Shown: positions 1-64,000 of the stretch, piece after piece
Position numbering within the stretch: position 1 is the first letter of the stretch
How the letters are laid out: every line of letters starts with the position of its first letter
NCBI RefSeq assembly: GCF_000020145.1
Contig: NC_010644.1
Location: 620,001 to 684,000 of the forward strand
Direction: 5' to 3'
Length of the DNA: 64,000 nucleotides
Source of the DNA: Elusimicrobium minutum Pei191
GTDB lineage: Bacteria > Elusimicrobiota > Elusimicrobia > Elusimicrobiales > Elusimicrobiaceae
Translations under genes and position numbers: made by a program
Notes under the pieces: generated by a model
Databases searched by the model: none
The model's input: only the letters and a program-made list of their open reading frames with translations
Told to the model about the DNA's origin: nothing

Positions 1-210
1 AGGCCTGAAAAACTTGGCCTTAAAATAAGGGAGGCGCATGTTGAAAAGATACCCTACTCCATAGTGATAGGCGCTAAAGAAGCGGAAAACAAAACGCTTA
101 CACTTAGGTTAAGAAGCGGCAAAAATGTTGAAGGCCTTAGCGTTGGGGATGTTATAGCAAAACTTAAGGAAGAGGCCGATACAAAGAGTTTAAAACCTTT
201 GTTTGAATAA
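1..210 (+). CDS. thrS: Threonyl-tRNA synthetase, C-terminal end (partial)
   Basis: The window opens inside this gene; 69 codons and a TAA are visible. The residues (EKLGLKIREAHVEKIPYSIV, then IGAKEAENKTLTLRLRSGK) match the C-terminal anticodon-binding domain of class II threonyl-tRNA synthetase, where a basic 'K-IPY--V-G-KE' strand is followed by a short acidic helix. The enzyme charges tRNA-Thr in the cytoplasm. A strong terminator follows 21 bases after the stop, so this is the last gene of its transcript. The catalytic domain is outside the window, so the call rests on the tail only; another class IIa synthetase (ProRS, HisRS) is less likely because of the IPY motif. Confidence 0.8.
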   Translation, partial: RPEKLGLKIREAHVEKIPYSIVIGAKEAENKTLTLRLRSGKNVEGLSVGDVIAKLKEEADTKSLKPLFE

Positions 211-230
211 TTAAAGATATAAAGTATTTA

Positions 231-263
231 AAAAAATTCCCGCTTTAAGGCGGGAATTTTTTT
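231..263 (+). terminator. Rho-independent terminator after thrS
   Basis: A 9-bp GC-rich stem (235-243 with 250-258) is extended by A/T pairs and followed by a run of T. It ends the thrS transcript. Confidence 0.9.
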
Positions 264-510
264 ATGAGAGTGCAAAGCACCGCCAGTGTGAGCCGGGGGA
301 CGGATAGTATCTTGATTTCATAACGCCTCTGCTTTACTGGCGCGGAGAGGTTGCTGTTTGTTGTTGGGTGAAATCGCCAAGCGAGGCTTTGAAACAAAAG
401 AAACCCCGGGTGTGAGCCTGGAAAGTTTTGTTTTTCTAATTTTAAAAAAATACAAATTTATTATAATTTTATATACTATAAACCAATATAATTTATATAA
501 AGGACTTTAT
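264..510. other. Gene-free stretch upstream of pilin
   Basis: No convincing gene. An open frame runs from 358 into the pilin at 511, but its N-terminal part resembles nothing and lacks a ribosome-binding site. GTGTGAGCC occurs twice (286-294 and 410-418), and CGCCAGT (281-287) can pair with ACTGGCG (337-343), so a transcribed structure or a decayed element is possible. Confidence 0.4.
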
Positions 511-954
511 ATGAAAAAAGGATTTACTTTAATAGAATTACTTGTAGTTGTTCTTATTATAGGCATACTTGCCGCTATAGCGTTGCCTCAATATACCAAA
601 GCGGTTGAAAAAAGCCGTTGGTCTGAGGCAAAGATAATGGTAAAAGCTTTAAAGGACGCGCAGGACAGATATTTTTTGGCGACAGGCGAGTATACCTCCA
701 ACCTTACTGATTTAGATATTGAAGTCCCCTCATCAACAAAATATTTTACCTATATTATGCACACTTCTCCGTTACTACATATTGAGGCTAATCGTACGGG
801 GCAAAGCATATGGATGGTAAAATACGCCGGCACTGAGGAAATATTTTGCGCCGCGGCAAACGGCTCGGAAGAAAACAAAAAACTGTGTAAAACAATAACA
901 AGCAGAGAAGGCATTGCCTGCCCGGAGCCGGGATATACCTGTTTCCCGATATAA
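511..954 (+). CDS. Type IV pilin-like prepilin (orphan)
   Basis: 147 residues. The start is the ATG at 511, not an upstream one, because AAAGGA lies 7 bases before it and the product then begins MKKGFTLIELLVVVLIIGIL, a class III prepilin signal. Prepilin peptidase would cut after Gly4 and methylate Phe; Glu5 of the mature chain is present. Residues 5-27 form the hydrophobic alpha1-N helix that packs in a pilus or pseudopilus core. The C-terminal half holds two cysteine pairs (FCAA...KKLC, IACPEPGYTC), suggesting disulphide loops. It stands alone, away from the assembly operon at 7462-20058, and is one of six such scattered genes here. Whether it is a structural pilin or a minor tip subunit cannot be told. 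Confidence 0.88.
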   Translation: MKKGFTLIELLVVVLIIGILAAIALPQYTKAVEKSRWSEAKIMVKALKDAQDRYFLATGEYTSNLTDLDIEVPSSTKYFTYIMHTSPLLHIEANRTGQSIWMVKYAGTEEIFCAAANGSEENKKLCKTITSREGIACPEPGYTCFPI

Positions 955-1053
955 AAATAAAATAAATTTCGCGAAACTGCGGGGATTGTTTGAATATTTA
1001 CAGAAGATAGTATTTTTTCGTTTTTGATTCGCCCGTCGCGTGTAAATTTTATA

Positions 1054-1770
1054 CTATTGCAGTCTTAAAAAGTATTTTACAAATCCTAAAACTTCAACAT
1101 CTTCAAGATTTGCTTTTATTTCTTTTTTTCCGCTTTTTAGTACTATTTCCTTATCGTTAAAAATAATTTTTTTTATACAATATTTTTTGTTAAATTTTAC
1201 AAGAGCGGTTTTCCCGGTTATAGCTTTATCGGCAGGCATAATTACGGCGTATTCGCCTTCTTTAGCGTATGCGTAAACCTCTCCGCTTTCTATTTTTAAT
1301 GCAAAAGGCGTTTTATCATCAGGGCTGTCTATAAGCATGGGCAAATACTCATCTACCGAAGAATAGCTTGGGTAAATAAAAAATTCTTCTTTCGCCTCTC
1401 CCGTAACGGCTATATGTTTTGGCATAAAAACGTCTATTTTTGTTTTATTTGATAAAGAGCTGGTAGAATACTCTTCCTGTTCGTCGCTGACGCCAAAACT
1501 CATTTTTTTTGTAATACTTTCTATGGCGTATAAAAGCGCGCGGGTTTTTTCTTCTAAATTTTCACCGGTTTCAATGTCATCATCAAGCTCTTGGACGGTT
1601 ATTCCGAATTCTGAGGCAAGTTTTTCCAAATTTTCCGGTAAGGGCCTGGTTTTTCCTTTTACCCACTGTGATATAGCGCTTGAATCCGAAATCCCTATTC
1701 TTTCTGCAAGTTTAACTTTTGTTATTTTCAGCCTTTTGATATTAGCGGCTATTTTTTCTCCCATTTTCAT
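1054..1770 (-). CDS. XRE-family repressor with S24/LexA-like C-terminal domain
   Basis: 238 residues, starting at the ATG at 1770 because AGGAG (complement of 1775-1780) sits five bases upstream; a longer reading from 1797 lacks such a site. Residues 1-60 form a Cro/CI-type helix-turn-helix (KLAERIGISDSSAISQWVKG). The last ~100 residues resemble the S24 peptidase fold of LexA/CI repressors (ALKIESGEVYAYAKEGEYAV, then TALVKFNKKYCIKKI). A Lys in the expected strand is visible, but the usual D/G-SM serine box is degenerate (IESGE) and no clear Ala-Gly cleavage site is seen, so self-cleavage in response to DNA damage is uncertain. It diverges from the 2065-2761 genes, with palindromic sites lying between them; this is the arrangement of a phage or mobile-element master repressor. 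Confidence 0.8.
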   Translation of the reverse strand: MKMGEKIAANIKRLKITKVKLAERIGISDSSAISQWVKGKTRPLPENLEKLASEFGITVQELDDDIETGENLEEKTRALLYAIESITKKMSFGVSDEQEEYSTSSLSNKTKIDVFMPKHIAVTGEAKEEFFIYPSYSSVDEYLPMLIDSPDDKTPFALKIESGEVYAYAKEGEYAVIMPADKAITGKTALVKFNKKYCIKKIIFNDKEIVLKSGKKEIKANLEDVEVLGFVKYFLRLQ

Positions 1771-1820
1771 AGAAGCTCCTGGTTTTTTATATGGCACATT
1801 AATCTCTGCTTAATCAAATC

Positions 1821-1837
1821 GTATCAATATTTTAGCA
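1821..1837 (-). promoter_or_regulatory. Predicted leftward repressor promoter with operator half-site
   Basis: Read on the minus strand there is an extended -10 (TGCTAAAAT, 1829-1837). The GTATCA half-site (1821-1826) falls at the expected start point. The ten bases AATCGTATCA at 1817-1826 are repeated exactly inside the large palindrome (1881-1890), suggesting the repressor also controls its own gene. No good -35 is seen. Confidence 0.45.
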
Positions 1838-1854
1838 TATTTTAGGTCTGAAAA

Positions 1855-1883
1855 TTGACAATTTAAGACAAATCTGATACAAT
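1855..1883 (+). promoter_or_regulatory. Strong sigma70-type rightward promoter
   Basis: TTGACA (1855-1860), a 17-base spacer, then TACAAT (1878-1883). The start point would be near 1890. The -10 box is inside the palindrome at 1870-1895, so a bound repressor would block it. Confidence 0.75.
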
Positions 1884-1895
1884 CGTATCAGATTT
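1870..1895. promoter_or_regulatory. Perfect 11-bp palindromic operator
   Basis: AAATCTGATAC, four bases AATC, then GTATCAGATTT: an exact inverted repeat covering the -10 and start of the rightward promoter. Size and position fit a dimeric HTH repressor, most simply the adjacent XRE protein. It is not a terminator, since no T-run follows and it sits at a promoter. Confidence 0.75.
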
Positions 1896-1928
1896 GATTC
1901 AGCTAAAAGCTGATATTCAAGTTAAATC

Positions 1929-2050
1929 AAAGGGTCTTTTGCAGGCCAAGCTGTTATAAAGCAAATTTATACCGGCGAGACGGCTCTCCTAACCTCCGGG
2001 ACATCCCGGAAGCCGCGAAAAAGGCGGTATCTCCCTGCAAAAGCCCCTTA
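1929..2050 (+). ncRNA. Nested structured RNA / 5' leader, class unknown
   Basis: Downstream of the rightward promoter the transcript can fold into a long closed structure. The outer stem pairs 1930-1945 with 2034-2049 (15 pairs, one mismatch). Inside it ATACCG (1969-1974) pairs with CGGTAT (2025-2030), CGGCT (1981-1985) with AGCCG (2011-2015), and TCCGGG with CCCGGA around an ACAT loop (1995-2010). The fold ends 15 bases before the start codon at 2065. I do not recognise it as a known riboswitch. It could be a leader controlling the two small genes, or a separate small RNA. Confidence 0.55.
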
Positions 2051-2064
2051 ATAAGAGGGTAACA

Positions 2065-2352
2065 ATGGGGGGAAAACAAAAAAACCAAAATACCGCTATA
2101 GGTGCGGACTTATATTTCAGCCTTTATAAATTGCTTAAAAGAAGGCATGCTCTTTTACCGTTGGTTAAAGAGTTTGAACAAATAGACAGCACCATAAAAA
2201 CTTATTTTGCAGGCGTGCCTAGAATTGTTATCGGAGATTACAGTGTAGAAGGACAATGGGAAGAGGAGCCTGAAGGGAGTTTTGTTAATAAGGCAAAAAA
2301 TGATATAAAACGGCAAAAAATTTGGACGGTTAATATTAAACAGGTTAAATAG
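2065..2352 (+). CDS. Small protein of unknown function in regulated island
   Basis: 95 residues, start ATG at 2065 with GAGGG five bases upstream. I do not recognise the family. It is soluble, with a basic helical stretch (LYFSLYKLLKRRHALLPLVK), a central IVIGDYSVEGQWEEEPEG segment and a basic C-terminus. It is the first gene of the transcript predicted from the promoter at 1855 and follows the structured RNA. Being opposite a phage-type repressor suggests a mobile-element, DNA-damage or regulatory role; nothing in the sequence proves it. Confidence 0.6.
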   Translation: MGGKQKNQNTAIGADLYFSLYKLLKRRHALLPLVKEFEQIDSTIKTYFAGVPRIVIGDYSVEGQWEEEPEGSFVNKAKNDIKRQKIWTVNIKQVK

Positions 2353-2362
2353 AGGGGGAAAG

Positions 2363-2761
2363 ATGGATTATTTAACAGCAAGATGGTTCTTAGTAAAACA
2401 AATGCCTAAAAATAAGCTTAACGCTTTTCATTTGATGGAAAAATCGGTTTATAACTATAGTTTTGACAGTTATAAATTATTTAAAGAAAGTAAGGTTGTG
2501 GCACCGTTGTGGTGGCAAAGCGCAACAGCTTTTTTAAGTAAGGAAAATGAGGGTTTTTGGCGTATTTGTTCAAATCGGGAAAAGCGTTTGGAAATAGAAG
2601 AATTTGCTTTAACGGTAAGAAGCATTTTAAGAAATAAAAAAATAGACGCGGCGGAACTTTTTAACAATATTAAACTTATGCATGAGTGTGATTTGCTTAT
2701 CAATAACATATCTTTAGCTGATCCTTTACCTTCCTTATCCTGCCTTACATTACCCTCCTAG
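2363..2761 (+). CDS. Small protein of unknown function, second in island
   Basis: 132 residues, ten bases after the previous stop, with a strong GAGGGGGA ribosome-binding site, so co-translated in one operon. No known domain is recognised. It is rich in aromatic and charged residues, with no signal peptide or membrane segment. A helical central part (EKRLEIEEFALTVRSILRN) and a Leu-rich tail are the main visible features. The operon stops at the terminator at 2776. Confidence 0.6.
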   Translation: MDYLTARWFLVKQMPKNKLNAFHLMEKSVYNYSFDSYKLFKESKVVAPLWWQSATAFLSKENEGFWRICSNREKRLEIEEFALTVRSILRNKKIDAAELFNNIKLMHECDLLINNISLADPLPSLSCLTLPS

Positions 2762-2775
2762 TCACGGGCATAAGA

Positions 2776-2811
2776 ACAGGGCCGCTTTTTAAAGGGGCCC
2801 TGTTTTTTTTA
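2776..2811. terminator. Terminator ending the small-gene operon
   Basis: ACAGGGCC (2776-2783) pairs with GGCCCTGT (2796-2803), followed by a T-run. An A/T-rich flank on the other side may also help stop the convergent pilin transcript (2828-3319). Confidence 0.85.
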
Positions 2812-2827
2812 TTGTTTTAAGTTTTAT

Positions 2828-3319
2828 TTAAAAATTCCAAACGCCGCTTGTGCCGGAATCTTTTCCCCCGGCGGAAAGGCAAAGTTTTTTACCTTTATCG
2901 CTAAAAGTGTTTATTATACCCGCGTGTATGTTGCATGTTCTGGAATTTTTAGTCATATCCCACCAAATATAATAATCAACTTTCTCTCCCGCGCTGTTAA
3001 GGCGGAAAATTCTTATAGCGGGAACAATGGCATTTTTACCGTCAAGCTGCATTGTAAAGTTGTTACTTGTGGCCCAGGCGCCGTTTATTGTATATCCGCC
3101 CGGAACTTCAATGTCAAGTTCATCAAAAGATGTAGGGTATTCGCCCGTTTGGAGGAAATATCTTTGGCTTGCGTCAACAAAATTTTTGCCTACTATTAAC
3201 GCTTCGGACATACGGGATTTTTCCACGGCGTTTGTATATTGCGGCAACGCTATGGCGGCAAGTATGCCTATAATTAAGACTACCACTAAAAGTTCTATTA
3301 AAGTAAATCCTTTTTTCAT
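2828..3319 (-). CDS. Type IV pilin-like prepilin (orphan)
   Basis: 163 residues starting MKKGFTLIELLVVVLIIGIL with the class III prepilin cleavage site after Gly4 and Glu5 retained. The alpha1 region (to about residue 35) is nearly identical to the other scattered pilins; the rest is distinct, with a D-loop-like cysteine pair (TCNIHAG...KKLC) and a Gly/Ser-rich end. It lies 29 bases downstream of the ABC-F gene on the same strand and may be read with it or from its own promoter; the ribosome-binding site is weak (AAGCGAT). It is likely a pilus or pseudopilus subunit exported through the inner membrane and assembled by the operon at 7462-20058. Confidence 0.87.
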   Translation of the reverse strand: MKKGFTLIELLVVVLIIGILAAIALPQYTNAVEKSRMSEALIVGKNFVDASQRYFLQTGEYPTSFDELDIEVPGGYTINGAWATSNNFTMQLDGKNAIVPAIRIFRLNSAGEKVDYYIWWDMTKNSRTCNIHAGIINTFSDKGKKLCLSAGGKDSGTSGVWNF

Positions 3320-3348
3320 ATTTATCGCTTAATTAGATAATACAAAAT

Positions 3349-5235
3349 TTAAGTTAAATGTTCTTCAAGTTTATTGGAGAGTTCAAGCCATTTTTCTTCG
3401 GCTTTATCAATATCTTTTATTTTGTAAGCGAGCTCTTTAGATTTTTGCTGGTCAAATTTTTTAATAAGTTCACCCTCCAACACCGCGCGTTCCTGCTGCA
3501 TTTGAGAAATGCTTCTTTCAAGTTCTTTAAGCTCTTTTCTTAAAGGTGCGGCGGCAAGCCTTTTTTGCGCGTCCTGCCTTCTTTTTTCCGCTCGGCTGCG
3601 TTCCTCGGAGTTGGCGTCGTCTTGCGCGGCAAATTCGTCAAAATATTCAAGAGTGCCGTTTAAAATTTTTTGTTTGTAATCCTCAACGTCGCCTTCAAAA
3701 TTGCGTACGCCGCCGCCCGCTATTAAAATTAGCCTCTCACAAACAAGTTCTATCATATGTAAGTCATGCGTGATCAAAATAACGGCGCCTTCATATTGGT
3801 TAAGCGCATCTAAAAGAGCGCTGCGCGAAACAATGTCAAGGTGGTTGGTAGGCTCGTCTAAAATAAGCAGGTGGGGCTTATCTTTTGTAATTAAAGAAAG
3901 CATTAACCTGGCTTTTTCTCCGCCGGAAAGTTTGCCTATTTTAGTATCAGCCTTTTTTTTATTTAGGCCAAAACCGCCCAGCTGAGTGTAAACCGCCGTC
4001 ATGGGAACAAAGCCCATTGCGTCTGACATAACTTCAAAAGCGGTTTTATCTAAAGGCAGTTCTTCAGTTTGGTGCTGGGCAAAATAAGCGGTGCGCAGTT
4101 TGCGTGATTTTTTCACTTTGCCCGATAGTAATCTTAACCTTTCAGCCAATACTTTGGCTAAAGTTGATTTGCCGTTTCCGTTAGCGCCTAAAAAGGCAAT
4201 TCTGTCATCTTGACTAACGGTAAGGTTAAAATTTTTTAAAACAACCTTTTCGCTGTAATTAAAATCTTCGTCATTAATATAACCGGCAACGCCGTCTTCT
4301 ATGCTTATTAAATAAGGCGGCAGCTGTTCCGGCTGCGGGAAGCGGAATTGCACTTCAGCGTCCACGGGAACGGGGGGAGCATCACCCAAACGCTCAAGCA
4401 TTTTTATTCTGCTTTGCGCCTGTTTGGCTTTACTTGCTTTGTAACGGAATCTGTCAACAAAGGATTGCAAATGCGCTCTTGTAAGTTCATGCTGTTTGGC
4501 GGCAGCGGCGGCGTTTTCTTTTTCAATATTTCTGCTTCTTTCAAAAATATCATAATTGCCGTTGTATGATTTTAATTTGCTTTCATCCATTAAAATAATG
4601 CGGTCACAAAGTTTGTTTAAAATATTGCGGTCATGGCTTATTATAATTATGGTGCGGTCCATTTTAGCTAAATGGTTTTCAAGCCAGATAGTGGTTTCCA
4701 AATCCAAGTGGTTGGTGGGCTCGTCTAAAAGTAAAATGTCCGAAGGGGCGAATAATGTGGCCGCAAGCGCGGCGCGCATACGCCAACCGCCTGAAAATTC
4801 TTTTAAAGAGCGTTCAAAATCGCTGTTTTTAAAACCCAGGCCCGTTAAAATAGCGGCCGCTCTCGCGCTTGCACTGTGAATGCCTAAAGTATTAAGCTGG
4901 TCGTGTATTTCAGCTATCTTTCTGCCGTCGGTTTCGATTTCCAAATCATGCTGTAAAGTTTTTAAGCGTATGTCTGAGTTGAGTATTGAATTTAACAGCG
5001 TTTCGGAAGTGTCCTCAATTTCCTGTTTAACAGTGGCTACGCGCACTTCGGAAGGAATATTAATTTCACCGCTTTCGGGGTGAAGCTTGCCTAAAATTAG
5101 ATTAAATAAAGTTGTTTTACCACAGCCGTTTAAACCCACAAGGCCCGCTTTTTGGCCTCTGGCTATAAAGGCGTTCGCGCTGTTAAGAAGAGTGCGTAAC
5201 CCTATGCTGTAAGATAAGTTTTTTATTTCTAACAT
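3349..5235 (-). CDS. ABC-F family ATPase
   Basis: 628 residues with two ATP-binding cassettes and no membrane domain, the hallmark of ABC-F translation factors that act on the ribosome rather than as transporters. Walker A motifs are GLNGCGKTT (34-42) and GANGNGKST in the second half; signatures are FSGGW and LSGGE; both Walker B motifs read LLLDEPTNHLD or LILDEPTNHLD. The linker between cassettes is basic and helical, and the C-terminal ~90 residues are a charged coiled coil. The length and the FSGGWRMRAALA signature are closest to the YheS/Uup branch. The exact subfamily and any antibiotic-protection role cannot be settled by eye. Confidence 0.9.
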   Translation of the reverse strand: MLEIKNLSYSIGLRTLLNSANAFIARGQKAGLVGLNGCGKTTLFNLILGKLHPESGEINIPSEVRVATVKQEIEDTSETLLNSILNSDIRLKTLQHDLEIETDGRKIAEIHDQLNTLGIHSASARAAAILTGLGFKNSDFERSLKEFSGGWRMRAALAATLFAPSDILLLDEPTNHLDLETTIWLENHLAKMDRTIIIISHDRNILNKLCDRIILMDESKLKSYNGNYDIFERSRNIEKENAAAAAKQHELTRAHLQSFVDRFRYKASKAKQAQSRIKMLERLGDAPPVPVDAEVQFRFPQPEQLPPYLISIEDGVAGYINDEDFNYSEKVVLKNFNLTVSQDDRIAFLGANGNGKSTLAKVLAERLRLLSGKVKKSRKLRTAYFAQHQTEELPLDKTAFEVMSDAMGFVPMTAVYTQLGGFGLNKKKADTKIGKLSGGEKARLMLSLITKDKPHLLILDEPTNHLDIVSRSALLDALNQYEGAVILITHDLHMIELVCERLILIAGGGVRNFEGDVEDYKQKILNGTLEYFDEFAAQDDANSEERSRAEKRRQDAQKRLAAAPLRKELKELERSISQMQQERAVLEGELIKKFDQQKSKELAYKIKDIDKAEEKWLELSNKLEEHLT

Positions 5236-5311
5236 AACTTTATTTTTTAAGTTGAAACGGAGCGGATATAATCCCGCCCCGTTTTATTTTACAAACCAAT
5301 TTTTGTGTTAA

Positions 5312-7150
5312 TTATGCTTCAACTTCAACAGTATCGGTTTTTTCAAAACGTTTGCGTTCATTAAAATCCAATATCTTTTTGCGCATGCGTATGGCAACGG
5401 GCGTAATTTCAACAAGTTCGTCGGGCGCTATGTATTCGATAGCTTGCTCAAGCGTAAACTCGCGTTTGGGACTTAAAGTGTAAGCTTCATCTGTCGCTTT
5501 GCTTCTCATGTTACTCAATTTCTTGGCTTTGTTGGGGTTTACAACCAAGTCGTTTTCTCTCGAATTTTGGCCCACAATCATTCCGGCGTAAACTTTTTCA
5601 CCGGGGCCTACAAAGAATTGTCCGCCGTCTGATAAAGCGAAAATGGCGTAGACTGTTGTTTCACCCGGCTCTTTTGCGATAAATACGCCGTTTCTTCTAA
5701 GAGGGGAAAGGTTTTGCTTAGGGTAATAACCGTGAAAGCTGTGGTGCATAATACCTTTGCCTCTTGTAGAGGTTAAAAATTCATTTTTAAAACCCAGTAA
5801 AGCGCGCGACGCTACGGAGTACTCAAGTCTTAATCTATTTTCACCTTCTGAAACCATGTTTTCAAGCTTTGCTCCGCGCGTGCCTAACATTTCAAACACA
5901 ACGCCTTGGAATTCGGATGGAATGTCAAGGATTAAGTATTCAAAAGGTTCGGTTACCACGCCGTTTTCTTCTTTATAAATAACCTGCGGTGAAGATACCG
6001 CAAGCTCAAAACCTTCGCGTCTCATAGTTTCAATTAATATAGTTAAGTGCAATTCGCCGCGGCCCGAAACTTTAAATTTCCCTTCGCCTTCCATTTGCTC
6101 AACAATTAAACCCACGTTGGTGTGGGCTTCTTTTTCAAGTCTGGCTTTAATGTGGCGGCTTGTTAAAAATTTACCCTCTCTGCCCGCGAAAGGCGAGTCA
6201 TTAACAAAAAATTCCATTGATATGGTAGGTTCGTCAAAAGATAAGGCCGGCATAGGAAGCGGCGCCTCAGGCTGGCAGACCGTGTCTCCCACATTAACGC
6301 CTTCAAGCCCGGCTATTGAAACAATGTCGCCCGCTTCGGCCGATTGTACTTCCTGCCTTATTAATCCTAAAAATCTTTCAATTTTAAGAGCTTTAACATT
6401 TTTTGTCTCGCCGTTAGGTTTAACTAAAATAACCGTTTGCCCTTTGGATATATTGCCGCTGTAAATCCTGCCCGTGCCTATGCTTCCTAAGAAATTACTG
6501 TAGTCAAGCATGGTAATTTGCATTTGTAAAGGCTTGTCCAAATGGGCGATAGGCGGGGGAACCTGTTTTAAAATTGATTCAAATAAAGGCGTGATATCAG
6601 TGCCTCTTATTGCTGCGTTTTCACTTGCCCAGCCTTCTTTACCGCTTGCGTAAAGAATAGGAAAGTCAAGCTGTTCGTCCGTAGCGCCGAGTTCTATGAA
6701 AAGGTTAAAAACATCGTCAACTACTCTGTGGGGGTCAGCGTTTAACCTGTCCATTTTATTAATAACGACAATCGGTCTTATTCCTAAAGATAAAGCCTTT
6801 CTCAAAACGAACCTTGTTTGCGGCATGGGGCCGTCAACAGCGTCAACCATTAATATCGCGCCGTCAACCATTTTAAGAACGCGCTCAACTTCGCTGCCGA
6901 AGTCCGCGTGTCCCGGGGTGTCAACAATATTTATAATATGGTTTTTGTACGGCACGGAAGTGCATTTCGCTAAAATTGTGATGCCTCTTTCACGTTCGAG
7001 AGGATTAGAGTCCAAAACCGTGTCTTGGGCGGCGTCTTCTTTTATATTAAATTCTCCTGTAATTTTAAGCATGGAGTCAACAATTGTGGTTTTGCCATGA
7101 TCTACGTGAGCGATAATGGCTATGTTTCTTACGTCTTCGCGATGGTTCAT
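5312..7150 (-). CDS. typA: Ribosome-associated GTPase TypA/BipA
   Basis: 612 residues from the ATG at 7150, chosen because AAAGG lies five bases upstream and the product then begins MNHREDVRNIAIIAHVDHGK as in the family; an upstream in-frame start at 7300 adds 50 unrelated residues. G1 is AHVDHGKTT (14-22), the switch I region has ERGIT, and G3 is DTPGHADF (about 77-84), followed by NKMD. EF-G-like domains II, III and V follow, then the BipA-specific C-terminal domain (KAKKLSNMRSKATDEAYTL). The protein is a translational GTPase that binds 70S ribosomes and affects ribosome assembly and stress adaptation. It is monocistronic or leads toward the ABC-F gene 76 bases downstream. Confidence 0.95.
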   Translation of the reverse strand: MNHREDVRNIAIIAHVDHGKTTIVDSMLKITGEFNIKEDAAQDTVLDSNPLERERGITILAKCTSVPYKNHIINIVDTPGHADFGSEVERVLKMVDGAILMVDAVDGPMPQTRFVLRKALSLGIRPIVVINKMDRLNADPHRVVDDVFNLFIELGATDEQLDFPILYASGKEGWASENAAIRGTDITPLFESILKQVPPPIAHLDKPLQMQITMLDYSNFLGSIGTGRIYSGNISKGQTVILVKPNGETKNVKALKIERFLGLIRQEVQSAEAGDIVSIAGLEGVNVGDTVCQPEAPLPMPALSFDEPTISMEFFVNDSPFAGREGKFLTSRHIKARLEKEAHTNVGLIVEQMEGEGKFKVSGRGELHLTILIETMRREGFELAVSSPQVIYKEENGVVTEPFEYLILDIPSEFQGVVFEMLGTRGAKLENMVSEGENRLRLEYSVASRALLGFKNEFLTSTRGKGIMHHSFHGYYPKQNLSPLRRNGVFIAKEPGETTVYAIFALSDGGQFFVGPGEKVYAGMIVGQNSRENDLVVNPNKAKKLSNMRSKATDEAYTLSPKREFTLEQAIEYIAPDELVEITPVAIRMRKKILDFNERKRFEKTDTVEVEA

Positions 7151-7367
7151 ATATACCTTTGATTTGCGGGCTATTAAAACGCCCCGGATTAACAGTGTTA
7201 CAGCAGATTGTCGGAAACTGAGTAAGTTTTGAAAAGTGTAATTACGTTTAGCGTTTTTTACAGCATTTTTATAACCGCTCAGTTTTTTCCAACTGGACAA
7301 AAGTCTGAAAAACTGATTAATTATATTTTATAATATATTTATTATTTCGTAAAAGTATTTTTTGATA

Positions 7368-7395
7368 TTTACAAATATTAATAAATTGATATAAT
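7368..7395 (+). promoter_or_regulatory. Candidate promoter of the pilus operon
   Basis: In the 311-base gap between typA and the pilus operon, TTTACA (7368-7373), a 16-base spacer and TATAAT (7390-7395) form a plausible sigma70 promoter about 60 bases before the first gene. The rest of the gap is AT-rich, with no gene or clear hairpin. Confidence 0.5.
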
Positions 7396-7461
7396 CAAAA
7401 GGTCAAAATTTTTGTATCATATTTAGTGAATTTATCTTTCTTGTAAAAAAAGGAGCTTAGC

Positions 7462-9111
7462 ATGCTTAAAAAGAAATTAGTTCTTTTGATGGCGATTTTT
7501 GTTTTTATTCTTGCAGGTTGTACTATGCAAAACACGTCGTCCGCAAAACAACTTGAACAGGGTAAAAAATATTATGAAGAAGGAAACTACGACGCAGCCA
7601 GAGATAACTTTATAGACGTGATGATGCACGGTACCCCGCAGGAATACGCCGAAGCAAACATGTATGTTAACAAAATACATAACCAGCTTGGTAATGTTGA
7701 GCCTCCTAAATTTATACCCGATACTGACGCTGAAAAGGCTAAAGCGGCGCAAACAGTTACGGACGCAAAAACCCAGGCGGAAGCTGAAGCCCAGGCTATA
7801 ATTGATAAAGCTAACGCGGAAGCTGAAGCAATAAGAACAGCCGCCGCAGGAACAACCCAAGCAAAAGAAGAGGTTGCCGCCGCTAAAGAAGAGGCCGCGC
7901 CAACGGGCGTGGTTGTTGAAGAAGCTAAACCCTATGATCCTTTTGAATATTACGCCAGGCTTGACCCTAACAGCTATGAAGCCCAGGCAAAAAGAGAACA
8001 AGTCGCTGCTAATACTTTAATTAACTTAAGGCAACAAGCAGTTGACTCATTATCCGCCAGAAAAGGCGTTAAAATTTATTTCAGAAATAACGATATCGAC
8101 GCTATTGATATAGAATCTGCGGCAATTTTTGACAAAAGCGGGCAGTATTCTGATAACGGCTTAAAAATTCTTGAAGACTTGTATACTTTAATGGTTTTAA
8201 GCCCTACGCCGTCATTTGTTATCTTGCCTCCGGGTTCTTATACGGATGATGTTAACTTATCCGGTGTTAAACAAGCTGTGGCTTTAAGCTCTTACCTTAT
8301 ATATAAAGGCATTTCTCCCGCGAAGTTAAGCTACAACATGGGCTTATATAATGAAGAGCCCCCGGCAAAGTTCAGCAATTTGGACGGCTTGTCAATTGTT
8401 TTTGATTTTGACGCATTGCCTGTGTTGCAAATGCCCGAATCGGGCGAAAAACTGCCTATTATGAGTTTGGCAATGGCTCCTATAAGCCAGCAGCTTAACC
8501 GTGGCGGGGAAGACGGCGTTTTCCTTGACTACTCCGTTATAGAAACAAAAAATCCCATAACAAGATGGACAATGCAAATCGTACAGCATAACACGGACGG
8601 TAAATATTATATTATCAGACAGGTTGAAGGTTCTGGTCCTGTTTATTACCAAACATTTTGGAACGCAAGGAAAAACTTTTTCGGCGAACCTCTGCCCGCG
8701 GGCAAATACACCGCTGTTTTAACCGCGGTTGACAGCAAAAACCAAACAAAAATTTTAAAAAGAAGAATAACTGTTCTTCCCAGCGTTGAAGAGCTTAAAA
8801 AAGCTAAAGCAACCGCCGCTAAAAAAGCCGCTGCATCTGTAAATTATAAAGCTAAATATTTATGGACAAGGCCCGGCAGAACGGATGTTAATATCGACCC
8901 TTCTACTATAGAAGAAATGCCGTCTGCGGCGGAAAACAATTTCCCCAGCGAAGAGCCTTATTACGAAGGTGACATGTCTCAGTATGACAGCTCCGTCCCC
9001 GCTACAGGAGGCGCTTCTGCGGTTCCTCAGCCGGGTTCCGTACAATCAGGTACGGGCTATTATCCGGAAGATAATTATGATTACGGAGATTACGGCGACT
9101 ACGGGCAGTAA
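7462..9111 (+). CDS. Outer-membrane-type lipoprotein leading the pilus operon
   Basis: 549 residues. A lipoprotein signal (hydrophobic residues 5-18, lipobox LAGC, Cys19) predicts lipid anchoring. Residues ~30-75 look like one or two TPR helices (GKKYYEEGNYDAARDNFIDV). An Ala/Glu-rich coiled coil runs ~90-150. Residues ~195-315 resemble the OmpA/MotB C-terminal fold (VKIYFRNNDIDAI, then YTLMVLSP, GVKQAVALSSYLIYKGIS), though without the classic GHTD motif. The tail is Tyr/Asp/Gly-rich (YDYGDYGDYGQ). RBS AAAGGAG. It is the first gene before pilMN, so a pilotin- or alignment-like role (anchoring the secretin or linking it to peptidoglycan) is an inference. Confidence 0.7.
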   Translation: MLKKKLVLLMAIFVFILAGCTMQNTSSAKQLEQGKKYYEEGNYDAARDNFIDVMMHGTPQEYAEANMYVNKIHNQLGNVEPPKFIPDTDAEKAKAAQTVTDAKTQAEAEAQAIIDKANAEAEAIRTAAAGTTQAKEEVAAAKEEAAPTGVVVEEAKPYDPFEYYARLDPNSYEAQAKREQVAANTLINLRQQAVDSLSARKGVKIYFRNNDIDAIDIESAAIFDKSGQYSDNGLKILEDLYTLMVLSPTPSFVILPPGSYTDDVNLSGVKQAVALSSYLIYKGISPAKLSYNMGLYNEEPPAKFSNLDGLSIVFDFDALPVLQMPESGEKLPIMSLAMAPISQQLNRGGEDGVFLDYSVIETKNPITRWTMQIVQHNTDGKYYIIRQVEGSGPVYYQTFWNARKNFFGEPLPAGKYTAVLTAVDSKNQTKILKRRITVLPSVEELKKAKATAAKKAAASVNYKAKYLWTRPGRTDVNIDPSTIEEMPSAAENNFPSEEPYYEGDMSQYDSSVPATGGASAVPQPGSVQSGTGYYPEDNYDYGDYGDYGQ

Positions 9112-9148
9112 TTGAGAAGTTTAATTTAACAACGTTAAGGGTTAACTA

Positions 9149-10759
9149 ATGAATAGGTTTGTTACAAAAATATTGGGCGTTGAAAAAGAGATAGAAGAAG
9201 ATTGTTTGGGTTTATATATAAGCCCGACAGATATTTTCATAGCCCAGACAACAAGGAAAAATAACAACACGGTTATAGAAGGTCTTATAAGGGTGGCGGT
9301 ACCTCCTTTTGATAAGAGTATTCTTAAACCGCTTGATTTAAATGAAAACTTTTTCACTAATTCCGAAATATGGCTTACGCCTTTAAAAAATATAATGGAA
9401 AAAAAGAAGTGGAAAACAAAAAGAGTTGTTGTTTCTTTATCTTCAAGTTTTTCCATTTTGAGGCATTTTGTAATGCCGGATATAGAAAGGAAATATTGGA
9501 AACAATCTATTCCTTTGCAGGCAAGAAAGTATATACATTATCCTTTTGAAAAAGGTTCTTACTCCTATTATGTATATAATGTAGAGACAGCCATTACCAA
9601 ACAAAAAAAACTTGGCGTTGTTTTTGCTATGACAGGCAAAAAAATAGTTGATTCCATAAAAGACGGTTTAAAAAATATAGGCTATGAAGCTATAGCCATA
9701 GAACTTTCCGCTTTTTCAGTTGAAAGGGCTTACCACGCTATGGATAAAGAAGCCGTTGAGGGCAAAGGCAGGATTTATTCTTTCTTTGGCGTTGATACTG
9801 CCGAACTCCTGTTTGTAAATGGTAATGTTCCGTTACTTTTAAGGGGATTGGATATTTCAGGTCCTTTGCCTATTGAAAGAAGAAGGCTTGAAATAAGTAA
9901 CTATACTGATTTTATTTCCAAGCAGCTTGAGAGAGACCCTTTTGAGGAAGCCGTAATCATGGGGCATAATACCTATGAGTGGACGCATGTTTTAGAAGCT
10001 GATGCCAGAAAACCGGTACGCTTTTGGAATATGAAAGAAGGTTTGGGAATTGAACCTAAAACAATAGGCGAAGTTTCCGCTATAGGCGCATGTTCTAAGT
10101 TTATTGATGATACCTTGCCAGATGTCGACGTAAGTGGTAAAAAACGTATTAACAAACAGGAAGTATCGGCAGTACTTACAATGTGGAAAATAGCCATTTT
10201 TGCGGTTATTTGCTTTATAGGTTTAAATATATGGGGTAAATATCAGGTAATACAGGTAAACGAAGCCTTAAAAAAGGCGCAGCAAAGCGCCATCCATAAC
10301 GTCGATTTTGCCGGTATGGATGCGGGCAGCATTTTATCTTTATCTGAAAGTATGGAAAGAAAAATAACGGAATATAACAAGGTTCTTAATTCTTTCACCT
10401 TTACTCCTGTTTTTGAAGCTCTTGCGAAAATTACGCCTCCCGAAATATGGATATCAAAATTTACATATAGGGAACCATACAGCATTAAAGACGGAGCACA
10501 ACCGCCAAATATAGAGATGGAAGGTTATATCTCTTCGCCCCAGGGGGAATGGAAATATGACATTGATCTTGGCAATAAGTTTAAGGATTTGATTGCTTCA
10601 GCGCCTGCTTTTGCCCCAATGTGTAAGGCCGGGCCGGGGAATAAAGGGGTGGAAATATCATTTCCCGTGGAGACGAACGTTTCCGGCGGCGGCGGAATTG
10701 AAAGTAAAGGTACCAGATTTATTTTAAGATGCCAAAATCAAGCGGGGGCAAGAAGATAA
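9149..10759 (+). CDS. Pilus assembly platform protein, PilM-PilN fusion (GspL-like)
   Basis: 536 residues. Residues ~15-320 have the actin-like fold of PilM (GLYISPTDIFIAQ start, then RHFVMP and ARKYIHYPFEKGSY, a typical PilM 'Q--ARKYIP-P' signature). A single membrane helix at ~345-363 (MWKIAIFAVICFIGLNIWG) is followed by a PilN-like periplasmic part with a coiled coil and a ferredoxin-like C-terminus. In most type IV pilus systems these are two proteins; fusion resembles GspL of type II secretion. It would link the cytoplasmic motor PilB to the periplasmic PilO/PilP/PilQ channel. The stop overlaps the pilO start (TAATG), indicating translational coupling. Confidence 0.82.
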   Translation: MNRFVTKILGVEKEIEEDCLGLYISPTDIFIAQTTRKNNNTVIEGLIRVAVPPFDKSILKPLDLNENFFTNSEIWLTPLKNIMEKKKWKTKRVVVSLSSSFSILRHFVMPDIERKYWKQSIPLQARKYIHYPFEKGSYSYYVYNVETAITKQKKLGVVFAMTGKKIVDSIKDGLKNIGYEAIAIELSAFSVERAYHAMDKEAVEGKGRIYSFFGVDTAELLFVNGNVPLLLRGLDISGPLPIERRRLEISNYTDFISKQLERDPFEEAVIMGHNTYEWTHVLEADARKPVRFWNMKEGLGIEPKTIGEVSAIGACSKFIDDTLPDVDVSGKKRINKQEVSAVLTMWKIAIFAVICFIGLNIWGKYQVIQVNEALKKAQQSAIHNVDFAGMDAGSILSLSESMERKITEYNKVLNSFTFTPVFEALAKITPPEIWISKFTYREPYSIKDGAQPPNIEMEGYISSPQGEWKYDIDLGNKFKDLIASAPAFAPMCKAGPGNKGVEISFPVETNVSGGGGIESKGTRFILRCQNQAGARR

Positions 10760-11448
10760 TGGATTTGAAGAATTTATTTCCCAAAAAGCCTAAAGCTAAG
10801 GTAACCCAAGCCGGAAATCCCGGGCTTGAACTTACTCCTGTAACGTTAAAACCTAAAAAAGAAAATCCATTAGTGGTTTCTTTAAAAGAAGGTTTTAAAA
10901 ATATAAACGTTGTGGCCGCGGAAGGCAACTATAAAGTTTTTGCTAAGCCGGTATTGTTTGGCGTTATAGTTTGTTTCGCGCTTTATTATTATAACGGCGG
11001 AAATGCCGCTATAATAAACCAGAAAAATGCTCTAATATCATCTTTAAGAACACAGAAAGAAAAAATGGTAAGTTACGAACAAAATAAAGAGAAGATATTG
11101 GAAGTTGAAGGGTTTTTCCCAGATATTGCGGGTAAAAACGAATGGCTTATTACTGAAATTATTGACGTTTTCGACAGAAATAATATGAGGCAGACTTTTA
11201 CCGGCCCCCAACAGGAAGAAGCGGGTGATATTTTAACTGCCGCCGCGATGGGTGTTTCTTTAAAAGGGTCTTATTACAATATAGGCAAACTGGTTTCAGA
11301 TATTGAAAACAGAAAAAATTTAATGAAAGTGCAGGAACTTAATCTTATCAAAGATGATAAAGATTTGGGTCTTAACAACGTTACTATGAAAATCGGCACT
11401 ATATTTCCCAAAGAAAGGATTGCCGCTAAAAAAGGCGAGGGGAAATAA
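10759..11448 (+). CDS. pilO: Pilus assembly protein PilO-like
   Basis: 229 residues from the ATG at 10759, which shares an A with the upstream TAA; an earlier in-frame ATG (10729) would overlap pilMN by 31 bases. After a basic Pro-rich cytoplasmic stretch (1-60) there is one membrane helix (VLFGVIVCFALYYY), then a coiled coil (NQKNALISSLRTQKEKM) and an alpha/beta periplasmic domain (LKGSYYNIGKLVSDIENRK), typical of PilO/GspM. PilO pairs with PilN to form the inner-membrane alignment complex of type IV pili. The call rests on topology, the SYYNIGKLVSDIE motif and operon position. Confidence 0.8.
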   Translation: MDLKNLFPKKPKAKVTQAGNPGLELTPVTLKPKKENPLVVSLKEGFKNINVVAAEGNYKVFAKPVLFGVIVCFALYYYNGGNAAIINQKNALISSLRTQKEKMVSYEQNKEKILEVEGFFPDIAGKNEWLITEIIDVFDRNNMRQTFTGPQQEEAGDILTAAAMGVSLKGSYYNIGKLVSDIENRKNLMKVQELNLIKDDKDLGLNNVTMKIGTIFPKERIAAKKGEGK

Positions 11449-11451
11449 TAT

Positions 11452-12279
11452 ATGAATAAGAAAATAATAGGTATATTAGCTTTTATAATCGTCGCTGCCG
11501 GCGCATGGTACGGGTATGATAAATGGTCCGAAGGCCAAAAGCAGCAAAAGCGGCGTGCCGTAGCCGAGGCTAAGCAAAATGAGCTTGACGCTATGCCTAC
11601 ATCGAGTGAGACATCTCTTTCCTCAATGAATTTAGGCGCTTTTGCCCCCAAAATTGAAGAGCCCGCCGCTATGCCCAGCGATGATCCCGCCGCAGCTATT
11701 TCACAAGATTTTGAAACGCAAAGGGAAACCATGGATCCTACAGGAGCGCCTCAGCTTCCGCCGCCTCCCGGTATTATTCCGGATACGCTGGTTGCTCCCT
11801 CCCAAATAGCTAAAAACGCTTCGGTTTCGGCAGCGATTGCGGCAAATAATATTAAAGATGAAGAACCCGCAAAGGTAGCTGATATTTTGTTGGGTAAAAA
11901 AAGTATGCAATATACCGCCATGTACAATCAGGACCCGACCCTTTCAAAATATGACAGGGATATCGCGGAAGCTAACAGACTTGCCAGAATCAGAACTGAA
12001 GAGAATGCCAGAAAAGCCAGGCTTGAGGCCGAACGTCAGGCAAGACTTAGAAGAGAGGCGGAAGAAAGAGCCAGGCAGGAATTGTTAAAAGATCCCAGCA
12101 GGGCTATAAGAAATAAAATAAAAATACAGGGCCTTGTAGGACAGGAAGTTTTTATTAATAATAAAATATACACGGTAGGTTCGACTATATTGGGCGCCAA
12201 AATCGTCTATATAGGAGAAGACAGCGTAAGATTTAGTTATAAAGGACAGACTTTTACTAAAAAAGTTGACGTTAAATAG
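11452..12279 (+). CDS. PilP-like periplasmic alignment protein
   Basis: 275 residues. One N-terminal membrane anchor (IIGILAFIIVAAGAWYGY, 4-21), a long low-complexity Ala/Pro-rich linker, an Arg/Glu/Ala-rich helix (~165-205, RTEENARKARLEAERQ) and a small C-terminal beta-domain (KIQGLVGQEVFINNKIYTVG, then GAKIVYIGEDSVRFSYKGQT). That final domain matches the PilP/GspC homology-region pattern, which contacts the secretin N0 domain. Unlike typical PilP it is not a lipoprotein but has a GspC-like single helix. Three bases separate it from pilO and ten from pilQ, so it sits in the usual PilP slot. Confidence 0.72.
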   Translation: MNKKIIGILAFIIVAAGAWYGYDKWSEGQKQQKRRAVAEAKQNELDAMPTSSETSLSSMNLGAFAPKIEEPAAMPSDDPAAAISQDFETQRETMDPTGAPQLPPPPGIIPDTLVAPSQIAKNASVSAAIAANNIKDEEPAKVADILLGKKSMQYTAMYNQDPTLSKYDRDIAEANRLARIRTEENARKARLEAERQARLRREAEERARQELLKDPSRAIRNKIKIQGLVGQEVFINNKIYTVGSTILGAKIVYIGEDSVRFSYKGQTFTKKVDVK

Positions 12280-12289
12280 GAGGAAGTGA

Positions 12290-13873
12290 ATGAAAAGGAG
12301 TTTAATTGCTGTTTGGGCTTTTGCAGCGGCGCTTTGTTTGACAAGCGCAAGTATAGCATGGGCTCAAAATGTTAATTTGGAGTTACCTAAGGATGAACCC
12401 GCCCCTAAATCCGGCGGTTTCGCCGCCGCTAATGCGGAGTCATCTCTGTATAAAGATACAGAGGCCAACTCACCGTTAGACAGAAAAGTTTCTATCAGAG
12501 TGGCAAGCGTTCCGATAGCTACGTTTCTTAACAGTATTTCAGCGCAGGCTAAAATAAACTTTATTATGAGTGAGGAATTTGCCAATAAAAAAGTTACAGC
12601 TTCACTTAATAATATTACAGTGAGAGAGGCGCTTGACACATTACTTCGCGTGCAGGGACTTACTTACCAGCGTATAGGTAAAAGCGACAGCTATGTCGTT
12701 ACCAAACGTTCAAGTGATTCACCTAACACAATTACAAAAGTTTATACATTAAACTATATTTCACTTCAAGGCAGCAACAGCACCGGCAATACAAACTCGC
12801 CACAATCAACTTTTGCCTCCAGCCTTAACGTCAACCCCAATGAACAAAGAAGCGACATGGAAAACCTTGCCGAAATGGTTACAGACAGCGCGAGAAAAGG
12901 CGCCACCGGCAGCGATTTCTTAACAATCATTCAAAGTGTAATGTCCTCACAGGGTAAAATAGCTATTGACCCGAGAACAAATAAACTTATTGTTACCGAT
13001 ATTCCTGAAATTTTTCCGCAGTTGGAAAACATTTTAGCTGAACTTGATATCAAACCTCCGCAGGTTTTGATTGAAGCGCAAATTATTGAAGTAAACAAAT
13101 CAAGCGGTTTGGAAATAGGTTTAAGCTACGGCGGTACGGACGGCACAATATTTAAATTTACAGGTCCCGCAAGAGGCGTTGATATTGATTATGTTAAAGG
13201 TAACGGCGTAAGCGGCTGGGGTTATATTTTCCCTCCCGCAGGTACGGGTACGGGCGGTAGCTCCGGCGGCGACAGCGGTGGTGGAAGCACTGACGGCAGC
13301 GGCGGCAACAGCAACTCCCCTAAAGACGCTTTCTTAGATTTTTCTTCATTTTCAATCGTGCTTAAATCACTTTTGACAAGAGGCGAAGCAAAGTACCTTG
13401 GTAAGCCTAAAGTTGTTACAATAAACAACCAACCCGCGGTTATCGAATCAACAAGAGACGCGGCTGTGGGTTTCGCAAGTAATTTGTCAGGCAACACAGG
13501 CAGCACAAACGTTGTAAGCCAGACAGCTGAAAGAAAAACTGTGGGTTTAACCCTTAAAGTTACGCCCCAGGTTAACAAAGAGGGGTATATTACCCTTCTT
13601 ATCGAACCTTCTTATTCTTCAGTCGCAAACTCTGCCGTAAGTGATGGTACGAAAGATACGCTTAACAGAAGCGCAAGCACTCTTGTACGCGTTAAAAACG
13701 GACAGACAGTTGTATTGGGCGGCTTATTGTCTTCAAGAGAAATCTTAGAAGACAGGAAAGTTCCTTTACTTGGTGATATTCCTTTAATAGGTTGGTTATT
13801 TACACAAAGATCAACAACTAAAGAAACAACCGATATGGTTATTTTTGTAACGCCTACAATCTTGGCGGACTAA
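12290..13873 (+). CDS. pilQ: Type IV pilus secretin PilQ
   Basis: 527 residues with a Sec signal peptide (1-25, ending SIAWA). Residues ~65-140 are an STN/N0 domain (VSIRVASVPIATFLNSIS, then VREALDTLL); an N1-like KH domain follows (IAIDPRTNKLIVTDIPEIFP). The secretin core begins VLIEAQIIEVNKSSGLEIGL and ends with the gate-region signature VPLLGDIPLIGWLF and MVIFVTPTIL. It forms the multimeric outer-membrane pore through which the pilus passes. It is short for a PilQ (no AMIN domains). A 30-residue Gly/Ser run (~316-345) interrupts the core near the first barrel hairpins. RBS AGGAAG. Confidence 0.93.
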   Translation: MKRSLIAVWAFAAALCLTSASIAWAQNVNLELPKDEPAPKSGGFAAANAESSLYKDTEANSPLDRKVSIRVASVPIATFLNSISAQAKINFIMSEEFANKKVTASLNNITVREALDTLLRVQGLTYQRIGKSDSYVVTKRSSDSPNTITKVYTLNYISLQGSNSTGNTNSPQSTFASSLNVNPNEQRSDMENLAEMVTDSARKGATGSDFLTIIQSVMSSQGKIAIDPRTNKLIVTDIPEIFPQLENILAELDIKPPQVLIEAQIIEVNKSSGLEIGLSYGGTDGTIFKFTGPARGVDIDYVKGNGVSGWGYIFPPAGTGTGGSSGGDSGGGSTDGSGGNSNSPKDAFLDFSSFSIVLKSLLTRGEAKYLGKPKVVTINNQPAVIESTRDAAVGFASNLSGNTGSTNVVSQTAERKTVGLTLKVTPQVNKEGYITLLIEPSYSSVANSAVSDGTKDTLNRSASTLVRVKNGQTVVLGGLLSSREILEDRKVPLLGDIPLIGWLFTQRSTTKETTDMVIFVTPTILAD

Positions 13874-13874
13874 A

Positions 13875-13911
13875 ATTTAAGAGGGGCGCGTTAACCCGCG
13901 CCCCTTTAAAT
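13875..13911 (+). terminator. Hairpin between pilQ and pilB
   Basis: ATTTAA and AGGGGCGCG pair with CGCGCCCCT and TTAAAT around a short loop. No long T-run follows directly, so it may be a partial terminator or an mRNA-processing/stability stem that lowers pilBC expression relative to pilQ. Confidence 0.5.
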
Positions 13912-13988
13912 GTAAAAAAGTTCTTTTTTGATTGTCTTACGGGGCAAATTAAAAATAATTTTTTAAATATTATTCGGGGCGGTATAAC

Positions 13989-15719
13989 ATGAGCAGAAAA
14001 CTAGATGATATTTTAATCGATTCCGGCATTATAAACGCTGAGCAGCTTAAAAAGGCCACATTGTACGCCAACCAAAACAATGTTTCTTTGGGCGACGCTA
14101 CTATTAAACTCGGCTTCGCTACGGAAGAGCAAATAACAATTGCGCTCTCAAAACACTTTTCCGTTCCTTACGCTTCCAAAGAAAATAACATTTTAATACC
14201 TGAAAAGGAACAAAACCTGCAAGATGTTGTAAATGAAAAATTTGCCAGGGAAAACATGGTTCTTCCTTTATTTTTGGAAGAAGGCGTTTTGGCTATAGCA
14301 ATGTATGACCCTTCAAACGTTTTTTTAGTTGATAACGTAAAAATGATGACCGGCTATGATATCCAACCGTTTATCGCCAGTAAATCCCAAATTTTAACCG
14401 CTATTGACGTTTTTTACGGTGGTAAAGACTTAATTGAAGAAGTTGTTGTAGGCAACGCCGCCGTTAAAGAGGAAGAAGGGGACGACATTGAAGTTATTTC
14501 CGTAGAAGGAAAGCTTGACTTAGATACTTTAAAAGGCAGCGGATCGCACTACATTAAACTTGTTAACGCTATTTTAAAGCAAGCTATTTCGGAAAGAACT
14601 TCCGATATTCACTTGGAAATGTTTGACGAAATGGTCAGCTTGCGTTTCAGAATCGACGGCGCGCTTTATGAAAGAACCCCGCCTCCTAAGGAAAGCGTTG
14701 CGGCTATTATTTCCCGTATTAAAATTTTATCTAAGTTAGACATTGCCGAAAAGCGTTTACCGCAAGACGGCAGCTTCGCCATAAAGTACCAGAACAGAAC
14801 CATTGAAGTCCGTGTTTCGGTTTGTCCCACGGTGTTTGGCGAAAAGCTGGTTCTTCGTATTTTGGATAAAGGTACCAGCGTTCTTACTATTGAAAGGCTT
14901 GGCTTTGAGCCCAGACAAAGGGAAGACTTTTTATCTGCGGCTAACTTACCGCACGGGTTGATATTTCTTACAGGGCCTACAGGTTCGGGTAAATCAACCA
15001 CGCTTAACGCCGTTTTATCAACAATTAAAACCACTGAACTTAACTTTATGACGCTGGAAGATCCTGTAGAATATAAACTTCAGGGTATAAGCCAGGTGCA
15101 GGTTAAACCACAAATCGGTTTAACTTTTGCCGCGGGCCTGCGTTCTTTTCTCCGCCAAGATCCTGACGTTATCTTGGTAGGTGAAGTCCGCGATAATGAA
15201 ACGGCCGAATCATGTTTAAAAGCCGCTCTTACAGGCCACTTAGTGCTTTCAACGCTGCACACTAACGAAGCTTTGGGTGCGATTCCGCGTCTTATTGATA
15301 TGGGTATGGAGGCGTTCTTGCTTTCCAGCTCTTTAGCTTTAGTGGCGGCGCAGCGTCTTATCAGAAAGCTTTGTCCGCATTGCAGGCGTCCTTTTACGCC
15401 TTCACCTGAGCTTGTTGAACAGGCTTTAAGGGAATCAAAGCTTCCTCCCGGGGATAAAGACACGTGGACTTTTTACCAAAAGGTAGGCTGTCCCAAATGC
15501 AGCGAAACCGGGTATTTAGGCCGTATGGCTATTTATGAAGTTTTTAAAATCAATGAGGAAATGAGAAATATTATTTATAAAACGCAGGACCTTATTGACC
15601 TTAACCGGGCTGCTGAAAGGTCCGGCGCGTGGAACCTTCGCGCGAGCGGTTGGAGAAAGGCCGTTAAAGGGTTAACAACACATGAGGAAATTTTATCCGT
15701 CACCACGTTGGAAGAATAG
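13989..15719 (+). CDS. pilB: Type IV pilus extension ATPase PilB (GspE family)
   Basis: 576 residues. An N-terminal GspE_N-type domain (LDDILIDSGIINAEQLKKA) is followed by the RecA-like secretion ATPase. Walker A is GPTGSGKSTT (about 328-337), the Asp box and His box regions are present, and Walker B-type DPDVILVGEVRD lies at about 391. Two zinc-type pairs, CPHC (~462) and CPKC (~502), are typical of PilB/GspE and absent from PilT. It powers subunit assembly on the cytoplasmic side, working with PilC and the PilM part of the fusion protein. No retraction ATPase PilT is present in this window. Confidence 0.95.
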   Translation: MSRKLDDILIDSGIINAEQLKKATLYANQNNVSLGDATIKLGFATEEQITIALSKHFSVPYASKENNILIPEKEQNLQDVVNEKFARENMVLPLFLEEGVLAIAMYDPSNVFLVDNVKMMTGYDIQPFIASKSQILTAIDVFYGGKDLIEEVVVGNAAVKEEEGDDIEVISVEGKLDLDTLKGSGSHYIKLVNAILKQAISERTSDIHLEMFDEMVSLRFRIDGALYERTPPPKESVAAIISRIKILSKLDIAEKRLPQDGSFAIKYQNRTIEVRVSVCPTVFGEKLVLRILDKGTSVLTIERLGFEPRQREDFLSAANLPHGLIFLTGPTGSGKSTTLNAVLSTIKTTELNFMTLEDPVEYKLQGISQVQVKPQIGLTFAAGLRSFLRQDPDVILVGEVRDNETAESCLKAALTGHLVLSTLHTNEALGAIPRLIDMGMEAFLLSSSLALVAAQRLIRKLCPHCRRPFTPSPELVEQALRESKLPPGDKDTWTFYQKVGCPKCSETGYLGRMAIYEVFKINEEMRNIIYKTQDLIDLNRAAERSGAWNLRASGWRKAVKGLTTHEEILSVTTLEE

Positions 15720-15764
15720 ATTTGTTACGCAATAACAAAAAAATAAAATATTAAGGCAGGGTTT

Positions 15765-17003
15765 ATGGCTAAATATTCATATGTAGTTAAAGATCATACA
15801 GGCAAATCTTTTAAAGGCAGCCTTCAGGCTGACTCAAGGGATAAAGCCGTAGGTATATTACAGGAGCACGGGTATATTATTCTTGAAGTTAAAGAAGCGG
15901 GCGGAAAAGGGGCTCTCTTCGGTGGAACAAAACCCCAAAAAGGCAAAGGAACTAACAGTAAGGTTAAATCGCACATTTTGGCCTTTTTCGCTGAACAACT
16001 TTCAACTCTTATTTCCGGCGGCGTACCATTGGTAAGAGCTATTACGCTTTTGGGTGAACACGCTTCAGACCCTAACTTGGGTTACGTTTTACAGCAAATA
16101 GCTAAAGATATTGCCTCAGGCTCTTCTTTTTATACCGCTTTGGAAAAACACCCCAAAACGTTTGACCATATTTGGCTTTCCCTGGTGCAGGCGGGTGAAG
16201 TAGGCGGACAGCTTGCCGGCACATTGATGCAGATTGCGGTTTATATTAAAACGCAGGACGCTGTCAGAAGTAAAATTATTACGGCTGTTTCCTACCCGGC
16301 GATTTTGTTTATCATGTCGGTAGGCGTATTAATTTACTTTATCGTTTTTATCGTCCCTACGTTTGCCACTATTTTTGCAGAGTCAAACATGGAACTTCCC
16401 GCCATTACTCAGGCGGTACTTTTAATTTCACATTTAATTACACACAGATTACCTTGGATTATAGGCACATTGGTTGTGGCTATCGTAGCGTTTAACGTTT
16501 ACATACGCGGTGACGCGGGTAAAAAGAACTGGCACTCATTTCTTCTTAATATACCTTTATTAGGCGCATTTTTAAAGAACATGTATTATGAGCGTATGCT
16601 TTCCACTCTTTCCACGCTTTTAAAAAGCGGTGTTACAATTCTTAACTCCATTACGGTTCTTGAAAACGCTTTTGCCGGCAACATCATAATAAGAAACGCT
16701 TTAAGAGAGGCCAAAAAAGACGTTTCCGAAGGCAAGTCTATTTCGGATTCTTTTAAAGACACAGGTGTTTTCCCTGGTATGATGACCGAGATGATGAGAA
16801 TGGGTGAGGAATCCGGACGTTTACCTAATATTATTGACACTTTGGCCAAGTTTTATAATGACCACGTTAACCAGTTTATAGCCCGTTTTTCGGCGGTTAT
16901 TGACCCTATACTTATTATCGGCGTAGGCGTTATTATAGGTATAGTTGTTATGTCAATTTTCATGCCTATATTTAAAATGTCTCAAATGGGCAGCAACATG
17001 TAA
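15765..17003 (+). CDS. pilC: Inner-membrane platform protein PilC (GspF family)
   Basis: 412 residues, the usual length. Two GspF domains are visible, each opening with an F-x-EQLSTLI-GGVPL/YERMLSTLSTLLKSGV motif, and three membrane segments near 175-200, 225-245 and 380-405. The N-terminus (YSVVKDHTGKSFKGSLQAD-type, here YSYVVKDHTGKSFKGSLQAD) matches PilC. It couples PilB to pilin insertion. It follows pilB by 45 bases and precedes the prepilin cluster by 36, as in many pilus operons. Confidence 0.95.
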   Translation: MAKYSYVVKDHTGKSFKGSLQADSRDKAVGILQEHGYIILEVKEAGGKGALFGGTKPQKGKGTNSKVKSHILAFFAEQLSTLISGGVPLVRAITLLGEHASDPNLGYVLQQIAKDIASGSSFYTALEKHPKTFDHIWLSLVQAGEVGGQLAGTLMQIAVYIKTQDAVRSKIITAVSYPAILFIMSVGVLIYFIVFIVPTFATIFAESNMELPAITQAVLLISHLITHRLPWIIGTLVVAIVAFNVYIRGDAGKKNWHSFLLNIPLLGAFLKNMYYERMLSTLSTLLKSGVTILNSITVLENAFAGNIIIRNALREAKKDVSEGKSISDSFKDTGVFPGMMTEMMRMGEESGRLPNIIDTLAKFYNDHVNQFIARFSAVIDPILIIGVGVIIGIVVMSIFMPIFKMSQMGSNM

Positions 17004-17039
17004 CAAAAGGGAATTTTTTCCCTTTTAAGGAGTTTTATT

Positions 17040-17537
17040 ATGATTAAGAAAAACGGGTTTACATTAGTTGAGCTCTTGGTTGTTGTCGTTATAGTTACGC
17101 TTGCGGTTGTCATAGCGGTGCCTTCTTTTAGGAACGCGCAGGAAAATACCCGCAACCAGCGGGCCCAGGCGGTTTTAATTGAAATAGCTTCCGCCGTGCA
17201 GACTTTCAGAATGTATGACAGCAATAATATAAGCGGGCAGGTAACCAGAGATACTTTGGCTGCCGCTTGTATCGCAGGTTCTGTGGGATGCCTTGCTAAA
17301 CATAATCTTTTAAAAGACATAGCGTGGGATGATGCTACGGGAAAAACTTACCAGGGGTATAGTTTTTTCGTTTGCCCTAAAACAGGTTCAGGCGTCCAAT
17401 GCTGTGATAATAACAATAAATTGGCTTGCATGAAAAGCGGCAAAACATCCGGGCGTTATAAGTCAACAAAAAGCGCTTGGGTTGATAAATTTAGCGTCTA
17501 TGATAATAACTATGATTTAACTGAAGAGGTTAATTAA
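17040..17537 (+). CDS. Prepilin-like protein, operon copy 1
   Basis: 165 residues; class III signal KKNGFTLVELLVVVVIVTLA with cleavage after Gly6 and Glu5 of the mature chain present. A hydrophobic helix to ~30 is followed by a globular domain with several cysteines (AACIAGSVGC, CCDNNNKLAC), probably disulphide-bonded. RBS AAGGAG. It is the first of six consecutive prepilin genes after pilC. Because it sits in the assembly operon it may be the major (pseudo)pilin or a core minor one; the scattered pilins have a slightly different N-terminus (LLVVVLIIGILAAIALPQY). Confidence 0.85.
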   Translation: MIKKNGFTLVELLVVVVIVTLAVVIAVPSFRNAQENTRNQRAQAVLIEIASAVQTFRMYDSNNISGQVTRDTLAAACIAGSVGCLAKHNLLKDIAWDDATGKTYQGYSFFVCPKTGSGVQCCDNNNKLACMKSGKTSGRYKSTKSAWVDKFSVYDNNYDLTEEVN

Positions 17538-17548
17538 GGGGGGAAAAT

Positions 17549-18070
17549 ATGGGTAAAATTACTAATATACTTAATAAAAAAATAACGCCTCTTAACGGTA
17601 GTTCCGGTTTTACGATGATGGAGCTTTTGGTTATTTTTATTCTTGTGGCTGTTTTAGCGCAGATAGCGATAGTAGCTTACAGGCGTTCCGTGGAAGACGC
17701 TAAACTGGACCGCGCTAAAGCTATTTTTGAAGAAGTTATGCTTGGGCACCAAAAGTTTATGATTGATAATCCTTCGGCTAGGCTAAACTCCGGCCCTCTT
17801 AACCTTGTTACAAAGGGCAGTTGTGATCTGGGTAACAGATATACGGGTTTCGGCGGCACAATATTTTCCCCTAACGTGCTTATTAACTGCGGTTATGTTC
17901 AGGCAAGAAATTGGGCCGAGGCTGACTTTATTTTTAATATTTGCGGAGTATCAAGTTTTAATAACTGCGCTACCGGTATAGGCGGAACTATGGTGGGTAA
18001 AGAAAGCGCCGGCAGATATAAAGATAAAGTTTTTCTTTATTATACTTCTCAAGGGGTGGTGGCTAAATGA
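17549..18070 (+). CDS. Prepilin-like protein, operon copy 2 (long leader)
   Basis: 173 residues. The leader before the Gly of the cleavage site is long (about 20 residues, ending NGSSG), unlike the 4-6 residues of its neighbours; long leaders occur in some minor pilins. The mature N-terminus is FTMMELLVIFILVAVLAQIA with Glu5. The body has four cysteines (SCDLG, INCGY, NICG, NNCATG). The last bases overlap the next gene (ATGA), so translation is coupled. RBS GGGGGAA. Confidence 0.8.
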   Translation: MGKITNILNKKITPLNGSSGFTMMELLVIFILVAVLAQIAIVAYRRSVEDAKLDRAKAIFEEVMLGHQKFMIDNPSARLNSGPLNLVTKGSCDLGNRYTGFGGTIFSPNVLINCGYVQARNWAEADFIFNICGVSSFNNCATGIGGTMVGKESAGRYKDKVFLYYTSQGVVAK

Positions 18071-18567
18071 TGAAAACAAATAAAAAAGGGTTTACGTTGG
18101 TTGAACTTTTGGTTGTTATTTTAATTATAGGCATTTTAGCTTCCTTGGCCGTTGTTTCCTACCGCGACAGCTTAAAAGACAGCAGGCTTAATGAAGCAAA
18201 AATAGCCCTTGGCAAAATAGGGCAGGCTAATTATAATTTTATTAAAGATTATCCCGTTATAGCCAGGAACATTCCCATAGGCGGGCATGTAACGAACGCG
18301 GTCACAAATTCAGGGGATGCGCTTTGTGAAGTAAACCTTGGCAATACAAGCGTGCTTACAAGGTGCGGTTATATAAATAAAGACAATTGGGACAGGCTTG
18401 CATATAATATTTATGTTTGCAATCTGGCTACAGGCGCAGGCGGCGGCTGCTGTAATGTGAACAGGCTGGCTACCATGAAACAAAAAGGGGTTACAAATAC
18501 TTATTGCGCCTGGCTTAACGCTTCAACTTTAGAAATTGAAGAAGAAAATAAGGATAAATTACAATGA
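18067..18567 (+). CDS. Prepilin-like protein, operon copy 3
   Basis: 166 residues; tandem ATGs (18067, 18070) overlap the preceding stop. The signal KKGFTLVELLVVILIIGILA is a textbook class III prepilin motif with Glu5. The rest carries many cysteines (ALCEVN, TRCGY, YVCN, CCNVN, YCAW). It shares the ISxCGYxxxxNW-like pattern with copy 2 (NCGYVQARNW versus RCGYINKDNW), so the two are diverged duplicates. The stop overlaps the next start by four bases. Confidence 0.85.
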   Translation: MMKTNKKGFTLVELLVVILIIGILASLAVVSYRDSLKDSRLNEAKIALGKIGQANYNFIKDYPVIARNIPIGGHVTNAVTNSGDALCEVNLGNTSVLTRCGYINKDNWDRLAYNIYVCNLATGAGGGCCNVNRLATMKQKGVTNTYCAWLNASTLEIEEENKDKLQ

Positions 18568-19088
18568 AATTACTAAATAAAAAAGGTTTAACAATTGCAG
18601 AAGCCGTTATATCAATGGTTCTTTTGGCTACCGTTACAATGGGTATTTACGGGGTTATTATGGTTTCTTTACGTTCGGCCAAGAACCCGGATATGCGCGA
18701 AGAAATGATGTACGCGCTTGAAAGAGCATCCGCAAAGATGAAAACTTTAGTTGAGGCGGATTTATGCGCTGCCGACGGGTTTTCCTGCACTCTTAACAGC
18801 ACTACAAATGAATATGACTGCAAATGCGTAAAATATGTCAGTCAGGAAACAGACCCGGCAAAAAAACCTATGAGAAGGGATATTTGCGACAATATAATAT
18901 TGGACGATACTTACAGCCCCTTTTTGACAGGCAGAAAGCACAGCGTTTCATGTTTGCTTCCGGAAATGTGTGATAGTTTTAACTCAAGTTTTTATTATGA
19001 GGTAAGCAATATAGGTTTACCGTCAGACCCGGCTAAGCAGCAATACCAGATATACTTTACCCTTATCTGTAACGGACAAGTATTATGA
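18564..19088 (+). CDS. Minor prepilin, PilV/GspI-like
   Basis: 174 residues. Signal NKKGLTIAEAVISMVLLATV, cleaved after Gly, with Leu rather than Phe at +1 and Glu at +5. 'TIAEAVISMVLLA' is typical of the GspI/PilV class of minor (pseudo)pilins that form the tip complex. The body is Cys-rich (LCAADGFSC, DCKCVK, CDNI, SCLLPEMC). It is coupled by ATGA overlaps on both sides. The class assignment is by motif and gene order. Confidence 0.75.
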   Translation: MKLLNKKGLTIAEAVISMVLLATVTMGIYGVIMVSLRSAKNPDMREEMMYALERASAKMKTLVEADLCAADGFSCTLNSTTNEYDCKCVKYVSQETDPAKKPMRRDICDNIILDDTYSPFLTGRKHSVSCLLPEMCDSFNSSFYYEVSNIGLPSDPAKQQYQIYFTLICNGQVL

Positions 19089-19690
19089 TTAATAAAAATA
19101 AAAAAGGTTTTACTCTTATTGAGATTTTGGTAGCTTTGTTTTTAACCGGTCTTGTAATGGCAGGGCTTGTAGGGTTGTGGGTTGCGACATCTAATTTCGC
19201 TTCGTCAAGTCGTGAGGAGCTTTTGTATAAAAATGCTTTTTCAATAGCTTCTAAAAGAATACAAAAAGATATAAGCGAATCTACTGACGTCGGTTTTAAT
19301 AGTTTTACCTGTAATTCGGAAGCTCACAAACAGGTTTTTATGCAGGTATATAAAAATTTTATACCGGGCGCGAACGCGCGTTGTGTTAAAACGGATATTC
19401 CCGCAAGCATTGTTATTTTTTGTTACAACACAAAAAACCAGACTATATACAGAAGAGAAAATGCAATATCTTGCAGCGGCGGCGCGGTAAGCATGGTTTG
19501 TGACTGCGACGATTTAAGCAGCTATGACGACTTTTTGGTCCGTAACGTAACTTCAATACCCGTGGCTTCGCAGTCAACAACTATAAACGGTGTTAATTTA
19601 AGATTTACAAGCGAGGTAAAAGTTGGTAAAAACAGACGTCCGATAAGTCTTGTTTTCGATAAATCTTTTGCCTATCTTAAATCATGGTAG
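19085..19690 (+). CDS. Minor prepilin, PilW/GspJ-like
   Basis: 201 residues. Signal KKGFTLIEILVALFLTGLVM with Glu5. The 'EILVALFLTGLVMAGL' helix and larger size fit the GspJ/PilW group, which with the GspI- and GspK-like proteins caps the pseudopilus. Downstream are SSSREELLYKNAFSIASKRI (amphipathic) and a Cys-containing C-terminal domain (CSGGAVSMVCDCDD). The start overlaps the preceding gene by four bases (ATGA). Confidence 0.75.
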   Translation: MINKNKKGFTLIEILVALFLTGLVMAGLVGLWVATSNFASSSREELLYKNAFSIASKRIQKDISESTDVGFNSFTCNSEAHKQVFMQVYKNFIPGANARCVKTDIPASIVIFCYNTKNQTIYRRENAISCSGGAVSMVCDCDDLSSYDDFLVRNVTSIPVASQSTTINGVNLRFTSEVKVGKNRRPISLVFDKSFAYLKSW

Positions 19691-19701
19691 GGGGGATAGC
19701 T

Positions 19702-20058
19702 ATGTTTAATAAAAAAGGTTCGGCTTTAATGCAGGTTTTGCTTGTTACGGTAATTATAGCAACGATTGCCACCATGATTTTGCGTATGAGTTTGGCAAGG
19801 ACAACAACTGCCGCGCGCGTAGCCAGGTCAATTACGGCTAAATCAGTTTTAGACGCGTGTAACGCAGAAATACAGGCCAAGCTTGTAAGGGGCGAAAACG
19901 TTTCTGTAGGTTTTGAATGCAACGTAGGCGCGGAAAGGAACTCCGCAGGTGTGGTTACTGTTAACGGTATACGTGTGACCGTAACGCAGGTTACCACTGC
20001 AGACGGAGTTACCAGGTTTGTTTATACAATAAGAGATGAAGACTTAATTAAATTATAA
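19702..20058 (+). CDS. Minor prepilin, PilX/GspK-like, lacking Glu5
   Basis: 118 residues from the ATG at 19702, preceded by AGGGGGGA; an earlier ATG at 19684 overlaps the previous stop and lacks a site. The signal NKKGSALMQVLLVTVIIATI has Gln where other prepilins have Glu5. Loss of Glu5 is characteristic of the GspK/PilX tip subunit, which needs no partner above it. It is short for that class and lacks the large GspK alpha-domain. Last gene of the operon; a terminator follows 18 bases later. Confidence 0.7.
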   Translation: MFNKKGSALMQVLLVTVIIATIATMILRMSLARTTTAARVARSITAKSVLDACNAEIQAKLVRGENVSVGFECNVGAERNSAGVVTVNGIRVTVTQVTTADGVTRFVYTIRDEDLIKL

Positions 20059-20076
20059 TACCTGCGTTTTAATTTT

Positions 20077-20104
20077 AAAACCCCGCTTTACGGCGGGTTT
20101 TTTT
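20077..20104 (+). terminator. Terminator of the pilus operon
   Basis: CCCGC (20082-20086) pairs with GCGGG (20093-20097), with A and T flanks and a T-run after. Confidence 0.85.
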
Positions 20105-20215
20105 ATGAATACCTTGCAGAACATCCCTACCATAAAGAGGGAGTGTTTCATTTATTCTGGTAAAATATGTAAAAAATATGTACCCTATAATAAAAATAAT
20201 AGCGGACGGCTGACT

Positions 20216-21730
20216 ATGTATAAGAAAATGTTTTGCGTTTTCCTTTTTTTTGCGGCGGTATTATTATCATTCGCGCAAAATAATGCCCAAAAGGAAATAA
20301 CTAAGGAGCAAATAGACTCCGCCCTTGCGATCACTTTAGGCGAACAGCAGTATGAAGATATTTCCTCCATGGTAAAACCTGCTTTGCCGGGTTATCAGGC
20401 CGAAACTGCCCCCAAGCCGCGTCCGCAGGTAAGCGCGCCTTCTCCCGCAGCCGGTTATAAACCGGTTACAAGTTCGCAAAGGCCTAAAGTTACCTCAGTC
20501 CAGCCAGCGAAAACGGAGCAAACGCAGGCGGATTTAAATGTGTATGACCAACCGCACTCCGCACAATCTTATAAAGAAGACTCAACATTCTCTTTAATTA
20601 ACTCAAACGGCAATATTACTAAAGATGTTGTTTCAATAAATACAAAGCCTGCGCCTTCAAAGCCGCTTCAAACGGCAAGCGCTACTGCGCTTAAACCTAA
20701 ACCTGCGCAGCCGCCCGCGCAGCCTCGTAAAAAAGATTATTCAAAACCATCTCCTAAGGATTGGTCGGCTTCCGCCTCAACAAATTTTAATATTTTTTTA
20801 AATAAAACAAGTTTCGGAATGTATACGCCAAATATAGCGATGACTTTAGAAGGCGCCCACTCAACACTTAAAATGAATCTTCCTCAAAAAATGCCTCCTA
20901 AGACCAATGTTTATATTTACAAAAACCAGGCGGATTACTTAAAAGGCGAGTTTAAACCTTTCGAGTGGTCCGAAGCTGTATTTTTACCTTCGGAAGCGAC
21001 TATAGTGCTTTATAACACTTTGGGCGACCGGAATGAACTTAAAAGAAAGTTTATGCATGAATTTACGCACATGATCAACGACGCTTATTTTAACCCTACC
21101 GGCAAAGGACCTTTAACTCCTTTATGGTTAGATGAGGGCATGGCTGTTAATATGGAGGATATAAGCTCCAACACGGCCGGTGGAGAATGGGCCAATGATT
21201 TATTGGTTTTGGATATTTATCCTTCGGCGCCCGCTTATGGGCAAAGCGCTTTAAGACCCGCTTCAGACCCAAGGCTTGAAGCGGCCAGAAGTGCTACCGG
21301 CAGAAAGTATTTTGCTCCTTTCGGCGTTTTTATGCTTGAAGATTCTTTAGACGTTTATACAAAAGCTGGCAGAACCCAGGACTGGTATTTGCAGGCTTAC
21401 GCCATGGTACGTTTTTTGTGGAAGCCTTATAATTCAGCCACGCCTGAGAACCAGATCAAATTCCGCCAGTTTCTTTCTTTAATGGCCGAGGGGGAGCTTG
21501 CGCGCGACAATAAAACCAATATGCCTATTAAGGACGCGCAAGGTAAAAACATATATAGAAAATATAATACTCAAGAAGCGCTTTACAAAGCTTACGGTTT
21601 TCGCAATTCCGATGATTTCGAAAAAGCTTTTTGGAATTGGTATAACAGTTTGAAAAAGAGGGGAAAATCATCTTCTTCCTACTCAAGTTCTTTGGGGCAA
21701 AACGGATATAATACACAAATAAAAATTTAA
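20216..21730 (+). CDS. Secreted zinc metallopeptidase-like protein (peptidase MA-like)
   Basis: 504 residues from the ATG at 20216, where the product starts with a Sec signal peptide (MYKKMFCVFLFFAAVLLSFA). A longer upstream reading lacks a signal and runs out of a terminator. Residues ~55-200 are a Pro/Ala/Lys-rich, low-complexity linker. The catalytic domain (~210-480) contains HEFTH (281-285) and LWLDEGMA with Glu307: a gluzincin HExxH plus distal Glu, the pattern of the MA-like family. It probably works in the periplasm or outside. It lies just after the pilus operon but behind a terminator, so a pilus link is only positional. Confidence 0.75.
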   Translation: MYKKMFCVFLFFAAVLLSFAQNNAQKEITKEQIDSALAITLGEQQYEDISSMVKPALPGYQAETAPKPRPQVSAPSPAAGYKPVTSSQRPKVTSVQPAKTEQTQADLNVYDQPHSAQSYKEDSTFSLINSNGNITKDVVSINTKPAPSKPLQTASATALKPKPAQPPAQPRKKDYSKPSPKDWSASASTNFNIFLNKTSFGMYTPNIAMTLEGAHSTLKMNLPQKMPPKTNVYIYKNQADYLKGEFKPFEWSEAVFLPSEATIVLYNTLGDRNELKRKFMHEFTHMINDAYFNPTGKGPLTPLWLDEGMAVNMEDISSNTAGGEWANDLLVLDIYPSAPAYGQSALRPASDPRLEAARSATGRKYFAPFGVFMLEDSLDVYTKAGRTQDWYLQAYAMVRFLWKPYNSATPENQIKFRQFLSLMAEGELARDNKTNMPIKDAQGKNIYRKYNTQEALYKAYGFRNSDDFEKAFWNWYNSLKKRGKSSSSYSSSLGQNGYNTQIKI

Positions 21731-21778
21731 CAAAATAGTTTTCTGCCGTAAACAAATTTGCAGAAATGTTAAAGGATT

Positions 21779-21812
21779 AAAAAATCCCCTGTGTTTATAC
21801 AGGGGATTTTAA
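21779..21812. terminator. Bidirectional terminator
   Basis: AAAATCCCCTGT (21781-21792) pairs perfectly with ACAGGGGATTTT (21799-21810). It serves the peptidase gene on one side and lptB on the other. Confidence 0.9.
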
Positions 21813-21830
21813 TTTTATTGTTAGTAAAAA

Positions 21831-22550
21831 CTACATTTTAAAATCTTCGCCCAGATAAAGCTTGCGCGCGTTGGAGTCATTAAGCAGTGTATCTTGATCG
21901 CCTTCCACAAGTATTTGTCCGTCGTAAATAAGGTAAGCTCTCTCGGTTAGAGGCAAAGTTTCGCGTACGTTATGGTCTGTAATAAGAACGCCTATTCCTT
22001 TATCTTTAAGTTTAAAAATCATTTGCCTTAAATCTGAAACGGTAATCGGGTCGATGCCAACAAACGGTTCGTCAAGTAAAATAATTTTAGGGTCGCTTAT
22101 CATACATCTTGCTATTTCCATACGTCTTTTTTCACCGCCGGATAATGTCCATGCCTTTTGTTTTGTGAGTTTTGTAAGCCCAAATTCCTCAAGCAGGCCG
22201 GCTACGCGTTCTTTTCTTTTATTAACGTCCGGTTCAATTCGTTCAAGCACCGCAAGAAGGTTTTCCTCAACGGTTAAACCTTTAAATATTGTAGGCTCCT
22301 GCGCTAAATAGCCAAGCCCGTGCCTGGCGCGTTCAAACATAGGAAGCTGGGTAACGTCCGTATCGTCTATAAACACTTGCCCGGCGGTAGGTTCTATAAA
22401 ACCCACAAGCATATAAAAACTTGTTGTTTTGCCGGCGCCGTTGGGACCTAAAAGACCAACAATTTCACCTGATTTAACATTTATATCAACGCCTTTAACA
22501 ACGCGTCTTTGTTTATAAACTTTTTCTATGGCTTTAGAACGTAATTGCAT
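21831..22550 (-). CDS. lptB: LPS export ABC transporter ATPase LptB
   Basis: 239 residues, the normal LptB length. Walker A GPNGAGKTT (35-43), signature LSGGEKRRMEIA, Walker B IILLDEPFVGIDP, and the switch His in LITDHNVRETL. 'DEPFVGIDPITV' and 'GLGYLAQEPTIFKGLTVEENL' are specific to LptB. With LptF/LptG (not in this window) it extracts LPS from the inner membrane. It is the last gene of the kdsA-kdsD-lptC-lptA-lptB run, 54 bases after lptA. Confidence 0.95.
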   Translation of the reverse strand: MQLRSKAIEKVYKQRRVVKGVDINVKSGEIVGLLGPNGAGKTTSFYMLVGFIEPTAGQVFIDDTDVTQLPMFERARHGLGYLAQEPTIFKGLTVEENLLAVLERIEPDVNKRKERVAGLLEEFGLTKLTKQKAWTLSGGEKRRMEIARCMISDPKIILLDEPFVGIDPITVSDLRQMIFKLKDKGIGVLITDHNVRETLPLTERAYLIYDGQILVEGDQDTLLNDSNARKLYLGEDFKM

Positions 22551-22604
22551 TTTTTATTCCATGTTTTAAATTTTTTTATTAAATTAACCAATATATTATA
22601 TAAA

Positions 22605-23375
22605 TTAATTTGAAGGGGCAACCCAGCCGCTTACCCGCCCCCGCGCGTGGACTTTTTTTGTAAGTGTGTTTATTTTTATAAAATCACTTTGAAGCGCGCC
22701 CGTTATGTCCTCGTTTGCGGCAAGAATTAAAGGATAGTTCCTTTCAATAGTAATTTCATTTTTAGAGCCTTCATAAGAAACTTTGCCCGCGTATAAAGTA
22801 TATTCCGTATTATCAAACTCAACAGAACCTTCAAAAACGGCGTTTCTGTTAGCTCTGTCTATAAAAGCGCTGTCGGCATATCCTAAAATAAAACTTGCAG
22901 GGGTTGTATATTTGATTTTTACGTCTTCTTTTAAGTTAATGGTGCTTTTTATTCCGTCAATATGAGCGTAGTTTGACAATATGTCTAATTTATATTCTTC
23001 GGGCATTTGGTAAATAATATTAACCGGGTTTTGCACTTTAGAGGCGGAACCTTTTCTGTTTTTTGTGTTAAATAAAATTTTATCGGAAAAAAGTTCTATA
23101 GTTTCACCGGTTTTAAGTCTGTTAAAAAGGTAAGCGTTACCTATGATAGAAACTGTATTATTTTTGCGGTTTGATATAACTTTGTCCGCATTAAGTTTAT
23201 ACATGCCGCTGTCAAAACGCACGTTGCCTGTAAATATTTCCTGCTGTAAATCTCTTTTTATTACCCATGAATCGCTTTTTAACATCCCTCCCAAAAGTTC
23301 GGCGGGTATTTCCTGCGCGTTAAGAGCGCAGGAGAACAAAAGAACGCAAAAAAATATTTTTAAAATTTTATTCAT
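22605..23375 (-). CDS. lptA: Periplasmic LPS bridge protein LptA/OstA-like
   Basis: 256 residues with a signal peptide (1-20, ending LNAQ). Repeated OstA beta-strands are visible: REIFTGNVRF-type segment with MYKLNADKV, later INLKEDVKI, NAVFEGSVEF and YTLYAGKVSY. These form the beta-jellyroll groove that carries lipid A chains between LptC and LptD. It is somewhat longer than E. coli LptA (about 185), suggesting more repeats. Its start overlaps the lptC stop by eight bases. Confidence 0.85.
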   Translation of the reverse strand: MNKILKIFFCVLLFSCALNAQEIPAELLGGMLKSDSWVIKRDLQQEIFTGNVRFDSGMYKLNADKVISNRKNNTVSIIGNAYLFNRLKTGETIELFSDKILFNTKNRKGSASKVQNPVNIIYQMPEEYKLDILSNYAHIDGIKSTINLKEDVKIKYTTPASFILGYADSAFIDRANRNAVFEGSVEFDNTEYTLYAGKVSYEGSKNEITIERNYPLILAANEDITGALQSDFIKINTLTKKVHARGRVSGWVAPSN

Positions 23376-23880
23376 GTTCAGGTAATGTCGTTGTTTGGTT
23401 TTTAATTTCTATCTCGGAAAAATCGCCGTTTGCCCTTAACCCTTGGCCTGTTACCGTAACGCCGTTTCTTTTTATTTCAACTTTTCGTTCAGTCCAAATT
23501 TTACGCTCGTTTATATCATAGTTAAGAAGCGTTGTTCTTAACTCCGCGTTTTGCGATATAGACTTTCCGAAAACATTTCCTTTTAAAACAATTAATCCTT
23601 GTTCCATGGAAATGGTGCCCTCGTCGCCTTTAATAATGCTTAAAGTATCGTCCCCTTCTTTAAACGATAATTGCGGGTTAATAAGAACGGCATTTTCGGA
23701 ATTTTCGTGAAATTTTGCCTGAGTTGTGCTGAGTATCCAGTTTTGTTTAGCCTGTTGTGATTCGTATATCACGGCGTTTTCAACCGTCTGCACGCCGAGT
23801 TCGTCGTCAGTTTCCGACTGGGAATTATTTCCGCAGCCCAAAGCAAAACATAATAAAACCGAAAGAATTAATTTTTTCAT
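23368..23880 (-). CDS. lptC: LptC-like LPS export lipoprotein
   Basis: 170 residues. The N-terminus MKKLILSVLLCFALGCGNNS has a lipobox (ALGC), so the protein should be lipidated, whereas E. coli LptC has a membrane helix. The body matches LptC: WILSTTQAKFHENSENAVLI, then GDEGTISMEQGLIVLKGNV and VTGQGLRANGDFSEIEI. LptC receives LPS from LptB2FG and hands it to LptA. Position between kdsD and lptA is the classical order. Confidence 0.82.
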   Translation of the reverse strand: MKKLILSVLLCFALGCGNNSQSETDDELGVQTVENAVIYESQQAKQNWILSTTQAKFHENSENAVLINPQLSFKEGDDTLSIIKGDEGTISMEQGLIVLKGNVFGKSISQNAELRTTLLNYDINERKIWTERKVEIKRNGVTVTGQGLRANGDFSEIEIKNQTTTLPEHE

Positions 23881-23887
23881 TTAACCT

Positions 23888-24877
23888 TTAATTTTTGTCT
23901 ATTAACGCTATAAAATCTATTAAGTCGCTTTTATCTAATATGCCCACTACTTTACCTTTTTTGTCAATTACGGGAACGTTGTCAATTCTGCGTTCGCTTA
24001 TTATTTTAGCGGCTTCAACAGCGGGTGTATCTTGCAAAACGGCAGTAGGTTTTTTTGTCATTATAGCGGATACTTTTTTATCTAAAATATTGTGGTCAGC
24101 CTGAAGCGCGCGGCGAAGGTCCCCGTCGGTAAAAAAGCCTAAAAGCTTTCCGTTTTTATCAACCACGCTTGTCGCGCCCGCTTTAGTTTTTGTCATAACA
24201 AACAAAGCGTCTTTTACAAGTTTATCGCCCGTTACAACAGGGTTCATATTACCGGTGCTCATTAAGTCGGAAACATTGTTTGTTAAAAGCTTGCCCAATG
24301 ATCCGCCGGGGTGAAAAACCGCAAAATCTTTTTTCTCAAAATGTTTAAGACGCATTAAGCAAATGGCCAAGGCGTCGCCCAAAGCAAGCATTACGGTTGT
24401 TGAGGATGTAGGCGCTAAATTATAAGGGCAGGCTTCTTTAGAAACATGCATTTTTATATGAACGTCCGATAATTTTGCCAATTTGGAATTTTCATTACCG
24501 GTCATGGAAATTACGGGCAGTTTTCTTTTTGAAATTAAAGGAATTAGTTTGCTTATTTCTTCTGTATTGCCTGAAAAGGACAACGCCAAAATAGCGTCTG
24601 ATGTTTGTATCATACCTAAATCGCCGTGCAACGCTTCAACAGGGTGCATAAATAAAGCTGGCGTTCCCGTTGAGGCTAAAGTAGCCGCTATTTTGCGGCC
24701 TATAATTCCGCTTTTTCCTATGCCCAAAACCACAACTCTGCCTGAAATAGAATTTATTATATTAACAGATTTTATAAAATTGCCGTCTATGCTTTTGTGT
24801 GATTTGGCAAGCTCGTTGTTTTCAACCTCTAAAACTTCTTTTGCTGTTTTTTTAATTTCATCAGAATTATTTTTCAT
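23888..24877 (-). CDS. kdsD: Arabinose-5-phosphate isomerase KdsD
   Basis: 329 residues. The N-terminal SIS sugar-isomerase domain (VLGIGKSGIIGRKIAATLAS, HPVEALHGDLGM) is followed by a CBS pair (~207-329; VSDLMSTGNMNPVV, VSAIMTKKPTAVLQ). It converts ribulose 5-phosphate to arabinose 5-phosphate, the first step of Kdo synthesis. HGDLGMI and the 'SxGxTxE'-like SFSGNTEEI are characteristic. One base separates it from the small membrane gene upstream; the stop is seven bases before lptC. Confidence 0.95.
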   Translation of the reverse strand: MKNNSDEIKKTAKEVLEVENNELAKSHKSIDGNFIKSVNIINSISGRVVVLGIGKSGIIGRKIAATLASTGTPALFMHPVEALHGDLGMIQTSDAILALSFSGNTEEISKLIPLISKRKLPVISMTGNENSKLAKLSDVHIKMHVSKEACPYNLAPTSSTTVMLALGDALAICLMRLKHFEKKDFAVFHPGGSLGKLLTNNVSDLMSTGNMNPVVTGDKLVKDALFVMTKTKAGATSVVDKNGKLLGFFTDGDLRRALQADHNILDKKVSAIMTKKPTAVLQDTPAVEAAKIISERRIDNVPVIDKKGKVVGILDKSDLIDFIALIDKN

Positions 24878-24878
24878 A

Positions 24879-25052
24879 TTATTTCCATTGTTTTACTTGC
24901 GAGGGGATTTCTCTTTCATCATAAGGATACGGCATTTTTTTTGCCGCCGTATTTAACAAAAAAACAAATGCGGTTACCGCAATAAAAATTATAAGCAGTA
25001 CCGTAAGATGCCGCTTATAATTAAAAATGTTTTTTACTTTTTCTTCACTCAT
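24879..25052 (-). CDS. 57-residue single-pass membrane protein in the kds-lpt operon
   Basis: A small gene fitted exactly between kdsA and kdsD. Its ATG overlaps the kdsA stop (ATGA) and its TAA is one base before the kdsD ATG. The product begins MSEEKVKNIFNYKRHLTVLL, has one membrane helix at about 16-34 (basic side first, so N-in), and ends in a short polar tail (PYPYDEREIPSQVKQWK). The tight coupling argues that it is really translated. Many genomes place kdsC (Kdo-8-P phosphatase) in this operon; this protein is far too small for that. Function unknown. Confidence 0.7.
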   Translation of the reverse strand: MSEEKVKNIFNYKRHLTVLLIIFIAVTAFVFLLNTAAKKMPYPYDEREIPSQVKQWK

Positions 25053-25876
25053 TTAAACTTTTTTACCAGTTTATCAATTTGTGTTGTTTGGCTTATCATT
25101 TTTTTAAGCTCTTCATAACGAAGTGAGTTCGGCCCGTCGGAAAGGGCGCATTCCGGATTTGGGTGCGCTTCAAAAAATATGCCCGCTATTCCGATTGCTG
25201 TGGCCGCTTTGGCAAGTATCGGAGCGAATTTGGAGTCCCCGCCAGTGGCATTACCCAAACCGCCGGGTTTTTGCACGGAGTGTGTGGCGTCTAATATAAC
25301 GGGGTAGCCAAAGGTTTTCATTATTGCTAAAGAGCGCATATCAACAACTAAATCGCCGTAACCGAAAGAGAAACCTCTTTCGGTAAGCATAATATTTTTG
25401 TTGCCTGTTGACTCAATTTTTTTAATAATATTTTCTACGCCGCCGGGAGCTAAAAACTGGCCTTTTTTTACGTTGATAACGCGGCCGGTTTCACCGCAGG
25501 CCAGAAGCAAGTCGGTCTGTCTGCATAAAAAAGCGGGTATTTGCAAAATGTCCGCCACTTCCGCAACCGTTTCGGCCTGCCAGGGTTCATGAACGTCAAC
25601 AATTACGGGCACGTTTAAATCTTTTTTCACTTTTGCCAAAATTTCAAGCCCGTCGTTAATTCCGGGGCCTCTGAAAGCTTTTAAAGAAGTTCTGTTCGCT
25701 TTATCAAAGGAAGCTTTTAAAACATAGTTTTTGCTGTACGCATTAACTATTTTTTTAATGTCTTTTGCCGCTTGGGCGTAGTGTTTTTCGCTTTCTATAA
25801 TACAGGTGCCGCCCATAAAAACAAGCGGGTGATTGTTTGAAATTTTAATGCCTTTTAAATTGATAACTTTATTCAT
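25049..25876 (-). CDS. kdsA: 3-deoxy-8-phosphooctulonate (Kdo-8-P) synthase KdsA
   Basis: 275 residues. It condenses arabinose 5-phosphate with phosphoenolpyruvate. Family motifs are clear: FMGGTCIIES near the N-terminus, KASFDKANRTS, PVIVDVHEPWQAE, FLCRQTDLL, LTERGFSFGYGDLVVDMR, DATHSVQKPG and FFEAHPNPECALSDGPNS. Cys in GTCIIES suggests a metal-dependent type, since metal-binding KdsA enzymes carry Cys there and metal-free ones Asn. It is the first gene of the LPS operon. No Shine-Dalgarno precedes the ATG (see promoter). Confidence 0.95.
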   Translation of the reverse strand: MNKVINLKGIKISNNHPLVFMGGTCIIESEKHYAQAAKDIKKIVNAYSKNYVLKASFDKANRTSLKAFRGPGINDGLEILAKVKKDLNVPVIVDVHEPWQAETVAEVADILQIPAFLCRQTDLLLACGETGRVINVKKGQFLAPGGVENIIKKIESTGNKNIMLTERGFSFGYGDLVVDMRSLAIMKTFGYPVILDATHSVQKPGGLGNATGGDSKFAPILAKAATAIGIAGIFFEAHPNPECALSDGPNSLRYEELKKMISQTTQIDKLVKKFK

Positions 25877-25882
25877 AAATAT

Positions 25883-25912
25883 ATAATAGCAAATTTTATT
25901 TTTTATAGTAAA
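25883..25912 (-). promoter_or_regulatory. Predicted kdsA promoter, possibly leaderless
   Basis: On the minus strand TTTACT (25907-25912), an 18-base spacer and an extended -10 TGCTATTAT (25883-25891). Transcription would start within a base or two of the kdsA ATG at 25876, consistent with the missing ribosome-binding site. Confidence 0.45.
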
Positions 25913-26088
25913 TTAAGCGGATTTAAATATATTAAATGTAAATCTTATTAATTGCCTGGTTTTTTGAGTTAAAAGTTATAAAGAGGTTATAATCTTTTAA
26001 AAGTAAGGGTAGTTTATTTTATAAATTAGTATAATATTATGTATTTACCGTACGCGCATAATAATATTATTATAATAATGTTCACCCC

Positions 26089-26117
26089 TTGACAAAAAGG
26101 CACAATACAACTATACT
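26089..26117 (+). promoter_or_regulatory. Consensus sigma70 promoter of the giant gene
   Basis: TTGACA (26089-26094), exactly 17 bases, then TATACT (26112-26117). It is one of the two best promoters in the window. The start point near 26124 leaves a leader of about 170 bases. Confidence 0.8.
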
Positions 26118-26123
26118 TGTATT

Positions 26124-26222
26124 AGCGCTAAGGTTAGCGCTTAAGTTTAAGCTCCGTGTTTGAGCGAATCTTTACGTCTTAGAATTAAGACATTTAAGGT
26201 TCGGGTCATCAGGAGCCAGAAT
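26124..26222 (+). ncRNA. Structured 5' leader of the giant gene
   Basis: The predicted transcript starts with AGCGCTAA-GG-TTAGCGCT (26124-26141), then a multi-part stem: GCTCC (26151-26155) with GGAGC (26212-26216), CGAA (26165-26168) with TTCG (26200-26203), and GTCTTA-GAAT-TAAGAC (26176-26191). About 70 AT-rich bases follow before a strong AGGAGG site at 26282. I recognise no riboswitch class. Part of the 417-base gap 25877-26293; the remainder is AT-rich and featureless. Confidence 0.5.
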
Positions 26223-26293
26223 TTTTGTTATTGCTTAATTATTTGTTTAGCTTGTTGTTTGGATTTAAAGATATAGTTTAATAGGAGGCTATT

Positions 26294-29200
26294 ATGGCCG
26301 AGAAAAAAGACAGCTTCACGTTTAGTGATAAGCTCAAGGACAGCAAACCTGCCCCTGCGCCTTTTTCTAAACGTTTTTCCGCCTCTAAATTAGGAACGGA
26401 CGGAAAGCCTAGAAAAACTTTTTTTGAAAGGACCAAAAGAGACGCGCCCTTCTTTATAGCGGCGTTAATTGTTCTCTTACTTTTACCTTTCTTTGTAAAG
26501 TTTACTGGGCCCGGAGGTTCGGATATAAACGATACCCCCGTTATAAAGGATGCTATAGCTTGGGGTGACCCGGTTTATGACACCTGTTTTGACGAATTTG
26601 GTAATGAAATAGACAATTGTTTATTACCGCAGGCAGGCAGAAGTTCCTTTGATTTGATTCCCAGGGACGCAGCGTCTGAAACTGCGGACGCTTTTGACGT
26701 TGACTATACTCCCTATAAAGGTGATTCCACGGATTCCTACAGAGAATCAGGTTCAAGATATACCGAGCCTGTGGTTGCTGACGCGCGCAGAGCGATGTCC
26801 GGCGCGGTCAGAAGGACTCCTACCCAAATCGGTAATTTTAGGCCTGGCTCTGCAGTTACTGCCAGAGGCCGCGTTGGCACCGGTTGGAGCGGTATTTCCG
26901 CTCAGGCCGCTAAAACAGGCCCCGGAGAAGTTGCAAGGGCTGCCAAACCTATTTCACTCCAGCCGCTTACCGCGGCAAATAAACTTGGCCGTTCAATGAC
27001 GGGTGAGGCTGCTTTGGCTGAAGCCGAAAGGTCATTAGGCGCCATGAATAAACGTGAAGCCATGCAGGCTTTAATGGACTCCCAGCTTGCTCCCACCGTT
27101 GTAGGCCGCGGCGGTTTAACCCCGGGCAGACAAGGCGCGGGCGTTGGTGGCGGCGGTATGCCCAGCAACAAATGGTCATACAAGGGTATGAAGCCCTGGT
27201 GGTGGGATTTGGAACAGAAAAAAGCTTGGGCCAAGTGGGAATACTGGTTTAAACTTTGGGCCGATCCTTTAAAAGCCATTGTTGACGCTTTCGTACCCAA
27301 GTTCGGCTGCTGTATCCTTACAGGCCAAGATGATTGCGAAGTTGATAAATTTTGGGGCACAAGAGCCGGTGATGGAACTGTAGGACAATGTAATGGTATT
27401 CCTAGTGACAAATGGGCGACATTATATGAGGAATGTTCAAAAAAATTAGGTACCCCCGACGCATGTAAAGATCCCTATCCCAGGAGATCTAAATTCCCTT
27501 CAAAAGCAAACTGTTGCAGGGATTCTTTGGGTGTTGTTAAGCAAGGTGAAACATGTAACTATCAAGAAGCCAAAGCTCCTACAAATGATTCTAACTTCTT
27601 ACAAGTAAGATTTAGAGATTGTTTTGGCTGGCAATCTAAGGGGGCGGGCTTAACATTAAAATGTTCAGCTGAAGGTGTTGATGATCCTTCCAAAGATCCT
27701 GAAATCGCGACATATGCGCAGCCCAGCGGCAAAGCCGAAAAATGGAATATCTACCAATATGTTGTTGTACAAAATATAACTATTGACGGCAAACCGTTGT
27801 GCGGTTCATTAGGGGCGGAAGCTTCTTCTGCGCCTGATAAAGCTGGCCTTAATACTGACAGCAGTGGAGGAGAATACCTTGACCAAGGTAATGACGCGCA
27901 GACCTCTAATCAAAAAGCTACAGTGTCTGCTACCGAAAACATTGTAGCCGGGCCGCAGTATGTTAAAGTTTCGCAGGATAAAAACTTAAAGACTAAAATG
28001 ACAAAAGAAGATGCCGCGAGATTGTCAGCACTTGCTCAAGGTTCGGGCCAGGCCGCAAGTAAAGAACATACTACAAGAGGAGTTGTTTTTGGCGAAGCCG
28101 GTAAGGATCTTACAAGCAATGACTGCGTAATATTTGTACGCGGCGGGCGCGATACCGTAAATGAGCATTGGATATTTAGGATTATGAAGGGTCAGCAGTC
28201 TAACCAGGGCAGAATATTTAGGGAAAATATGTTAAGGCAATACTTGCTTAACGATTTACTGCCCAGATTGTACGGCTGCAGCCCCGACGTTGAGTTTGAT
28301 ACAACTGGCTCGGATAATAAAGTTGAAGCTGCCGGTGATTTTGGAAGACAGCTTTCAACAAAAGAAGGTACTAAGAATAGAACTAACTTTGGTAAAGGTA
28401 CTTGCCGTGACTACTTAGGAAATATATTTGTTAAACATATAGGCGCGCTTGCTATGGAGCAGCCTTTAGCGGTTAACAGAACTGATATTAACGCTGCTTC
28501 AGGCGATTCTGTTAAAAACTCTTATATTCCTGACTTGCCTTTAACTTTTGTGGATTTCCACCAAAGGTTTGTATTACAAGAAGGTAATGACTTTAGAAAA
28601 ACTGTTCCTACTGTTACTAATATAACAAGAAAGAACGGTACAGCCATTACTTCGGAATGGTGTGAAATTAACAGAACCTTGGCTGCTTATAACGCCGCTG
28701 ACTATTGTGAAGATGCTTCAAACAATCTTTACATGAAAGCTCCTGACGGTACCGCAGGTAATAAAGTGGAACCTAAAGAAAAATCCCAAGCTATAAGAGC
28801 AGCTTTAGCCGGTAAAACTATAGAAAAATGTATTACACATATATCTTTCTATCCGGAAAAATATCAGGACCTTAAATGGAAGTTTGAAAGGGAAAATTAC
28901 CCTCGGTTAACGGAAGGTACTGATAATCCTGAAAACATTGGCAAATGTTGCTTAAAAGGTGAAGACTTAGTTGAGTTTAACATATACAACAAACAAGGCA
29001 TGTTAGTTTTTGGCCCTAGAGTGCATAATAAAAAATCAGAATCCGAGTCCGAGCATATTAAGAAAATATGCGGCACTGATAACATAACTAACCTTTGCCC
29101 CGGCGGTGAGTTTGATTATACGTTGCACAACTATAATGACAGGGCAAAACCCTTAGGATTACCTTTGGTTCGTATAGTCAACTTTGCCTCGCGCACAGCA

Positions 29201-30355
29201 CCTGAACCTTTTACATTTGAGATTACAGAGACAAAGAATACAAATAAAGGTTTTTGTTGTCTTGATTCAACAGATAATAAAGTTAAACTGCGTGTTGAAA
29301 CTTCTACTGGCGAAGCAGTGATTGACAATTATGCAGTGTCCGAAGCTGAACTCTCTATAGCTTGTGGCGGACAACAGGTAGAAATATGCAACGCGTTGGA
29401 TTACCAACTTTTTACAATAGACCAAGAAGGTAAACCGCAGGGTCCTTTAGGCAAATTTGTTAAATATAAGCTGGAAAGCTCTATGCCTAAATTTATTACA
29501 ACATTCCCCGGTCCTTCTCCGAAAAAAGGAACCTGTTGTAAGGATTCAAAAACCGATGTTGTTCAACTTATGATTGAAAACGTTTCCTATACGTTGAACA
29601 GCGATAAAGGTTATAGTGCACAGGATGTGGCAAATTTATGCCAAGGTCAAGAGAATACAACTTGCCCGTTCCAGGCTATTGAAGTTGACACTGTTCTTAA
29701 TACCGGGTTTACATTAAACAAATGGGAATTTAACAGGGGTCAAGGTTTAGTAACAAACTTTACTAAAGCACTTGTCCTTGCTGAATACCAAGCACAGACC
29801 GCAGGTAAGAACTTTGTTACCAGCCTTACTATAGAGGGACATACTGACTGGGCCGGTACTTATAAGTATAATATAGGTAAATTATCTGAAAACAGAGTTC
29901 AGGCTGTTAAGGATTTAATGAACCAAACTATTGCGGATAATTTTGTTAGAGATAATCCGCCTAACAGCTCTATAACTGTTGAAGAGTGGAATAAAGTTGT
30001 TGATATCGCTAATAATTATATTAGAGGTATAATCCTGTCCGCAACGGCAGTGCCTGTTGGTCCTGTTTATTGCCAGCAAGGCCTACCGCGTACTGTACAA
30101 TTATCTGACTTTGTACAGCAAGGAGACGGCAGGTTGAGATTATCCTCTTCAAAGGTAACAGATGCTCTTAGAGGTTCTGAAGATACTCGTTGTGAAGGCG
30201 ATCATGCCTCTATGTCGGAATGTCAAAATTGTAAACAGTCCGTTATTTTAATTAACGGTAAATTCGGGCAGAAATTACAACTTGATTTATCACCCCTTGT
30301 TTCTGCTTTAGATATAAGAACTACTGGGATTAGACAAGTAACAAGAACCAAATAG
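26294..30355 (+). CDS. Giant Cys-rich membrane-anchored protein with C-terminal OmpA-like domain
   Basis: 1353 residues; RBS AGGAGG. A basic N-terminus and one membrane helix (~51-70, FFIAALIVLLLLPFFVKF) predict an N-in anchor with the rest periplasmic. Residues ~75-300 are low-complexity. Cys pairs recur: FGCC (~337), ANCC, then three spaced units starting GKCC (885-886), GFCC (988-989) and GTCC (1081-1082), each 'CC-x-D/G...' followed by beta-rich sequence and two more Cys about 40-55 residues on. The last ~220 residues form an OmpA-like peptidoglycan-binding domain (IEGHTDWAGTYKYN from 1180, LSENRVQAV). The MotB-like topology suggests a scaffold tied to the cell wall. The Cys repeat is not one I recognise. 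Own promoter and terminator. Confidence 0.8.
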   Translation: MAEKKDSFTFSDKLKDSKPAPAPFSKRFSASKLGTDGKPRKTFFERTKRDAPFFIAALIVLLLLPFFVKFTGPGGSDINDTPVIKDAIAWGDPVYDTCFDEFGNEIDNCLLPQAGRSSFDLIPRDAASETADAFDVDYTPYKGDSTDSYRESGSRYTEPVVADARRAMSGAVRRTPTQIGNFRPGSAVTARGRVGTGWSGISAQAAKTGPGEVARAAKPISLQPLTAANKLGRSMTGEAALAEAERSLGAMNKREAMQALMDSQLAPTVVGRGGLTPGRQGAGVGGGGMPSNKWSYKGMKPWWWDLEQKKAWAKWEYWFKLWADPLKAIVDAFVPKFGCCILTGQDDCEVDKFWGTRAGDGTVGQCNGIPSDKWATLYEECSKKLGTPDACKDPYPRRSKFPSKANCCRDSLGVVKQGETCNYQEAKAPTNDSNFLQVRFRDCFGWQSKGAGLTLKCSAEGVDDPSKDPEIATYAQPSGKAEKWNIYQYVVVQNITIDGKPLCGSLGAEASSAPDKAGLNTDSSGGEYLDQGNDAQTSNQKATVSATENIVAGPQYVKVSQDKNLKTKMTKEDAARLSALAQGSGQAASKEHTTRGVVFGEAGKDLTSNDCVIFVRGGRDTVNEHWIFRIMKGQQSNQGRIFRENMLRQYLLNDLLPRLYGCSPDVEFDTTGSDNKVEAAGDFGRQLSTKEGTKNRTNFGKGTCRDYLGNIFVKHIGALAMEQPLAVNRTDINAASGDSVKNSYIPDLPLTFVDFHQRFVLQEGNDFRKTVPTVTNITRKNGTAITSEWCEINRTLAAYNAADYCEDASNNLYMKAPDGTAGNKVEPKEKSQAIRAALAGKTIEKCITHISFYPEKYQDLKWKFERENYPRLTEGTDNPENIGKCCLKGEDLVEFNIYNKQGMLVFGPRVHNKKSESESEHIKKICGTDNITNLCPGGEFDYTLHNYNDRAKPLGLPLVRIVNFASRTAPEPFTFEITETKNTNKGFCCLDSTDNKVKLRVETSTGEAVIDNYAVSEAELSIACGGQQVEICNALDYQLFTIDQEGKPQGPLGKFVKYKLESSMPKFITTFPGPSPKKGTCCKDSKTDVVQLMIENVSYTLNSDKGYSAQDVANLCQGQENTTCPFQAIEVDTVLNTGFTLNKWEFNRGQGLVTNFTKALVLAEYQAQTAGKNFVTSLTIEGHTDWAGTYKYNIGKLSENRVQAVKDLMNQTIADNFVRDNPPNSSITVEEWNKVVDIANNYIRGIILSATAVPVGPVYCQQGLPRTVQLSDFVQQGDGRLRLSSSKVTDALRGSEDTRCEGDHASMSECQNCKQSVILINGKFGQKLQLDLSPLVSALDIRTTGIRQVTRTK

Positions 30356-30378
30356 TCAGTAGAAAAGCATTAAAAATT

Positions 30379-30409
30379 ACCCCCGGGCTTAAACCCGGGG
30401 GTTTTTTTT
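30379..30409 (+). terminator. Terminator of the giant gene
   Basis: ACCCCCGGG (30379-30387) pairs with CCCGGGGGT (30394-30402), then eight T. Its T-run merges with the start of the left REP repeat. Confidence 0.92.
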
Positions 30410-30440
30410 GGGACACCGCCCCCGGCCCCTTGTCCCAAAA
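30406..30440 (+). repeat. REP-like palindromic repeat, left copy
   Basis: A 35-base imperfect palindrome beginning TTTTGGGACA and ending TGTCCCAAAA around a C-rich core. It is the inverted counterpart (34 of 35 bases) of the copy at 31203-31237 that overlaps the end of the transposase gene. Confidence 0.88.
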
Positions 30441-30463
30441 CTTGTTATATTGTAATATTGGGT

Positions 30464-31240
30464 ATGCCTAGAAAATTAAGAGAAGTAAGCAAAACATCTG
30501 TTTACCATGTTATGATACGCGGTGTTAACCGTCAAAATATTTTTGAAGAAGAAAGTGATTATGTTAAATTTTTAAATATTTTAAAAGATATTCAGGCGGC
30601 AAATAATTTTGTTGTTTACGCGTATTGTTTTATGCCTAATCATTTGCATATGTTAATAAAAGATGATTCTTTAAGTAAAACTATGCAGGTTTTATTAGGA
30701 AAGTACGCTTCTTTTTATAATTTAAAATATGACAGAACAGGTTATTTGTTTCAGGACAGGTTTAAAAGCGAAGCCGTTGAAAATGATTCTTACTTTTTAA
30801 CGGTATTAAGATATATACACCAAAATCCCGTGTCCGCAGGTCTTGCGCAGGATGTTACCTCCTACCGTTGGAGCAGTATGTATGAATACATGTCAAAGCC
30901 GTTTATTGTATCGGCAAGTCACACTCTTAAAATGTTTAAAAATAATATTTCATCATTCATTTCTTTTAATAAGGAAAAGAGGGAAGTTAAATCGCCGCAT
31001 TTAAAAATAAAGAAAGAACAAAAAATATCAGATTCCAATATACAAAAATTTATTAAGAACGAATTAAATATTAGCGCGGGTGAAATAAAAAGTTTAGATA
31101 TTGAAAAATTGGCAAAAACATTAAAACAACTTAGTGAAAAAGGGGCAAGCGTACGCCAGCTTCAACGTGTAACGGGTATATCCAAATCATCCGTAGCCCG
31201 CTTTTTGGGACAAGGGGCCGGGGGCAGTGTCCCAAAATAG
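30464..31240 (+). CDS. REP-associated tyrosine transposase (RAYT, IS200-like Y1 family)
   Basis: 258 residues; ATG at 30464 chosen (a TTG two codons earlier is possible; no strong ribosome-binding site either way). The HUH motif is NHLHML (His60, His62); the catalytic Tyr is in KYASFYNLKY (Tyr81 or Tyr85), followed by the family signature RTGYLFQDRFKSEAVE and YIHQNPVSAGL. The C-terminus has a helix-turn-helix (VRQLQRVTGISKSSVARFLG). Such proteins nick and join single-stranded REP hairpins. The gene is bracketed by inverted REP-like repeats, and its last 12 codons lie inside the right repeat. It ends one base before the convergent uvrA stop. Confidence 0.92.
   Translation: MPRKLREVSKTSVYHVMIRGVNRQNIFEEESDYVKFLNILKDIQAANNFVVYAYCFMPNHLHMLIKDDSLSKTMQVLLGKYASFYNLKYDRTGYLFQDRFKSEAVENDSYFLTVLRYIHQNPVSAGLAQDVTSYRWSSMYEYMSKPFIVSASHTLKMFKNNISSFISFNKEKREVKSPHLKIKKEQKISDSNIQKFIKNELNISAGEIKSLDIEKLAKTLKQLSEKGASVRQLQRVTGISKSSVARFLGQGAGGSVPK
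31203..31237 (-). repeat. REP-like palindromic repeat, right copy
   Basis: Inverted copy of 30406-30440 with one difference. It encodes the last residues of the transposase (GQGAGGSVPK) and abuts the 3' end of uvrA. Confidence 0.88.
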
Positions 31241-34072
31241 TTATTTCATTTCTTCTTTTAAATATTTACCCGTGTAAGAGTTTTTTGCTTTGCTAATATC
31301 TTGAGGTGTGCCTTCCGCCACCAAATAACCGCCTTTATCGCCGCCTTCGGGGCCGAGGTCTATAATCCAGTCGGCTGTTTTAATAATATCAAGGTTATGT
31401 TCTATAACCAAAATAGTATTACCTGCGCCTGAAAGCCTGTGTAGTACGCTTAAAAGTTTGTCAATATCTGCAAAATGGAGGCCTGTGGTGGGTTCGTCTA
31501 AAATATATAAAGTTTTGCCCGTGGCCCTGCGGCTTAGCTCGTGGGCAAGTTTAACGCGCTGCGCCTCACCGCCGGATAATGTTGTGGCGCTTTGTCCCAG
31601 TTTAATATAACCTAAACCAACATCGTCAAGCGTTTGTATAACTTTTTTGATTTTAGGGATAGTGTCAAAAAATTCCAAAGCCTGGCTTACGCTCATTTCC
31701 AGCACATCGGCTATACTTTTTCCTTTATAATGCACTGCAAGAGTATCCTCATTAAAACGTTTGCCGTTGCATTCCTCGCACTTTACGTAAATGTCGGGCA
31801 AAAACTGCATTTGAATTTTTATAATGCCGTCGCCCTCGCATTTTTCGCACCTGCCGCCTTTTACGTTAAAGGAAAACCTGCCCTGCGCAAAACCGCGGCG
31901 TTTTGCCTCAGGCATTTCGGCAAATAATTCCCTTATATGCGTAAAAACGCCCGTGTATGTGGCGGGGTTGGAGCGAGGGGTTTTGCCAATGGGGGTTTGG
32001 TCTACAATAACAACTTTGTCAATATTTTCCAACCCTTTTATGTTTTTGTGCTTACCCGGTAAATCCTTGGCGTGGTAAAATTTTTGGGCTATTTCTTTAT
32101 AAAGGATTTGGTGTATTAATGTTGACTTGCCCGAGCCCGACACCCCCGTCACGCAAACAAATAAACCTAAAGGTATTTTAACGTTGATATTTTTTAGGTT
32201 AAATTGTTCCGCGCCCGAAATTTCAATATATTTGCCGTTTGGCTTTTTCGGGTTAAGGTTAGGGGCTATTTTAAGCTCGCCGCTTAAATATTTAGCGGTT
32301 ATTGCGTTTTTATCTTTTAAAAATTCTTTCAAACTTCCTTCAGCTACAATTTTGCCGCCGTGCTCACCCGCCTTGGGGCCAATTTCAATAACATGGTCGG
32401 CCGCTAAAATAGTGTCTTTATCATGTTCAACAATAATAAGAGTGTTGTCTAAATCGCGCAGATTTTTAAGCGTTTCGATAAGTTTGTCATTATCACGGCT
32501 GTGAAGGCCTATTGTAGGCTCGTCAAGCACATAAAGCACACCCGTCAGCCCGCTGCCTATTTGCGTGGCTAAGTGTATACGCTGAGATTCCCCGCCCGAG
32601 AGTGTTTGGCTTTTACGGTTAAGCGTAAGGTAGCTTAAACCCACGCTGTTTAAAAAGCCAAGCCTGCTTTTAATTTCTTTAATAACGTCTTTTGAAATTA
32701 TTTTTTCCTTATCATTAAACTCAAGTCCGGCAATCCATTTAATGGCTTCGCCCACTTGCATTTCCGTTACTTTAGATATATTTAGCCCGCCTACATGCAC
32801 GGCAAGCGCTTCAGCCTTTAATCTGGCGCCGTGGCATACGGGGCAGGTAACCTCACGCATATATCTGTTGTAAATTTCTTCACGCACAAAGTCTGATTCC
32901 GACTCCGCGTGCCTTCTGTTTAAATTGCCTATAACGCCTTCAAACTCACTTTCATTTGTAGCCCAGGAGGCTTTATAGGTAGTGCCGTTGCCGCCGTAAA
33001 GAACAATGTTTCTTTGCGCTTTTGTAAGCTTATTCCACGGTACGCCCATGGGTATTTTGTTTTTGCGGCAAACCTGTTTTAAAATATCATAATAATAACC
33101 AGCCCAGCCGTTTTTCCAACGGTTGGTGCGTGTTGTAACGGGGGAGTCCCAGGCGGCGATAGCGCCTTCGTTTAAAGTAAGCGAAGGGTCCGGCACTACA
33201 AGGTCCTCGGCTACTTCGATTTTAATGCCTAAACCGTTACATTCGGGGCAGGCGCCGTAAGGCGTGTTAAAGGAAAATAATCTTGGTTCCAATTCGCTAA
33301 AACCTATACCGCATTTTGCGCAGGCGTTATTTTCACTGTAAGTAAAGTGTTGTTTTGCGTCCGCGTTAAAAACCGATACCAACCCTTTTGAATATTTTAC
33401 GGCGGTTTCTATAGAGTCTGTTAAACGTTCCTTTTCAAGCGCGTCGACAAAAACTTCGTCCACAACAATTTCAATAGTGTGTTTTTTGTATCTTTCTAAT
33501 ACGGGCGCCGTGTCTAATTTAGAAATAACGCCATTAACCCGTACTTTTACAAAGCCGTCTTTTTTGAGTTTTGCAAAAAGTTCCTCATAAGTTCCTGTTC
33601 TGCCCTGTACTATGGGGGAAAGTATAAAAACGGTTTGGTTATTAAACTTTTTTAAAATATCAGAAGTTATAGCGTGCACGCTCCAGGATTCAACTTCCTG
33701 CCCGCACTGCGGGCAATGGCGGTGGCCCACGCGCGCGTAAAGCAGGCGCAGATAGTCATAAATTTCCGTTACTGTTGATACTGTGGAACGCGGGTTTTTG
33801 CTTGGGTTACGCTGCTCAATAGATATAGCGGGGGAAAGGCCGTCAATGTGTTCCACGTCGGGCTTTTCCATAAGATCCAAAAATTGCCTGGCGTAAGCGG
33901 ACATGGATTCAACATATCTTCTTTGCCCCTCGGCGTAAATTGTGTCAAACGCAAGTGAACTTTTACCCGAACCCGAGAGTCCTGTTATTACAACCATTTT
34001 TCCGCGCGGAATATCTACCGAAATGTTTTTTAAGTTATGGCTTTTGGCGCCTTTTATTTTTATAAATTGCAT
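31241..34072 (-). CDS. uvrA: Excinuclease ABC subunit A (UvrA)
   Basis: 943 residues, full length. Damage-recognition ATPase of nucleotide excision repair. The first Walker A is GLSGSGKSS (~31-39) and the second GVSGSGKST; both LSGGE signatures are present ([26 protein letters not shown]). Zinc-finger cysteines are seen as CPQCG, CAKC...CPEC and CEKCEGDG...CEECNGKR. The start [17 protein letters not shown] is typical. The gene stops immediately next to the transposase/REP element, so insertion at this site did not shorten the protein. Confidence 0.97.
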
Positions 34073-34179
34073 ATTTCTCCGAATTGTTTTGTAAGTAAAA
34101 AGTTTTTATATTTTGTAAATTTTAAATGAAGTATAAAAGAAGTGTTCAATATCTCTTTATTAAATTATATAATTTATAT

Positions 34180-35304
34180 ATGAAAAAGTTTCTGGCTTCG
34201 CTTGTAAAAAACAAATACGCGCTGTATGCTGCGGGGGGCGTTATCTCCGCGGCGCTGGTAATAGGCATATTTATATACAATAAAGACGCTTTTATAAAAA
34301 TTTGGACCGAAGTTGGCACCGGCTATCTGTTTTTATGCACTTTTTGCGCTGCTGCCATATATGTTTCTATGGGCCTGTCTCTTTGGGAAGTGCTGCGCGC
34401 CATGGGCAGAAGAATTAATATAGGCAGCGTTATAGGTATAGCCTTGGTTTCAACTACGGTTAATTATTTAGTCTCCTCATTTGGCGTAAGCGGTTTTGCT
34501 TTGCGCGCGCATCTTTTGGGACGTAAAAAAATACCTTTGGGAATGAGCGTAACCGCCAGCATAGTACTTACGGTTATTATATATTTTGTTCTTGCCATTA
34601 TTATTTTACAAGGTTCTATTTTAATGTTTTTAAACTCTAACGCCACGCCAAAAGAGTTTGCGCAAAATTTCCTTCTTATTATAGGAATGACGGCTGTTTG
34701 CGGTTTTATTACCGTATTTTTGTTTAATAATGACTTTCGTATCACCTGGGTAAGGAAAATATTCAGGTTTGTTAACAGACTTTCCTATAAACTTTTTTCG
34801 GCTATTATTCCCAAAGCCAGGTTTGACAATTTTTCCCAAAATCTTGAAACGGGTATAAACTTTATACAGCAAAAAAAAGGCCGTCTTACAAAAGCGGTGC
34901 TTTATGTTTGCGCTGACTGGCTTTTTACTATTTTAGTTTTGTATTTCGCTTTCAGAGCGGTTGGAGTTTCAGTTCCCGCGGGTGTTTTGGTAACGGGTTT
35001 TGCCATAGGTATGGCAACTACTTTAATACCTATACTTCCGGGGGGTATAGGCGCTATGGAAATCGCTATGACGGCCGTATTCGCAAAGGCGGGTATAGCT
35101 TGGGAAGCTGCGCTCAGCGCTACTTTGATTTACAGGTTTATGTACTATATTTTACCCGGTCTTGTAAGTGTTTTTATATATTGGGGGTTGCAGATTTCAA
35201 ATGGCAAGTCCGATAGGGTAGACAGCTTTAAAAAAAGCCTGGAAAACGTGGCTCACCATAAAATTGAACCGACCGACGGGGAGGACCTATGCGGGAAAAA
35301 TTAA
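34180..35304 (+). CDS. Flippase-like membrane protein (UPF0104 / LPG synthase TM-type)
   Basis: About 374 residues from the ATG at 34180 (an earlier ATG at 34126 adds 18 residues; neither has a Shine-Dalgarno site). Some eight membrane helices are visible, with family motifs: LVSSFGVSGFALRAHLLGRKKI, and near the C-terminus VTGFAIGMATTLIPILPGGIGAMEIAM and YRFMYYILPGLVS. This matches the lysylphosphatidylglycerol synthase transmembrane / AglD-like family, thought to flip lipids or glycolipids; there is no soluble synthase domain. It overlaps the next gene by 16 bases. TATAAT lies seven bases before the ATG, so the mRNA could be leaderless. Confidence 0.8.
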   Translation: MKKFLASLVKNKYALYAAGGVISAALVIGIFIYNKDAFIKIWTEVGTGYLFLCTFCAAAIYVSMGLSLWEVLRAMGRRINIGSVIGIALVSTTVNYLVSSFGVSGFALRAHLLGRKKIPLGMSVTASIVLTVIIYFVLAIIILQGSILMFLNSNATPKEFAQNFLLIIGMTAVCGFITVFLFNNDFRITWVRKIFRFVNRLSYKLFSAIIPKARFDNFSQNLETGINFIQQKKGRLTKAVLYVCADWLFTILVLYFAFRAVGVSVPAGVLVTGFAIGMATTLIPILPGGIGAMEIAMTAVFAKAGIAWEAALSATLIYRFMYYILPGLVSVFIYWGLQISNGKSDRVDSFKKSLENVAHHKIEPTDGEDLCGKN

Positions 35305-35804
35305 AAGAAAAAGCGCCGTTTGTAAACTCCACGGCTTATGTTCATAAAACAGCCGTAATCATGGGCGATGTTAAAGTAGGGGAAAATGTTTCTATATGGC
35401 CCGGAGCTGTTTTACGCGGGGATATTGCCGCTATTGAAGTGGCTGATAACGCCAATATACAAGATAACGCTGTTATCCATGTTAATTATGATTTCCCTTC
35501 CATAATAGGCAAAGGCACTACTTTGGGGCACAATGCTATAGTACACGGGGGGAAAATAGGCGCCAACTGTTTAATAGGCATGGGCGCGATTGTTTTAGAA
35601 AGCGAAGTCGGCGATAATTGCATAATAGGCGCGGGCAGCGTTGTTACGGCCGGCAAAAAGATTCCGCCCGGCAGTTTGGTGCTTGGCTCACCGGCTAAAA
35701 TAGTGCGCGAACTTACTGAGGATGAAGTTAACGGTATAATAAAAAACGCCAAAGAATATATTGAGCTCGGCAAACATTACAAAGAGTATGCGGAAGAAGT
35801 TTAA
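35289..35804 (+). CDS. Gamma carbonic anhydrase-like hexapeptide protein
   Basis: 171 residues; GGGGAGG before the ATG. Left-handed beta-helix repeats ([LIV]-G-x4) run through most of the protein (VKVGENVSIWPGAVLRGDIA, IGKGTTLGHNAIVHG, IGANCLIGMGAIVL). Three His that bind metal in the YrdA/gamma-CA family are present: His64 (AVIHVN), His81 and His86 (GHNAIVHG). It may hydrate CO2 or, as in many YrdA-like proteins, have an undefined enzymatic role. Cytoplasmic. Co-transcribed with the preceding flippase-like gene. Confidence 0.88.
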   Translation: MREKLKEKAPFVNSTAYVHKTAVIMGDVKVGENVSIWPGAVLRGDIAAIEVADNANIQDNAVIHVNYDFPSIIGKGTTLGHNAIVHGGKIGANCLIGMGAIVLESEVGDNCIIGAGSVVTAGKKIPPGSLVLGSPAKIVRELTEDEVNGIIKNAKEYIELGKHYKEYAEEV

Positions 35805-35845
35805 TTTTTTGTATGTTATAAACGGCTAATAAAAAGGGGTTTTAT

Positions 35846-36217
35846 ATGGGTAAAGTTTTAGTTATTGAAGATTCCAAAGTAATAGCGCCCGCTTTAATGG
35901 GCGCGCTTAAATTAAAAGGCGTTGAATGTATTTGGGCTAAAGACGGCGTGCAGGGTATTGAAATGGCAAAAAGGGAAAAACCTGTTTTAATTTTGCTTGA
36001 CCTTATGCTTCCCAGAGTAAGCGGTTTTGAAGTATGCCGTACTCTTAAAACGGATGATTCCACCTGGCGCATACCTATAATAATAATGTCTACTTTGGTT
36101 GACGCTGAAAATAAAGATAAAGCGCGTGAAGCAGGGGCGGACCATTTTATTGAAAAGCCTTACAGCATGGCGCAGACTGTTGAGGAAATTTTAAAATATT
36201 TACCTAAGGTGAAATAA
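35846..36217 (+). CDS. Single-domain response regulator (CheY-like)
   Basis: 123 residues consisting only of a receiver domain. The acidic pair Glu8-Asp9, phosphoryl-accepting Asp52 (LLDLMLPRVSG), Ser/Thr at 82-83 and Lys104 (IEKPYS) are all present. No output domain, so it acts by protein contact or as a phosphate relay. No histidine kinase is near. The stop overlaps the next start (AATAATGA region), so it is coupled to the TPR protein, which may be its partner. Confidence 0.92.
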   Translation: MGKVLVIEDSKVIAPALMGALKLKGVECIWAKDGVQGIEMAKREKPVLILLDLMLPRVSGFEVCRTLKTDDSTWRIPIIIMSTLVDAENKDKAREAGADHFIEKPYSMAQTVEEILKYLPKVK

Positions 36218-37266
36218 TGATTGAAAAGTTAGAACAGCTTTTGGACGCGGGAAACCATTCCGAAGTTATTAAAAAAACAAAAAATTATAAAGGCAAAGAC
36301 GGAGCCGTCTATTTCATGATAGGCGAAGCCCGGCGTATGCTTGGCGCTTTTATGCCTGCTATAGCTACATATAAAAAAGCCGCCAAACTTACTAATGACG
36401 CGGCGCTTAAAATGGATATTTTATTATCTTTAGCTTCCTGCGAACGCACTCTTGGCAACGCGGAGCAGGCTTTTAAAACCGCATCCGCCGTATATGAGTT
36501 TGCCGACGGACTTGATTATGAAGATTATAAAATAGCCGCTTTGCAGGAAGCGGGCATGGCCCAGCGCGCCTGGGGCAGATTAGATGATGCTTTAGACTCA
36601 TTAAATGAAGTTCTTGCCCATTATACGGCCGAAAAAGACCACGCGGGCATTAGTTTTATTTTATGGGCAAAGGGCGGCATTTTCCGTCTGCAGGGCAAAT
36701 TTGCCGAAGGTATAAAATCTTTTAAAGATTCTCTTAAACACGCCGTAAAAGCCAAAGATAAAATTAACCAGGCTTACGCTTACTGCGGGTTAGCCGGTAT
36801 AGCCAGAATAAGCGGCGACATAAACGCCTGCGTAAATAATTACAAACTGGCGGATAAAATTTTTGTTAAAACGCAGGACACTTTCGGCAAAGCTTATACA
36901 AACTGCGGTATGGCCAACGGTTTAAGACAGCAGGGCAAACTTGACGAAGCCTTAAAAAGATATAAAAATGCGGACGAACTTTACACTATTATCGGAGATA
37001 AAGTTGACCTGGGTTTTGTTAAATGGGGCCGTGCGGATGTGTTAAAAAGGAAAAACAAACTGCAGCAATCCCTTTTGGAACTTAAAGAGGCCGAAAAACT
37101 TTTTGACGGTTCTGACGAAAAACGCGGGCAGATTTTAACGCGGTTAAGCATGGCGCAGGTTTTATACGCTTTAGGGCAAAAAGATACCGCCGTTGAAATG
37201 TTTGACGCCGCGGTAGCAAAGGCTAAACATGAAGGCCTTAACACATATTTGGAAATTTATACATAA
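36217..37266 (+). CDS. Tetratricopeptide-repeat protein
   Basis: 349 residues, almost entirely TPR helices: e.g. IATYKKAAKLTNDAALKMDI, DDALDSLNEVLAHYTAEKDH, AEGIKSFKDSLKHAVKAKDK, DEALKRYKNADELYTIIGDK and QQSLLELKEAEKLFDG, each about 34-40 residues. No signal peptide or membrane helix, so cytoplasmic. The later repeats include 'AYCGLAGIARISGDINAC' units like those of Rap/LGN-type proteins. Such proteins scaffold partners; coupling to a lone receiver domain suggests a signalling module. The partner is unknown. Confidence 0.85.
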   Translation: MIEKLEQLLDAGNHSEVIKKTKNYKGKDGAVYFMIGEARRMLGAFMPAIATYKKAAKLTNDAALKMDILLSLASCERTLGNAEQAFKTASAVYEFADGLDYEDYKIAALQEAGMAQRAWGRLDDALDSLNEVLAHYTAEKDHAGISFILWAKGGIFRLQGKFAEGIKSFKDSLKHAVKAKDKINQAYAYCGLAGIARISGDINACVNNYKLADKIFVKTQDTFGKAYTNCGMANGLRQQGKLDEALKRYKNADELYTIIGDKVDLGFVKWGRADVLKRKNKLQQSLLELKEAEKLFDGSDEKRGQILTRLSMAQVLYALGQKDTAVEMFDAAVAKAKHEGLNTYLEIYT

Positions 37267-37276
37267 CGGAGAAAGT

Positions 37277-37501
37277 ATGAGAGCATTTGTTTATTTTTTG
37301 TTAATAGTAGTGTTGGGCGCAGTTTTCGGCGTTTTAATTGAAAAATTGGCCGAAGCGGTTTTATCAGGCCAGGGGCTTTTATTTTTTGTAAAAGTTTACA
37401 GCGGTATAGGCGTGCACCCTATTTCACTTAACTTAACCGTATCAGGCGTTTTAGGGCTGGTACTCTCTTATTTCTTAATTACAAAATTCGTAAAAAAATA
37501 A
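37277..37501 (+). CDS. DUF4321 small membrane protein
   Basis: 74 residues from the ATG at 37277, preceded by GGAGAAAG; an earlier in-frame ATG lies inside the TPR gene and is rejected. Two membrane segments (FVYFLLIVVLGAVFGVLI and LNLTVSGVLGLVLSYFLI) flank a polar loop. This fits DUF4321, which I recall next to maf in several phyla. Function unknown. Its stop shares a base with the maf start (TAATG). Confidence 0.75.
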   Translation: MRAFVYFLLIVVLGAVFGVLIEKLAEAVLSGQGLLFFVKVYSGIGVHPISLNLTVSGVLGLVLSYFLITKFVKK

Positions 37502-38055
37502 TGAAATTAATTTTAGCTTCAAAATCACCCAGGAGAATAGAACTTTTAACCCAAGCGGGTTATAAGTTTGAAATTATTCCCGCCCAAAAGGATGAAAAAA
37601 CCGCCTACAAAACGCCGCACCGCATGGTAAAAGACCTTGCCTTAAAAAAAGCTTTTGAGGTGGCGGCAAAATACCCGGCTTCAACCGTGGTAGGAGCGGA
37701 TACGCTTGTTTATTGCAAAGGCCGTGTTATAGGCAAACCTAAAGATAAGGCTGACGCTCTTAAAATTTTACATTTGTTAAATAATTCCTGGCAGACTGTT
37801 TATACAGGCGTGGCTATTGTTAACATAAATAAGAAAAAACTTTTTACCGGTTACGCCGCCACTAAATGCAAAGCCAGGAAACTTTCCGACACGGAACTTA
37901 AATTAATTTCAGGCAAGCATATGGATAAAGCGGGCGCTTACGCCATGCAAGATAAAGACGATATGCTTATAGAACGTGTTGAAGGGAGTTTAACAAATGT
38001 TATAGGTATGCCTATGGAGCTTTTTAATAAAATGATTAAAGAGTTTGGTTTTTAA
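37501..38055 (+). CDS. maf: Maf-family nucleotide pyrophosphatase
   Basis: 184 residues. N-terminal LASKSPRRIELLTQAGYKFEI is the Maf signature; SxVVGADTLV (STVVGADTLVY), KPKDKADALKIL, SWQTVYTGVA and DKAGAYAMQDK follow in the expected order. Maf proteins hydrolyse non-canonical or dTTP/UTP nucleotides to monophosphates, and overexpression blocks septation in some bacteria. Translationally coupled to the DUF4321 gene; trxB follows nine bases later. Confidence 0.93.
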   Translation: MKLILASKSPRRIELLTQAGYKFEIIPAQKDEKTAYKTPHRMVKDLALKKAFEVAAKYPASTVVGADTLVYCKGRVIGKPKDKADALKILHLLNNSWQTVYTGVAIVNINKKKLFTGYAATKCKARKLSDTELKLISGKHMDKAGAYAMQDKDDMLIERVEGSLTNVIGMPMELFNKMIKEFGF

Positions 38056-38064
38056 GGAGTTTTT

Positions 38065-38994
38065 ATGCAAACATCAGACATAATTGTAATAGGTAACGGC
38101 CCCGCGGGGGTAACAGCCGCTATTTACGGCGTTAGAGCTGCGCTGGATGTTTTGGTTTTCGCGGGCCCGATTTCGGGCGGGCAGATTTTACAAACTAATG
38201 ATATGGAAAACTATCCGGGGTTTATTGAGCCTGTAAGCGGTTATGAACTTATGGATAAAATGCACAAACAGGCCGAAAGGCTTGGCGCTAAAGTTGTTCA
38301 TACTGAAATATCTTCTATAGATACCTCTTCCAAACCTTTTAAATTAACCGCGACTGACGGAAATATATACGCTGCCAAAACAATTGTAATAGCCTCAGGA
38401 GTAAAACCCCGTTGGACAGAAGCCGACGGCGAAGATAAATATAAAGGGCGCGGGATATCATCTTGCGCTACTTGCGACGGCATGTTTTTTAAAAATAAAG
38501 ACGTTGTTGTTATCGGCGGCGGCAACACCGCTTTTGAAGATGTTTTGTATTTAAGCAAAATTTGTAATAAAGTTTATTTGGTGCACAGGCGCGAAGGTTT
38601 CAGAGCGGCGCAGAAGACCGTTGAAAAGGTTAAAGCCTGTCCTAATGTTGAAATGGTTTTAAATTATACAGCTGAAAGTTTTGAAGGAGACTCTTTGGGA
38701 CTTAATGCTTTAAAAGTAAAAAACCTTAATGACCAAACGGTGCGTGAGCTGCCTTGCCAAGGCGTTTTTGTAGCCATAGGGGGCGTGCCGCAGACTGCGT
38801 TTTTAAAAAACAGCGGTGTTGAACTTGAAGAAGACGGAATTATTAAAATAGATGAGTCCGGCAAAACTAATATTGAAGGTATTTTCGCGGCCGGAGACTG
38901 CACTACCGAGCAGCAGTTCCGCCAGGTTGTTATCGCGGCAGGCGCGGGAGCAAAGGCTGCGGTTGAAGCCATAAATTATATTAACTTAAATTAA
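38065..38994 (+). CDS. trxB: Thioredoxin reductase
   Basis: 309 residues. FAD-binding IVIGNGPAGVTAAI at the N-terminus; redox pair Cys134-Ala-Thr-Cys137; NADPH-binding VVVIGGGNTAFEDVLYL with HRREGFRA; C-terminal FAD motif GIFAAGDCTTEQQFRQVVIAAGAGA. It reduces thioredoxin with NADPH. The length and domain order are normal. No thioredoxin gene is in this window. It is last in its operon and followed by a terminator. Confidence 0.95.
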   Translation: MQTSDIIVIGNGPAGVTAAIYGVRAALDVLVFAGPISGGQILQTNDMENYPGFIEPVSGYELMDKMHKQAERLGAKVVHTEISSIDTSSKPFKLTATDGNIYAAKTIVIASGVKPRWTEADGEDKYKGRGISSCATCDGMFFKNKDVVVIGGGNTAFEDVLYLSKICNKVYLVHRREGFRAAQKTVEKVKACPNVEMVLNYTAESFEGDSLGLNALKVKNLNDQTVRELPCQGVFVAIGGVPQTAFLKNSGVELEEDGIIKIDESGKTNIEGIFAAGDCTTEQQFRQVVIAAGAGAKAAVEAINYINLN

Positions 38995-39000
38995 AATTAA

Positions 39001-39031
39001 AAAAACCCGCTTTAAAATGCGGGTTTTTTTT
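39001..39031 (+). terminator. Terminator after trxB
   Basis: AAAAACCCGC (39001-39010) pairs with GCGGGTTTTT (39019-39028), followed by T. Confidence 0.92.
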
Positions 39032-39130
39032 GATTTTTTAAAATGGCTGTAAAATTATTTTTATAAAACCTACGGGGCTAAAAACGCGGAGGTTTTATTT
39101 TTTTGTTTAAAAATTGTTTAGCGTAAAAAC

Positions 39131-40180
39131 TTAAGTTCCCGGATACGGAACGAAAATCATAAGGAATATAAAGTAAACAACCATTAAGGAAAATGCCAAA
39201 GGCACGCCTATTTTAGCCCATTCTTTGCTGCCTATATTAAGCTTGGAAGCGCAGATAATGTTGGGAATGTTTGCGGGAATAAGCATAGCACCGCATGCTA
39301 TTAAGCTTACAAGCAGGTACTCAAGTTTAACTACCGACATTTCGGGTACTATCTCTATGGCCGCGAGAGTGGCGTTGTCAAGAGCCACGGAAACCATATT
39401 AACCCAATATAAAACGGGAGGGGAAAGATGGAATATCGTTTTATAAGCAAGCGGTTTGAGCCCTTCCCCCAAAAAGGTTAGGGCTGCAACAAATATATAA
39501 ACTTTTAATGTGCGGACTACAATTTCTTTAAACGAGTGGAAGGCTTCCTGCGCACTTTCTTCAATTTTAATATCTTTGCGGCCTATTCTGAAAGCGAGTA
39601 TTGATAAAAATAAAATGCCTGAAAGAATGTAAGGCCAAAGCAGTTTAAGGATAAAAAAAGAATCCGCGTAATGAGGCGGACCTTTTAATTTGTTAATAAC
39701 AATAGTGCCAAGAGGTTCGCCGATTGGGGTTAATACCGCACCGAAGCTTATGGCGAAGCAGCAGTAAACGACAAGTTTAACCTGGTCGCTCCTTTCAAGG
39801 TCAAGCGTTGAGGCTATTTCAGATAAAATAAGCGCCGCTACTATAGCGGTAATTATGCTTGATACAAGCCCCAGCACGGCCACTACCAAAAACAGCGTCA
39901 TGCTTAAGCCGAAGGTTTTAATAGTTTTGTATAAAACTACGCGTGTGTATTGATGATACCTTTTGAAAAGCAACCCTACCAAAAAAACCGCCGAAGATAT
40001 GTGAAGAGGCTCTTTAACAGCGTCTAAAACAAGTTCTTTATGCCAAATACCCGAAATTGTGGCCGCCGTAATACCGCATAATAGAAGGAAGACTTCCAGG
40101 TTTTCCTCCACTTTTCTTATTGTGAGAGGTAAAGCCAAGACTATCAATAATAATATTGAGAGTAAGACCATTTGCGTCAT
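39131..40180 (-). CDS. DUF1646 family membrane transporter
   Basis: 349 residues with about nine hydrophobic segments. Motifs such as SFGAVLTPIGEPLGTIVINKL, LDNATLAAIEIVPEMS and IPANIPNIICASKLNIGSKEWA match DUF1646, related to ion transporters (arsenical pump / NhaD-like fold) and presumed to move cations. Inner membrane. RBS is GGAAG in the leader. Some DUF1646 genes in other bacteria follow a Na+-sensing leader RNA; the ~90-base leader here has not been matched to it. Monocistronic. Confidence 0.8.
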   Translation of the reverse strand: MTQMVLLSILLLIVLALPLTIRKVEENLEVFLLLCGITAATISGIWHKELVLDAVKEPLHISSAVFLVGLLFKRYHQYTRVVLYKTIKTFGLSMTLFLVVAVLGLVSSIITAIVAALILSEIASTLDLERSDQVKLVVYCCFAISFGAVLTPIGEPLGTIVINKLKGPPHYADSFFILKLLWPYILSGILFLSILAFRIGRKDIKIEESAQEAFHSFKEIVVRTLKVYIFVAALTFLGEGLKPLAYKTIFHLSPPVLYWVNMVSVALDNATLAAIEIVPEMSVVKLEYLLVSLIACGAMLIPANIPNIICASKLNIGSKEWAKIGVPLAFSLMVVYFIFLMIFVPYPGT

Positions 40181-40282
40181 GTATACTACTTCCTGTTTTC
40201 ATAGGGGTGTTTTTGTTTTTACCTTACCTTAGGCATAACCATTTTTTATAACGGATTATACACTAAATCTGTTCATATTTTA

Positions 40283-41707
40283 TCATTTAATAGTTACATG
40301 GTCAAAAAAATCTTTTTTAACATAAACTATCTTAAAAGCGATAAGCGGGAAAAGGATTAGAATTACAATTTTTGCCGTTAATGTATTAAAATAACAGTTT
40401 GCCGCGATAGCCAAAGTGCCCGTCAGGGCAAGAGCTAAAAGTTTATTGTATTGGTAAGGAATAGGGTAGTTTTTTTGCGTGAAAATAAACATTGTTACGG
40501 CCATGCTTATATAACTTAGCATTATTGCCGACCCCGCGCCCAAAAGCCCCACTTTCGGCACTAAAAAAATGTTTGTAGCAACGCTTACAATAGCTCCCAA
40601 TATTGTCGCGTACATCAAAATACCGGTTTTCTTTGTTATTACAGGCGCCACTATAAAGTTTATATAAATGCCGTAAAAAAAATAACCCGCCATTACAAAC
40701 GGTATTATGTTAAGACCGTACCAGTAATTCGGGTGTATAAAATAATGTCCGAATATCGGCGTTCTTATAATAACGGGCATTAAGAACCCGAGTCCCAAAG
40801 CTACCCACATGGAAAATGCCGTAAAATAATTTAATACCTGCGCGAACAAAGGTTTTGCATAAGGCTCTTTTGCATGTTGTAAAAAAAACGGCCTCCACGC
40901 CTGGTCAAACATGGAAACTATAAGCATCATAAACACGCCTATTTTAAAGTTGGCCTGATAAACGCCCACGGCGCTTAATCCAGTTAAAAAAACGAGCAGC
41001 GGTTTATCAATAACATTTACTAATATGCTTGCCATGCCTGAAGGAACAAAAGGCCAGGCGAATTTAAGCATTTTACGCAAAAGTTCTTTAGAGAATTTTA
41101 ACCGCAGATCTTCTTTAATTACAGGTAAAAGAAGTAATAACGCCGCGCTTGAGGCTATAATAGATGCGTAAAAAATGCCCTTCACGCCATAACTTGTTGT
41201 TGCAAGGAAATAAATATTAAATGCCACGTTTGTTACTATGGCGGTTGTTCTTACGGTTACAAAGCGCCATGCCCTGTGCTGTAAGCGTAGTTTGGCAAAA
41301 GGAATAACGGTTAATGCGTCAAGAAAAAGCACTGCCGCGCTTAATTTTATAAGGTAGGAAAAATACGGGCCTATTCCTATAAGTTTTGCCCATAAAGGCG
41401 CGGTGCAAACTATAAGTAAAGAGAGTAAAACGGAAGTGCATAATACCGAAAAATAAGCGGTTGAAAAACTTTCTTCTTTGTCCTGCTGATGATCAGAAGT
41501 AAAGCGCAGGTAAGCCTGGTCCATACCGTATTGGTAAATAACGTTAAATAAAGCTAAAAAAGAAAATACAGCCGCAACTATACCGTATTCGGAAGTTACT
41601 AAAAAATAGGTATAAAGAGGCACAAGGCAAAAGTTAAGTAACCTTGCTATTATAGTGGAGGTACCGTATATTAGAGTTTCTTGTCCTAATTTCTTTATAA
41701 GCTTCAT
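40283..41707 (-). CDS. Polysaccharide/lipid flippase of the MOP superfamily (Wzx-like)
   Basis: 474 residues, 12-14 hydrophobic helices. The start KKLGQETLIYGTSTIIARLLNFCLVPLYTYFL is the classic opening of the polysaccharide biosynthesis (PST/MviN-like) family. Internal FAWPFVPSGMASILVNVIDKPLL resembles the Wzx repeat. It probably flips undecaprenyl-linked oligosaccharide units across the inner membrane. There are no glycosyltransferase neighbours here, so the substrate is unknown. No good ribosome-binding site is visible at the ATG. Confidence 0.88.
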   Translation of the reverse strand: MKLIKKLGQETLIYGTSTIIARLLNFCLVPLYTYFLVTSEYGIVAAVFSFLALFNVIYQYGMDQAYLRFTSDHQQDKEESFSTAYFSVLCTSVLLSLLIVCTAPLWAKLIGIGPYFSYLIKLSAAVLFLDALTVIPFAKLRLQHRAWRFVTVRTTAIVTNVAFNIYFLATTSYGVKGIFYASIIASSAALLLLLPVIKEDLRLKFSKELLRKMLKFAWPFVPSGMASILVNVIDKPLLVFLTGLSAVGVYQANFKIGVFMMLIVSMFDQAWRPFFLQHAKEPYAKPLFAQVLNYFTAFSMWVALGLGFLMPVIIRTPIFGHYFIHPNYWYGLNIIPFVMAGYFFYGIYINFIVAPVITKKTGILMYATILGAIVSVATNIFLVPKVGLLGAGSAIMLSYISMAVTMFIFTQKNYPIPYQYNKLLALALTGTLAIAANCYFNTLTAKIVILILFPLIAFKIVYVKKDFFDHVTIK

Positions 41708-41848
41708 TTTTTACCGGACTAAACAATTTTTATAAATGCGCGTTTAGTAATAATATTCTATCATTTTATTAGAAAAACACGATTTTTCGGTATTTTGCGG
41801 ACCAAAAGTCCTACTTCAGTTATAGGTCTAAAGACCCTGGAAAAAATT

Positions 41849-41877
41849 TTGCATAACAGGTATCATAATTATATAAG
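41849..41877 (+). promoter_or_regulatory. Candidate small-RNA promoter
   Basis: TTGCAT (41849-41854), a 17-base spacer and TATAAG (41872-41877), in the 366-base gap between the flippase and the next pilin. Confidence 0.4.
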
Positions 41878-41883
41878 AAACAC

Positions 41884-41960
41884 AATTTAACAAATATATG
41901 CCCGTATCCTTTAAACCCCAACCGCTGTAGTCTAAACCCTACTACAGCGGTTCCCTTTTT
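41884..41960 (+). ncRNA. Candidate ~75-nt small RNA with terminator
   Basis: From the promoter at 41849 a short transcript would end at a strong hairpin: AACCGCTGTAG (41920-41930) with CTACAGCGGTT (41942-41952), then CCC and six T. No open frame with a ribosome-binding site fits. It could be a free small RNA or an attenuated leader of the pilin at 42074. Upstream, GGTCTAAAGACC (41825-41836) is another palindrome. Confidence 0.45.
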
Positions 41961-42073
41961 TATAGATTTCAATTTTTTATTGCCGTCTGTCATGACTTAA
42001 TCAAAAACAAATCATTAATCATAATCATTGTTTTTTTTGTTAAAATATTGGGAATAAAAGGACGGGGAGAATT

Positions 42074-42544
42074 ATGAAAAAAGGTTTTACTTTAATAGAA
42101 TTATTGGTAGTTGTTTTGATAATAGGAATTTTAGCCGCCATAGCTTTGCCGCAATATAACATGGCTGTTGAAAAAAGCCGCGCTACAGAAGCATTAATAT
42201 GGATGAGAGCCGCAGCCGATGCGGAGGAAAGATTTTTCCTTTCCACGGGGAGTTATACTACGGATTGGGAATCGCTTGATATAAGCGCCCCCATTTCCAA
42301 AAAGTATGAAATAAGTTTAGACAATTCTACATATAATATTAGGGTTAAAAACAAAGATGGCAAGGCTTATCACTTAAGGTATTTTATGGAAAATATAAGT
42401 CAAAACAGTTATCCAAGCAGGATTCTGTGTTTACATCCTGTTGATGATGATACATATAAAAAACTTTGCCTGTCTTTAGGGGGGAAGAATCCTCATGTAT
42501 ATAAACATATGTCCGGTACACAAATGGCTTATTATTTAAATTAA
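42074..42544 (+). CDS. Type IV pilin-like prepilin (orphan)
   Basis: 156 residues; GGACGGGGAG before the ATG. MKKGFTLIELLVVVLIIGIL with cleavage after Gly4 and Glu5. Residues 36-60 continue the amphipathic helix (ATEALIWMRAAADAEERFFL), then STGSYTTDWESLDI, the 'TGxYxxxxxxLDI' pattern common to the scattered set. A Cys pair (LCLHP...KKLCLSLGGKN) near the C-terminus probably closes the D-loop. An extended -10 (TGTTAAAAT, 42038-42046) lies about 30 bases upstream; the pilin at 49331 has the same nine bases at a similar position. Confidence 0.88.
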   Translation: MKKGFTLIELLVVVLIIGILAAIALPQYNMAVEKSRATEALIWMRAAADAEERFFLSTGSYTTDWESLDISAPISKKYEISLDNSTYNIRVKNKDGKAYHLRYFMENISQNSYPSRILCLHPVDDDTYKKLCLSLGGKNPHVYKHMSGTQMAYYLN

Positions 42545-42580
42545 TTCGTGGCAACAAAAATAAAAAAGTTATCTTATAAT

Positions 42581-42616
42581 AAAAAGCAGCCGCGTTTTTA
42601 ACGCGGCTGCTTTTTA
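42581..42616 (+). terminator. Terminator after orphan pilin
   Basis: AAAAAGCAGCCGCGTT pairs perfectly with the complementary arm around a TTTA loop, followed by T. Confidence 0.93.
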
Positions 42617-42641
42617 TTTTATCTCAGATAAAAATCCAAAT

Positions 42642-42676
42642 TTTTGGGACACTGCCCCCGGCCCCTTGTCCCATAA
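42642..42676 (+). repeat. Solitary REP-like repeat, third copy
   Basis: Same 35-base palindrome as 30406-30440, with two differences and the same orientation. No transposase lies beside it. The ~30 AT-rich bases after it loosely resemble those after the left copy, so it may be a dispersed REP or the remnant of a second element. Confidence 0.8.
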
Positions 42677-42704
42677 ATTGATATGTTATGGTATTTTGAA
42701 AGTT

Positions 42705-44228
42705 TTATTTGTTAAGTTCTTTTAAAAACTTGTCTAAAGCCTTGTCACCTTCGGGCGTTTGCTTAAAAACGCCGCAGCATTCTAAGACTTTTGCGAATAC
42801 TTTACCGGTTTCTTCCCGTAAAATATTTTCAGCGTTTTTTGCCGTAAACTTATGTTTGAAATAAATTTCTTTCGCCCATTCATAATGGTTTTCAATAGAG
42901 GGGGATTTTTTTATTTTTTCCAAATTTCCGTTAATTAGGCAATCGCCAATTTCTTTAAGAGCTTCTTTTAAACGGCCCGGCAAAATGGCCATGCCCATGA
43001 CCTCAATAAGGCCTATATTTTCACGTTTTATATGGTGAAATTCAGGGCACGAGTGAAAAATACCGTCAGGATATTTGGCCGAAGTGCGGTTATTTCTTAA
43101 GGCTAGATCCATTTGCAATTTTTTGCCGTTCATTTTTGCCATTGGCGTAACGGTATTATGCCTTTTTTTGCCTGTGTGCGATTTTATTTTGGCGTTTTCG
43201 TCAGAATACTTTATCCATTTATCAAAAATATGTTTTGAGGCGGCTAAAACATCTTTTTTATTTCCTGTAAGCCTTATCACGCTTAAAGGCCAGTTAAGCG
43301 TGGCGCATTTTAAAGAAGGCCACTTTTTTAATTTAAAGGTTTTGCGTTCTTTTGCCTTATGCATGGGGAAAGTGTATAAACCGCCCTGGTAGTGGTCATG
43401 GTTTAGTATAGAGCCGCCCACTATAGGTAAATCAGCGTTTGAACCTATAAAATAATGCGGAAACTTGGAAAGAAAGTCGCCCAAGCGTTCAAACGTTTTA
43501 TGGTCTATTAACATATTTTCATGTTTCTGCCCTAGTACTATGCAGTGCTGGTTATAATAAACGTAGGGAGAGTATTGGAGGTACCAGGTTTCGCCGGAAA
43601 GGTTAAGCGGAATTAAACGGATATTTTGCCTTGCCGGGTGGTTTAAACGCCCTGCGTAACCTTCATTTTCATAACACAAAAGACATTTGGGATAAATATG
43701 GGTGTGCAAAGCCGCCGCGCCCATTGTTTTAAGAAGGGCTATTTCTTTAGGGTCCTTTTCCGGTTTTGATAAATTAACCGTTATATCAAGCGCTCCGTAT
43801 TTTGTGCGTGTTTTCCAGGAAAGATTTTTTGCCACTCTTTCCGTTTTAATATAGTTGGCCTGTTCCTGTTTTTTATACATCCAGTCCGTGGCGGCTTTAA
43901 TACCGCGCTGTTTTTTTATTTTATTAAAAGAAATAATAAAATCAGAAGGACGCTGTATTAAAATGCCCATTATTTTAGTTTCAAGCATTTCACGGTAAAC
44001 AGGTAAATCCTGAATTAGTTTTTGCGTAACAGCCCAGTCGGAAATTTCAGCCAAAATCTTACCCGGATATTTTGGCAAAGCCGTTTTTACTTTCTGAGGT
44101 TCAAAACTGTCCAAATTTAAAACGGCGGCAATTTGGTTGGCAGCCCAAACTTTATCTTCCTTGGAGATAAGGCCGTTTTGCCCGGCGTAATTGAGTAAGA
44201 TTTGAATATGTTTATTAATATCAGTCAT
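42705..44228 (-). CDS. galT: UDP-glucose-hexose-1-phosphate uridylyltransferase (class II GalT)
   Basis: 507 residues from the ATG at 44228 (AAGGAAAT upstream; shares bases with the galE stop, TAATG); an upstream ATG at 44252 is inside galE. Length and motifs (YSPYVYYNQHCIVLG, GSNADLPIVGGSILNHDHYQGG, FPMHKAKE) are of the Firmicutes-type class II GalT, about 150 residues longer than E. coli GalT. It exchanges galactose 1-phosphate for glucose 1-phosphate on UDP, with the catalytic His in NHDHYQGG. It pairs with galE and galK in the Leloir pathway. Confidence 0.93.
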   Translation of the reverse strand: MTDINKHIQILLNYAGQNGLISKEDKVWAANQIAAVLNLDSFEPQKVKTALPKYPGKILAEISDWAVTQKLIQDLPVYREMLETKIMGILIQRPSDFIISFNKIKKQRGIKAATDWMYKKQEQANYIKTERVAKNLSWKTRTKYGALDITVNLSKPEKDPKEIALLKTMGAAALHTHIYPKCLLCYENEGYAGRLNHPARQNIRLIPLNLSGETWYLQYSPYVYYNQHCIVLGQKHENMLIDHKTFERLGDFLSKFPHYFIGSNADLPIVGGSILNHDHYQGGLYTFPMHKAKERKTFKLKKWPSLKCATLNWPLSVIRLTGNKKDVLAASKHIFDKWIKYSDENAKIKSHTGKKRHNTVTPMAKMNGKKLQMDLALRNNRTSAKYPDGIFHSCPEFHHIKRENIGLIEVMGMAILPGRLKEALKEIGDCLINGNLEKIKKSPSIENHYEWAKEIYFKHKFTAKNAENILREETGKVFAKVLECCGVFKQTPEGDKALDKFLKELNK

Positions 44229-45202
44229 TAATATTTCCTTTTGCGTTCCCATTTTGCCACGGTTTTTATGATTTCTTTTAAATTAAACTGAGGTTCCCAT
44301 TTAAGGTCCTGTTTAGCTTTTGCCGAATCCGCCACCAGCACGGCGGGGTCGCCCGCTCTTCTGGGTGCGTTTTCCACTTTAAAATCAAGGCCTGTTACTT
44401 CTTTTACGGTTTCTATAATTTCCTTTACGCTGTAACCGCTGCCGCTGCCTAAGTTATACCAGGCGCTTTTATTTTCTTTTGCCATTTTTTCAAGCGCCAA
44501 AATATGCGCCGAGGCCAAATCATTAACATGAATATAATCTCTTACAGCCGTACCGTCAGGCGTGGGATAATCATTACCAAAAACTTTTATGCTTTCCCTT
44601 TTCCCTAAAGCCGCTTGGAAAACCAAGGGTATTAAATGTGTTTCGGGGTCGTGCGATTCACCTGTTTTACCGTCGGGCGAGGCTCCGCACGCGTTAAAAT
44701 ATCTTAAACAAACGCTTTTTAGTCCGTAGGAATGGTCATAATCTTTTAAAATATTTTCAACCATAAGCTTAGTTCTGCCATAGGGGTTAATAGGGTTTTG
44801 CGGGTGTGTTTCGTCAATAAGTTCTTTAACCGGTTCCCCAAAAGTTGCGGCAGTTGAGGAAAATACAAAATAATTTATGCCTGATTCAACCATAGCGTCA
44901 AGCAGATTTAAAACTTTTGCCACATTGTTTTCATAATATTTGGCGGGAGTGATAACACTTTCGCCAACTTCGGTAAAAGCGGCAAAGTGCATAACGGCGT
45001 CTATTTTAAACTTACTAAAAACTGTTTTTAATTTCTTTTTATCTCCAAGATCTCCTTTAATAAAAGGTATGCCCCGCACCGCTTTTTTATGTCCTTTTGA
45101 AAGGTTGTCATATACTATAGGCGAGTAGCCTTTGATTTCTAAAACACGCACGGTGTTTGAGCCTATATATCCGGCGCCGCCTACAACTAAAATGTTTTTC
45201 AT
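44228..45202 (-). CDS. galE: UDP-glucose 4-epimerase GalE
   Basis: 324 residues, a short-chain dehydrogenase-type epimerase. NAD-binding GGAGYIGSNT (8-17), catalytic Tyr141-x3-Lys145 (YGRTK), Ser/Thr in FSSTAATFG, and the GalE signature LRYFNACGASPDGKTGE with DGTAVRDYIHVNDLA. It interconverts UDP-galactose and UDP-glucose. It is translated together with galT. galK lies 121 bases downstream across a terminator-like hairpin's far side, in a separate unit. Confidence 0.96.
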   Translation of the reverse strand: MKNILVVGGAGYIGSNTVRVLEIKGYSPIVYDNLSKGHKKAVRGIPFIKGDLGDKKKLKTVFSKFKIDAVMHFAAFTEVGESVITPAKYYENNVAKVLNLLDAMVESGINYFVFSSTAATFGEPVKELIDETHPQNPINPYGRTKLMVENILKDYDHSYGLKSVCLRYFNACGASPDGKTGESHDPETHLIPLVFQAALGKRESIKVFGNDYPTPDGTAVRDYIHVNDLASAHILALEKMAKENKSAWYNLGSGSGYSVKEIIETVKEVTGLDFKVENAPRRAGDPAVLVADSAKAKQDLKWEPQFNLKEIIKTVAKWERKRKY

Positions 45203-45273
45203 AGTTTTTACCTGTTAGTTTGTTTTTTGCTTAGTTAAATCTATTTTAAAAAATATATAGCGTTATGTCACAT

Positions 45274-45313
45274 AAAAAAAGAAGAATAATTTAAAATTAT
45301 TCTTCTTTTTTTA
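45274..45313. terminator. AT-rich terminator after galK
   Basis: A near-perfect palindrome AAAAAAAGAAGAATAATTT with its complement, ending in a T-run on both strands. It terminates the minus-strand galK, whose stop is at 45324, and lies in the galK-galE gap. Confidence 0.8.
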
Positions 45314-45323
45314 TAATTATAAT

Positions 45324-46487
45324 TTAATCAAGTTTACCGGCGCCTCTCGCTATTTTGGCTACATAAAACTCGGGTTTAAGTTTGGTCGCTTTTTCATAAC
45401 CCGTGCCGACGTTTTTTATAAAACTGTCAACACCGTCGTTTTTAACAATGCATACGCAGCAGCCGCCGAATCCTGCGCCCGTCATGCGTGCGCCTATGGC
45501 GCCCGGCTGTTGGGCGGCAAGGTCAACCATAGTGTCAAGTTCAAAAACGGTTACCTCGTAATCGTCTCTTAAAGAATAGTGTGAGTCAAACATAAGTTTG
45601 CCAAAGGAATTTATATCGCCGAGTTCCAAAAGCCCTACCGCGGCGAGTGTGCGGTAATTTTCCCTAACTGCGTGTTTGGCGCGTTTTAAGGCTATAGGGT
45701 CGGTTATTAAATCTTTATATCGGTCAAACTGGTCCGGTGTTAAGTCGCACAGCGTTTCGATTTTAAGTTTTTTGGTAAGCATAGCGAGCGCGGCTTCGCA
45801 CTCGGCCCTTCTTTCATTGTATTTAGAACCTGCCAGCTCGCGCCTTTTATTTGTGTTGCAAATAACTATGGACGCGTCCTCCAATTCTAAAGGGACATGT
45901 TTGTATTGAAGCGTATTTGTGTTTAACAAAATGGCGTGGTCCCTTTTACCGTTGGCTGAAGCGAATTGGTCCATAATACCAGAGTTAAGGCCTATAAACT
46001 CATTTTCCGTTTTTTGGCCTATAAGAGCAATATCTGTGGAGGAAAGTTTTAAATCAAAAAAATCATTAAGCAAAACACCGGTGCATACTTCCAAAGAAGC
46101 TGAAGAGGACAACCCCGCCCCATTAGGAATATTGCCTATTATAGCCACGTCAAAACCCGTGTCTAATTTAATGCCTTTTCTCTTCATTACGTCAATTACG
46201 CCTTTGGGGTAGTTTGTCCAATTATCCTCTTTTTTATAGGCTATGTTATTTATATCAACCTCTATAACTCCGAGGTCCTCAAAATTTTTAGAAAAAAATC
46301 TTATTTTGCTGTCGTTTCTTTTAGCCGCAGCCGCGTATGTGCCCAAAGAAAGCGCGCACGGAAAAACATACCCGCCGTTATAATCAATATGTTCGCCTAT
46401 AAGGTTAACCCTGCCTGGGGCGAAAAAAACGGACTGCGGTTTATAATTAAAAACTTTTTCAAACTCTTTAGTAACAGTATCTTTCAT
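45324..46487 (-). CDS. galK: Galactokinase
   Basis: 387 residues from the ATG at 46487 with AAAGGGTG upstream; a start at 46520 would add 11 residues and lacks a site. GHMP-family motifs: GRVNLIGEHIDYNGGYVFP (about 25-43, galactokinase signature), the ATP loop IPNGAGLSSSASLEV, and the third motif RMTGAGFGGCCV. The catalytic Asp lies in NSGIMDQFASANG. It phosphorylates alpha-D-galactose at C1. The symporter gene upstream and galM-like gene make a transport-to-phosphorylation run. Confidence 0.96.
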   Translation of the reverse strand: MKDTVTKEFEKVFNYKPQSVFFAPGRVNLIGEHIDYNGGYVFPCALSLGTYAAAAKRNDSKIRFFSKNFEDLGVIEVDINNIAYKKEDNWTNYPKGVIDVMKRKGIKLDTGFDVAIIGNIPNGAGLSSSASLEVCTGVLLNDFFDLKLSSTDIALIGQKTENEFIGLNSGIMDQFASANGKRDHAILLNTNTLQYKHVPLELEDASIVICNTNKRRELAGSKYNERRAECEAALAMLTKKLKIETLCDLTPDQFDRYKDLITDPIALKRAKHAVRENYRTLAAVGLLELGDINSFGKLMFDSHYSLRDDYEVTVFELDTMVDLAAQQPGAIGARMTGAGFGGCCVCIVKNDGVDSFIKNVGTGYEKATKLKPEFYVAKIARGAGKLD

Positions 46488-46514
46488 ATTAAACACCCTT
46501 TTTTTGTATAAATG

Positions 46515-46546
46515 AAACACGGCGCAAATAAAATTGCGCCGTGTTT
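46515..46546. terminator. Hairpin between the symporter gene and galK
   Basis: AAACACGGCGCAA pairs perfectly with TTGCGCCGTGTTT around a 6-base loop. Read on the minus strand it is followed by mixed sequence, not a T-run, so it may cap or stabilise the symporter mRNA rather than stop transcription fully. Confidence 0.6.
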
Positions 46547-46552
46547 GTAAAA

Positions 46553-48208
46553 TTACTTTGCTATGCCGATAGGGGAAAGCAGAATATATATTCCCACAAC
46601 CGCCGCGAAAATAATAAAGCTTATTACATAAACCAAGCTCCAGGGTTTCATGTCGATAACTTTTTTATCATTGTGTATGTCAAACTTAACGTCCGTAGGC
46701 CAAAAGTGCCCTGTGATAAGCATGAAAGCCGCGCATATAAAGAACAATATGGCCAAAATATGCAAGAAATGCAAATGAACAAACCAATGTAAAAAACCCG
46801 GTAAGGCGGATGCGTATACGCCGCCTTTTATCATGGGCAGCAGCTGCGTAAAGCTGTACACTATAATAAAGCCGATTAACACTGTTTTTGCCGCCCATGC
46901 AGGCGCTTTTTTATTAAACATACCTACAAGTATTAAGGTAAAGATAGGCACGTTATAAAGGCCGTTTGCCGTTTGCAGATATTGGAATAATCCTTTAGGA
47001 GCAAAGGAAATAAGCGGCGCCACGCACATTGAAAAAAGAACCAAAATAATGGCCGCCATTTTGCCTTTTTTTACGATATCGGCGTCCGTAGCGTCCTTTT
47101 TAGCGAAGAACGGTTTATAAACATTAAGCGTAAATAATGTTGAAGTTGAGTTTATAGCCCCGCTGAACGCGCTTAAAATAGCGCCGAAAAGCACCGCCGC
47201 GAACAACCCTACCAAAAGAGGATTATGTAAAACGGTTCTTACCAAAGATGAGTACGCCATATCCATTGTGTTTAAAGGATTGTCTTTAAATATGTGATAC
47301 GCTATTATGCCCGGCAATACCAAAAATAACGGACCCATAAGTTTGAAAACTGCGCATATTAAAACGCCCTTTTGGCCTTCTTTTAAGTTTTTAGCGGCCA
47401 AAGCTCTTTGTATAATAACCTGGTTTGTGCCCCAGTAAAAAAGGTTAACAAGAAACATACCCGTAAATATTGTGGCAAAAGGCACGGGGTCGGTTGCTTT
47501 GCCTATGGAGTTAAACTTTTCGGGATTTTCGGTTATTAAAATATTAAGGCCCGTAATAAGGTTGCCGTCGCCGATAAACATAAGCCCTAAAATAGGAATC
47601 ATAAGGCCTCCTACCAAAAGGCCTATGCCGTTAAAAGTGTCCGCCCAGGCTATAATGCGCAGCCCGCCGAAATAGTTATAAATGCAGCCCAAAATGCCTA
47701 TGGCTACAACAACCACGGCTATCATGGCAAAGTCGCTTTGAAAACCGAAAACTTCTTTTAGGTTAAATATGCCTCCCATACCAACAGCGCCGGCATAAAG
47801 AATTATGGGAAAAAGAATAAACACATAGCCCAGTAAAAACAAACCGTTAATCATGTGTTTTGTGGCCGCGTCGTATCTGTCTGCCGCGAAATCGGGCACG
47901 GTGGCGTAACCTTGTTTTAAGTAGCGGGGTAGAAAATAAAGCGCGACTATGATTAAAGCTGCCGCTGCCGTTACTTCCCAAGCCATTACGGACATATTAA
48001 ATCCGTATCCCTGGCCGTTAAGTCCGACCATTTGCTCACATGATAAGTTGGTAAGCAATAAAGAGGCCGCTATAACCCAACCTGTTAGTCCGCGGCCCGC
48101 CAGGAAATATCCTTCTTCAGTTCCCGTATTGGCGTTTTTGGTCTTATAATAAGCAAGACCTAAAACCGCCATTGTAAATGCAAAAAATGCCACAAATGTA
48201 ATAGCCAT
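46553..48208 (-). CDS. Sodium:sugar symporter (SSS/SGLT family), probably for galactose
   Basis: 551 residues, about 14 membrane helices; AAGGAG before the ATG. SGLT motifs: YFLAGRGLTGWVIAASLLLTNLSCEQMVGLNGQGY at the start, then YNYFGGLRIIAWADTFNGIGLLVGG and the sodium-site region FGAILSAFSGAINSTSTLFTLNVY. It resembles Vibrio SglT-type galactose/glucose transporters. Substrate inferred from position between the galM-like gene and galK. Uptake would be driven by a Na+ gradient across the inner membrane. Confidence 0.9.
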   Translation of the reverse strand: MAITFVAFFAFTMAVLGLAYYKTKNANTGTEEGYFLAGRGLTGWVIAASLLLTNLSCEQMVGLNGQGYGFNMSVMAWEVTAAAALIIVALYFLPRYLKQGYATVPDFAADRYDAATKHMINGLFLLGYVFILFPIILYAGAVGMGGIFNLKEVFGFQSDFAMIAVVVVAIGILGCIYNYFGGLRIIAWADTFNGIGLLVGGLMIPILGLMFIGDGNLITGLNILITENPEKFNSIGKATDPVPFATIFTGMFLVNLFYWGTNQVIIQRALAAKNLKEGQKGVLICAVFKLMGPLFLVLPGIIAYHIFKDNPLNTMDMAYSSLVRTVLHNPLLVGLFAAVLFGAILSAFSGAINSTSTLFTLNVYKPFFAKKDATDADIVKKGKMAAIILVLFSMCVAPLISFAPKGLFQYLQTANGLYNVPIFTLILVGMFNKKAPAWAAKTVLIGFIIVYSFTQLLPMIKGGVYASALPGFLHWFVHLHFLHILAILFFICAAFMLITGHFWPTDVKFDIHNDKKVIDMKPWSLVYVISFIIFAAVVGIYILLSPIGIAK

Positions 48209-48260
48209 AATTCTCCTTATAATAATTTTTTTTTTACTTGATGATTACTGCGTTTTGAGC

Positions 48261-49199
48261 TTACGAAACAACCATTTTAAACTGCCATGAATATTCCCCG
48301 TGAGGTGGAATTTTAGACAGTTTTTTTATCTTGTCCGCCACGTACAAATCGTCATACACGCCGGTGCACGGTTCAAGCGCGATATTATAATCACCCCTGT
48401 AGCCGCCCTGCGTTTTCCAAACGCCCAGGTAGGGCACCTTGTCCGCATCATATTTATAAACAAGTTTATCGCCAGTGTCTTGGTGTTCCACTCCGCACCA
48501 GCCCTCGGTATTTTGTTTTAAAAAATAAAATTTTTCACAAGAGTTTGATTCTTTGGATTCAGTGGCGGATAAATCTATTTTTTTATTGTCTGTTGAAAGA
48601 GCGTAAGGATAATTATGTATGGTTCCCCAGGGGCCTAAAGTTTTTGTCGAGTGTTCTACCGTCATAACTTTAGTCAAATCTTCAGGAGTAAGAAGCCTTG
48701 TTTGGGGGCTGCAGGCAAGCAGACAGTGAAGGGCCCAAATAAATTTAAATTCTTCTTTATCCGATGTGTTTGTTACTGTGTAGTTAAACGTTATTTCATT
48801 ATCTTTTATTATTGTTTCTCTTGTAAAGATATAAGGAAGAGTTTTACTTTTAACAGAGGCTTTAAAGCCGTTATCCGTAATTTCGCCTATTTCCCAGCTC
48901 ATGGCCCAAACTTCGCCGTGATCGGGGATAATTACGCCCGCGTAAGAACCGCTTGGGTAAGGGCAACGGTCAATGGAGGGGAAAACCTCGTCAAATCCGC
49001 TTGAGTCATATTCGCTAAACGGCGCCGAGTAAGGAGGTATTTTTAAAGCTGGCAAATCAGACTGGAATAAAAACTCTTTATCAGTTTTTTTATTTTGCAG
49101 ACTAACCATTTTAGCCGCGTAATCGGGCAGAAATTCCGCCCTTATATTGCCATTTTCAAAGACAATGCTGTTTAAGCCTTTATAGATTGATTTTTTCAT
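48261..49199 (-). CDS. Aldose 1-epimerase-like (galactose mutarotase) protein
   Basis: 312 residues with the beta-sandwich motifs of the aldose epimerase superfamily: NIRAEFLPDYAAKMVSLQNK, SSGFDEVFPSIDRCPYPSGS, PDHGEVWAMSWEI (conserved His), ITFNYTVTNTSDKEEFKFIWALHCL and, near the end, NIALEPCTGVYDDL with the likely catalytic Glu. It would convert beta- to alpha-galactose for GalK. It is more divergent than E. coli GalM, so another sugar is possible. No Shine-Dalgarno site before the ATG; TTGACT lies about 30 bases upstream. Confidence 0.8.
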   Translation of the reverse strand: MKKSIYKGLNSIVFENGNIRAEFLPDYAAKMVSLQNKKTDKEFLFQSDLPALKIPPYSAPFSEYDSSGFDEVFPSIDRCPYPSGSYAGVIIPDHGEVWAMSWEIGEITDNGFKASVKSKTLPYIFTRETIIKDNEITFNYTVTNTSDKEEFKFIWALHCLLACSPQTRLLTPEDLTKVMTVEHSTKTLGPWGTIHNYPYALSTDNKKIDLSATESKESNSCEKFYFLKQNTEGWCGVEHQDTGDKLVYKYDADKVPYLGVWKTQGGYRGDYNIALEPCTGVYDDLYVADKIKKLSKIPPHGEYSWQFKMVVS

Positions 49200-49330
49200 A
49201 TTTTTAAATTTGTAAAAAAGTAATAAAAGTCAACTTATCCTAAATATACTATATTTTTCAAAAATATAATCAAATTTGGATTTTTATGTTAAAATTTAAA
49301 ATAATACAATTAATATTAAGGACATTATAA

Positions 49331-49816
49331 ATGCAAAAAGGATTTACTTTAATTGAACTTTTGGTTGTCGTTTTGATAATAGGCATTTTGGCCGCGATAG
49401 CTTTACCCCAATATCAAAACGCCGTATATAAAACACGTATGCAAAATTATATAGCAATGTCCGAAGGTATACGTAAAGCGCAGGAAATTTATTATTTGCA
49501 TACGGGTGATTATGTAGCGGATTTAAATTACTTAGATATTGATTATATAGCTGCTTGCCCCGCGCGCAGCGCGGGCGATCAAACTATTATAGACTGTAAA
49601 GACGCGGAAATTGACAACTTTTCGGGAGTTCAGGCTACCGGGGAAAGGAATGTAAGGGTTTTCTTCTGCCCAGGTTATACAGGCACTGAGTGCCGCTCAA
49701 ATCTTGTAGCGACTTATATTTCTTATTTTGAAAACGCGCCCAATAACGCAGGGCAGAGAAGTTGTGTGGGGAACACTGATAAAGGAATTAGACTTTGTAA
49801 ATCTTTAGGATATTGA
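49331..49816 (+). CDS. Type IV pilin-like prepilin (orphan pair, first)
   Basis: 161 residues; AAGGAC ten bases before the ATG. It starts MQKGFTLIELLVVVLIIGIL, cleavage after Gly4, Glu5 kept. After the helix, RKAQEIYYLHTGDYVADLNYLDI follows the set's pattern. It is Cys-rich in the second half (IAACPARS, DCKD, FFCPGYTGTEC, SCVGN, LCKSLGY). A second pilin gene follows 16 bases later, the only tandem pair among the scattered pilins. An extended -10 (TGTTAAAAT, 49287-49295) sits about 40 bases upstream. Confidence 0.88.
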   Translation: MQKGFTLIELLVVVLIIGILAAIALPQYQNAVYKTRMQNYIAMSEGIRKAQEIYYLHTGDYVADLNYLDIDYIAACPARSAGDQTIIDCKDAEIDNFSGVQATGERNVRVFFCPGYTGTECRSNLVATYISYFENAPNNAGQRSCVGNTDKGIRLCKSLGY

Positions 49817-49832
49817 TATAAAGGGAGTTTGT

Positions 49833-50330
49833 ATGAAAAAAGGTTTTACCTTAATAGAGCTTTTGGTAGTAGTTTTAATAATAGGTATTTTGGCGGCGAT
49901 AGCTTTGCCCCAGTACCAAAAGTCCGTAGATAAAGCCCGTATGTCCGAAGCTATGATGGTGCTCCGTTCAATAAAAGACGCGTCGGACAGATATAAGCTG
50001 GCTAATGACGTGCAGCCTACAAGTTTTGACGATTTAGATATTGATATTTCGTTAGACTGCACCGCGGATAAAACGCAATGCAGTACGACAAACTTTCGTT
50101 ACGCATTTAATTCCGGCACATGCTTAACTTGTATGTACGCTTTTAGTAAAAATAACTCGGGTTTCTTTCTTGAAAGAAATACCACAACAAATAACTTTTG
50201 GTGTGCCGCTCCTATAACGGATGGTTCTAAAAACAGTGTTTGCAAATCAATAAGCGGTACAAACACTCCGCACCATTCAGGCGCGTCTACACATTATTAT
50301 CTTATATCAGGTTCTGGAAATAATAATTAA
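49833..50330 (+). CDS. Type IV pilin-like prepilin (orphan pair, second)
   Basis: 165 residues; AAGGGAG before the ATG. MKKGFTLIELLVVVLIIGIL N-terminus with Glu5, then ALPQYQKSVDKARMSEAMMVLRSIKDASDRYKLA. The body carries Cys clusters (LDCTADKTQC, TCLTCMYAF, WCAAP, VCKSISG). It shares only the helix strongly with its neighbour, so the pair is not a recent whole-gene duplication; the conserved first 35 residues look maintained independently of the head domain. A terminator follows. Confidence 0.88.
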   Translation: MKKGFTLIELLVVVLIIGILAAIALPQYQKSVDKARMSEAMMVLRSIKDASDRYKLANDVQPTSFDDLDIDISLDCTADKTQCSTTNFRYAFNSGTCLTCMYAFSKNNSGFFLERNTTTNNFWCAAPITDGSKNSVCKSISGTNTPHHSGASTHYYLISGSGNNN

Positions 50331-50351
50331 TAATTTAATTTAAATAAAAAA

Positions 50352-50379
50352 TCCCCGTTTATTGTAACGGGGACTTTTT
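50352..50379. terminator. Terminator shared by pilin pair and small membrane gene
   Basis: TCCCCGTT (50352-50359) pairs with AACGGGGA (50366-50373), then CTTTTT. It overlaps the 3' end of the convergent gene at 50359-50589. Confidence 0.85.
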
Positions 50380-50589
50380 ATTGCAAGCATTTATTTTTTT
50401 GCTTTCTTTCTTTTTATAGCGTACTGCCATAAATACCGCGCCGACCGCGGTAATAAAACCCAAAATAATACCAAGCAGAGGGTATGCGCTGTCGATAGCA
50501 TGGGGGGCTATTATATAAAGTGCCAGTCTTGCAATAGTGGCTAATGTTATAATTACGCTTAAAACTATAAATTTTGTACTGTTTTTCAT
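50359..50589 (-). CDS. Small membrane protein, unknown
   Basis: 76 residues with two hydrophobic helices (FIVLSVIITLATIARLALYII and YPLLGIILGFITAVGAVFMAV) joined by a short loop, and a basic Lys-rich tail. No family is recognised. It sits 10 bases downstream of the flavin reductase-like gene and is probably co-transcribed with it. Its last codons and stop are inside the terminator hairpin, which is unusual but possible in a compact genome. Confidence 0.6.
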   Translation of the reverse strand: MKNSTKFIVLSVIITLATIARLALYIIAPHAIDSAYPLLGIILGFITAVGAVFMAVRYKKKESKKINACNKKSPLQ

Positions 50590-50599
50590 ATTTATATAA

Positions 50600-51148
50600 T
50601 TATTTTTTTATATTATTTTCCCATATCGCTGTTATTTCCCCAAACACGTATTTGCGGTAATCGGAAGGATTTTTATAAGCTTCGGTTAGATAATCCCTGG
50701 CTTCCTGTGAGTAAAAATCATTTGGGTGCGGCATTGTAATTTGCGTCAGTTTACACTCAATAATTAATTTAGCTTCTTTAAAAGTTATATTTCCGGACGG
50801 GGTTTGAACGCTTGTCAATTTAACTTCTTTCATTTTATCGGTGCCCCGTCCTGTTTTGTTTCCTAAAAATATCAGCTGGTCTTTGTATTCGTCGGTAAAA
50901 TAAGAAAGGGTGTAAGTTTTTTCTTTTTGTATTAATTCAAGAGTATATCTGTCCGAGCGTATAACGCACCAGGTAGACGGAGTTCTAAATAGCATGCCAA
51001 AGCCGCCTCCGCTGCCTGTCATTGAGTTGTAATTATCCTTATTACCCGAGGTAATAAGAAAAAAGTCATTTCCCACTAATTTAAAAATATCAAAACCCGC
51101 GCAAATATCCTTAGTGGAAATTTGTTTAAATAAATCACTAAATTGCAT
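50600..51148 (-). CDS. Flavin reductase-like (flavoredoxin-type) protein
   Basis: 182 residues; AAGGAT before the ATG. FFLITSGNKDNYNSMTGSGGGFGMLF with WCVIRSDRYTLELIQKEKTYTLSYF and YKDQLIFLGNKTGRGTDKMKE matches the FMN-binding split-barrel flavin reductase family, in which the 'N-M-T-S-G' strand and the GxxSGR/K loop bind FMN. It likely carries FMN and passes electrons, or reduces free flavin, in the cytoplasm. Its physiological partner is unknown. Confidence 0.85.
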   Translation of the reverse strand: MQFSDLFKQISTKDICAGFDIFKLVGNDFFLITSGNKDNYNSMTGSGGGFGMLFRTPSTWCVIRSDRYTLELIQKEKTYTLSYFTDEYKDQLIFLGNKTGRGTDKMKEVKLTSVQTPSGNITFKEAKLIIECKLTQITMPHPNDFYSQEARDYLTEAYKNPSDYRKYVFGEITAIWENNIKK

Positions 51149-51213
51149 TTTTTTATCCTTTTACTGTCTTATTTCAAAGCATAAATATTTTATCATACTT
51201 AGTTTAATATAAA

Positions 51214-51243
51214 TAAAAAACCCGCCTTTAAGCGGGTTTTTTA
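51214..51243 (-). terminator. Terminator after pgk
   Basis: AAAAACCCGC and GCGGGTTTTT arms around a short loop; T-runs on both strands, placed 18 bases after the pgk stop. Confidence 0.9.
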
Positions 51244-51260
51244 TGTTTTAAACTTTCAGT

Positions 51261-52460
51261 TTATTTGGCAAGCGCCGTTAACCCGGGAAGTTCTTTGCCT
51301 TCAACAAACTCCATGCTGGCTCCGCCGCCTGTAGAGCAGTGGCTTAAAAGGTCCGTTTTAATTTTGGCTTTCTTTAAAACGTTAAGGCTGTCTCCGCCGC
51401 CGATGATTGTTGTCGCGCCTAATTTGGTGGCTTCAACCATTGAAGAGGCTATCGCAAAGCTGCCTTTTTCAAAGTTGCTCATTTCAAAAACGCCCACGGG
51501 GCCGTTCCAAAAAATTGTTTTGCATTCCAAAAGTTTTTTGTCAAACAAAGCAATTGTTTTAGGCCCGATATCAAGGCCCATTTGGCCTTCGGGGATATTG
51601 GCGTTTTCGGTTGTCATTACGGGGCTTTCGTTAGAAAACTCTGTTGAGCAAACATGGTCAACTGGAAGAAGTATTTCAACGCCTTTTTCTTTTGCCGTGG
51701 CTAAAATTTTGTTGGCTTCTTCAACTTTATCTTCTTCTAAAAGTGACTTGCCTGTTGTGTAGCCCTGGGCTTTTAAGAACGTATATGCCATACCGCCGCC
51801 GATAACCAAAACGTTAACTTTACTAAGAAGAGTGTTTAAAACCATAATTTTATCAGACACTTTTGCCCCGCCTATAATAGCGGCGAAAGGCCTGTTAGGT
51901 TTTGCTAAAGCGTCGCCAAGGAATTGTACTTCTTTTTGTACTAAGTAGCCGATACCGCCGTTAAGAAATTTGGTAACGGCGCTGGTTGAGGCGTGCGCTC
52001 TGTGTACGGTGCCGAAAGCTTCCTGCACAAAAACTTCGCCGTTTTTAGCAAGCTGCGCGGCAAAAGTTTCATCATTTTTTTCTTCTTCGGGGTGAAAGCG
52101 GAGGTTTTCTAATAAAACTATTTCGCCGTTTTTGGCTTCAGCTATAGTTTTTGCAGCGGGCTCGCCAATACAGTCTGAGGCGAAATGTACTTTAACTCCA
52201 AAAACATTGGCAACTTCAGTTGCTACGGGCGCTAATGAAAATTCGGACGCTACTTTGCCTTTAGGTCTGCCCAAGTGGGACATTAACACAACTTTGCAGT
52301 TGTTATCAAGTAAATATTTTACTGTTTTTTCTGAGGCGACAATACGTTTATTATTGTCAACTTTGCCGTCTTTTAAAGGAACGTTGTAGTCAACGCGGAC
52401 TAAAACTGTTTTGCCTTTAACGTCTAAATCCTGCAGTTTTTTAATATTTTCTAATTGCAT
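51261..52460 (-). CDS. pgk: Phosphoglycerate kinase
   Basis: 399 residues, normal length. N-terminal GKTVLVRVDYNVPLKDGKV is the Pgk signature; LMSHLGRPKGK, LLENLRFHPEEEKND, AFGTVHRAHASTS, GGAKVSDKIMVL, FWNGPVGVFEMSNF and GGGDSLNVL with STGGGASMEF follow. It makes ATP from 1,3-bisphosphoglycerate. gapA, the preceding glycolytic step, lies 0.8 kb upstream on the same strand but an orphan pilin gene and a terminator separate them, splitting the usual gap-pgk pair. AGAGG before the ATG. Confidence 0.97.
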   Translation of the reverse strand: MQLENIKKLQDLDVKGKTVLVRVDYNVPLKDGKVDNNKRIVASEKTVKYLLDNNCKVVLMSHLGRPKGKVASEFSLAPVATEVANVFGVKVHFASDCIGEPAAKTIAEAKNGEIVLLENLRFHPEEEKNDETFAAQLAKNGEVFVQEAFGTVHRAHASTSAVTKFLNGGIGYLVQKEVQFLGDALAKPNRPFAAIIGGAKVSDKIMVLNTLLSKVNVLVIGGGMAYTFLKAQGYTTGKSLLEEDKVEEANKILATAKEKGVEILLPVDHVCSTEFSNESPVMTTENANIPEGQMGLDIGPKTIALFDKKLLECKTIFWNGPVGVFEMSNFEKGSFAIASSMVEATKLGATTIIGGGDSLNVLKKAKIKTDLLSHCSTGGGASMEFVEGKELPGLTALAK

Positions 52461-52641
52461 TTAATTTACCTCTTGATGATTATGTTTGCCTTACCCTTTT
52501 AAAACCAAACAAATAAGAAGGCGATTAACAACTTATCAACCATATTATATCAAAATAGGAAGGGGGAGATTGAAGAGAAAATCTTTTGTATAAGAGCTTG
52601 CAGACAGGCTAGTTTTATTTCTAGTATTGCGTAGCGCATAA

Positions 52642-52678
52642 ACTAAGAGCAGCTATTATTAAAACAGCTGCTCTTAGT
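52642..52678. terminator. Hairpin after the minus-strand pilin
   Basis: ACTAAGAGCAGCT (52642-52654) pairs perfectly with AGCTGCTCTTAGT (52666-52678). It lies 12 bases beyond the pilin stop at 52691. The T-run is weak, so termination efficiency is uncertain. Confidence 0.6.
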
Positions 52679-52690
52679 CTCAAAATTTTG

Positions 52691-53167
52691 TTAGTTTAAA
52701 TCATAGTAAGTTGTTGTGCCGTGGCTTATTCTTGTAGATAATTTGCCGCCCATGGAAAGGCACATTGACTTTGCTTTTTCATTACTTGTTGTGGCGCGGC
52801 ACCACCTTGCGCCGTGATATAAAGGCGTTGTAGGAGCGCCGTGGTCGGTATGAAATTCAAAACTATATCCGTTAAACTTTACCGGAGTGGCCGATACGTA
52901 TCTGCCGGTACCCGACTCAATACCAAATGTAAAGTTTTTAGTAGTGGCGGGGACATCTATGTCTAAATCATCAATACTTTTAGCGTAAAAACCGTTTGCC
53001 AAATAATATCTTTCTTGCGCGTCAACCATTGCTTTTAATATCAACACCGCTTCGGAGGCGCGGGCTCTGTCAACAGCTTTTGTATATTGCGGCAGCGCAA
53101 TAGCGGCAAGTATACCGATAATTAGAACAACCACTAAAAGTTCTATTAAAGTAAATCCTTTTTTCAT
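52691..53167 (-). CDS. Type IV pilin-like prepilin (orphan, between gapA and pgk)
   Basis: 158 residues; AAAAGGG before the ATG. MKKGFTLIELLVVVLIIGIL with Glu5, then ALPQYTKAVDRARASEAVLILKAMVDAQERYYLANGFY. A Cys pair (WCRATTSNEKAKSMCLSMGGK) near the C-terminus matches the D-loop of the 2828 and 42074 pilins (KKLCLSAGGK, KKLCLSLGGK), so these three form a closer subgroup. It is inserted between gapA and pgk, with its own terminator, suggesting movement of a pilin cassette into a glycolytic pair. Confidence 0.88.
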   Translation of the reverse strand: MKKGFTLIELLVVVLIIGILAAIALPQYTKAVDRARASEAVLILKAMVDAQERYYLANGFYAKSIDDLDIDVPATTKNFTFGIESGTGRYVSATPVKFNGYSFEFHTDHGAPTTPLYHGARWCRATTSNEKAKSMCLSMGGKLSTRISHGTTTYYDLN

Positions 53168-53206
53168 ATAACCCTTTTAAATATTTTCTATTTATATAAA
53201 GTATAT

Positions 53207-53239
53207 AAAAAACCGCAGCTTTTGCAACTGCGGTTTTTT
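53207..53239 (-). terminator. Terminator after gapA
   Basis: AAAAAACCGCAG (53207-53218) pairs with CTGCGGTTTTTT (53228-53239). Confidence 0.92.
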
Positions 53240-53274
53240 GTTTAAACCATTTAATTGTTAGGGTTAAAATAAAC

Positions 53275-54336
<1,062 letters not shown>

Positions 54337-54364
54337 CTACAAAATTTGAAGTGACCGCGCTTGC

Positions 54365-55090
54365 TTATCTTCTTTGCAATTTGCCGAGCAATCTTAATAT
54401 TTCCAAATACATCCATATTAAGGTAATAAGCAGGCCGAAAGCGGCATACCATTCCATATATTTAGGCATATTATAACGCGCCGCGTTTTCTATAAAATCA
54501 AAATCCAAAAGCAGGTTGAACGCGGCTATAAGGCAGACAACAACGCTTACGCCTATGCTTAACGGAGTGGCTGATAAATAAAACCAATTGGCGCCAAAAA
54601 GCATCATTATCATTCCTATTATGTAAAACACGGCCACGCCGGCGGTAGCGGCGACTATTACGCTTTTTACCATACTGGTAACTTTTATTATGCGTGTTTT
54701 ATATAAAACAAGCATAATAAAAAACACAGTCATTGAAACGCCTAAAGCCTGGTAAACAATACCCGCGTACTGTTGCGCGTAAGCTAAAGATATTAAACCT
54801 ACCGCGATACCTTGTCCGAAAGCATATATAGGCGCTAACATAGGGGCCGTTCTTTTGTTGAAAATTACAATCATGGCTATTACAAAAGCGCCTATAGATA
54901 TAGGCCAAATCCAGGGTAAAAGCGGTTCCGGCCTTGACCAGCTGAGTAATGCTCCTATAAAACAAATAAAAAGTAATGTGAAAGATTTGTTAACCGCCCC
55001 AGATATTGTCATGGGTTGTGTTGAGGCGGCTTGCATTTCGGCCGCTTTTTTAAACCCTTCTTCATTAAAAATAGGATTGCTTGATTTCAT
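54365..55090 (-). CDS. Bax inhibitor-1/YccA-type membrane protein
   Basis: 241 residues with seven hydrophobic helices; AGAGGAG before the ATG. N-terminal SNPIFNEEGFKKAAEMQAASTQPMTISGAVNKSFTLL is characteristic of the Bax1-I (YetJ/YccA-like) subgroup, as is the C-terminal FDFIENAARYNMPKYMEWYAAFGLLITLIWMYLEILRLL. Some members leak Ca2+ across the membrane; the function here is not established. It is 74 bases upstream of gapA on the same strand. Confidence 0.88.
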   Translation of the reverse strand: MKSSNPIFNEEGFKKAAEMQAASTQPMTISGAVNKSFTLLFICFIGALLSWSRPEPLLPWIWPISIGAFVIAMIVIFNKRTAPMLAPIYAFGQGIAVGLISLAYAQQYAGIVYQALGVSMTVFFIMLVLYKTRIIKVTSMVKSVIVAATAGVAVFYIIGMIMMLFGANWFYLSATPLSIGVSVVVCLIAAFNLLLDFDFIENAARYNMPKYMEWYAAFGLLITLIWMYLEILRLLGKLQRR

Positions 55091-55378
55091 TTATTTCTCC
55101 TCTTTGATATTAAATATTTATTGGCTGCCGATTTTTTCCATGTAAAAATAAGCCAGGCGTAAAAATGGCAGTTATATTTCTTTTATATTGTATCAAATCG
55201 AAAGTTATTTAAAAAACGTAAAGAAACGTTTTTTATGTTTTTTTGCAGGAAATCTTAATATGTTTTATAATCTTGAAAGAGTGTCCTGTAACACATTTGT
55301 AAATTAACATATGAAACATTTGTGAAATTCGGATTTAAATTATGTAGAATTTCTTATAATATTTGACAGGCGGTTCTT

Positions 55379-56503
55379 ATGGATTTAGAAAAAACAAGAG
55401 ATAATTTAAAAAACAATGTTTTCGGGCGGTTTTTTTTATATGTGCTTTCAAAAGGATATGAGCTCGGAACCATAGTTAATAAATTTTTATATGAAAACGG
55501 CTGGCGTAAAAGTTACAGCGTAAACACGCGTGTTGTTTGTGTGGGTAATATTACAGCGGGCGGCACCGGTAAAACCACGGCGGTGCTTCTTGCCGCGCGT
55601 ACTTTGGCTGAGGCGGGTATAAGAACCGCAATAATTTCCCGTGGGTATAAAAGAGATAAAAAAAATAAAAATCCCGTAGTCTTGTTTGACGATGAGCTTG
55701 AAAACAACTGGGTAACCGCCGGCGATGAACCTTTTATGATGAGCCGCGCATTGGCTGACGTAAAAGTGCCCATAGTAATTCACGAGGACAGGCACCTTGC
55801 CGCTACCGAAGCTCTAAAAAGATTTAAAAGCCAGGTTTTACTTCTTGACGACGGGTTTCAGCACTTCCGTTTAAAAAGGGATGCTAACATTGTTCTTATT
55901 GACGCCAGAAATCCTTTTGGAGGGGGGCAGCTGCTCCCGTACGGTACTTTAAGAGAGGGGCTCTCAGGTTTAAAAAGAGCCAATCTTGTTTTATTAACGC
56001 ACAGCAATCAGGCTGACCAGCGTAAAAAAGAAGATATAAAGGACCAGATACGCCTTCAAAACGAGGATATTGAGATTTTGGAAGCAGTGCACCAGCCTGA
56101 GCATTATTTTGATATCTGCAATTCCGTAAAGGTGCCTTTAAACCATTTAAAAGGCGAAGCGGGGGTATTTTCAGCCATAGGAGAACCCGGCGGCTTTGAA
56201 GATACGTTAAAAGATTTGGGACTTAAACTTGTTAAAGTCTGGCGTTATCCCGACCACAGAAGATATACTGAAGAAGATCTTAAAACTTTTGTTGATTTGG
56301 CGGGGGAAAACCCTTTGGTTACCACTTTTAAGGATTTTGTTAAATTTCCGGAAAACTGGCGGGATATTTTAAAGAAAAACGTGTATGTTCTTTCCGTCAG
56401 CATGAAAATAAAAGGTAAAAAAGAATTTGATATTTTTGCCGAAGCGCTATATCCCAAATTTACAAATTTGAATGTTAAAAAGGAAAGCAAAAGCCGCAAA
56501 TAG
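55379..56503 (+). CDS. lpxK: Tetraacyldisaccharide 4'-kinase (lipid A kinase) LpxK
   Basis: 374 residues. Walker A GNITAGGTGKTT (56-67), the DDGFQHFRLKRD catalytic motif, LIDARNPFGGGQLLPYGTLREGL, and VTTFKDFVKFP near the end are diagnostic. A membrane-associated N-terminal helix precedes the P-loop. It phosphorylates the 4' position of lipid A on the inner leaflet, consistent with the kds/lpt genes elsewhere in the window. The two membrane proteins that follow within 20 bases may be in the same operon. Confidence 0.94.
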   Translation: MDLEKTRDNLKNNVFGRFFLYVLSKGYELGTIVNKFLYENGWRKSYSVNTRVVCVGNITAGGTGKTTAVLLAARTLAEAGIRTAIISRGYKRDKKNKNPVVLFDDELENNWVTAGDEPFMMSRALADVKVPIVIHEDRHLAATEALKRFKSQVLLLDDGFQHFRLKRDANIVLIDARNPFGGGQLLPYGTLREGLSGLKRANLVLLTHSNQADQRKKEDIKDQIRLQNEDIEILEAVHQPEHYFDICNSVKVPLNHLKGEAGVFSAIGEPGGFEDTLKDLGLKLVKVWRYPDHRRYTEEDLKTFVDLAGENPLVTTFKDFVKFPENWRDILKKNVYVLSVSMKIKGKKEFDIFAEALYPKFTNLNVKKESKSRK

Positions 56504-56520
56504 CGGAGCTAATATAAAAC

Positions 56521-57837
56521 ATGGTAAACAAAAAAACTGATTTGGTAAATATGTCTTTAGGTTCTTTTTTGGCGTCTTCTTTCAGGACGGCTTTAGCCAG
56601 CTTTTGGGCTGCTTTGGGAGTAAACATTCTAATTGCTTTTATTATCTTTCTGACAATTGTAGCGATATATCTCCTGGCAAGAATGAACCCTCTTATAACA
56701 GCCGGCATAATGGCTTTTTTATACGTTATTATAATTGCCGCAAGGTTTCTTGCTTTTTACCCCATTACGGAAAGCCGTATAATTAAAAAAGAAATGGGTG
56801 TTTTTGCTGCTGTAAATATAGCAGGCTCGAGAGCGGTTTATTTTATTTTGGGCGCTCTTATTATGTCCGTTCCTGTAAGTTTGGTAAGTCTTGCGCTTCA
56901 TTTTGCAGGGGTCACAAGTTATATTCCTGTAATAATAGCGAATATAATTAATTTGTTTTTTCTTTTGTTTTTATCTTTTATGGCCCCCGCAGTGGTTTTG
57001 AGAGAAAAAGGCCCTATAGATTGCTTGAAATACAGTTTTTACCTTGTAAAAGGCAGTTATTTTAAAACTTTGGGGTATATGCTTTTTACCATTTTAGTAG
57101 CTTTTGCTATTTATGCTGTTGTTTATATTCCTGTTATTTTTTCTTCTCTTTCGTTTCACCTTTTACAAAATTATCTTTCCCGGTACATTTTTATAGGAGG
57201 AATTCTTATTGCGGCGGCATCCTTGTTTATTTACGCGTTAACGCTGTTTATTGAAACGTTTTTCTTTTCAGCCCATACGCTTTTATTTTTACATTTAGAA
57301 AAAGGGATATTAAAAGGGCTGGAGCAAGAAAAAGAAGAAAAACTTAATGAAATACAAGCGGCTTTGAGCGCGCCGGCATCTTTACCCGAAGGCATTGATG
57401 ATGATGAGAGTACATTAAGCGGTACGGACAAGTTCTATAAAAGCTTATTTAAGGACGATGTGAATGAAAAAAGCGGGGAGATGCCTACCATCATGGTTGA
57501 TTTTGACACTGACGACCCGGACCAGATTAAACAGATAATACAGGACCGTTTTAAAGAAGCTGAGGAAAATCAAAAACTTGAAGAGGTTTTTGAGGCTACT
57601 ATTCCTCCTTCTGAGGTAAGAGATTTTGATTTAACTATTGAGCATACCGAGTTTTTGCCCGAGCAAAAAGCTAAAAGCGCGGATAAAAAAGGTTATAAAG
57701 ATCCTTTGGAAGAAACAAAAAGAACTGTCGACCCTCTTCCGCCGCCTAAACCTTCGGGCCCTAAACTTAAAGTGGTTAGTATGCCGCCGTTACCGCCTGA
57801 TTTGTTGGATAAAGATAAAAATAAAGGAGAAGAATGA
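56521..57837 (+). CDS. Multi-pass membrane protein with acidic C-terminal tail, unknown
   Basis: 438 residues. About six helices occupy residues 15-265, including FWAALGVNILIAFIIFLTIVA; the segment CLKYSFYLVKGSYFKTLGYMLF is shared in pattern with the next protein (AVKYSYSLVKGFFSSTFGYM). The last ~170 residues are a cytoplasmic-type, highly acidic, Pro-rich tail. The pattern recalls the glycerophosphodiester-phosphodiesterase membrane-domain-like families, but without an enzyme domain. Overlaps the next gene by four bases (ATGA). Function unknown. Confidence 0.7.
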   Translation: MVNKKTDLVNMSLGSFLASSFRTALASFWAALGVNILIAFIIFLTIVAIYLLARMNPLITAGIMAFLYVIIIAARFLAFYPITESRIIKKEMGVFAAVNIAGSRAVYFILGALIMSVPVSLVSLALHFAGVTSYIPVIIANIINLFFLLFLSFMAPAVVLREKGPIDCLKYSFYLVKGSYFKTLGYMLFTILVAFAIYAVVYIPVIFSSLSFHLLQNYLSRYIFIGGILIAAASLFIYALTLFIETFFFSAHTLLFLHLEKGILKGLEQEKEEKLNEIQAALSAPASLPEGIDDDESTLSGTDKFYKSLFKDDVNEKSGEMPTIMVDFDTDDPDQIKQIIQDRFKEAEENQKLEEVFEATIPPSEVRDFDLTIEHTEFLPEQKAKSADKKGYKDPLEETKRTVDPLPPPKPSGPKLKVVSMPPLPPDLLDKDKNKGEE

Positions 57838-58880
57838 TGGATCTTTTGAAAAGGTTTTATGATGCTTTTGATCTTATAAGTGAAAGCGTAAATATTTTTA
57901 TAAAAAATATTTGGAAGCTTTGCTTGTTTCAATTAATTTTATTTGGAGCCGCCTTGGTTGTTTTTGTGCCGTGTTTTATAGCCGCGCTAGCTCTTGTGGC
58001 ATTAAGACTTCCTGGCTTTAATCCCAATATGACGGAAGAAGTTATGGTTCAGATGATAGCGTCCGATCCGGTGCTCATTGTAAGTTTGGTAATATTGTTG
58101 GTTATTACGGCTGCGGGTACTATAGCCGCCGGAGTTATTAAAAAAGCTGCTGTTTCCAGATTTATTGTTTCAAAAATATGCGGTGTTGATATAACAATAA
58201 AAGAGGCGTTTAAACAAAGTTTTTCACGCGCATGGCCTTTGTTTATGTTAACTTTGGTCATAATTCTTTTCTTTGTAACTTTTCTTACGTTGGGCTCTTT
58301 ACTGATTGCTGTTTTTGCAAGTATGGGCTATAACGCGTTAGCGGTTTTTTTCGGATTTATTGTTTTTGCCGCTATAGTGTTTTTAGCTGTTTGCTTTTTG
58401 GTTTACCTGTCCCCGTTAACCGCTGTTGTGGTTATTAAGAAAAAAAATATGTTTGACGCCGTGAAATACAGTTATTCTCTTGTTAAAGGGTTCTTCTCTT
58501 CTACATTCGGTTATATGATTTTGGCGGTTCTTATAAGTTTTGGTTTTAGTATGGCCGCCGGTTTTATTAATATGTTTATACAAGGAATAGGCGCTGTTTT
58601 AATTGCAATATTTAACGGGATAACAGTTTTACAGCTTGTGATTGGTATTTTTATGCTAATTTGCATTGTAGCCGTTAACCTTATCGCGCAAACCTATTCT
58701 GATGTTCCCACCGCTTTGTTATATGTTAACAGAGAGGCTGTTTTAGGGGATAAAAGCGGAGAAATAGCGGATTTGGCGGCCAAGTATCAAGATGAAGAAG
58801 ACGTAAATGTTCTCCCTTCCGATCCTGTGCCTTTTAATAAAACGCCCCGCCCTCCTGAACCCCCTTCACAAGATATATAA
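57834..58880 (+). CDS. Multi-pass membrane protein, paralogue of preceding gene
   Basis: 348 residues; tandem ATGs at 57834/57837 overlap the upstream stop. Six or so helices, with FDAVKYSYSLVKGFFSSTFGYM aligned to the preceding protein's conserved segment. A short acidic, Pro-rich tail ends the protein. Adjacent, co-translated paralogues of different length suggest a heteromeric membrane complex. The link with lpxK (envelope biogenesis) is positional only. Confidence 0.7.
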   Translation: MMDLLKRFYDAFDLISESVNIFIKNIWKLCLFQLILFGAALVVFVPCFIAALALVALRLPGFNPNMTEEVMVQMIASDPVLIVSLVILLVITAAGTIAAGVIKKAAVSRFIVSKICGVDITIKEAFKQSFSRAWPLFMLTLVIILFFVTFLTLGSLLIAVFASMGYNALAVFFGFIVFAAIVFLAVCFLVYLSPLTAVVVIKKKNMFDAVKYSYSLVKGFFSSTFGYMILAVLISFGFSMAAGFINMFIQGIGAVLIAIFNGITVLQLVIGIFMLICIVAVNLIAQTYSDVPTALLYVNREAVLGDKSGEIADLAAKYQDEEDVNVLPSDPVPFNKTPRPPEPPSQDI

Positions 58881-58884
58881 TTTT

Positions 58885-58911
58885 GAACCCCGCTTAAAAG
58901 CGGGGTTTTTC
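58885..58911 (+). terminator. Terminator of the lpxK operon
   Basis: AACCCCGCTT (58886-58895) pairs with AAGCGGGGTT, then T. Confidence 0.92.
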
Positions 58912-59027
58912 ATATTCTATTATGGAAAAAATTGTTTTATTTATATTAGAAATTTTTATGTGTTTTAATTTATAATTTTCCAAGTTTTGTATTATTTAAA
59001 TACCAGTACATATTGTAATTTGCACTA

Positions 59028-59055
59028 TTGTATATTTAATAATAATTATTATAAT
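59028..59055 (+). promoter_or_regulatory. Candidate promoter of the first Cys-rich secreted gene
   Basis: TTGTAT (59028-59033), 16 bases, TATAAT (59050-59055), in an AT-rich gap of 222 bases. A modest match. Confidence 0.35.
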
Positions 59056-59102
59056 ATGAGTATCATATATTTTTGTTTTGAAGAGAATTTAAGGGGTGCT
59101 AT

Positions 59103-60644
59103 ATGAAAAATAAAATTACTGTCGTGTTAGGGGTATTCTTTTGCCTAGCTTGTGATATTTGGGCGGCGGAATCCATGGAAATGGTTACCTATTATCCCAC
59201 GCCTTACGCGTCTTATTCCAATGTTCAGGTTAACGACGCTAAAGTCAATCCTGCGGATGCCGCAGGCGCTAAAGTTAAACTTAAAACAGCAGATATAGGC
59301 GTTTTGCAAGTTAATGAAAATTTAACTTCGGATATTAAAAAAGTACAGGCCCAGGCTACAAAAACAGGTAAAAGCGCCGCAGCGACGGGTACATTGCAAG
59401 TTGAAGGCGAATACCTTAAAATAGCTTCGGGCGGTATACCGCAGGCGCAGGCTGTAAATATAACAAACTCAGCCACGGGCAATGCTTACGCGGCAAATAC
59501 AATTATGTTAGGCACGGGAACAGGGGCTAAGGTATTTCCTTACGCTAAGGCTGCTGTACCGGGCGCTTCCAACATGGTATGGAGGAGTATTACTTATTAT
59601 ATTGACCCTTCGGACCCTTCAAAAGGCAAGGACACCAAAACATTTTTAGTTATTGACCAGGGGGATGTTGCGCCTACAATATGTGTTGACAAAATTGAAA
59701 ATGTAAGGGTTTGGGACGGCGTTGCCAAACACCCGCTTTGTCCTGGTGATAACGGAGTAAGCACGTATTACTGCGGTAAGGATAAACAGTTTGTAGGAAC
59801 GTGTACAAACGTCTTTAAAACCGTTTCCGATGTTGTCCGCTCAAGAGACTCTTTGGGCAATGGTGTGGACACCCTTGACGGAGACAGGGAAAAAAAATAT
59901 GTTTGTTCCGAATCTAAATGGGGGTATGACGTTTACAGGGAAAACGGTAATTTGGTAAGAGATTATGTAGGCTGTGCTTCGAGTTCAGATTCTATAGTTA
60001 TGGCAAGGGATGTTACCTGCTGTGATGACGGTACCTGCCAACATGAATACTCAACTTGGAATACCGTAGCGGACGGCGGAACTCCTTCCGCTGATACTTG
60101 CGACGGCAACAAAAACGCTGAATTTACCTGCGGACAAAACGGAAATTTCCCCAAAACATGTTATGACTTTAACGGGACAAAACAGGTTCCCGTAGGAATA
60201 CCCGTTACTACAGGCACGCTTCTTGCTAATCAATACACAACGCTAAGTAGTCCCAGTTTTGCATCTATGGCCAGTTATCATTCCAAAGGCCAGCCTTATG
60301 ATTTAGAAGAATATGCCATTTACAATACAGATCATACTAAAAACCCATATTTAAAACAATTAGTGGATTTAATCAATGATTATGTATGGTATAAAAATGA
60401 TTTGGATAGGTTTTGCAGCGAATATTGCCAAATAAAAATGGCTAGCCATCCTTCCACGCAAAGAGATAAACACGGTAATCTCGCATGCGGCGATCCAGAA
60501 ATGAAGTTTATCGGTTTTATTGATAAGCGATGGACAAATAATTATGCCACATGGGAATATTCGGGCGTTTTGGTAAGGTGTGAAAGCACTTCCGAAAAAA
60601 GGACCGATCACAAATACAGAACAGTAAAATGCTGTAACAAATAA
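59103..60644 (+). CDS. Secreted Cys-rich protein with conserved N-terminal domain, paralogue A
   Basis: 513 residues; AAGGGG before the ATG. A signal peptide (1-21, ending DIWA) leads to AESMEMVTYYPTPYASYSNV. The first ~190 residues (through FLVIDQG) are nearly identical to the protein at 60990. They are Ala/Thr/Lys-rich and look like a fibre or stalk. From ~195 the sequence diverges completely into a Cys-rich region (CVDKIENVRVW, DVTCCDDGTCQHEYS, DTCDGNKNAEFTC, FCSEYCQIK, CCNK at the end). The constant-stalk, variable-head layout is that of adhesins or tip proteins. I do not recognise a named family. Confidence 0.7.
   Translation: MKNKITVVLGVFFCLACDIWAAESMEMVTYYPTPYASYSNVQVNDAKVNPADAAGAKVKLKTADIGVLQVNENLTSDIKKVQAQATKTGKSAAATGTLQVEGEYLKIASGGIPQAQAVNITNSATGNAYAANTIMLGTGTGAKVFPYAKAAVPGASNMVWRSITYYIDPSDPSKGKDTKTFLVIDQGDVAPTICVDKIENVRVWDGVAKHPLCPGDNGVSTYYCGKDKQFVGTCTNVFKTVSDVVRSRDSLGNGVDTLDGDREKKYVCSESKWGYDVYRENGNLVRDYVGCASSSDSIVMARDVTCCDDGTCQHEYSTWNTVADGGTPSADTCDGNKNAEFTCGQNGNFPKTCYDFNGTKQVPVGIPVTTGTLLANQYTTLSSPSFASMASYHSKGQPYDLEEYAIYNTDHTKNPYLKQLVDLINDYVWYKNDLDRFCSEYCQIKMASHPSTQRDKHGNLACGDPEMKFIGFIDKRWTNNYATWEYSGVLVRCESTSEKRTDHKYRTVKCCNK
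59160..59664 (+). repeat. 505-bp near-identical block shared by two secreted genes
   Basis: Aligns without gaps to 61047-61551. It starts at TGGGCGGCGGAATCCATGGA and ends at the FLVIDQG codons; a stretch of about 210 bases (from ~59396) is essentially identical. Both genes keep the same frame. Confidence 0.9.
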
Positions 60645-60989
60645 ACGGGCGGATAAAGTATTGTTTTGCTTTAGTTGTATAAATAAAATAAGTAATAAGA
60701 AATATAATTATACCCCCCTGCCGTAAGGCGGGGGGTATTTAAATAAATAATAAAAAAATCCCCGCTTTTAGAGAGGAGGGTTTATTAATATGCAATAAAA
60801 AAGCCATTTTTGCGTTTAATATTAGATAATATTTTGATATGATGTCATTAGCTGTAATGTGTAATTTGTAAATTTCACAAAAGAAGGAAAGTTTTTTTAT
60901 TTTAGTTATGCTTATTAATGTTAAAAAACATTTGTATAAAAGTGATTCAAGGTAATAAGTTTTTGATCCTAAGAAAAAGGATAATAAAT
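60645..60989. other. Gap between the secreted paralogues with hairpins
   Basis: A GC-rich hairpin (about 60710-60737: TACCCCCC/GGGGGGTA with a bulge) probably terminates the first gene. A second, degraded terminator-like sequence follows (60768-60782). No gene is seen; an open frame from 60918 into the next gene lacks a ribosome-binding site. Confidence 0.6.
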
Positions 60990-63050
60990 ATGAAAAATAA
61001 AGTAGCTGCATTTATATCAGCAGGGTTATTGTTAAGCGGTAACATTTGGGCGGCGGAATCCATGGAAATGGTTACCTATTATCCCACACCTTACGCTGCT
61101 TATTCTAACGTTCAGGTTAACGACACTAAAGTTAACCCTTCTAACGCTTCAGGCGCTAAAGTTAAACTTAAAACAGCCGATATAGGCGTTTTAAAAGTTA
61201 ATGAAAATTTAACTTCGGATATTAAAAAAGTACAGGCCCAGGCTACAAAAACAGGTAAAAGCACATCCTCAACAGGTACATTGCAAGTTGAAGGCGAATA
61301 CCTTAAAATAGCTTCGGGCGGTATACCGCAGGCGCAGGCTGTAAATATAACAAACTCAGCCACGGGCAATGCTTACGCGGCAAATACAATTATGTTAGGC
61401 ACGGGAACAGGGGCTAAGGTATTTCCTTACGCTAAGGCTGCTGTACCGGGCGCTTCCAACATGGTATGGAGGAGTATTACTTATTATATTGACCCTTCTG
61501 ACCCTTCAAAAGGCAAAGACACCAAAACATTTTTAGTTATTGACCAGGGGGCCGTAACCGTTTGTCAGGAAAATTATGGCGCCGAGCAGTCGCTACCCTC
61601 CGCAGGGACAGATACTTGTGACGGTAATAATACATCTAAATTTACTTGCGCCGGCACAGGCAAAGATAATTGTACTGATGTTTACAAAGCCTCTTATGTA
61701 GCAAAAAGGATAAATATCGGCGTTTTGCTTAACTGCCATTATTCACCGGTATTTTATTCCCGCCCCGCTTGTAACGGTGATTATAACCAGGACTGTTACG
61801 AAGGTAATTTAACAAATAACGGCTGGAACCCTGTAACATATGCTTCCGCAGGAGAATCACAGCGTTATGTAAAGTGCAATCCTATTTCGCATGAATATTA
61901 TGAAGGCGGTTCATTTAATTTACAACCACAGGCAGATACGGCCGAGGCGAGATATTTATGGTGGGACGGCGGCAAAAGGCTTGGCGGTGAGGTTGTGGGC
62001 TATCCCAACGCGTCTTCTGATAATCCAATATACCTGCAGCCCGGAGAGTACGGGTATACTCCAAATCCTGAGGATGATTGGGGATATGGTGACAATTGGT
62101 ATAGATTTGGCAAAACACCTACGTGCGACACTTCAAAAACAGACCAACAGATATGTGATTCTAACTGTAGCGGCAGTTCATGCAACTATAAATGTATAGT
62201 GAATAAAACTGTACCTAGTTGTCCTTCTGCAAGGTACAAATACTGTTGGGGAAAATGCTCCCCCACAAGATTTACATGCCAAAATTCAGCCGGCAGCGGG
62301 GTTATGTTAACTTGTTCAGCTGGTTCGGGCAGCGGATATTATTCCAGGAAAGTTACTTGTTGCGGTTCGGCTTCATGTTCCGCCCCTCAGGTGGATGTAA
62401 GCGGAGTATGCAAAACACCGTGCGGTTCAACATGCCCTTCAGGCCAAAAAAAATCAGGGATGCAATATTCTGAAGACGGAGCCTGTTGTGTAGCTAAAAC
62501 AGCTTGCCCTGCTACCTGCCCTTCCGGACAGGATAGGACAGGCGTTGCTTACACTGAAGACGGCGCCTGCTGTCAGGCTAAAAAATTAAAAGTATCTCAT
62601 GGCGTTACTGAAGGCATACAAACCTGCGCTACTGATGAAATAGTCAATACGTCTATGTGCAGCAACACAGTTATAAAAATATGTAACGGCACTGTTTCAG
62701 AAGGGCTGCCCCGTTTTGCAAGCGGCGATATAAAAGCTAAAGCCTGCACAGCCCGTACAAACGCGGAATGCAGCAACGCACGTTATTACCAAGGGCAGGT
62801 TTCGGATGTTTGTAACGGCTATTTATCCTCTTTATATCCGCCGTGTTCTTCAGATTTCAGCACTATGTGCGATAATAAATATGAAGGATACAGATGCACA
62901 GAAAGTACTTCTTTGCAAAACCAAAACGGCGTGTGGATGCAGCAATGCGCTATTAACGGATCATGTATAAATACCCCTTATGGATATATAGATATGTATT
63001 CATACGGTGAAAACAGAGTAGGTATATGGTACGCTGAGTGCGTGTATTAA
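60990..63050 (+). CDS. Secreted Cys-rich protein with conserved N-terminal domain, paralogue B
   Basis: 686 residues from the ATG at 60990, where AAGGA lies upstream and a signal peptide follows (MKNKVAAFISAGLLLSGNIWA); an upstream start at 60918 would bury the signal. Residues ~22-190 match paralogue A. The remainder is different and very Cys-rich, with two short tandem units (CGSTCPSGQKKSGMQYSEDGACC and CPATCPSGQDRTGVAYTEDGACC). DTCDGNNTSKFTC echoes DTCDGNKNAEFTC of A, so some head modules are shared. Probably extracellular or on the outer surface; function unknown. Confidence 0.7.
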   Translation: MKNKVAAFISAGLLLSGNIWAAESMEMVTYYPTPYAAYSNVQVNDTKVNPSNASGAKVKLKTADIGVLKVNENLTSDIKKVQAQATKTGKSTSSTGTLQVEGEYLKIASGGIPQAQAVNITNSATGNAYAANTIMLGTGTGAKVFPYAKAAVPGASNMVWRSITYYIDPSDPSKGKDTKTFLVIDQGAVTVCQENYGAEQSLPSAGTDTCDGNNTSKFTCAGTGKDNCTDVYKASYVAKRINIGVLLNCHYSPVFYSRPACNGDYNQDCYEGNLTNNGWNPVTYASAGESQRYVKCNPISHEYYEGGSFNLQPQADTAEARYLWWDGGKRLGGEVVGYPNASSDNPIYLQPGEYGYTPNPEDDWGYGDNWYRFGKTPTCDTSKTDQQICDSNCSGSSCNYKCIVNKTVPSCPSARYKYCWGKCSPTRFTCQNSAGSGVMLTCSAGSGSGYYSRKVTCCGSASCSAPQVDVSGVCKTPCGSTCPSGQKKSGMQYSEDGACCVAKTACPATCPSGQDRTGVAYTEDGACCQAKKLKVSHGVTEGIQTCATDEIVNTSMCSNTVIKICNGTVSEGLPRFASGDIKAKACTARTNAECSNARYYQGQVSDVCNGYLSSLYPPCSSDFSTMCDNKYEGYRCTESTSLQNQNGVWMQQCAINGSCINTPYGYIDMYSYGENRVGIWYAECVY
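61047..61551 (+). repeat. Second copy of the 505-bp block
   Basis: Partner of 59160-59664. Identity falls abruptly at both ends of the block. Confidence 0.9.
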
Positions 63051-63080
63051 CAAGCGGTATAAAGAATAATAAGTTTTATA

Positions 63081-63120
63081 AACAACAACATCCCCCGACT
63101 ATGCCGGGGGATGTTGTTGT
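63081..63120. terminator. Bidirectional terminator
   Basis: ACAACAACATCCCCCG pairs with its complement around ACTATGC, with T-rich flanks. It serves the secreted gene and the convergent deacetylase-like gene. Confidence 0.9.
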
Positions 63121-63127
63121 TTTAGTT

Positions 63128-63928
63128 TTAAAAAGCTTTGTTTAATTTTGCTTTAACCCAGGCAAAATAATGTTTTCTTTCAATAGTTATTCTTTTTATA
63201 GGAGCTTCTGTATTAAGCGGCAGTTCATTAATGCCCGGAACTCCGCAAAATAAAAATTTGTAGCCTGATTTAAAAACAAGTTCCCGCGTGCGCGCGCTTG
63301 GCTGTGTTTCGCCGGGGGGGAGAAAGGCGTAAATTTCTTTGCCGAACTTTTGCTCAAACCTGAACTTGCTTTCTTTTATTTCATGTTCAGCTTCTTCGTA
63401 GGAAGCGTTTTTTAAATTCTTATGCGATAACGAGTGTGACCCAAACCCTACTAAACCTGATTCTAAAAGTTCTTTTATTTGCGTGGAGGTAAGCATATCT
63501 TGCCATAATTCTTTGGACGAGTTTTGCCATAAGTTGTATTTATCAATAGCGTCAAAAACAAAAAATATATTCGCTTTAGCTTTTTTTTGTTTAAGAATAT
63601 CAAGAAGCAGGCAATTGTTTTTAAGGCCGTCATTAAAGGTTATTAACAGCGGTTTTGAAGGCATTTGTGCTGCGCCGTTTTGTATTTCATTCAAATCGTC
63701 AAACGTAAGCGTAGTATAGCCTTGCGATAAAATATAATCAAGCTGTTTTTCAAAAACTTCTTTTTCTGTCCAGTTTTGTTTAAATTTTGATTTTTTAGGA
63801 GGTTTGCCTATATTATGGTAGCTTAAAACAAGAAGGCCCGTTTTTTTCTTTTCCCACCATTTAAAACGCAGCGTATAGCAAAATGCGGAGGCGGTTATAA
63901 AAATTAAAATATAAGCGTATATTGGCAT
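63128..63928 (-). CDS. Polysaccharide deacetylase-like protein with substituted catalytic Asp
   Basis: 266 residues. An N-terminal membrane anchor (YILIFITASAFCYTL) puts the domain in the periplasm. NodB-family motifs are present in order: LSYHNIG (35-41), LLITFNDGLKNN and the metal-binding HSLSH (His165, His169), then FLPPGETQPSAR. The usual FDDG reads FNDG (98-101): the first Asp, the catalytic base in this family, is Asn99, while the metal-binding Asp100 and both His remain. The enzyme may be inactive, slow, or a binding protein. It begins three bases after a preceding gene's stop. Confidence 0.8.
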   Translation of the reverse strand: MPIYAYILIFITASAFCYTLRFKWWEKKKTGLLVLSYHNIGKPPKKSKFKQNWTEKEVFEKQLDYILSQGYTTLTFDDLNEIQNGAAQMPSKPLLITFNDGLKNNCLLLDILKQKKAKANIFFVFDAIDKYNLWQNSSKELWQDMLTSTQIKELLESGLVGFGSHSLSHKNLKNASYEEAEHEIKESKFRFEQKFGKEIYAFLPPGETQPSARTRELVFKSGYKFLFCGVPGINELPLNTEAPIKRITIERKHYFAWVKAKLNKAF

Positions 63929-63931
63929 AAA

Positions 63932-64000
63932 TTAAGGTGCTGTATGTATTGAATGCAACAGTCTTTCAAAATTTTCAAAAGCTCTTTGCGGCGTTATTAA
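63932..64000 (-). CDS. C-terminal fragment of an unidentified protein (runs off window)
   Basis: 22 codons read in from the window edge (ending ERLLHSIHTAP) and stop three bases before the deacetylase-like ATG. The spacing suggests an operon. Too short to identify. Confidence 0.45.
   Translation of the reverse strand, partial: LITPQRAFENFERLLHSIHTAP

What the first reader, a model, noticed from the sequence alone, without database searches (positions are those of the whole stretch)
1054..2761. Compact phage-type switch: XRE/S24 repressor, palindromic operator on the -10, structured RNA, two unknown proteins
A repressor faces a TTGACA-17-TACAAT promoter whose -10 lies inside an exact 11-bp inverted repeat, and half of that repeat reappears over the repressor's own start point. 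This is the logic of a lysogeny or SOS switch, but no phage structural, integrase or replication gene is present. The regulated cargo is only an RNA fold and two small proteins of no recognised family, so it could be a domesticated or minimal mobile/defence module.
Basis: partly seen in the sequence, partly recalled or inferred. Interest (0 to 1): 0.72.

Follow-up and report, generated by a model that had tools for sequence, protein, structure and literature searches.

The report
RNA switch for domesticated phage particles
A phage-type repressor in a gut bacterium guards a conserved small RNA whose invariant hairpin is complementary to the start of a distant, inherited set of phage head-and-tail genes, so the RNA probably switches those genes on by dissolving a transcription terminator, a mechanism I know only from man-made RNA devices.

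Summary
In detail: divergent XRE/S24-type repressor, TTGACA-17-TACAAT promoter, an exact 12-bp inverted repeat over the -10, a folded leader RNA and two proteins of no known family. The reading changes. The unit (repressor, operator, RNA, 95-aa protein, sometimes the 132-aa protein) recurs in 16 Elusimicrobiaceae genomes. Its ~110-nt five-helix RNA is a new family (15 of 28 pairs with two-sided changes; no Rfam match) built round an invariant GAGACGGCUCUCC hairpin. In the genus with most copies, the same operator occurs exactly once more per genome, over the promoter of a phage capsid-tail operon. In every genome with the module (this host included, 556 kb away), the leader of that operon starts with GGAGAG(U/C)CGUC or a close variant, complementary to the RNA's hairpin. 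In 12 of 16 it is the 5' arm of an intrinsic terminator. Best explanation: the RNA acts in trans as a natural antiterminator for a vertically inherited, gene-transfer-agent-like particle cluster. The S24 Ser is missing in all repressors, so classical SOS autocleavage is unlikely. All of this is computational; pairing is well supported, activation is inferred. Terminase and portal were not found in the cluster, so 'GTA' is unproven.

The parts
1054..1770 (-). XRE/S24-type repressor, 238 aa; S24 nucleophile Ser missing, Lys kept
1817..1826 (.). operator half-site AATCGTATCA on the repressor side
1855..1883 (+). promoter TTGACA-17-TACAAT of the RNA/p95/p132 transcript
   Evidence: conserved in relatives
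1869..1896 (.). operator: 12-bp inverted repeat over the -10 (core TGATAC-N4-GTATCA), followed in relatives by a third half-site TTGATAC (here TTGATTC, 1894-1900)
1890..1923 (+). P0: hairpin at the predicted 5' end of the transcript; its 3' arm changes to keep pairing in relatives
   Evidence: z about -3.2 to -6.5 in 15 genomes
1930..2049 (+). new structured RNA; model core 1935-2044: closing stem P1, variable P2, invariant P3, P4, P5
1977..1989 (+). P3 hairpin GAGA-CGGC-UCUC plus C: invariant; GACGGCUCUCC (1979-1989) is complementary to the leader of the capsid operon at G000:C1:1178540-1178550 (minus strand)
2065..2352 (+). p95: conserved protein, long helix plus three strands; resembles the C-terminal domain of a phage Cas4-like exonuclease
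2363..2761 (+). p132: all-helical conserved protein, present in 10 genomes, in one of them beside a Cas4-like exonuclease and a phage replication-initiation protein
2776..2810 (+). likely intrinsic terminator of the module (ACAGGGCC ... GGCCCTGT TTTTTTT), by inspection; the simple scanner did not list it
   Evidence: sequence; not listed

Best explanation
The locus is the control centre of a domesticated phage whose head-tail-lysis genes are kept elsewhere in the chromosome. The repressor holds the promoter at 1855-1883 off. When it is relieved (signal unknown, probably not RecA-driven autocleavage), a structured RNA is made as leader of the p95/p132 transcript. Its P3 hairpin pairs through GACGGCUCUCC with the first bases of the nascent capsid-operon transcript (GGAGAGUCGUC). 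That segment is the base of the 5' arm of an intrinsic terminator, so pairing prevents the terminator and lets RNA polymerase run into the capsid, tail and lysis genes. In the sister genus the same repressor site also covers the capsid-operon promoter, a double lock; in this host the capsid promoter has no such site, so the RNA is the only visible link. Shown by comparison: RNA structure and its selection, operator sharing, complementarity, terminators, co-occurrence, vertical inheritance. Inferred: the RNA acts in trans, the sign is activation, and the particles work as a gene transfer agent.
For: RNA: 94.6% of cells paired, 15 of 28 pairs with changes on both sides (10 of 11 in P1), covariation 0.398 against at most 0.09 for slid controls; 72-97% identity between species pairs whose fourfold-degenerate sites in p95 and repressor are only about 30-70% identical. 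Operator: TGATACNNTYGTATCA has exactly one extra site in each of 13 sister-genus genomes, reversed-pattern control 0, and it overlaps a TTGACA-17-TACATT promoter before an HK97-type capsid gene (PF05065 E 9e-51; connector and neck genes). Complementarity: the leader carries GGGAGAG(U/C)CGUC or a near variant in all 16 module genomes; duplexes -16 to -25 kcal/mol, matched by at most 2 of 500 shuffles in 13 of 15 leaders tested; in about 116 kb of this host's DNA the capsid leader is the best target apart from the RNA gene itself. Terminator of -17 to -29 kcal/mol with U-run in 12 of 16, losing about 10-20 kcal/mol when the site is occupied. Co-occurrence in 90 family genomes: 16 both, 0 RNA only, 5 capsid only, 69 neither, Fisher p 9e-14. 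The cluster is colinear in every genome examined, shares feoB/ankyrin neighbours between this host and G088, and is under purifying selection; p95 and capsid distances correlate, r = 0.89.
Against: No expression or binding data exist here. Genomes are related, so independent observations are about four lineages, not 16, and the Fisher p ignores relatedness. In one subclade (G072, G075, G082, G084) the leader keeps the complementary motif but has no convincing terminator; there the effect may be on translation, and in G075/G082 the duplex is weak (14-16 of 500 shuffles as good). Energy alone does not single out the site: other sequences of similar energy exist. G085 (99% complete) has the capsid operon, operator and motif but no detectable module. 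The seed lies in a hairpin that must open. Terminase, portal and protease genes were not found in the cluster.
Confidence: 0.68

Rival explanations
1. The RNA pairs with the capsid leader but represses it or targets it for cleavage, or the terminated leader fragment acts as a sponge for the RNA; the sign is opposite to the best explanation.
For: Pairing evidence is neutral to sign. Natural antisense RNAs that act on leaders often repress, e.g. plasmid attenuators (PMC4878617).
Against: The site is exactly the 5' arm of the terminator, so pairing should relieve termination; RNA and capsid promoters share one repressor site in the sister genus, which suits joint induction better than mutual inhibition.
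Confidence: 0.14
2. The RNA works in cis only, as a leader that controls p95/p132 (translation, or put-like modification of RNA polymerase), and the match to the capsid leader is incidental.
For: It lies directly between promoter and p95 start in all genomes; put RNAs of phage HK022 sit just after early promoters (PMC9378689).
Against: The invariant part is the part complementary to the capsid leader; the motif persists in the capsid leader across genera and even where the terminator is gone; capsid cluster and RNA co-occur. The p95 operon is short, so processive antitermination in cis has little to do.
Confidence: 0.12
3. The locus is the remnant of a prophage control region and the capsid cluster a decaying or structural-only relic; conservation is residual.
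For: A p132-type gene sits beside a Cas4-like exonuclease and a replication gene in G069; no terminase or portal found in the cluster.
Against: RNA, p95, repressor and capsid are all under strong purifying selection while synonymous sites are near saturation; p95 and capsid ORFs intact in nearly all genomes, gene order and neighbours kept across genera.
Confidence: 0.06

Closest known systems
Small transcription activating RNAs (STARs, synthetic; PMC5648800, PMC10465534)
   Same: A trans RNA binds the upstream region and 5' half of an intrinsic terminator in a target leader and so allows elongation. Same geometry here.
   Different: STARs are designed parts, described as a synthetic RNA switch; the RNA here is natural, folded into a five-helix structure, with a short 11-12-nt seed in a hairpin, and is under a phage repressor.
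Caulobacter gene transfer agent control by GafY/GafZ under RogA (PMC11150451)
   Same: A repressor blocks a small regulatory operon whose product antiterminates a distant phage-derived particle cluster.
   Different: There the antiterminator is a protein that rides with RNA polymerase; here it is most likely an RNA. A GafYZ relative was not looked for.
HK022 put RNA
   Same: Structured RNA just downstream of an early phage promoter.
   Different: put acts in cis on the polymerase that made it; two stem-loops of about 70 nt, against five helices here.
C4 antisense RNA of phages (Rfam RF01695) and related immunity RNAs
   Same: Phage-encoded antisense RNA next to a phage regulatory region.
   Different: No Rfam match for the window RNA or its relatives. 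Those act negatively (general knowledge).
sRNAs that block Rho-dependent termination (review PMC6582626)
   Same: Trans RNA relieves premature termination in a leader.
   Different: Rho-dependent there; here an intrinsic terminator and a dedicated target.

Membership tests
LexA/CI-type autocleaving repressors | XRE-type helix-turn-helix plus S24 domain | tested here: met
   HTH_3 5e-10; Peptidase_S24 6e-5, bit score just under the Pfam cut-off
LexA/CI-type autocleaving repressors | Ser/Lys catalytic dyad | tested here: not met
   The position of the LexA active-site Ser is Glu here and not Ser in any of 11 orthologues; Lys kept
Natural STAR-like antiterminator RNA (mechanism) | RNA encoded apart from its target | tested here: met
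   RNA at G000:C1:621935-622044, target leader at 1178540-1178550
Natural STAR-like antiterminator RNA (mechanism) | Target leader folds into an intrinsic terminator before the gene | tested here: met
   12 of 16 genomes including this one (-20.4 kcal/mol, U-run); not in the four-genome G072 subclade
Natural STAR-like antiterminator RNA (mechanism) | Complementarity to the terminator's 5' half | tested here: met
   10-12 contiguous pairs in most genomes
Natural STAR-like antiterminator RNA (mechanism) | RNA raises transcription past the terminator | not testable with these tools
   Needs a reporter or in vitro transcription
Gene transfer agent | Phage-derived head and tail cluster kept by vertical descent under purifying selection | tested here: met
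   Colinear cluster, shared neighbours, capsid 69-83% aa identity at 36-39% fourfold identity between this host and G068, G088, G089
Gene transfer agent | No integrase or replication genes in the cluster | tested here: met
   None recognised among the ORFs of this host's and G088's clusters; rest of genome not tested
Gene transfer agent | Own terminase and portal | tested here: inconclusive
   Not in the cluster nor in the stretches searched by tblastn; whole genome not searched
Gene transfer agent | Particles package and deliver host DNA | not testable with these tools
   Experiment needed
C4/phage immunity antisense RNA (Rfam) | Match to the family model | tested here: not met
   No match at E <= 5 in the window region and none at E <= 1 in relatives
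Anti-phage defence module | Effector of a known defence family | tested here: not met
   p95 and p132 have no PADLOC match; unknown kinds remain possible

The most novel reading that the evidence does not exclude
A natural trans-acting RNA that activates transcription by invading an intrinsic terminator, i.e. the natural counterpart of synthetic STARs, serves as the late-gene antiterminator of a domesticated, gene-transfer-agent-like phage in Elusimicrobiaceae, a phylum for which I found no reported GTA.
Probability: 0.6. Interest if true: 0.9.

Novelty: new variant of a known kind. Interest (0 to 1): 0.8.

Why it matters
Phages and gene transfer agents are known to switch on their particle genes with protein antiterminators; here the switch would be an RNA that pairs with the terminator itself, a logic so far met mainly in synthetic biology. 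It would add a regulatory RNA family, a testable target for it, and a candidate gene transfer agent in a poorly studied gut phylum. The prediction is sharp: 11-12 base pairs between two loci 556 kb apart, testable with a two-plasmid reporter in a laboratory strain.

Tried and rejected
Rfam: no family for the RNA. Protein families: none for p95, p132. p132 matches in the genomes of genus g2 are a PpiC-type protein, rejected. RNA hit in G114 lies inside a respiratory-chain gene, rejected. Viral contigs holding the 14-nt motif (33, 34) score at chance level with the model. Non-Elusimicrobia genome hits of the motif (49) score under 20 bits, rejected. A first idea that the motif targets rRNA or tRNA D-arms gave nothing above chance. 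SD sequestration in cis by the CUCUCC segment was considered; only 4-6 pairs are possible by inspection, set aside. Structure searches with p95 and p132 were weak. A search for phrog_1990 nucleases returned nothing even in controls and in G069, where one is known, so it says nothing. Profile searches for p95 in the public collections could not be run.

Full report
Where it is. The window is bases 620001-684000 of a single-contig genome of 1,643,562 bases. Named relatives that carry the same RNA are all Elusimicrobiaceae or Elusimicrobia, many from gut or rumen. From memory the size fits Elusimicrobium minutum; that name was not tested.

The observation. The operator core occurs once in this genome. 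The nearest genes on both sides are type IV pilins and ordinary housekeeping genes.

A conserved unit. p95 has relatives in 16 of 90 family genomes, p132 in 10. In all 16 the order is divergent repressor, promoter with operator, folded leader, p95, and sometimes p132. Flanks differ between genera (by inspection uvrA-, ackA-, epimerase- and hydE-like neighbours) but are largely stable inside the sister genus: the unit has moved between sites over deep time but is now inherited. The operator consists of three half-sites TGATAC/GTATCA/TTGATAC over and after the -10 and is nearly invariant.

The RNA. A covariance model (R1) finds 15 of the 16 with E below 1e-16 in 341 genomes of the phylum; the only other hit below 0.01 is a false positive. 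G089 has a reduced version (19 bits). Structure: closing stem P1 of 11 pairs, variable P2, invariant P3 (GAGA-CGGC-UCUC), P4, P5 (GCCGC-A7-GCGGC). P1 has two-sided changes at 10 of 11 pairs; the whole structure far exceeds shuffles and slid controls. A further hairpin P0 starts at the predicted transcript start. Species pairs with 72-97% RNA identity share only about 30-70% of fourfold-degenerate sites in p95 and repressor, so the RNA is under strong constraint. The alignment was fitted to the model structure, which favours that structure in the counts; the slid controls and individual unconstrained folds speak against this being the cause.

The repressor. The S24 domain lacks the nucleophilic serine in all orthologues aligned but keeps the lysine; ordinary LexA-like self-cleavage is therefore unlikely. 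What relieves it is unknown.

The proteins. p95 folds as one long helix plus three strands (pLDDT 73) and matches the C-terminal domain of a Cas4-like phage exonuclease in G243 (profile comparison P 4.5e-8; the exonuclease by PHROGs). In G069 a p132-type gene stands between an S24 repressor with a well-matched S24 domain (Pfam E 4e-21) and a Cas4-like exonuclease followed by a replication-initiation protein. Both proteins thus probably come from phage early regions; their present role is unknown.

The decisive clue. Searching 17 genomes for the operator gave, besides the module's own site, exactly one more site in each of 13 sister-genus genomes, with zero matches to the reversed control. That site overlaps the promoter of an operon that begins with a major capsid protein (PF05065 E 9e-51), head-tail connector and neck proteins. 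Immediately after the operator the leader reads GGGAGAG(U/C)CGUC or a close variant, complementary to the RNA's invariant GACGGCUCUCCC. A capsid orthologue exists in every module genome, including this one at G000:C1:1177209-1178408, and its leader here begins GGAGAGUCGUC directly after a TTGACA-17-TATACT promoter, with no operator. Likewise in G068 and G089.

Mechanism. In 12 of 16 genomes the complementary segment is the base of the 5' arm of an intrinsic terminator with a U-run (-17 to -29 kcal/mol); marking the segment as occupied leaves only -4 to -14. The duplex with the RNA is -19 to -25 kcal/mol in these. This is the geometry of synthetic STAR regulators (PMC5648800). In the four-genome G072 subclade the motif is kept but the terminator is replaced by a hairpin next to the ribosome-binding site; there the RNA may act on translation or the control may be weaker. 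That the motif outlives the terminator argues that pairing with the RNA is what is selected. Seed energies alone are not unique in the genome; the argument rests on position and conservation at two unlinked loci.

The target cluster. In this host it runs from 1178408 down to about 1169834: capsid, connector, adaptor, tail terminator, major tail protein, short tape measure, hub-type proteins and an endolysin (the unlabelled members by position and by homology to viral contigs). No terminase, portal, integrase or replication gene was recognised in it, whereas related phage contigs carry terminase, portal and protease/capsid in the usual order (roles read by inspection). The cluster is colinear in all genomes looked at, keeps feoB and ankyrin-repeat neighbours between this host and G088, and evolves under purifying selection. 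p95 and capsid distances correlate (r 0.89, 0 of 5000 permutations). This is what a domesticated particle such as a gene transfer agent looks like; the review PMC11841831 also warns that sequence alone cannot prove one.

Known relatives of the logic. Caulobacter's gene transfer agent is held by a repressor and released by a protein antiterminator (PMC11150451); HK022 uses a cis RNA (PMC9378689); sRNAs that relieve Rho-dependent termination are known (PMC6582626). I found no natural trans RNA that relieves an intrinsic terminator in the searches made, which cover open-access papers only. I found no report of a gene transfer agent in this phylum (six papers with passing mentions only).

Limits. 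Nothing was measured. Most relatives are metagenome assemblies; G085 lacks a detectable module although it keeps the capsid operon and motif, and G067's module is cut by a contig end.

Noticed in passing
L175:505-1488 (G243): Cas4-like PD-(D/E)XK phage exonuclease that carries a p95-like domain at its C-terminus; suggests p95 is a free-standing accessory domain of such nucleases.
   Followed up: partly
L154:6806-10093 (G069): S24 repressor with Cys where the nucleophilic Ser is expected (GSCMEP), a strongly folded leader (z -4.9), p132-like gene, Cas4-like exonuclease and replication-initiation protein: a less reduced form of the same region.
   Followed up: partly
L288 and L250 (G085): Capsid operon with operator and complementary leader motif in a 99%-complete genome in which no RNA or p95 was found.
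   Followed up: partly
L271, L235, L236, L239 (G072 subclade), leader before the capsid gene: Terminator replaced by an AT-rich hairpin touching the ribosome-binding site while the RNA-complementary motif is kept; possible change from transcriptional to translational control.
   Followed up: partly
window 511-954 and 2828-3319: The module sits between two type IV pilin genes with identical leader peptides; such pilin genes also turn up beside other loci looked at.
   Followed up: no
L289, L290 (G069, G070); L294-L298 (viral contigs): Capsid orthologues in standard phage order with portal (and terminase) upstream, a likely outgroup for the domesticated cluster.
   Followed up: partly

What the first reader, a model, noticed from the sequence alone, without database searches (positions are those of the whole stretch)
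30406..31240. RAYT flanked by inverted REP-like hairpins, right repeat coding for the protein's C-terminus
The two 35-base palindromes differ at one position and bracket the gene exactly, and the right one supplies the last codons. RAYT/REP systems are best known from Proteobacteria. A self-bounded unit like this is a simple case in which the transposase and its substrate are one cassette.
Basis: partly seen in the sequence, partly recalled or inferred. Interest (0 to 1): 0.6.

Follow-up and report, generated by a model that had tools for sequence, protein, structure and literature searches.

The report
RAYT-type transposase cassette in Elusimicrobium
A small bacterial "jumping gene" sits between two mirror-image DNA hairpins that mark its ends; it is an ordinary but well-delimited member of a known transposase family that probably reached this gut bacterium by horizontal transfer and left three extra hairpin copies elsewhere in the genome.

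Summary
Two 35-bp hairpins (30406-30440 and 31203-31237, 34/35 complementary) bracket a Y1/HUH transposase ORF (30464-31240), and the right one encodes residues 247-258; the stop follows at once. The genome (1,643,562 bp, one contig; the size I recall for Elusimicrobium minutum) has one such transposase and five copies of the hairpin: two flank the gene, three are single and extragenic. There are no doublets (REPINs). Two congeners lack the hairpin; in one, the orthologous convergent gene pair is adjacent with only a terminator between, an empty site. The protein falls in a Bacillota/Bacteroidota clade, not with other Elusimicrobiota homologues, so horizontal transfer is likely. Relatives carry inverted terminal repeats sharing the core GACAAGGGG(A/C)CGGGG. 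In Petroclostridium, seven near-identical copies end at those repeats amid unrelated flanks, so there the repeat-bounded unit is mobile. Best filing: a TIRtron/TIRYT-type element (Di Nocera 2013; TnpA-REP subclass 2.1) with hairpin ends that also exist as solo, REP-like copies; not a GTAG REPtron. The hairpins' G-rich strand points opposite to that in relatives with a comparable core. The repeat-encoded C-terminus is a low-confidence tail, and such 3' overlap recurs in relatives. A known kind, with a few oddities.

The parts
30379..30409 (+). Intrinsic terminator of the upstream gene with its T-run; the element begins inside or right after the T-run (insertion point)
   Evidence: the same terminator-then-uvrA arrangement without element in congener G295
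30406..30440 (+). Left terminal hairpin repeat TTTTGGGACACCGCCCCCGGCCCCTTGTCCCAAAA
30464..31240 (+). Y1/HUH single-strand transposase, 258 aa: HUH motif N59-H60-L-H62, conserved Y117 (RYIHQNP), C-terminal helix-turn-helix about 213-247
31203..31237 (+). Right terminal hairpin repeat, inverted copy of the left; encodes residues 247-258
31241..34072 (-). uvrA, convergent; its stop codon abuts the transposase stop codon (right flank of the insertion)
26294..30355 (+). 1353-aa protein, left flank of the insertion; its orthologue in congener G295 directly faces uvrA
42642..42676 (+). Solo hairpin copy between a pilin-like gene and the gene ending at 42705; about 20 bp on its inner side weakly resemble the transposase leader (possible decayed left end)

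Best explanation
This is a horizontally acquired, hairpin-ended insertion element of the TnpA-REP/TIRYT type. The encoded Y1 transposase (HUH plus one catalytic tyrosine, C-terminal HTH) most likely binds its terminal hairpins as folded single strands, nicks next to them through a tyrosine-DNA link and moves the 0.83-kb unit, or occasionally one end alone. In this genome the element inserted between the terminator T-run of the upstream gene and the stop codon of uvrA, and three solo end copies were left in other intergenic regions. The right end overlaps the gene and adds a probably dispensable tail. Shown: anatomy, repeat family, empty locus in a congener, protein clade, predicted fold, and repeat-delimited mobility in Petroclostridium relatives. 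Inferred: cleavage and strand transfer at these hairpins, mobility in this species, and the origin of the solo copies.
For: Y1_Tnp 3.4e-15; H60, Y117 and N59 invariant in 35 homologues, H62 in 90% or more; AlphaFold model mean pLDDT 89.9 with top solved match 4er8, RAYT bound to a REP hairpin, E 5.9e-8, TMt 0.74. Weak HTH matches at 213-249. One Y1_Tnp in the genome, five hairpins. Neither congener has the hairpin; G182 has no transposase match, and only uvrA matches in both. Orthologous pair faces itself across a terminator in G295. Protein lies inside a 40-row Bacillota/Bacteroidota clade, support 98/99, apart from 28 Elusimicrobiota homologues. Inverted terminal repeats in most relatives. 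Repeat core matches clostridial ends above shuffles. Seven Petroclostridium copies 97-100% identical, bounded by the repeats, unrelated flanks. ORF G+C 32.8% against 39.8% for the window.
Against: Only one full copy and five repeats, so activity in this species is not shown. The repeats' strand polarity is opposite to that of relatives, so direct descent of both ends from the clostridial type is not simple. No GTAG head. The NCBIfam RAYT model scores 71.1, under its cut-off of 80. Closest protein identity is only 45-46%. The congeners are MAGs (88% and 66% complete), so absence elsewhere in them is not certain.
Confidence: 0.82

Rival explanations
1. Classic REPtron: a GTAG-type RAYT that maintains a population of REPs/REPINs, as in Pseudomonas or E. 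coli.
For: Hairpin repeats in inverted orientation at both ends of a Y1 transposase, plus solo extragenic copies; nearest fold is the RAYT-REP complex.
Against: No GTAG at the repeats apart from one probably chance GTAG inside the coding sequence near the right repeat; five copies, none paired apart from the two around the gene; protein groups with Bacillota TIR-type elements having a C-terminal HTH.
Confidence: 0.08
2. The hairpins are ordinary transcription terminators or attenuators that happen to flank the gene.
For: Stable stems at 3' ends of genes; the right one lies at a convergent junction.
Against: No U-run follows the stem on either strand, and the terminator scan does not call them; a separate strong terminator precedes the left hairpin. 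Five near-identical loops including non-pairing bases, absent in congeners.
Confidence: 0.04
3. A domesticated or dead transposase kept for another role, the repeats being regulatory targets.
For: Single copy, no recent duplicates; TnpA-REP proteins are called domesticated in the literature (PMC8266576).
Against: Absent at the locus in both congeners, patchy gain, low G+C, terminal repeats intact; relatives are multicopy. Nothing points to a host function.
Confidence: 0.06

Closest known systems
TIRtrons / TIRYT (TIR-associated tyrosine transposases), Di Nocera et al. 2013, PMC3733652
   Same: Y1 transposase flanked by inverted repeats, GGGGAC-type motif, self-complementary TIRs and small TIR families reported, 3' overlap of TIR and gene reported
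   Different: Here the TIR is a 35-bp hairpin with solo copies, and the G-rich strand is on the opposite side relative to the gene; Elusimicrobiota are not mentioned in that paper's text
TnpA-REP subclass 2.1 (PMC6006769)
   Same: C-terminal HTH extension, TIR association
   Different: That survey found no REP-like sequences next to subclass 2.1 genes; here the ends are clear hairpins
GTAG REPtrons (RAYT + REP; Nunvar 2010, PMC2817692)
   Same: Gene flanked by two inverted palindromic repeats, solo extragenic copies, RAYT fold (4er8)
   Different: No GTAG head, 5 copies instead of usually >100, no REPIN/BIME arrangement
IS200/IS605 (IS608, ISDra2)
   Same: Y1 HUH fold, hairpin-dependent single-strand chemistry expected
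   Different: Full inverted terminal repeats and a C-terminal HTH; weaker fold match than 4er8

Membership tests
TIRtron / TIRYT | RAYT-like Y1 transposase with HUH motif and catalytic Tyr | tested here: met
TIRtron / TIRYT | Flanked by inverted repeats on both sides | tested here: met
TIRtron / TIRYT | GGGGWSAS-type motif in the upstream TIR (present in many, not all, members) | tested here: inconclusive
   Core GACAAGGGGCCGGGG matches relatives' TIRs but on the opposite strand; the outer arm reads TGGGACAC, 7/8 to the motif
TIRtron / TIRYT | C-terminal HTH (subclass 2.1) | tested here: met
   Several HTH models match 213-249 weakly, below curated cut-offs; helices 213-247 in the model
GTAG REPtron | GTAG (or GTGG) head directly 5' of the palindrome | tested here: not met
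   for the three copies in the window; the other two read by eye
GTAG REPtron | Abundant REPs, often paired (REPIN/BIME) | tested here: not met
   5 copies, 3 of them single
IS200/IS605 | Transposes as ssDNA without target duplication, next to a fixed short target | not testable with these tools
   Needs in vitro cleavage or insertion mapping; the empty-site comparison is with a congener only (uvrA 75% DNA identity)
Mobile unit bounded by the repeats | Several copies with sequence identity ending at the repeats, in unrelated sites | tested here: inconclusive
   Met for Petroclostridium relatives; only one full copy in this genome

The most novel reading that the evidence does not exclude
The terminal hairpins are the clostridial-type ends with their loop turned round relative to the gene, meaning that the transposase of this lineage reads the symmetric stem arms and not the G-rich loop strand (or reads the other strand). 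Together with the truncated tandem copies seen beside relatives' ends, this would make the TIR-to-REP transition a visible process: ends being copied on their own, first beside the element and later as dispersed solo hairpins.
Probability: 0.2. Interest if true: 0.5.

Novelty: new member of a known kind. Interest (0 to 1): 0.33.

Why it matters
It gives a compact, single-copy, single-transposase example outside Proteobacteria of a cassette whose ends also occur as a few solo hairpins. It lies between TIR-bounded elements that move as units and REP families that spread as hairpins, so the question of how REPs arise from transposon ends could be tested with one protein and five DNA sites. In itself it is a modest finding.

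Tried and rejected
Terminator reading: rejected (and no repeats in congeners). GTAG REPtron: rejected on head motif and copy pattern. Phage or plasmid origin: no close relative in phages (one hit at 25%), plasmids (best-ranked hit 34%) or viral contigs (none). Descent from other Elusimicrobiota copies: not supported by the tree. An early idea that the Alkaliphilus relative's right repeat lies inside its ORF was wrong: the ORF stops 5' of it once read properly; real 3' overlaps are in L026, L030 and Petroclostridium. Same-strand alignment of the hairpin with clostridial TIRs gives nothing above shuffles. A promoter with its -35 box in the hairpin arm (TTGTCC-17-TAATAT) did not pass the scan's threshold and is not claimed. 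No relative was found by sequence in the PDB; the fold match came only from the model.

Full report
OBSERVATION. The two repeats and the ORF are as described. The arms 30406-30440 and 31203-31237 are 35 nt, differ at one position, and lie 762 nt apart. Each forms a 10-bp stem, TTTTGGGACA/TGTCCCAAAA, with a 15-nt G/C-rich loop that can form a short inner stem. The window's 64 kb holds three matches to GGGACA-N5..33-TGTCCC against 0.04 expected. The right repeat encodes residues 247-258 and the TAG stop follows directly; uvrA's stop codon on the other strand is the next three bases.

GENOME-WIDE. The genome is one contig of 1,643,562 bases, 97% complete; from memory that is the size of Elusimicrobium minutum Pei191. 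The 27-bp core occurs five times with up to three mismatches, reversed control zero: the two around the gene, and single copies at 662646, 783317 and 812623. The exact loop 12-mer occurs only at these five places, so I found no truncated copies. The single copies lie between genes. At the position just inside the stem the five copies read C/T three times, C/G once and G/C once, a small hint that pairing is kept. There is one Y1 transposase. Hence single repeats, no REPIN doublets.

THE SITE WAS EMPTY. Congeners G182 and G295 contain no GGGACA-N13..17-TGTCCC hairpin; their uvrA is 75% identical at DNA level up to its 3' end, and nothing of the element aligns. No transposase was found in G182. 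In G295 the orthologue of the 1353-aa upstream protein (46% over 544 residues) faces uvrA, and between them is only a terminator whose T-run meets the uvrA stop codon. In the window that T-run is followed by the element and then uvrA's stop codon. So the unit was most likely inserted between the terminator and uvrA. In G182 the two genes also converge but other DNA lies between them. The solo copy beside the gene after tRNA-Leu (812623) is likewise missing from the matching region of G182.

THE PROTEIN. Pfam Y1_Tnp 3.4e-15; NCBIfam REP-associated tyrosine transposase 71.1 bits, below its cut-off of 80. H60, N59 and Y117 are invariant among 35 homologues and H62 nearly so. The model (mean pLDDT 89.9) matches RAYT bound to a REP hairpin, 4er8, best (E 5.9e-8), then IS200/IS605 transposases. 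Residues 213-249 give weak HTH matches. The repeat-encoded tail has low confidence (last block mean 52), while the HTH is above 90. In relatives the protein usually ends about where the repeat begins here.

RELATIVES. Full-length relatives at 34-46% identity are mostly Bacillota, with a few Bacteroidota. The tree places the protein in a 40-row clade of these (98/99), while 24 of the 28 Elusimicrobiota homologues lie in another group and four more (family f15) on a separate branch. The gene has 32.8% G+C against 39.8% for the window. Horizontal acquisition is the simple reading; the donor is not identified. Phage, plasmid and viral collections held nothing close.

ENDS IN RELATIVES. Most relatives have inverted terminal repeats, as a rule 50-190 bp upstream of the start and within about 100 bp of the stop, with cores such as GTGACAAGGGGACGGGGTTATTGACAC. 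In Petroclostridium sp. X23, seven full copies of 97-100% identity start at GTATATGGGGACG and end just after CGTCCCTAAG amid unrelated flanks. There the TIR-bounded unit is mobile, and all TIR hits belong to elements, a truncated copy or end duplications, with no dispersed solos. In that element, too, the right TIR supplies the last codons and the stop.

POLARITY. Read on its G-rich strand, the Elusimicrobium repeat matches clostridial upstream TIRs well beyond shuffles (scores 13-19 against shuffle maxima of 8-11 in many loci; L020 almost end to end), but only on the strand opposite to the gene; same-strand alignment is at shuffle level. The ends here therefore point the other way. Turning of the loop between the symmetric 10-bp arms could do it; this is inference.

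MECHANISM. By analogy with characterised TnpA-REP proteins, which recognise folded single-stranded REP and not its inverse, and cleave at a dinucleotide 5' or 3' of the hairpin (PMC8266576), the protein should bind one strand of each terminal hairpin, cut beside it through Tyr117 and rejoin. GTAG, which takes part in recognition and cleavage-site choice in those systems, is absent here, so cleavage-site choice must differ. None of the chemistry is shown here.

FILING. It best fits the TIRtron/TIRYT kind (PMC3733652) and subclass 2.1 of TnpA-REP (PMC6006769). It fails two REPtron tests (GTAG, abundance/pairing). It is a new member with minor peculiarities: hairpin ends with solo copies and reversed polarity.

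SIDE OBSERVATION. In relatives, mostly clostridial, the outer flank often carries truncated tandem copies of the adjacent end: 20 of 46 right flanks and 10 of 38 left flanks contain a longer match to their own end than any of 100 shuffles, where about 1% would be expected (related loci are not independent). The Elusimicrobium element shows none.

Noticed in passing
L010, L011, L013, L017, L024, L027, L028, L029, L038, L040, L041, L044 and others, immediate outer flanks of the terminal repeats: Truncated tandem copies ('stutter') of the element ends beside clostridial RAYT-like elements, ending at the same outer terminus in the arrays read by eye; possibly a record of single-end copying. I did not search the literature for it specifically.
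   Followed up: partly
L052 (Agathobacter ruminis): A relative with a 99-bp inverted repeat around the transposase, itself containing several GGGGAC-type palindromic stretches.
   Followed up: no
window 42641-42695: The solo hairpin is followed by about 20 bp weakly resembling the transposase leader (55 bp at 85%): possibly a decayed left end of a former copy.
   Followed up: partly
G298:C1:4807324-4807592 (L151): Left-end fragment of the Petroclostridium element, breaking off inside the transposase gene into unrelated sequence.
   Followed up: no
window 30379-31243: The insertion separates uvrA from a terminator that in congener G295 lies directly at its 3' end; uvrA read-through would be antisense to the transposase gene. 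Possible silencing, not tested.
   Followed up: no
L089, L094, L099 (Elusimicrobiota of the same order): Other Y1 transposases of the order carry short palindromic flanking repeats such as AAAAGGTGCCAGGCACCTTTT, a different family.
   Followed up: no
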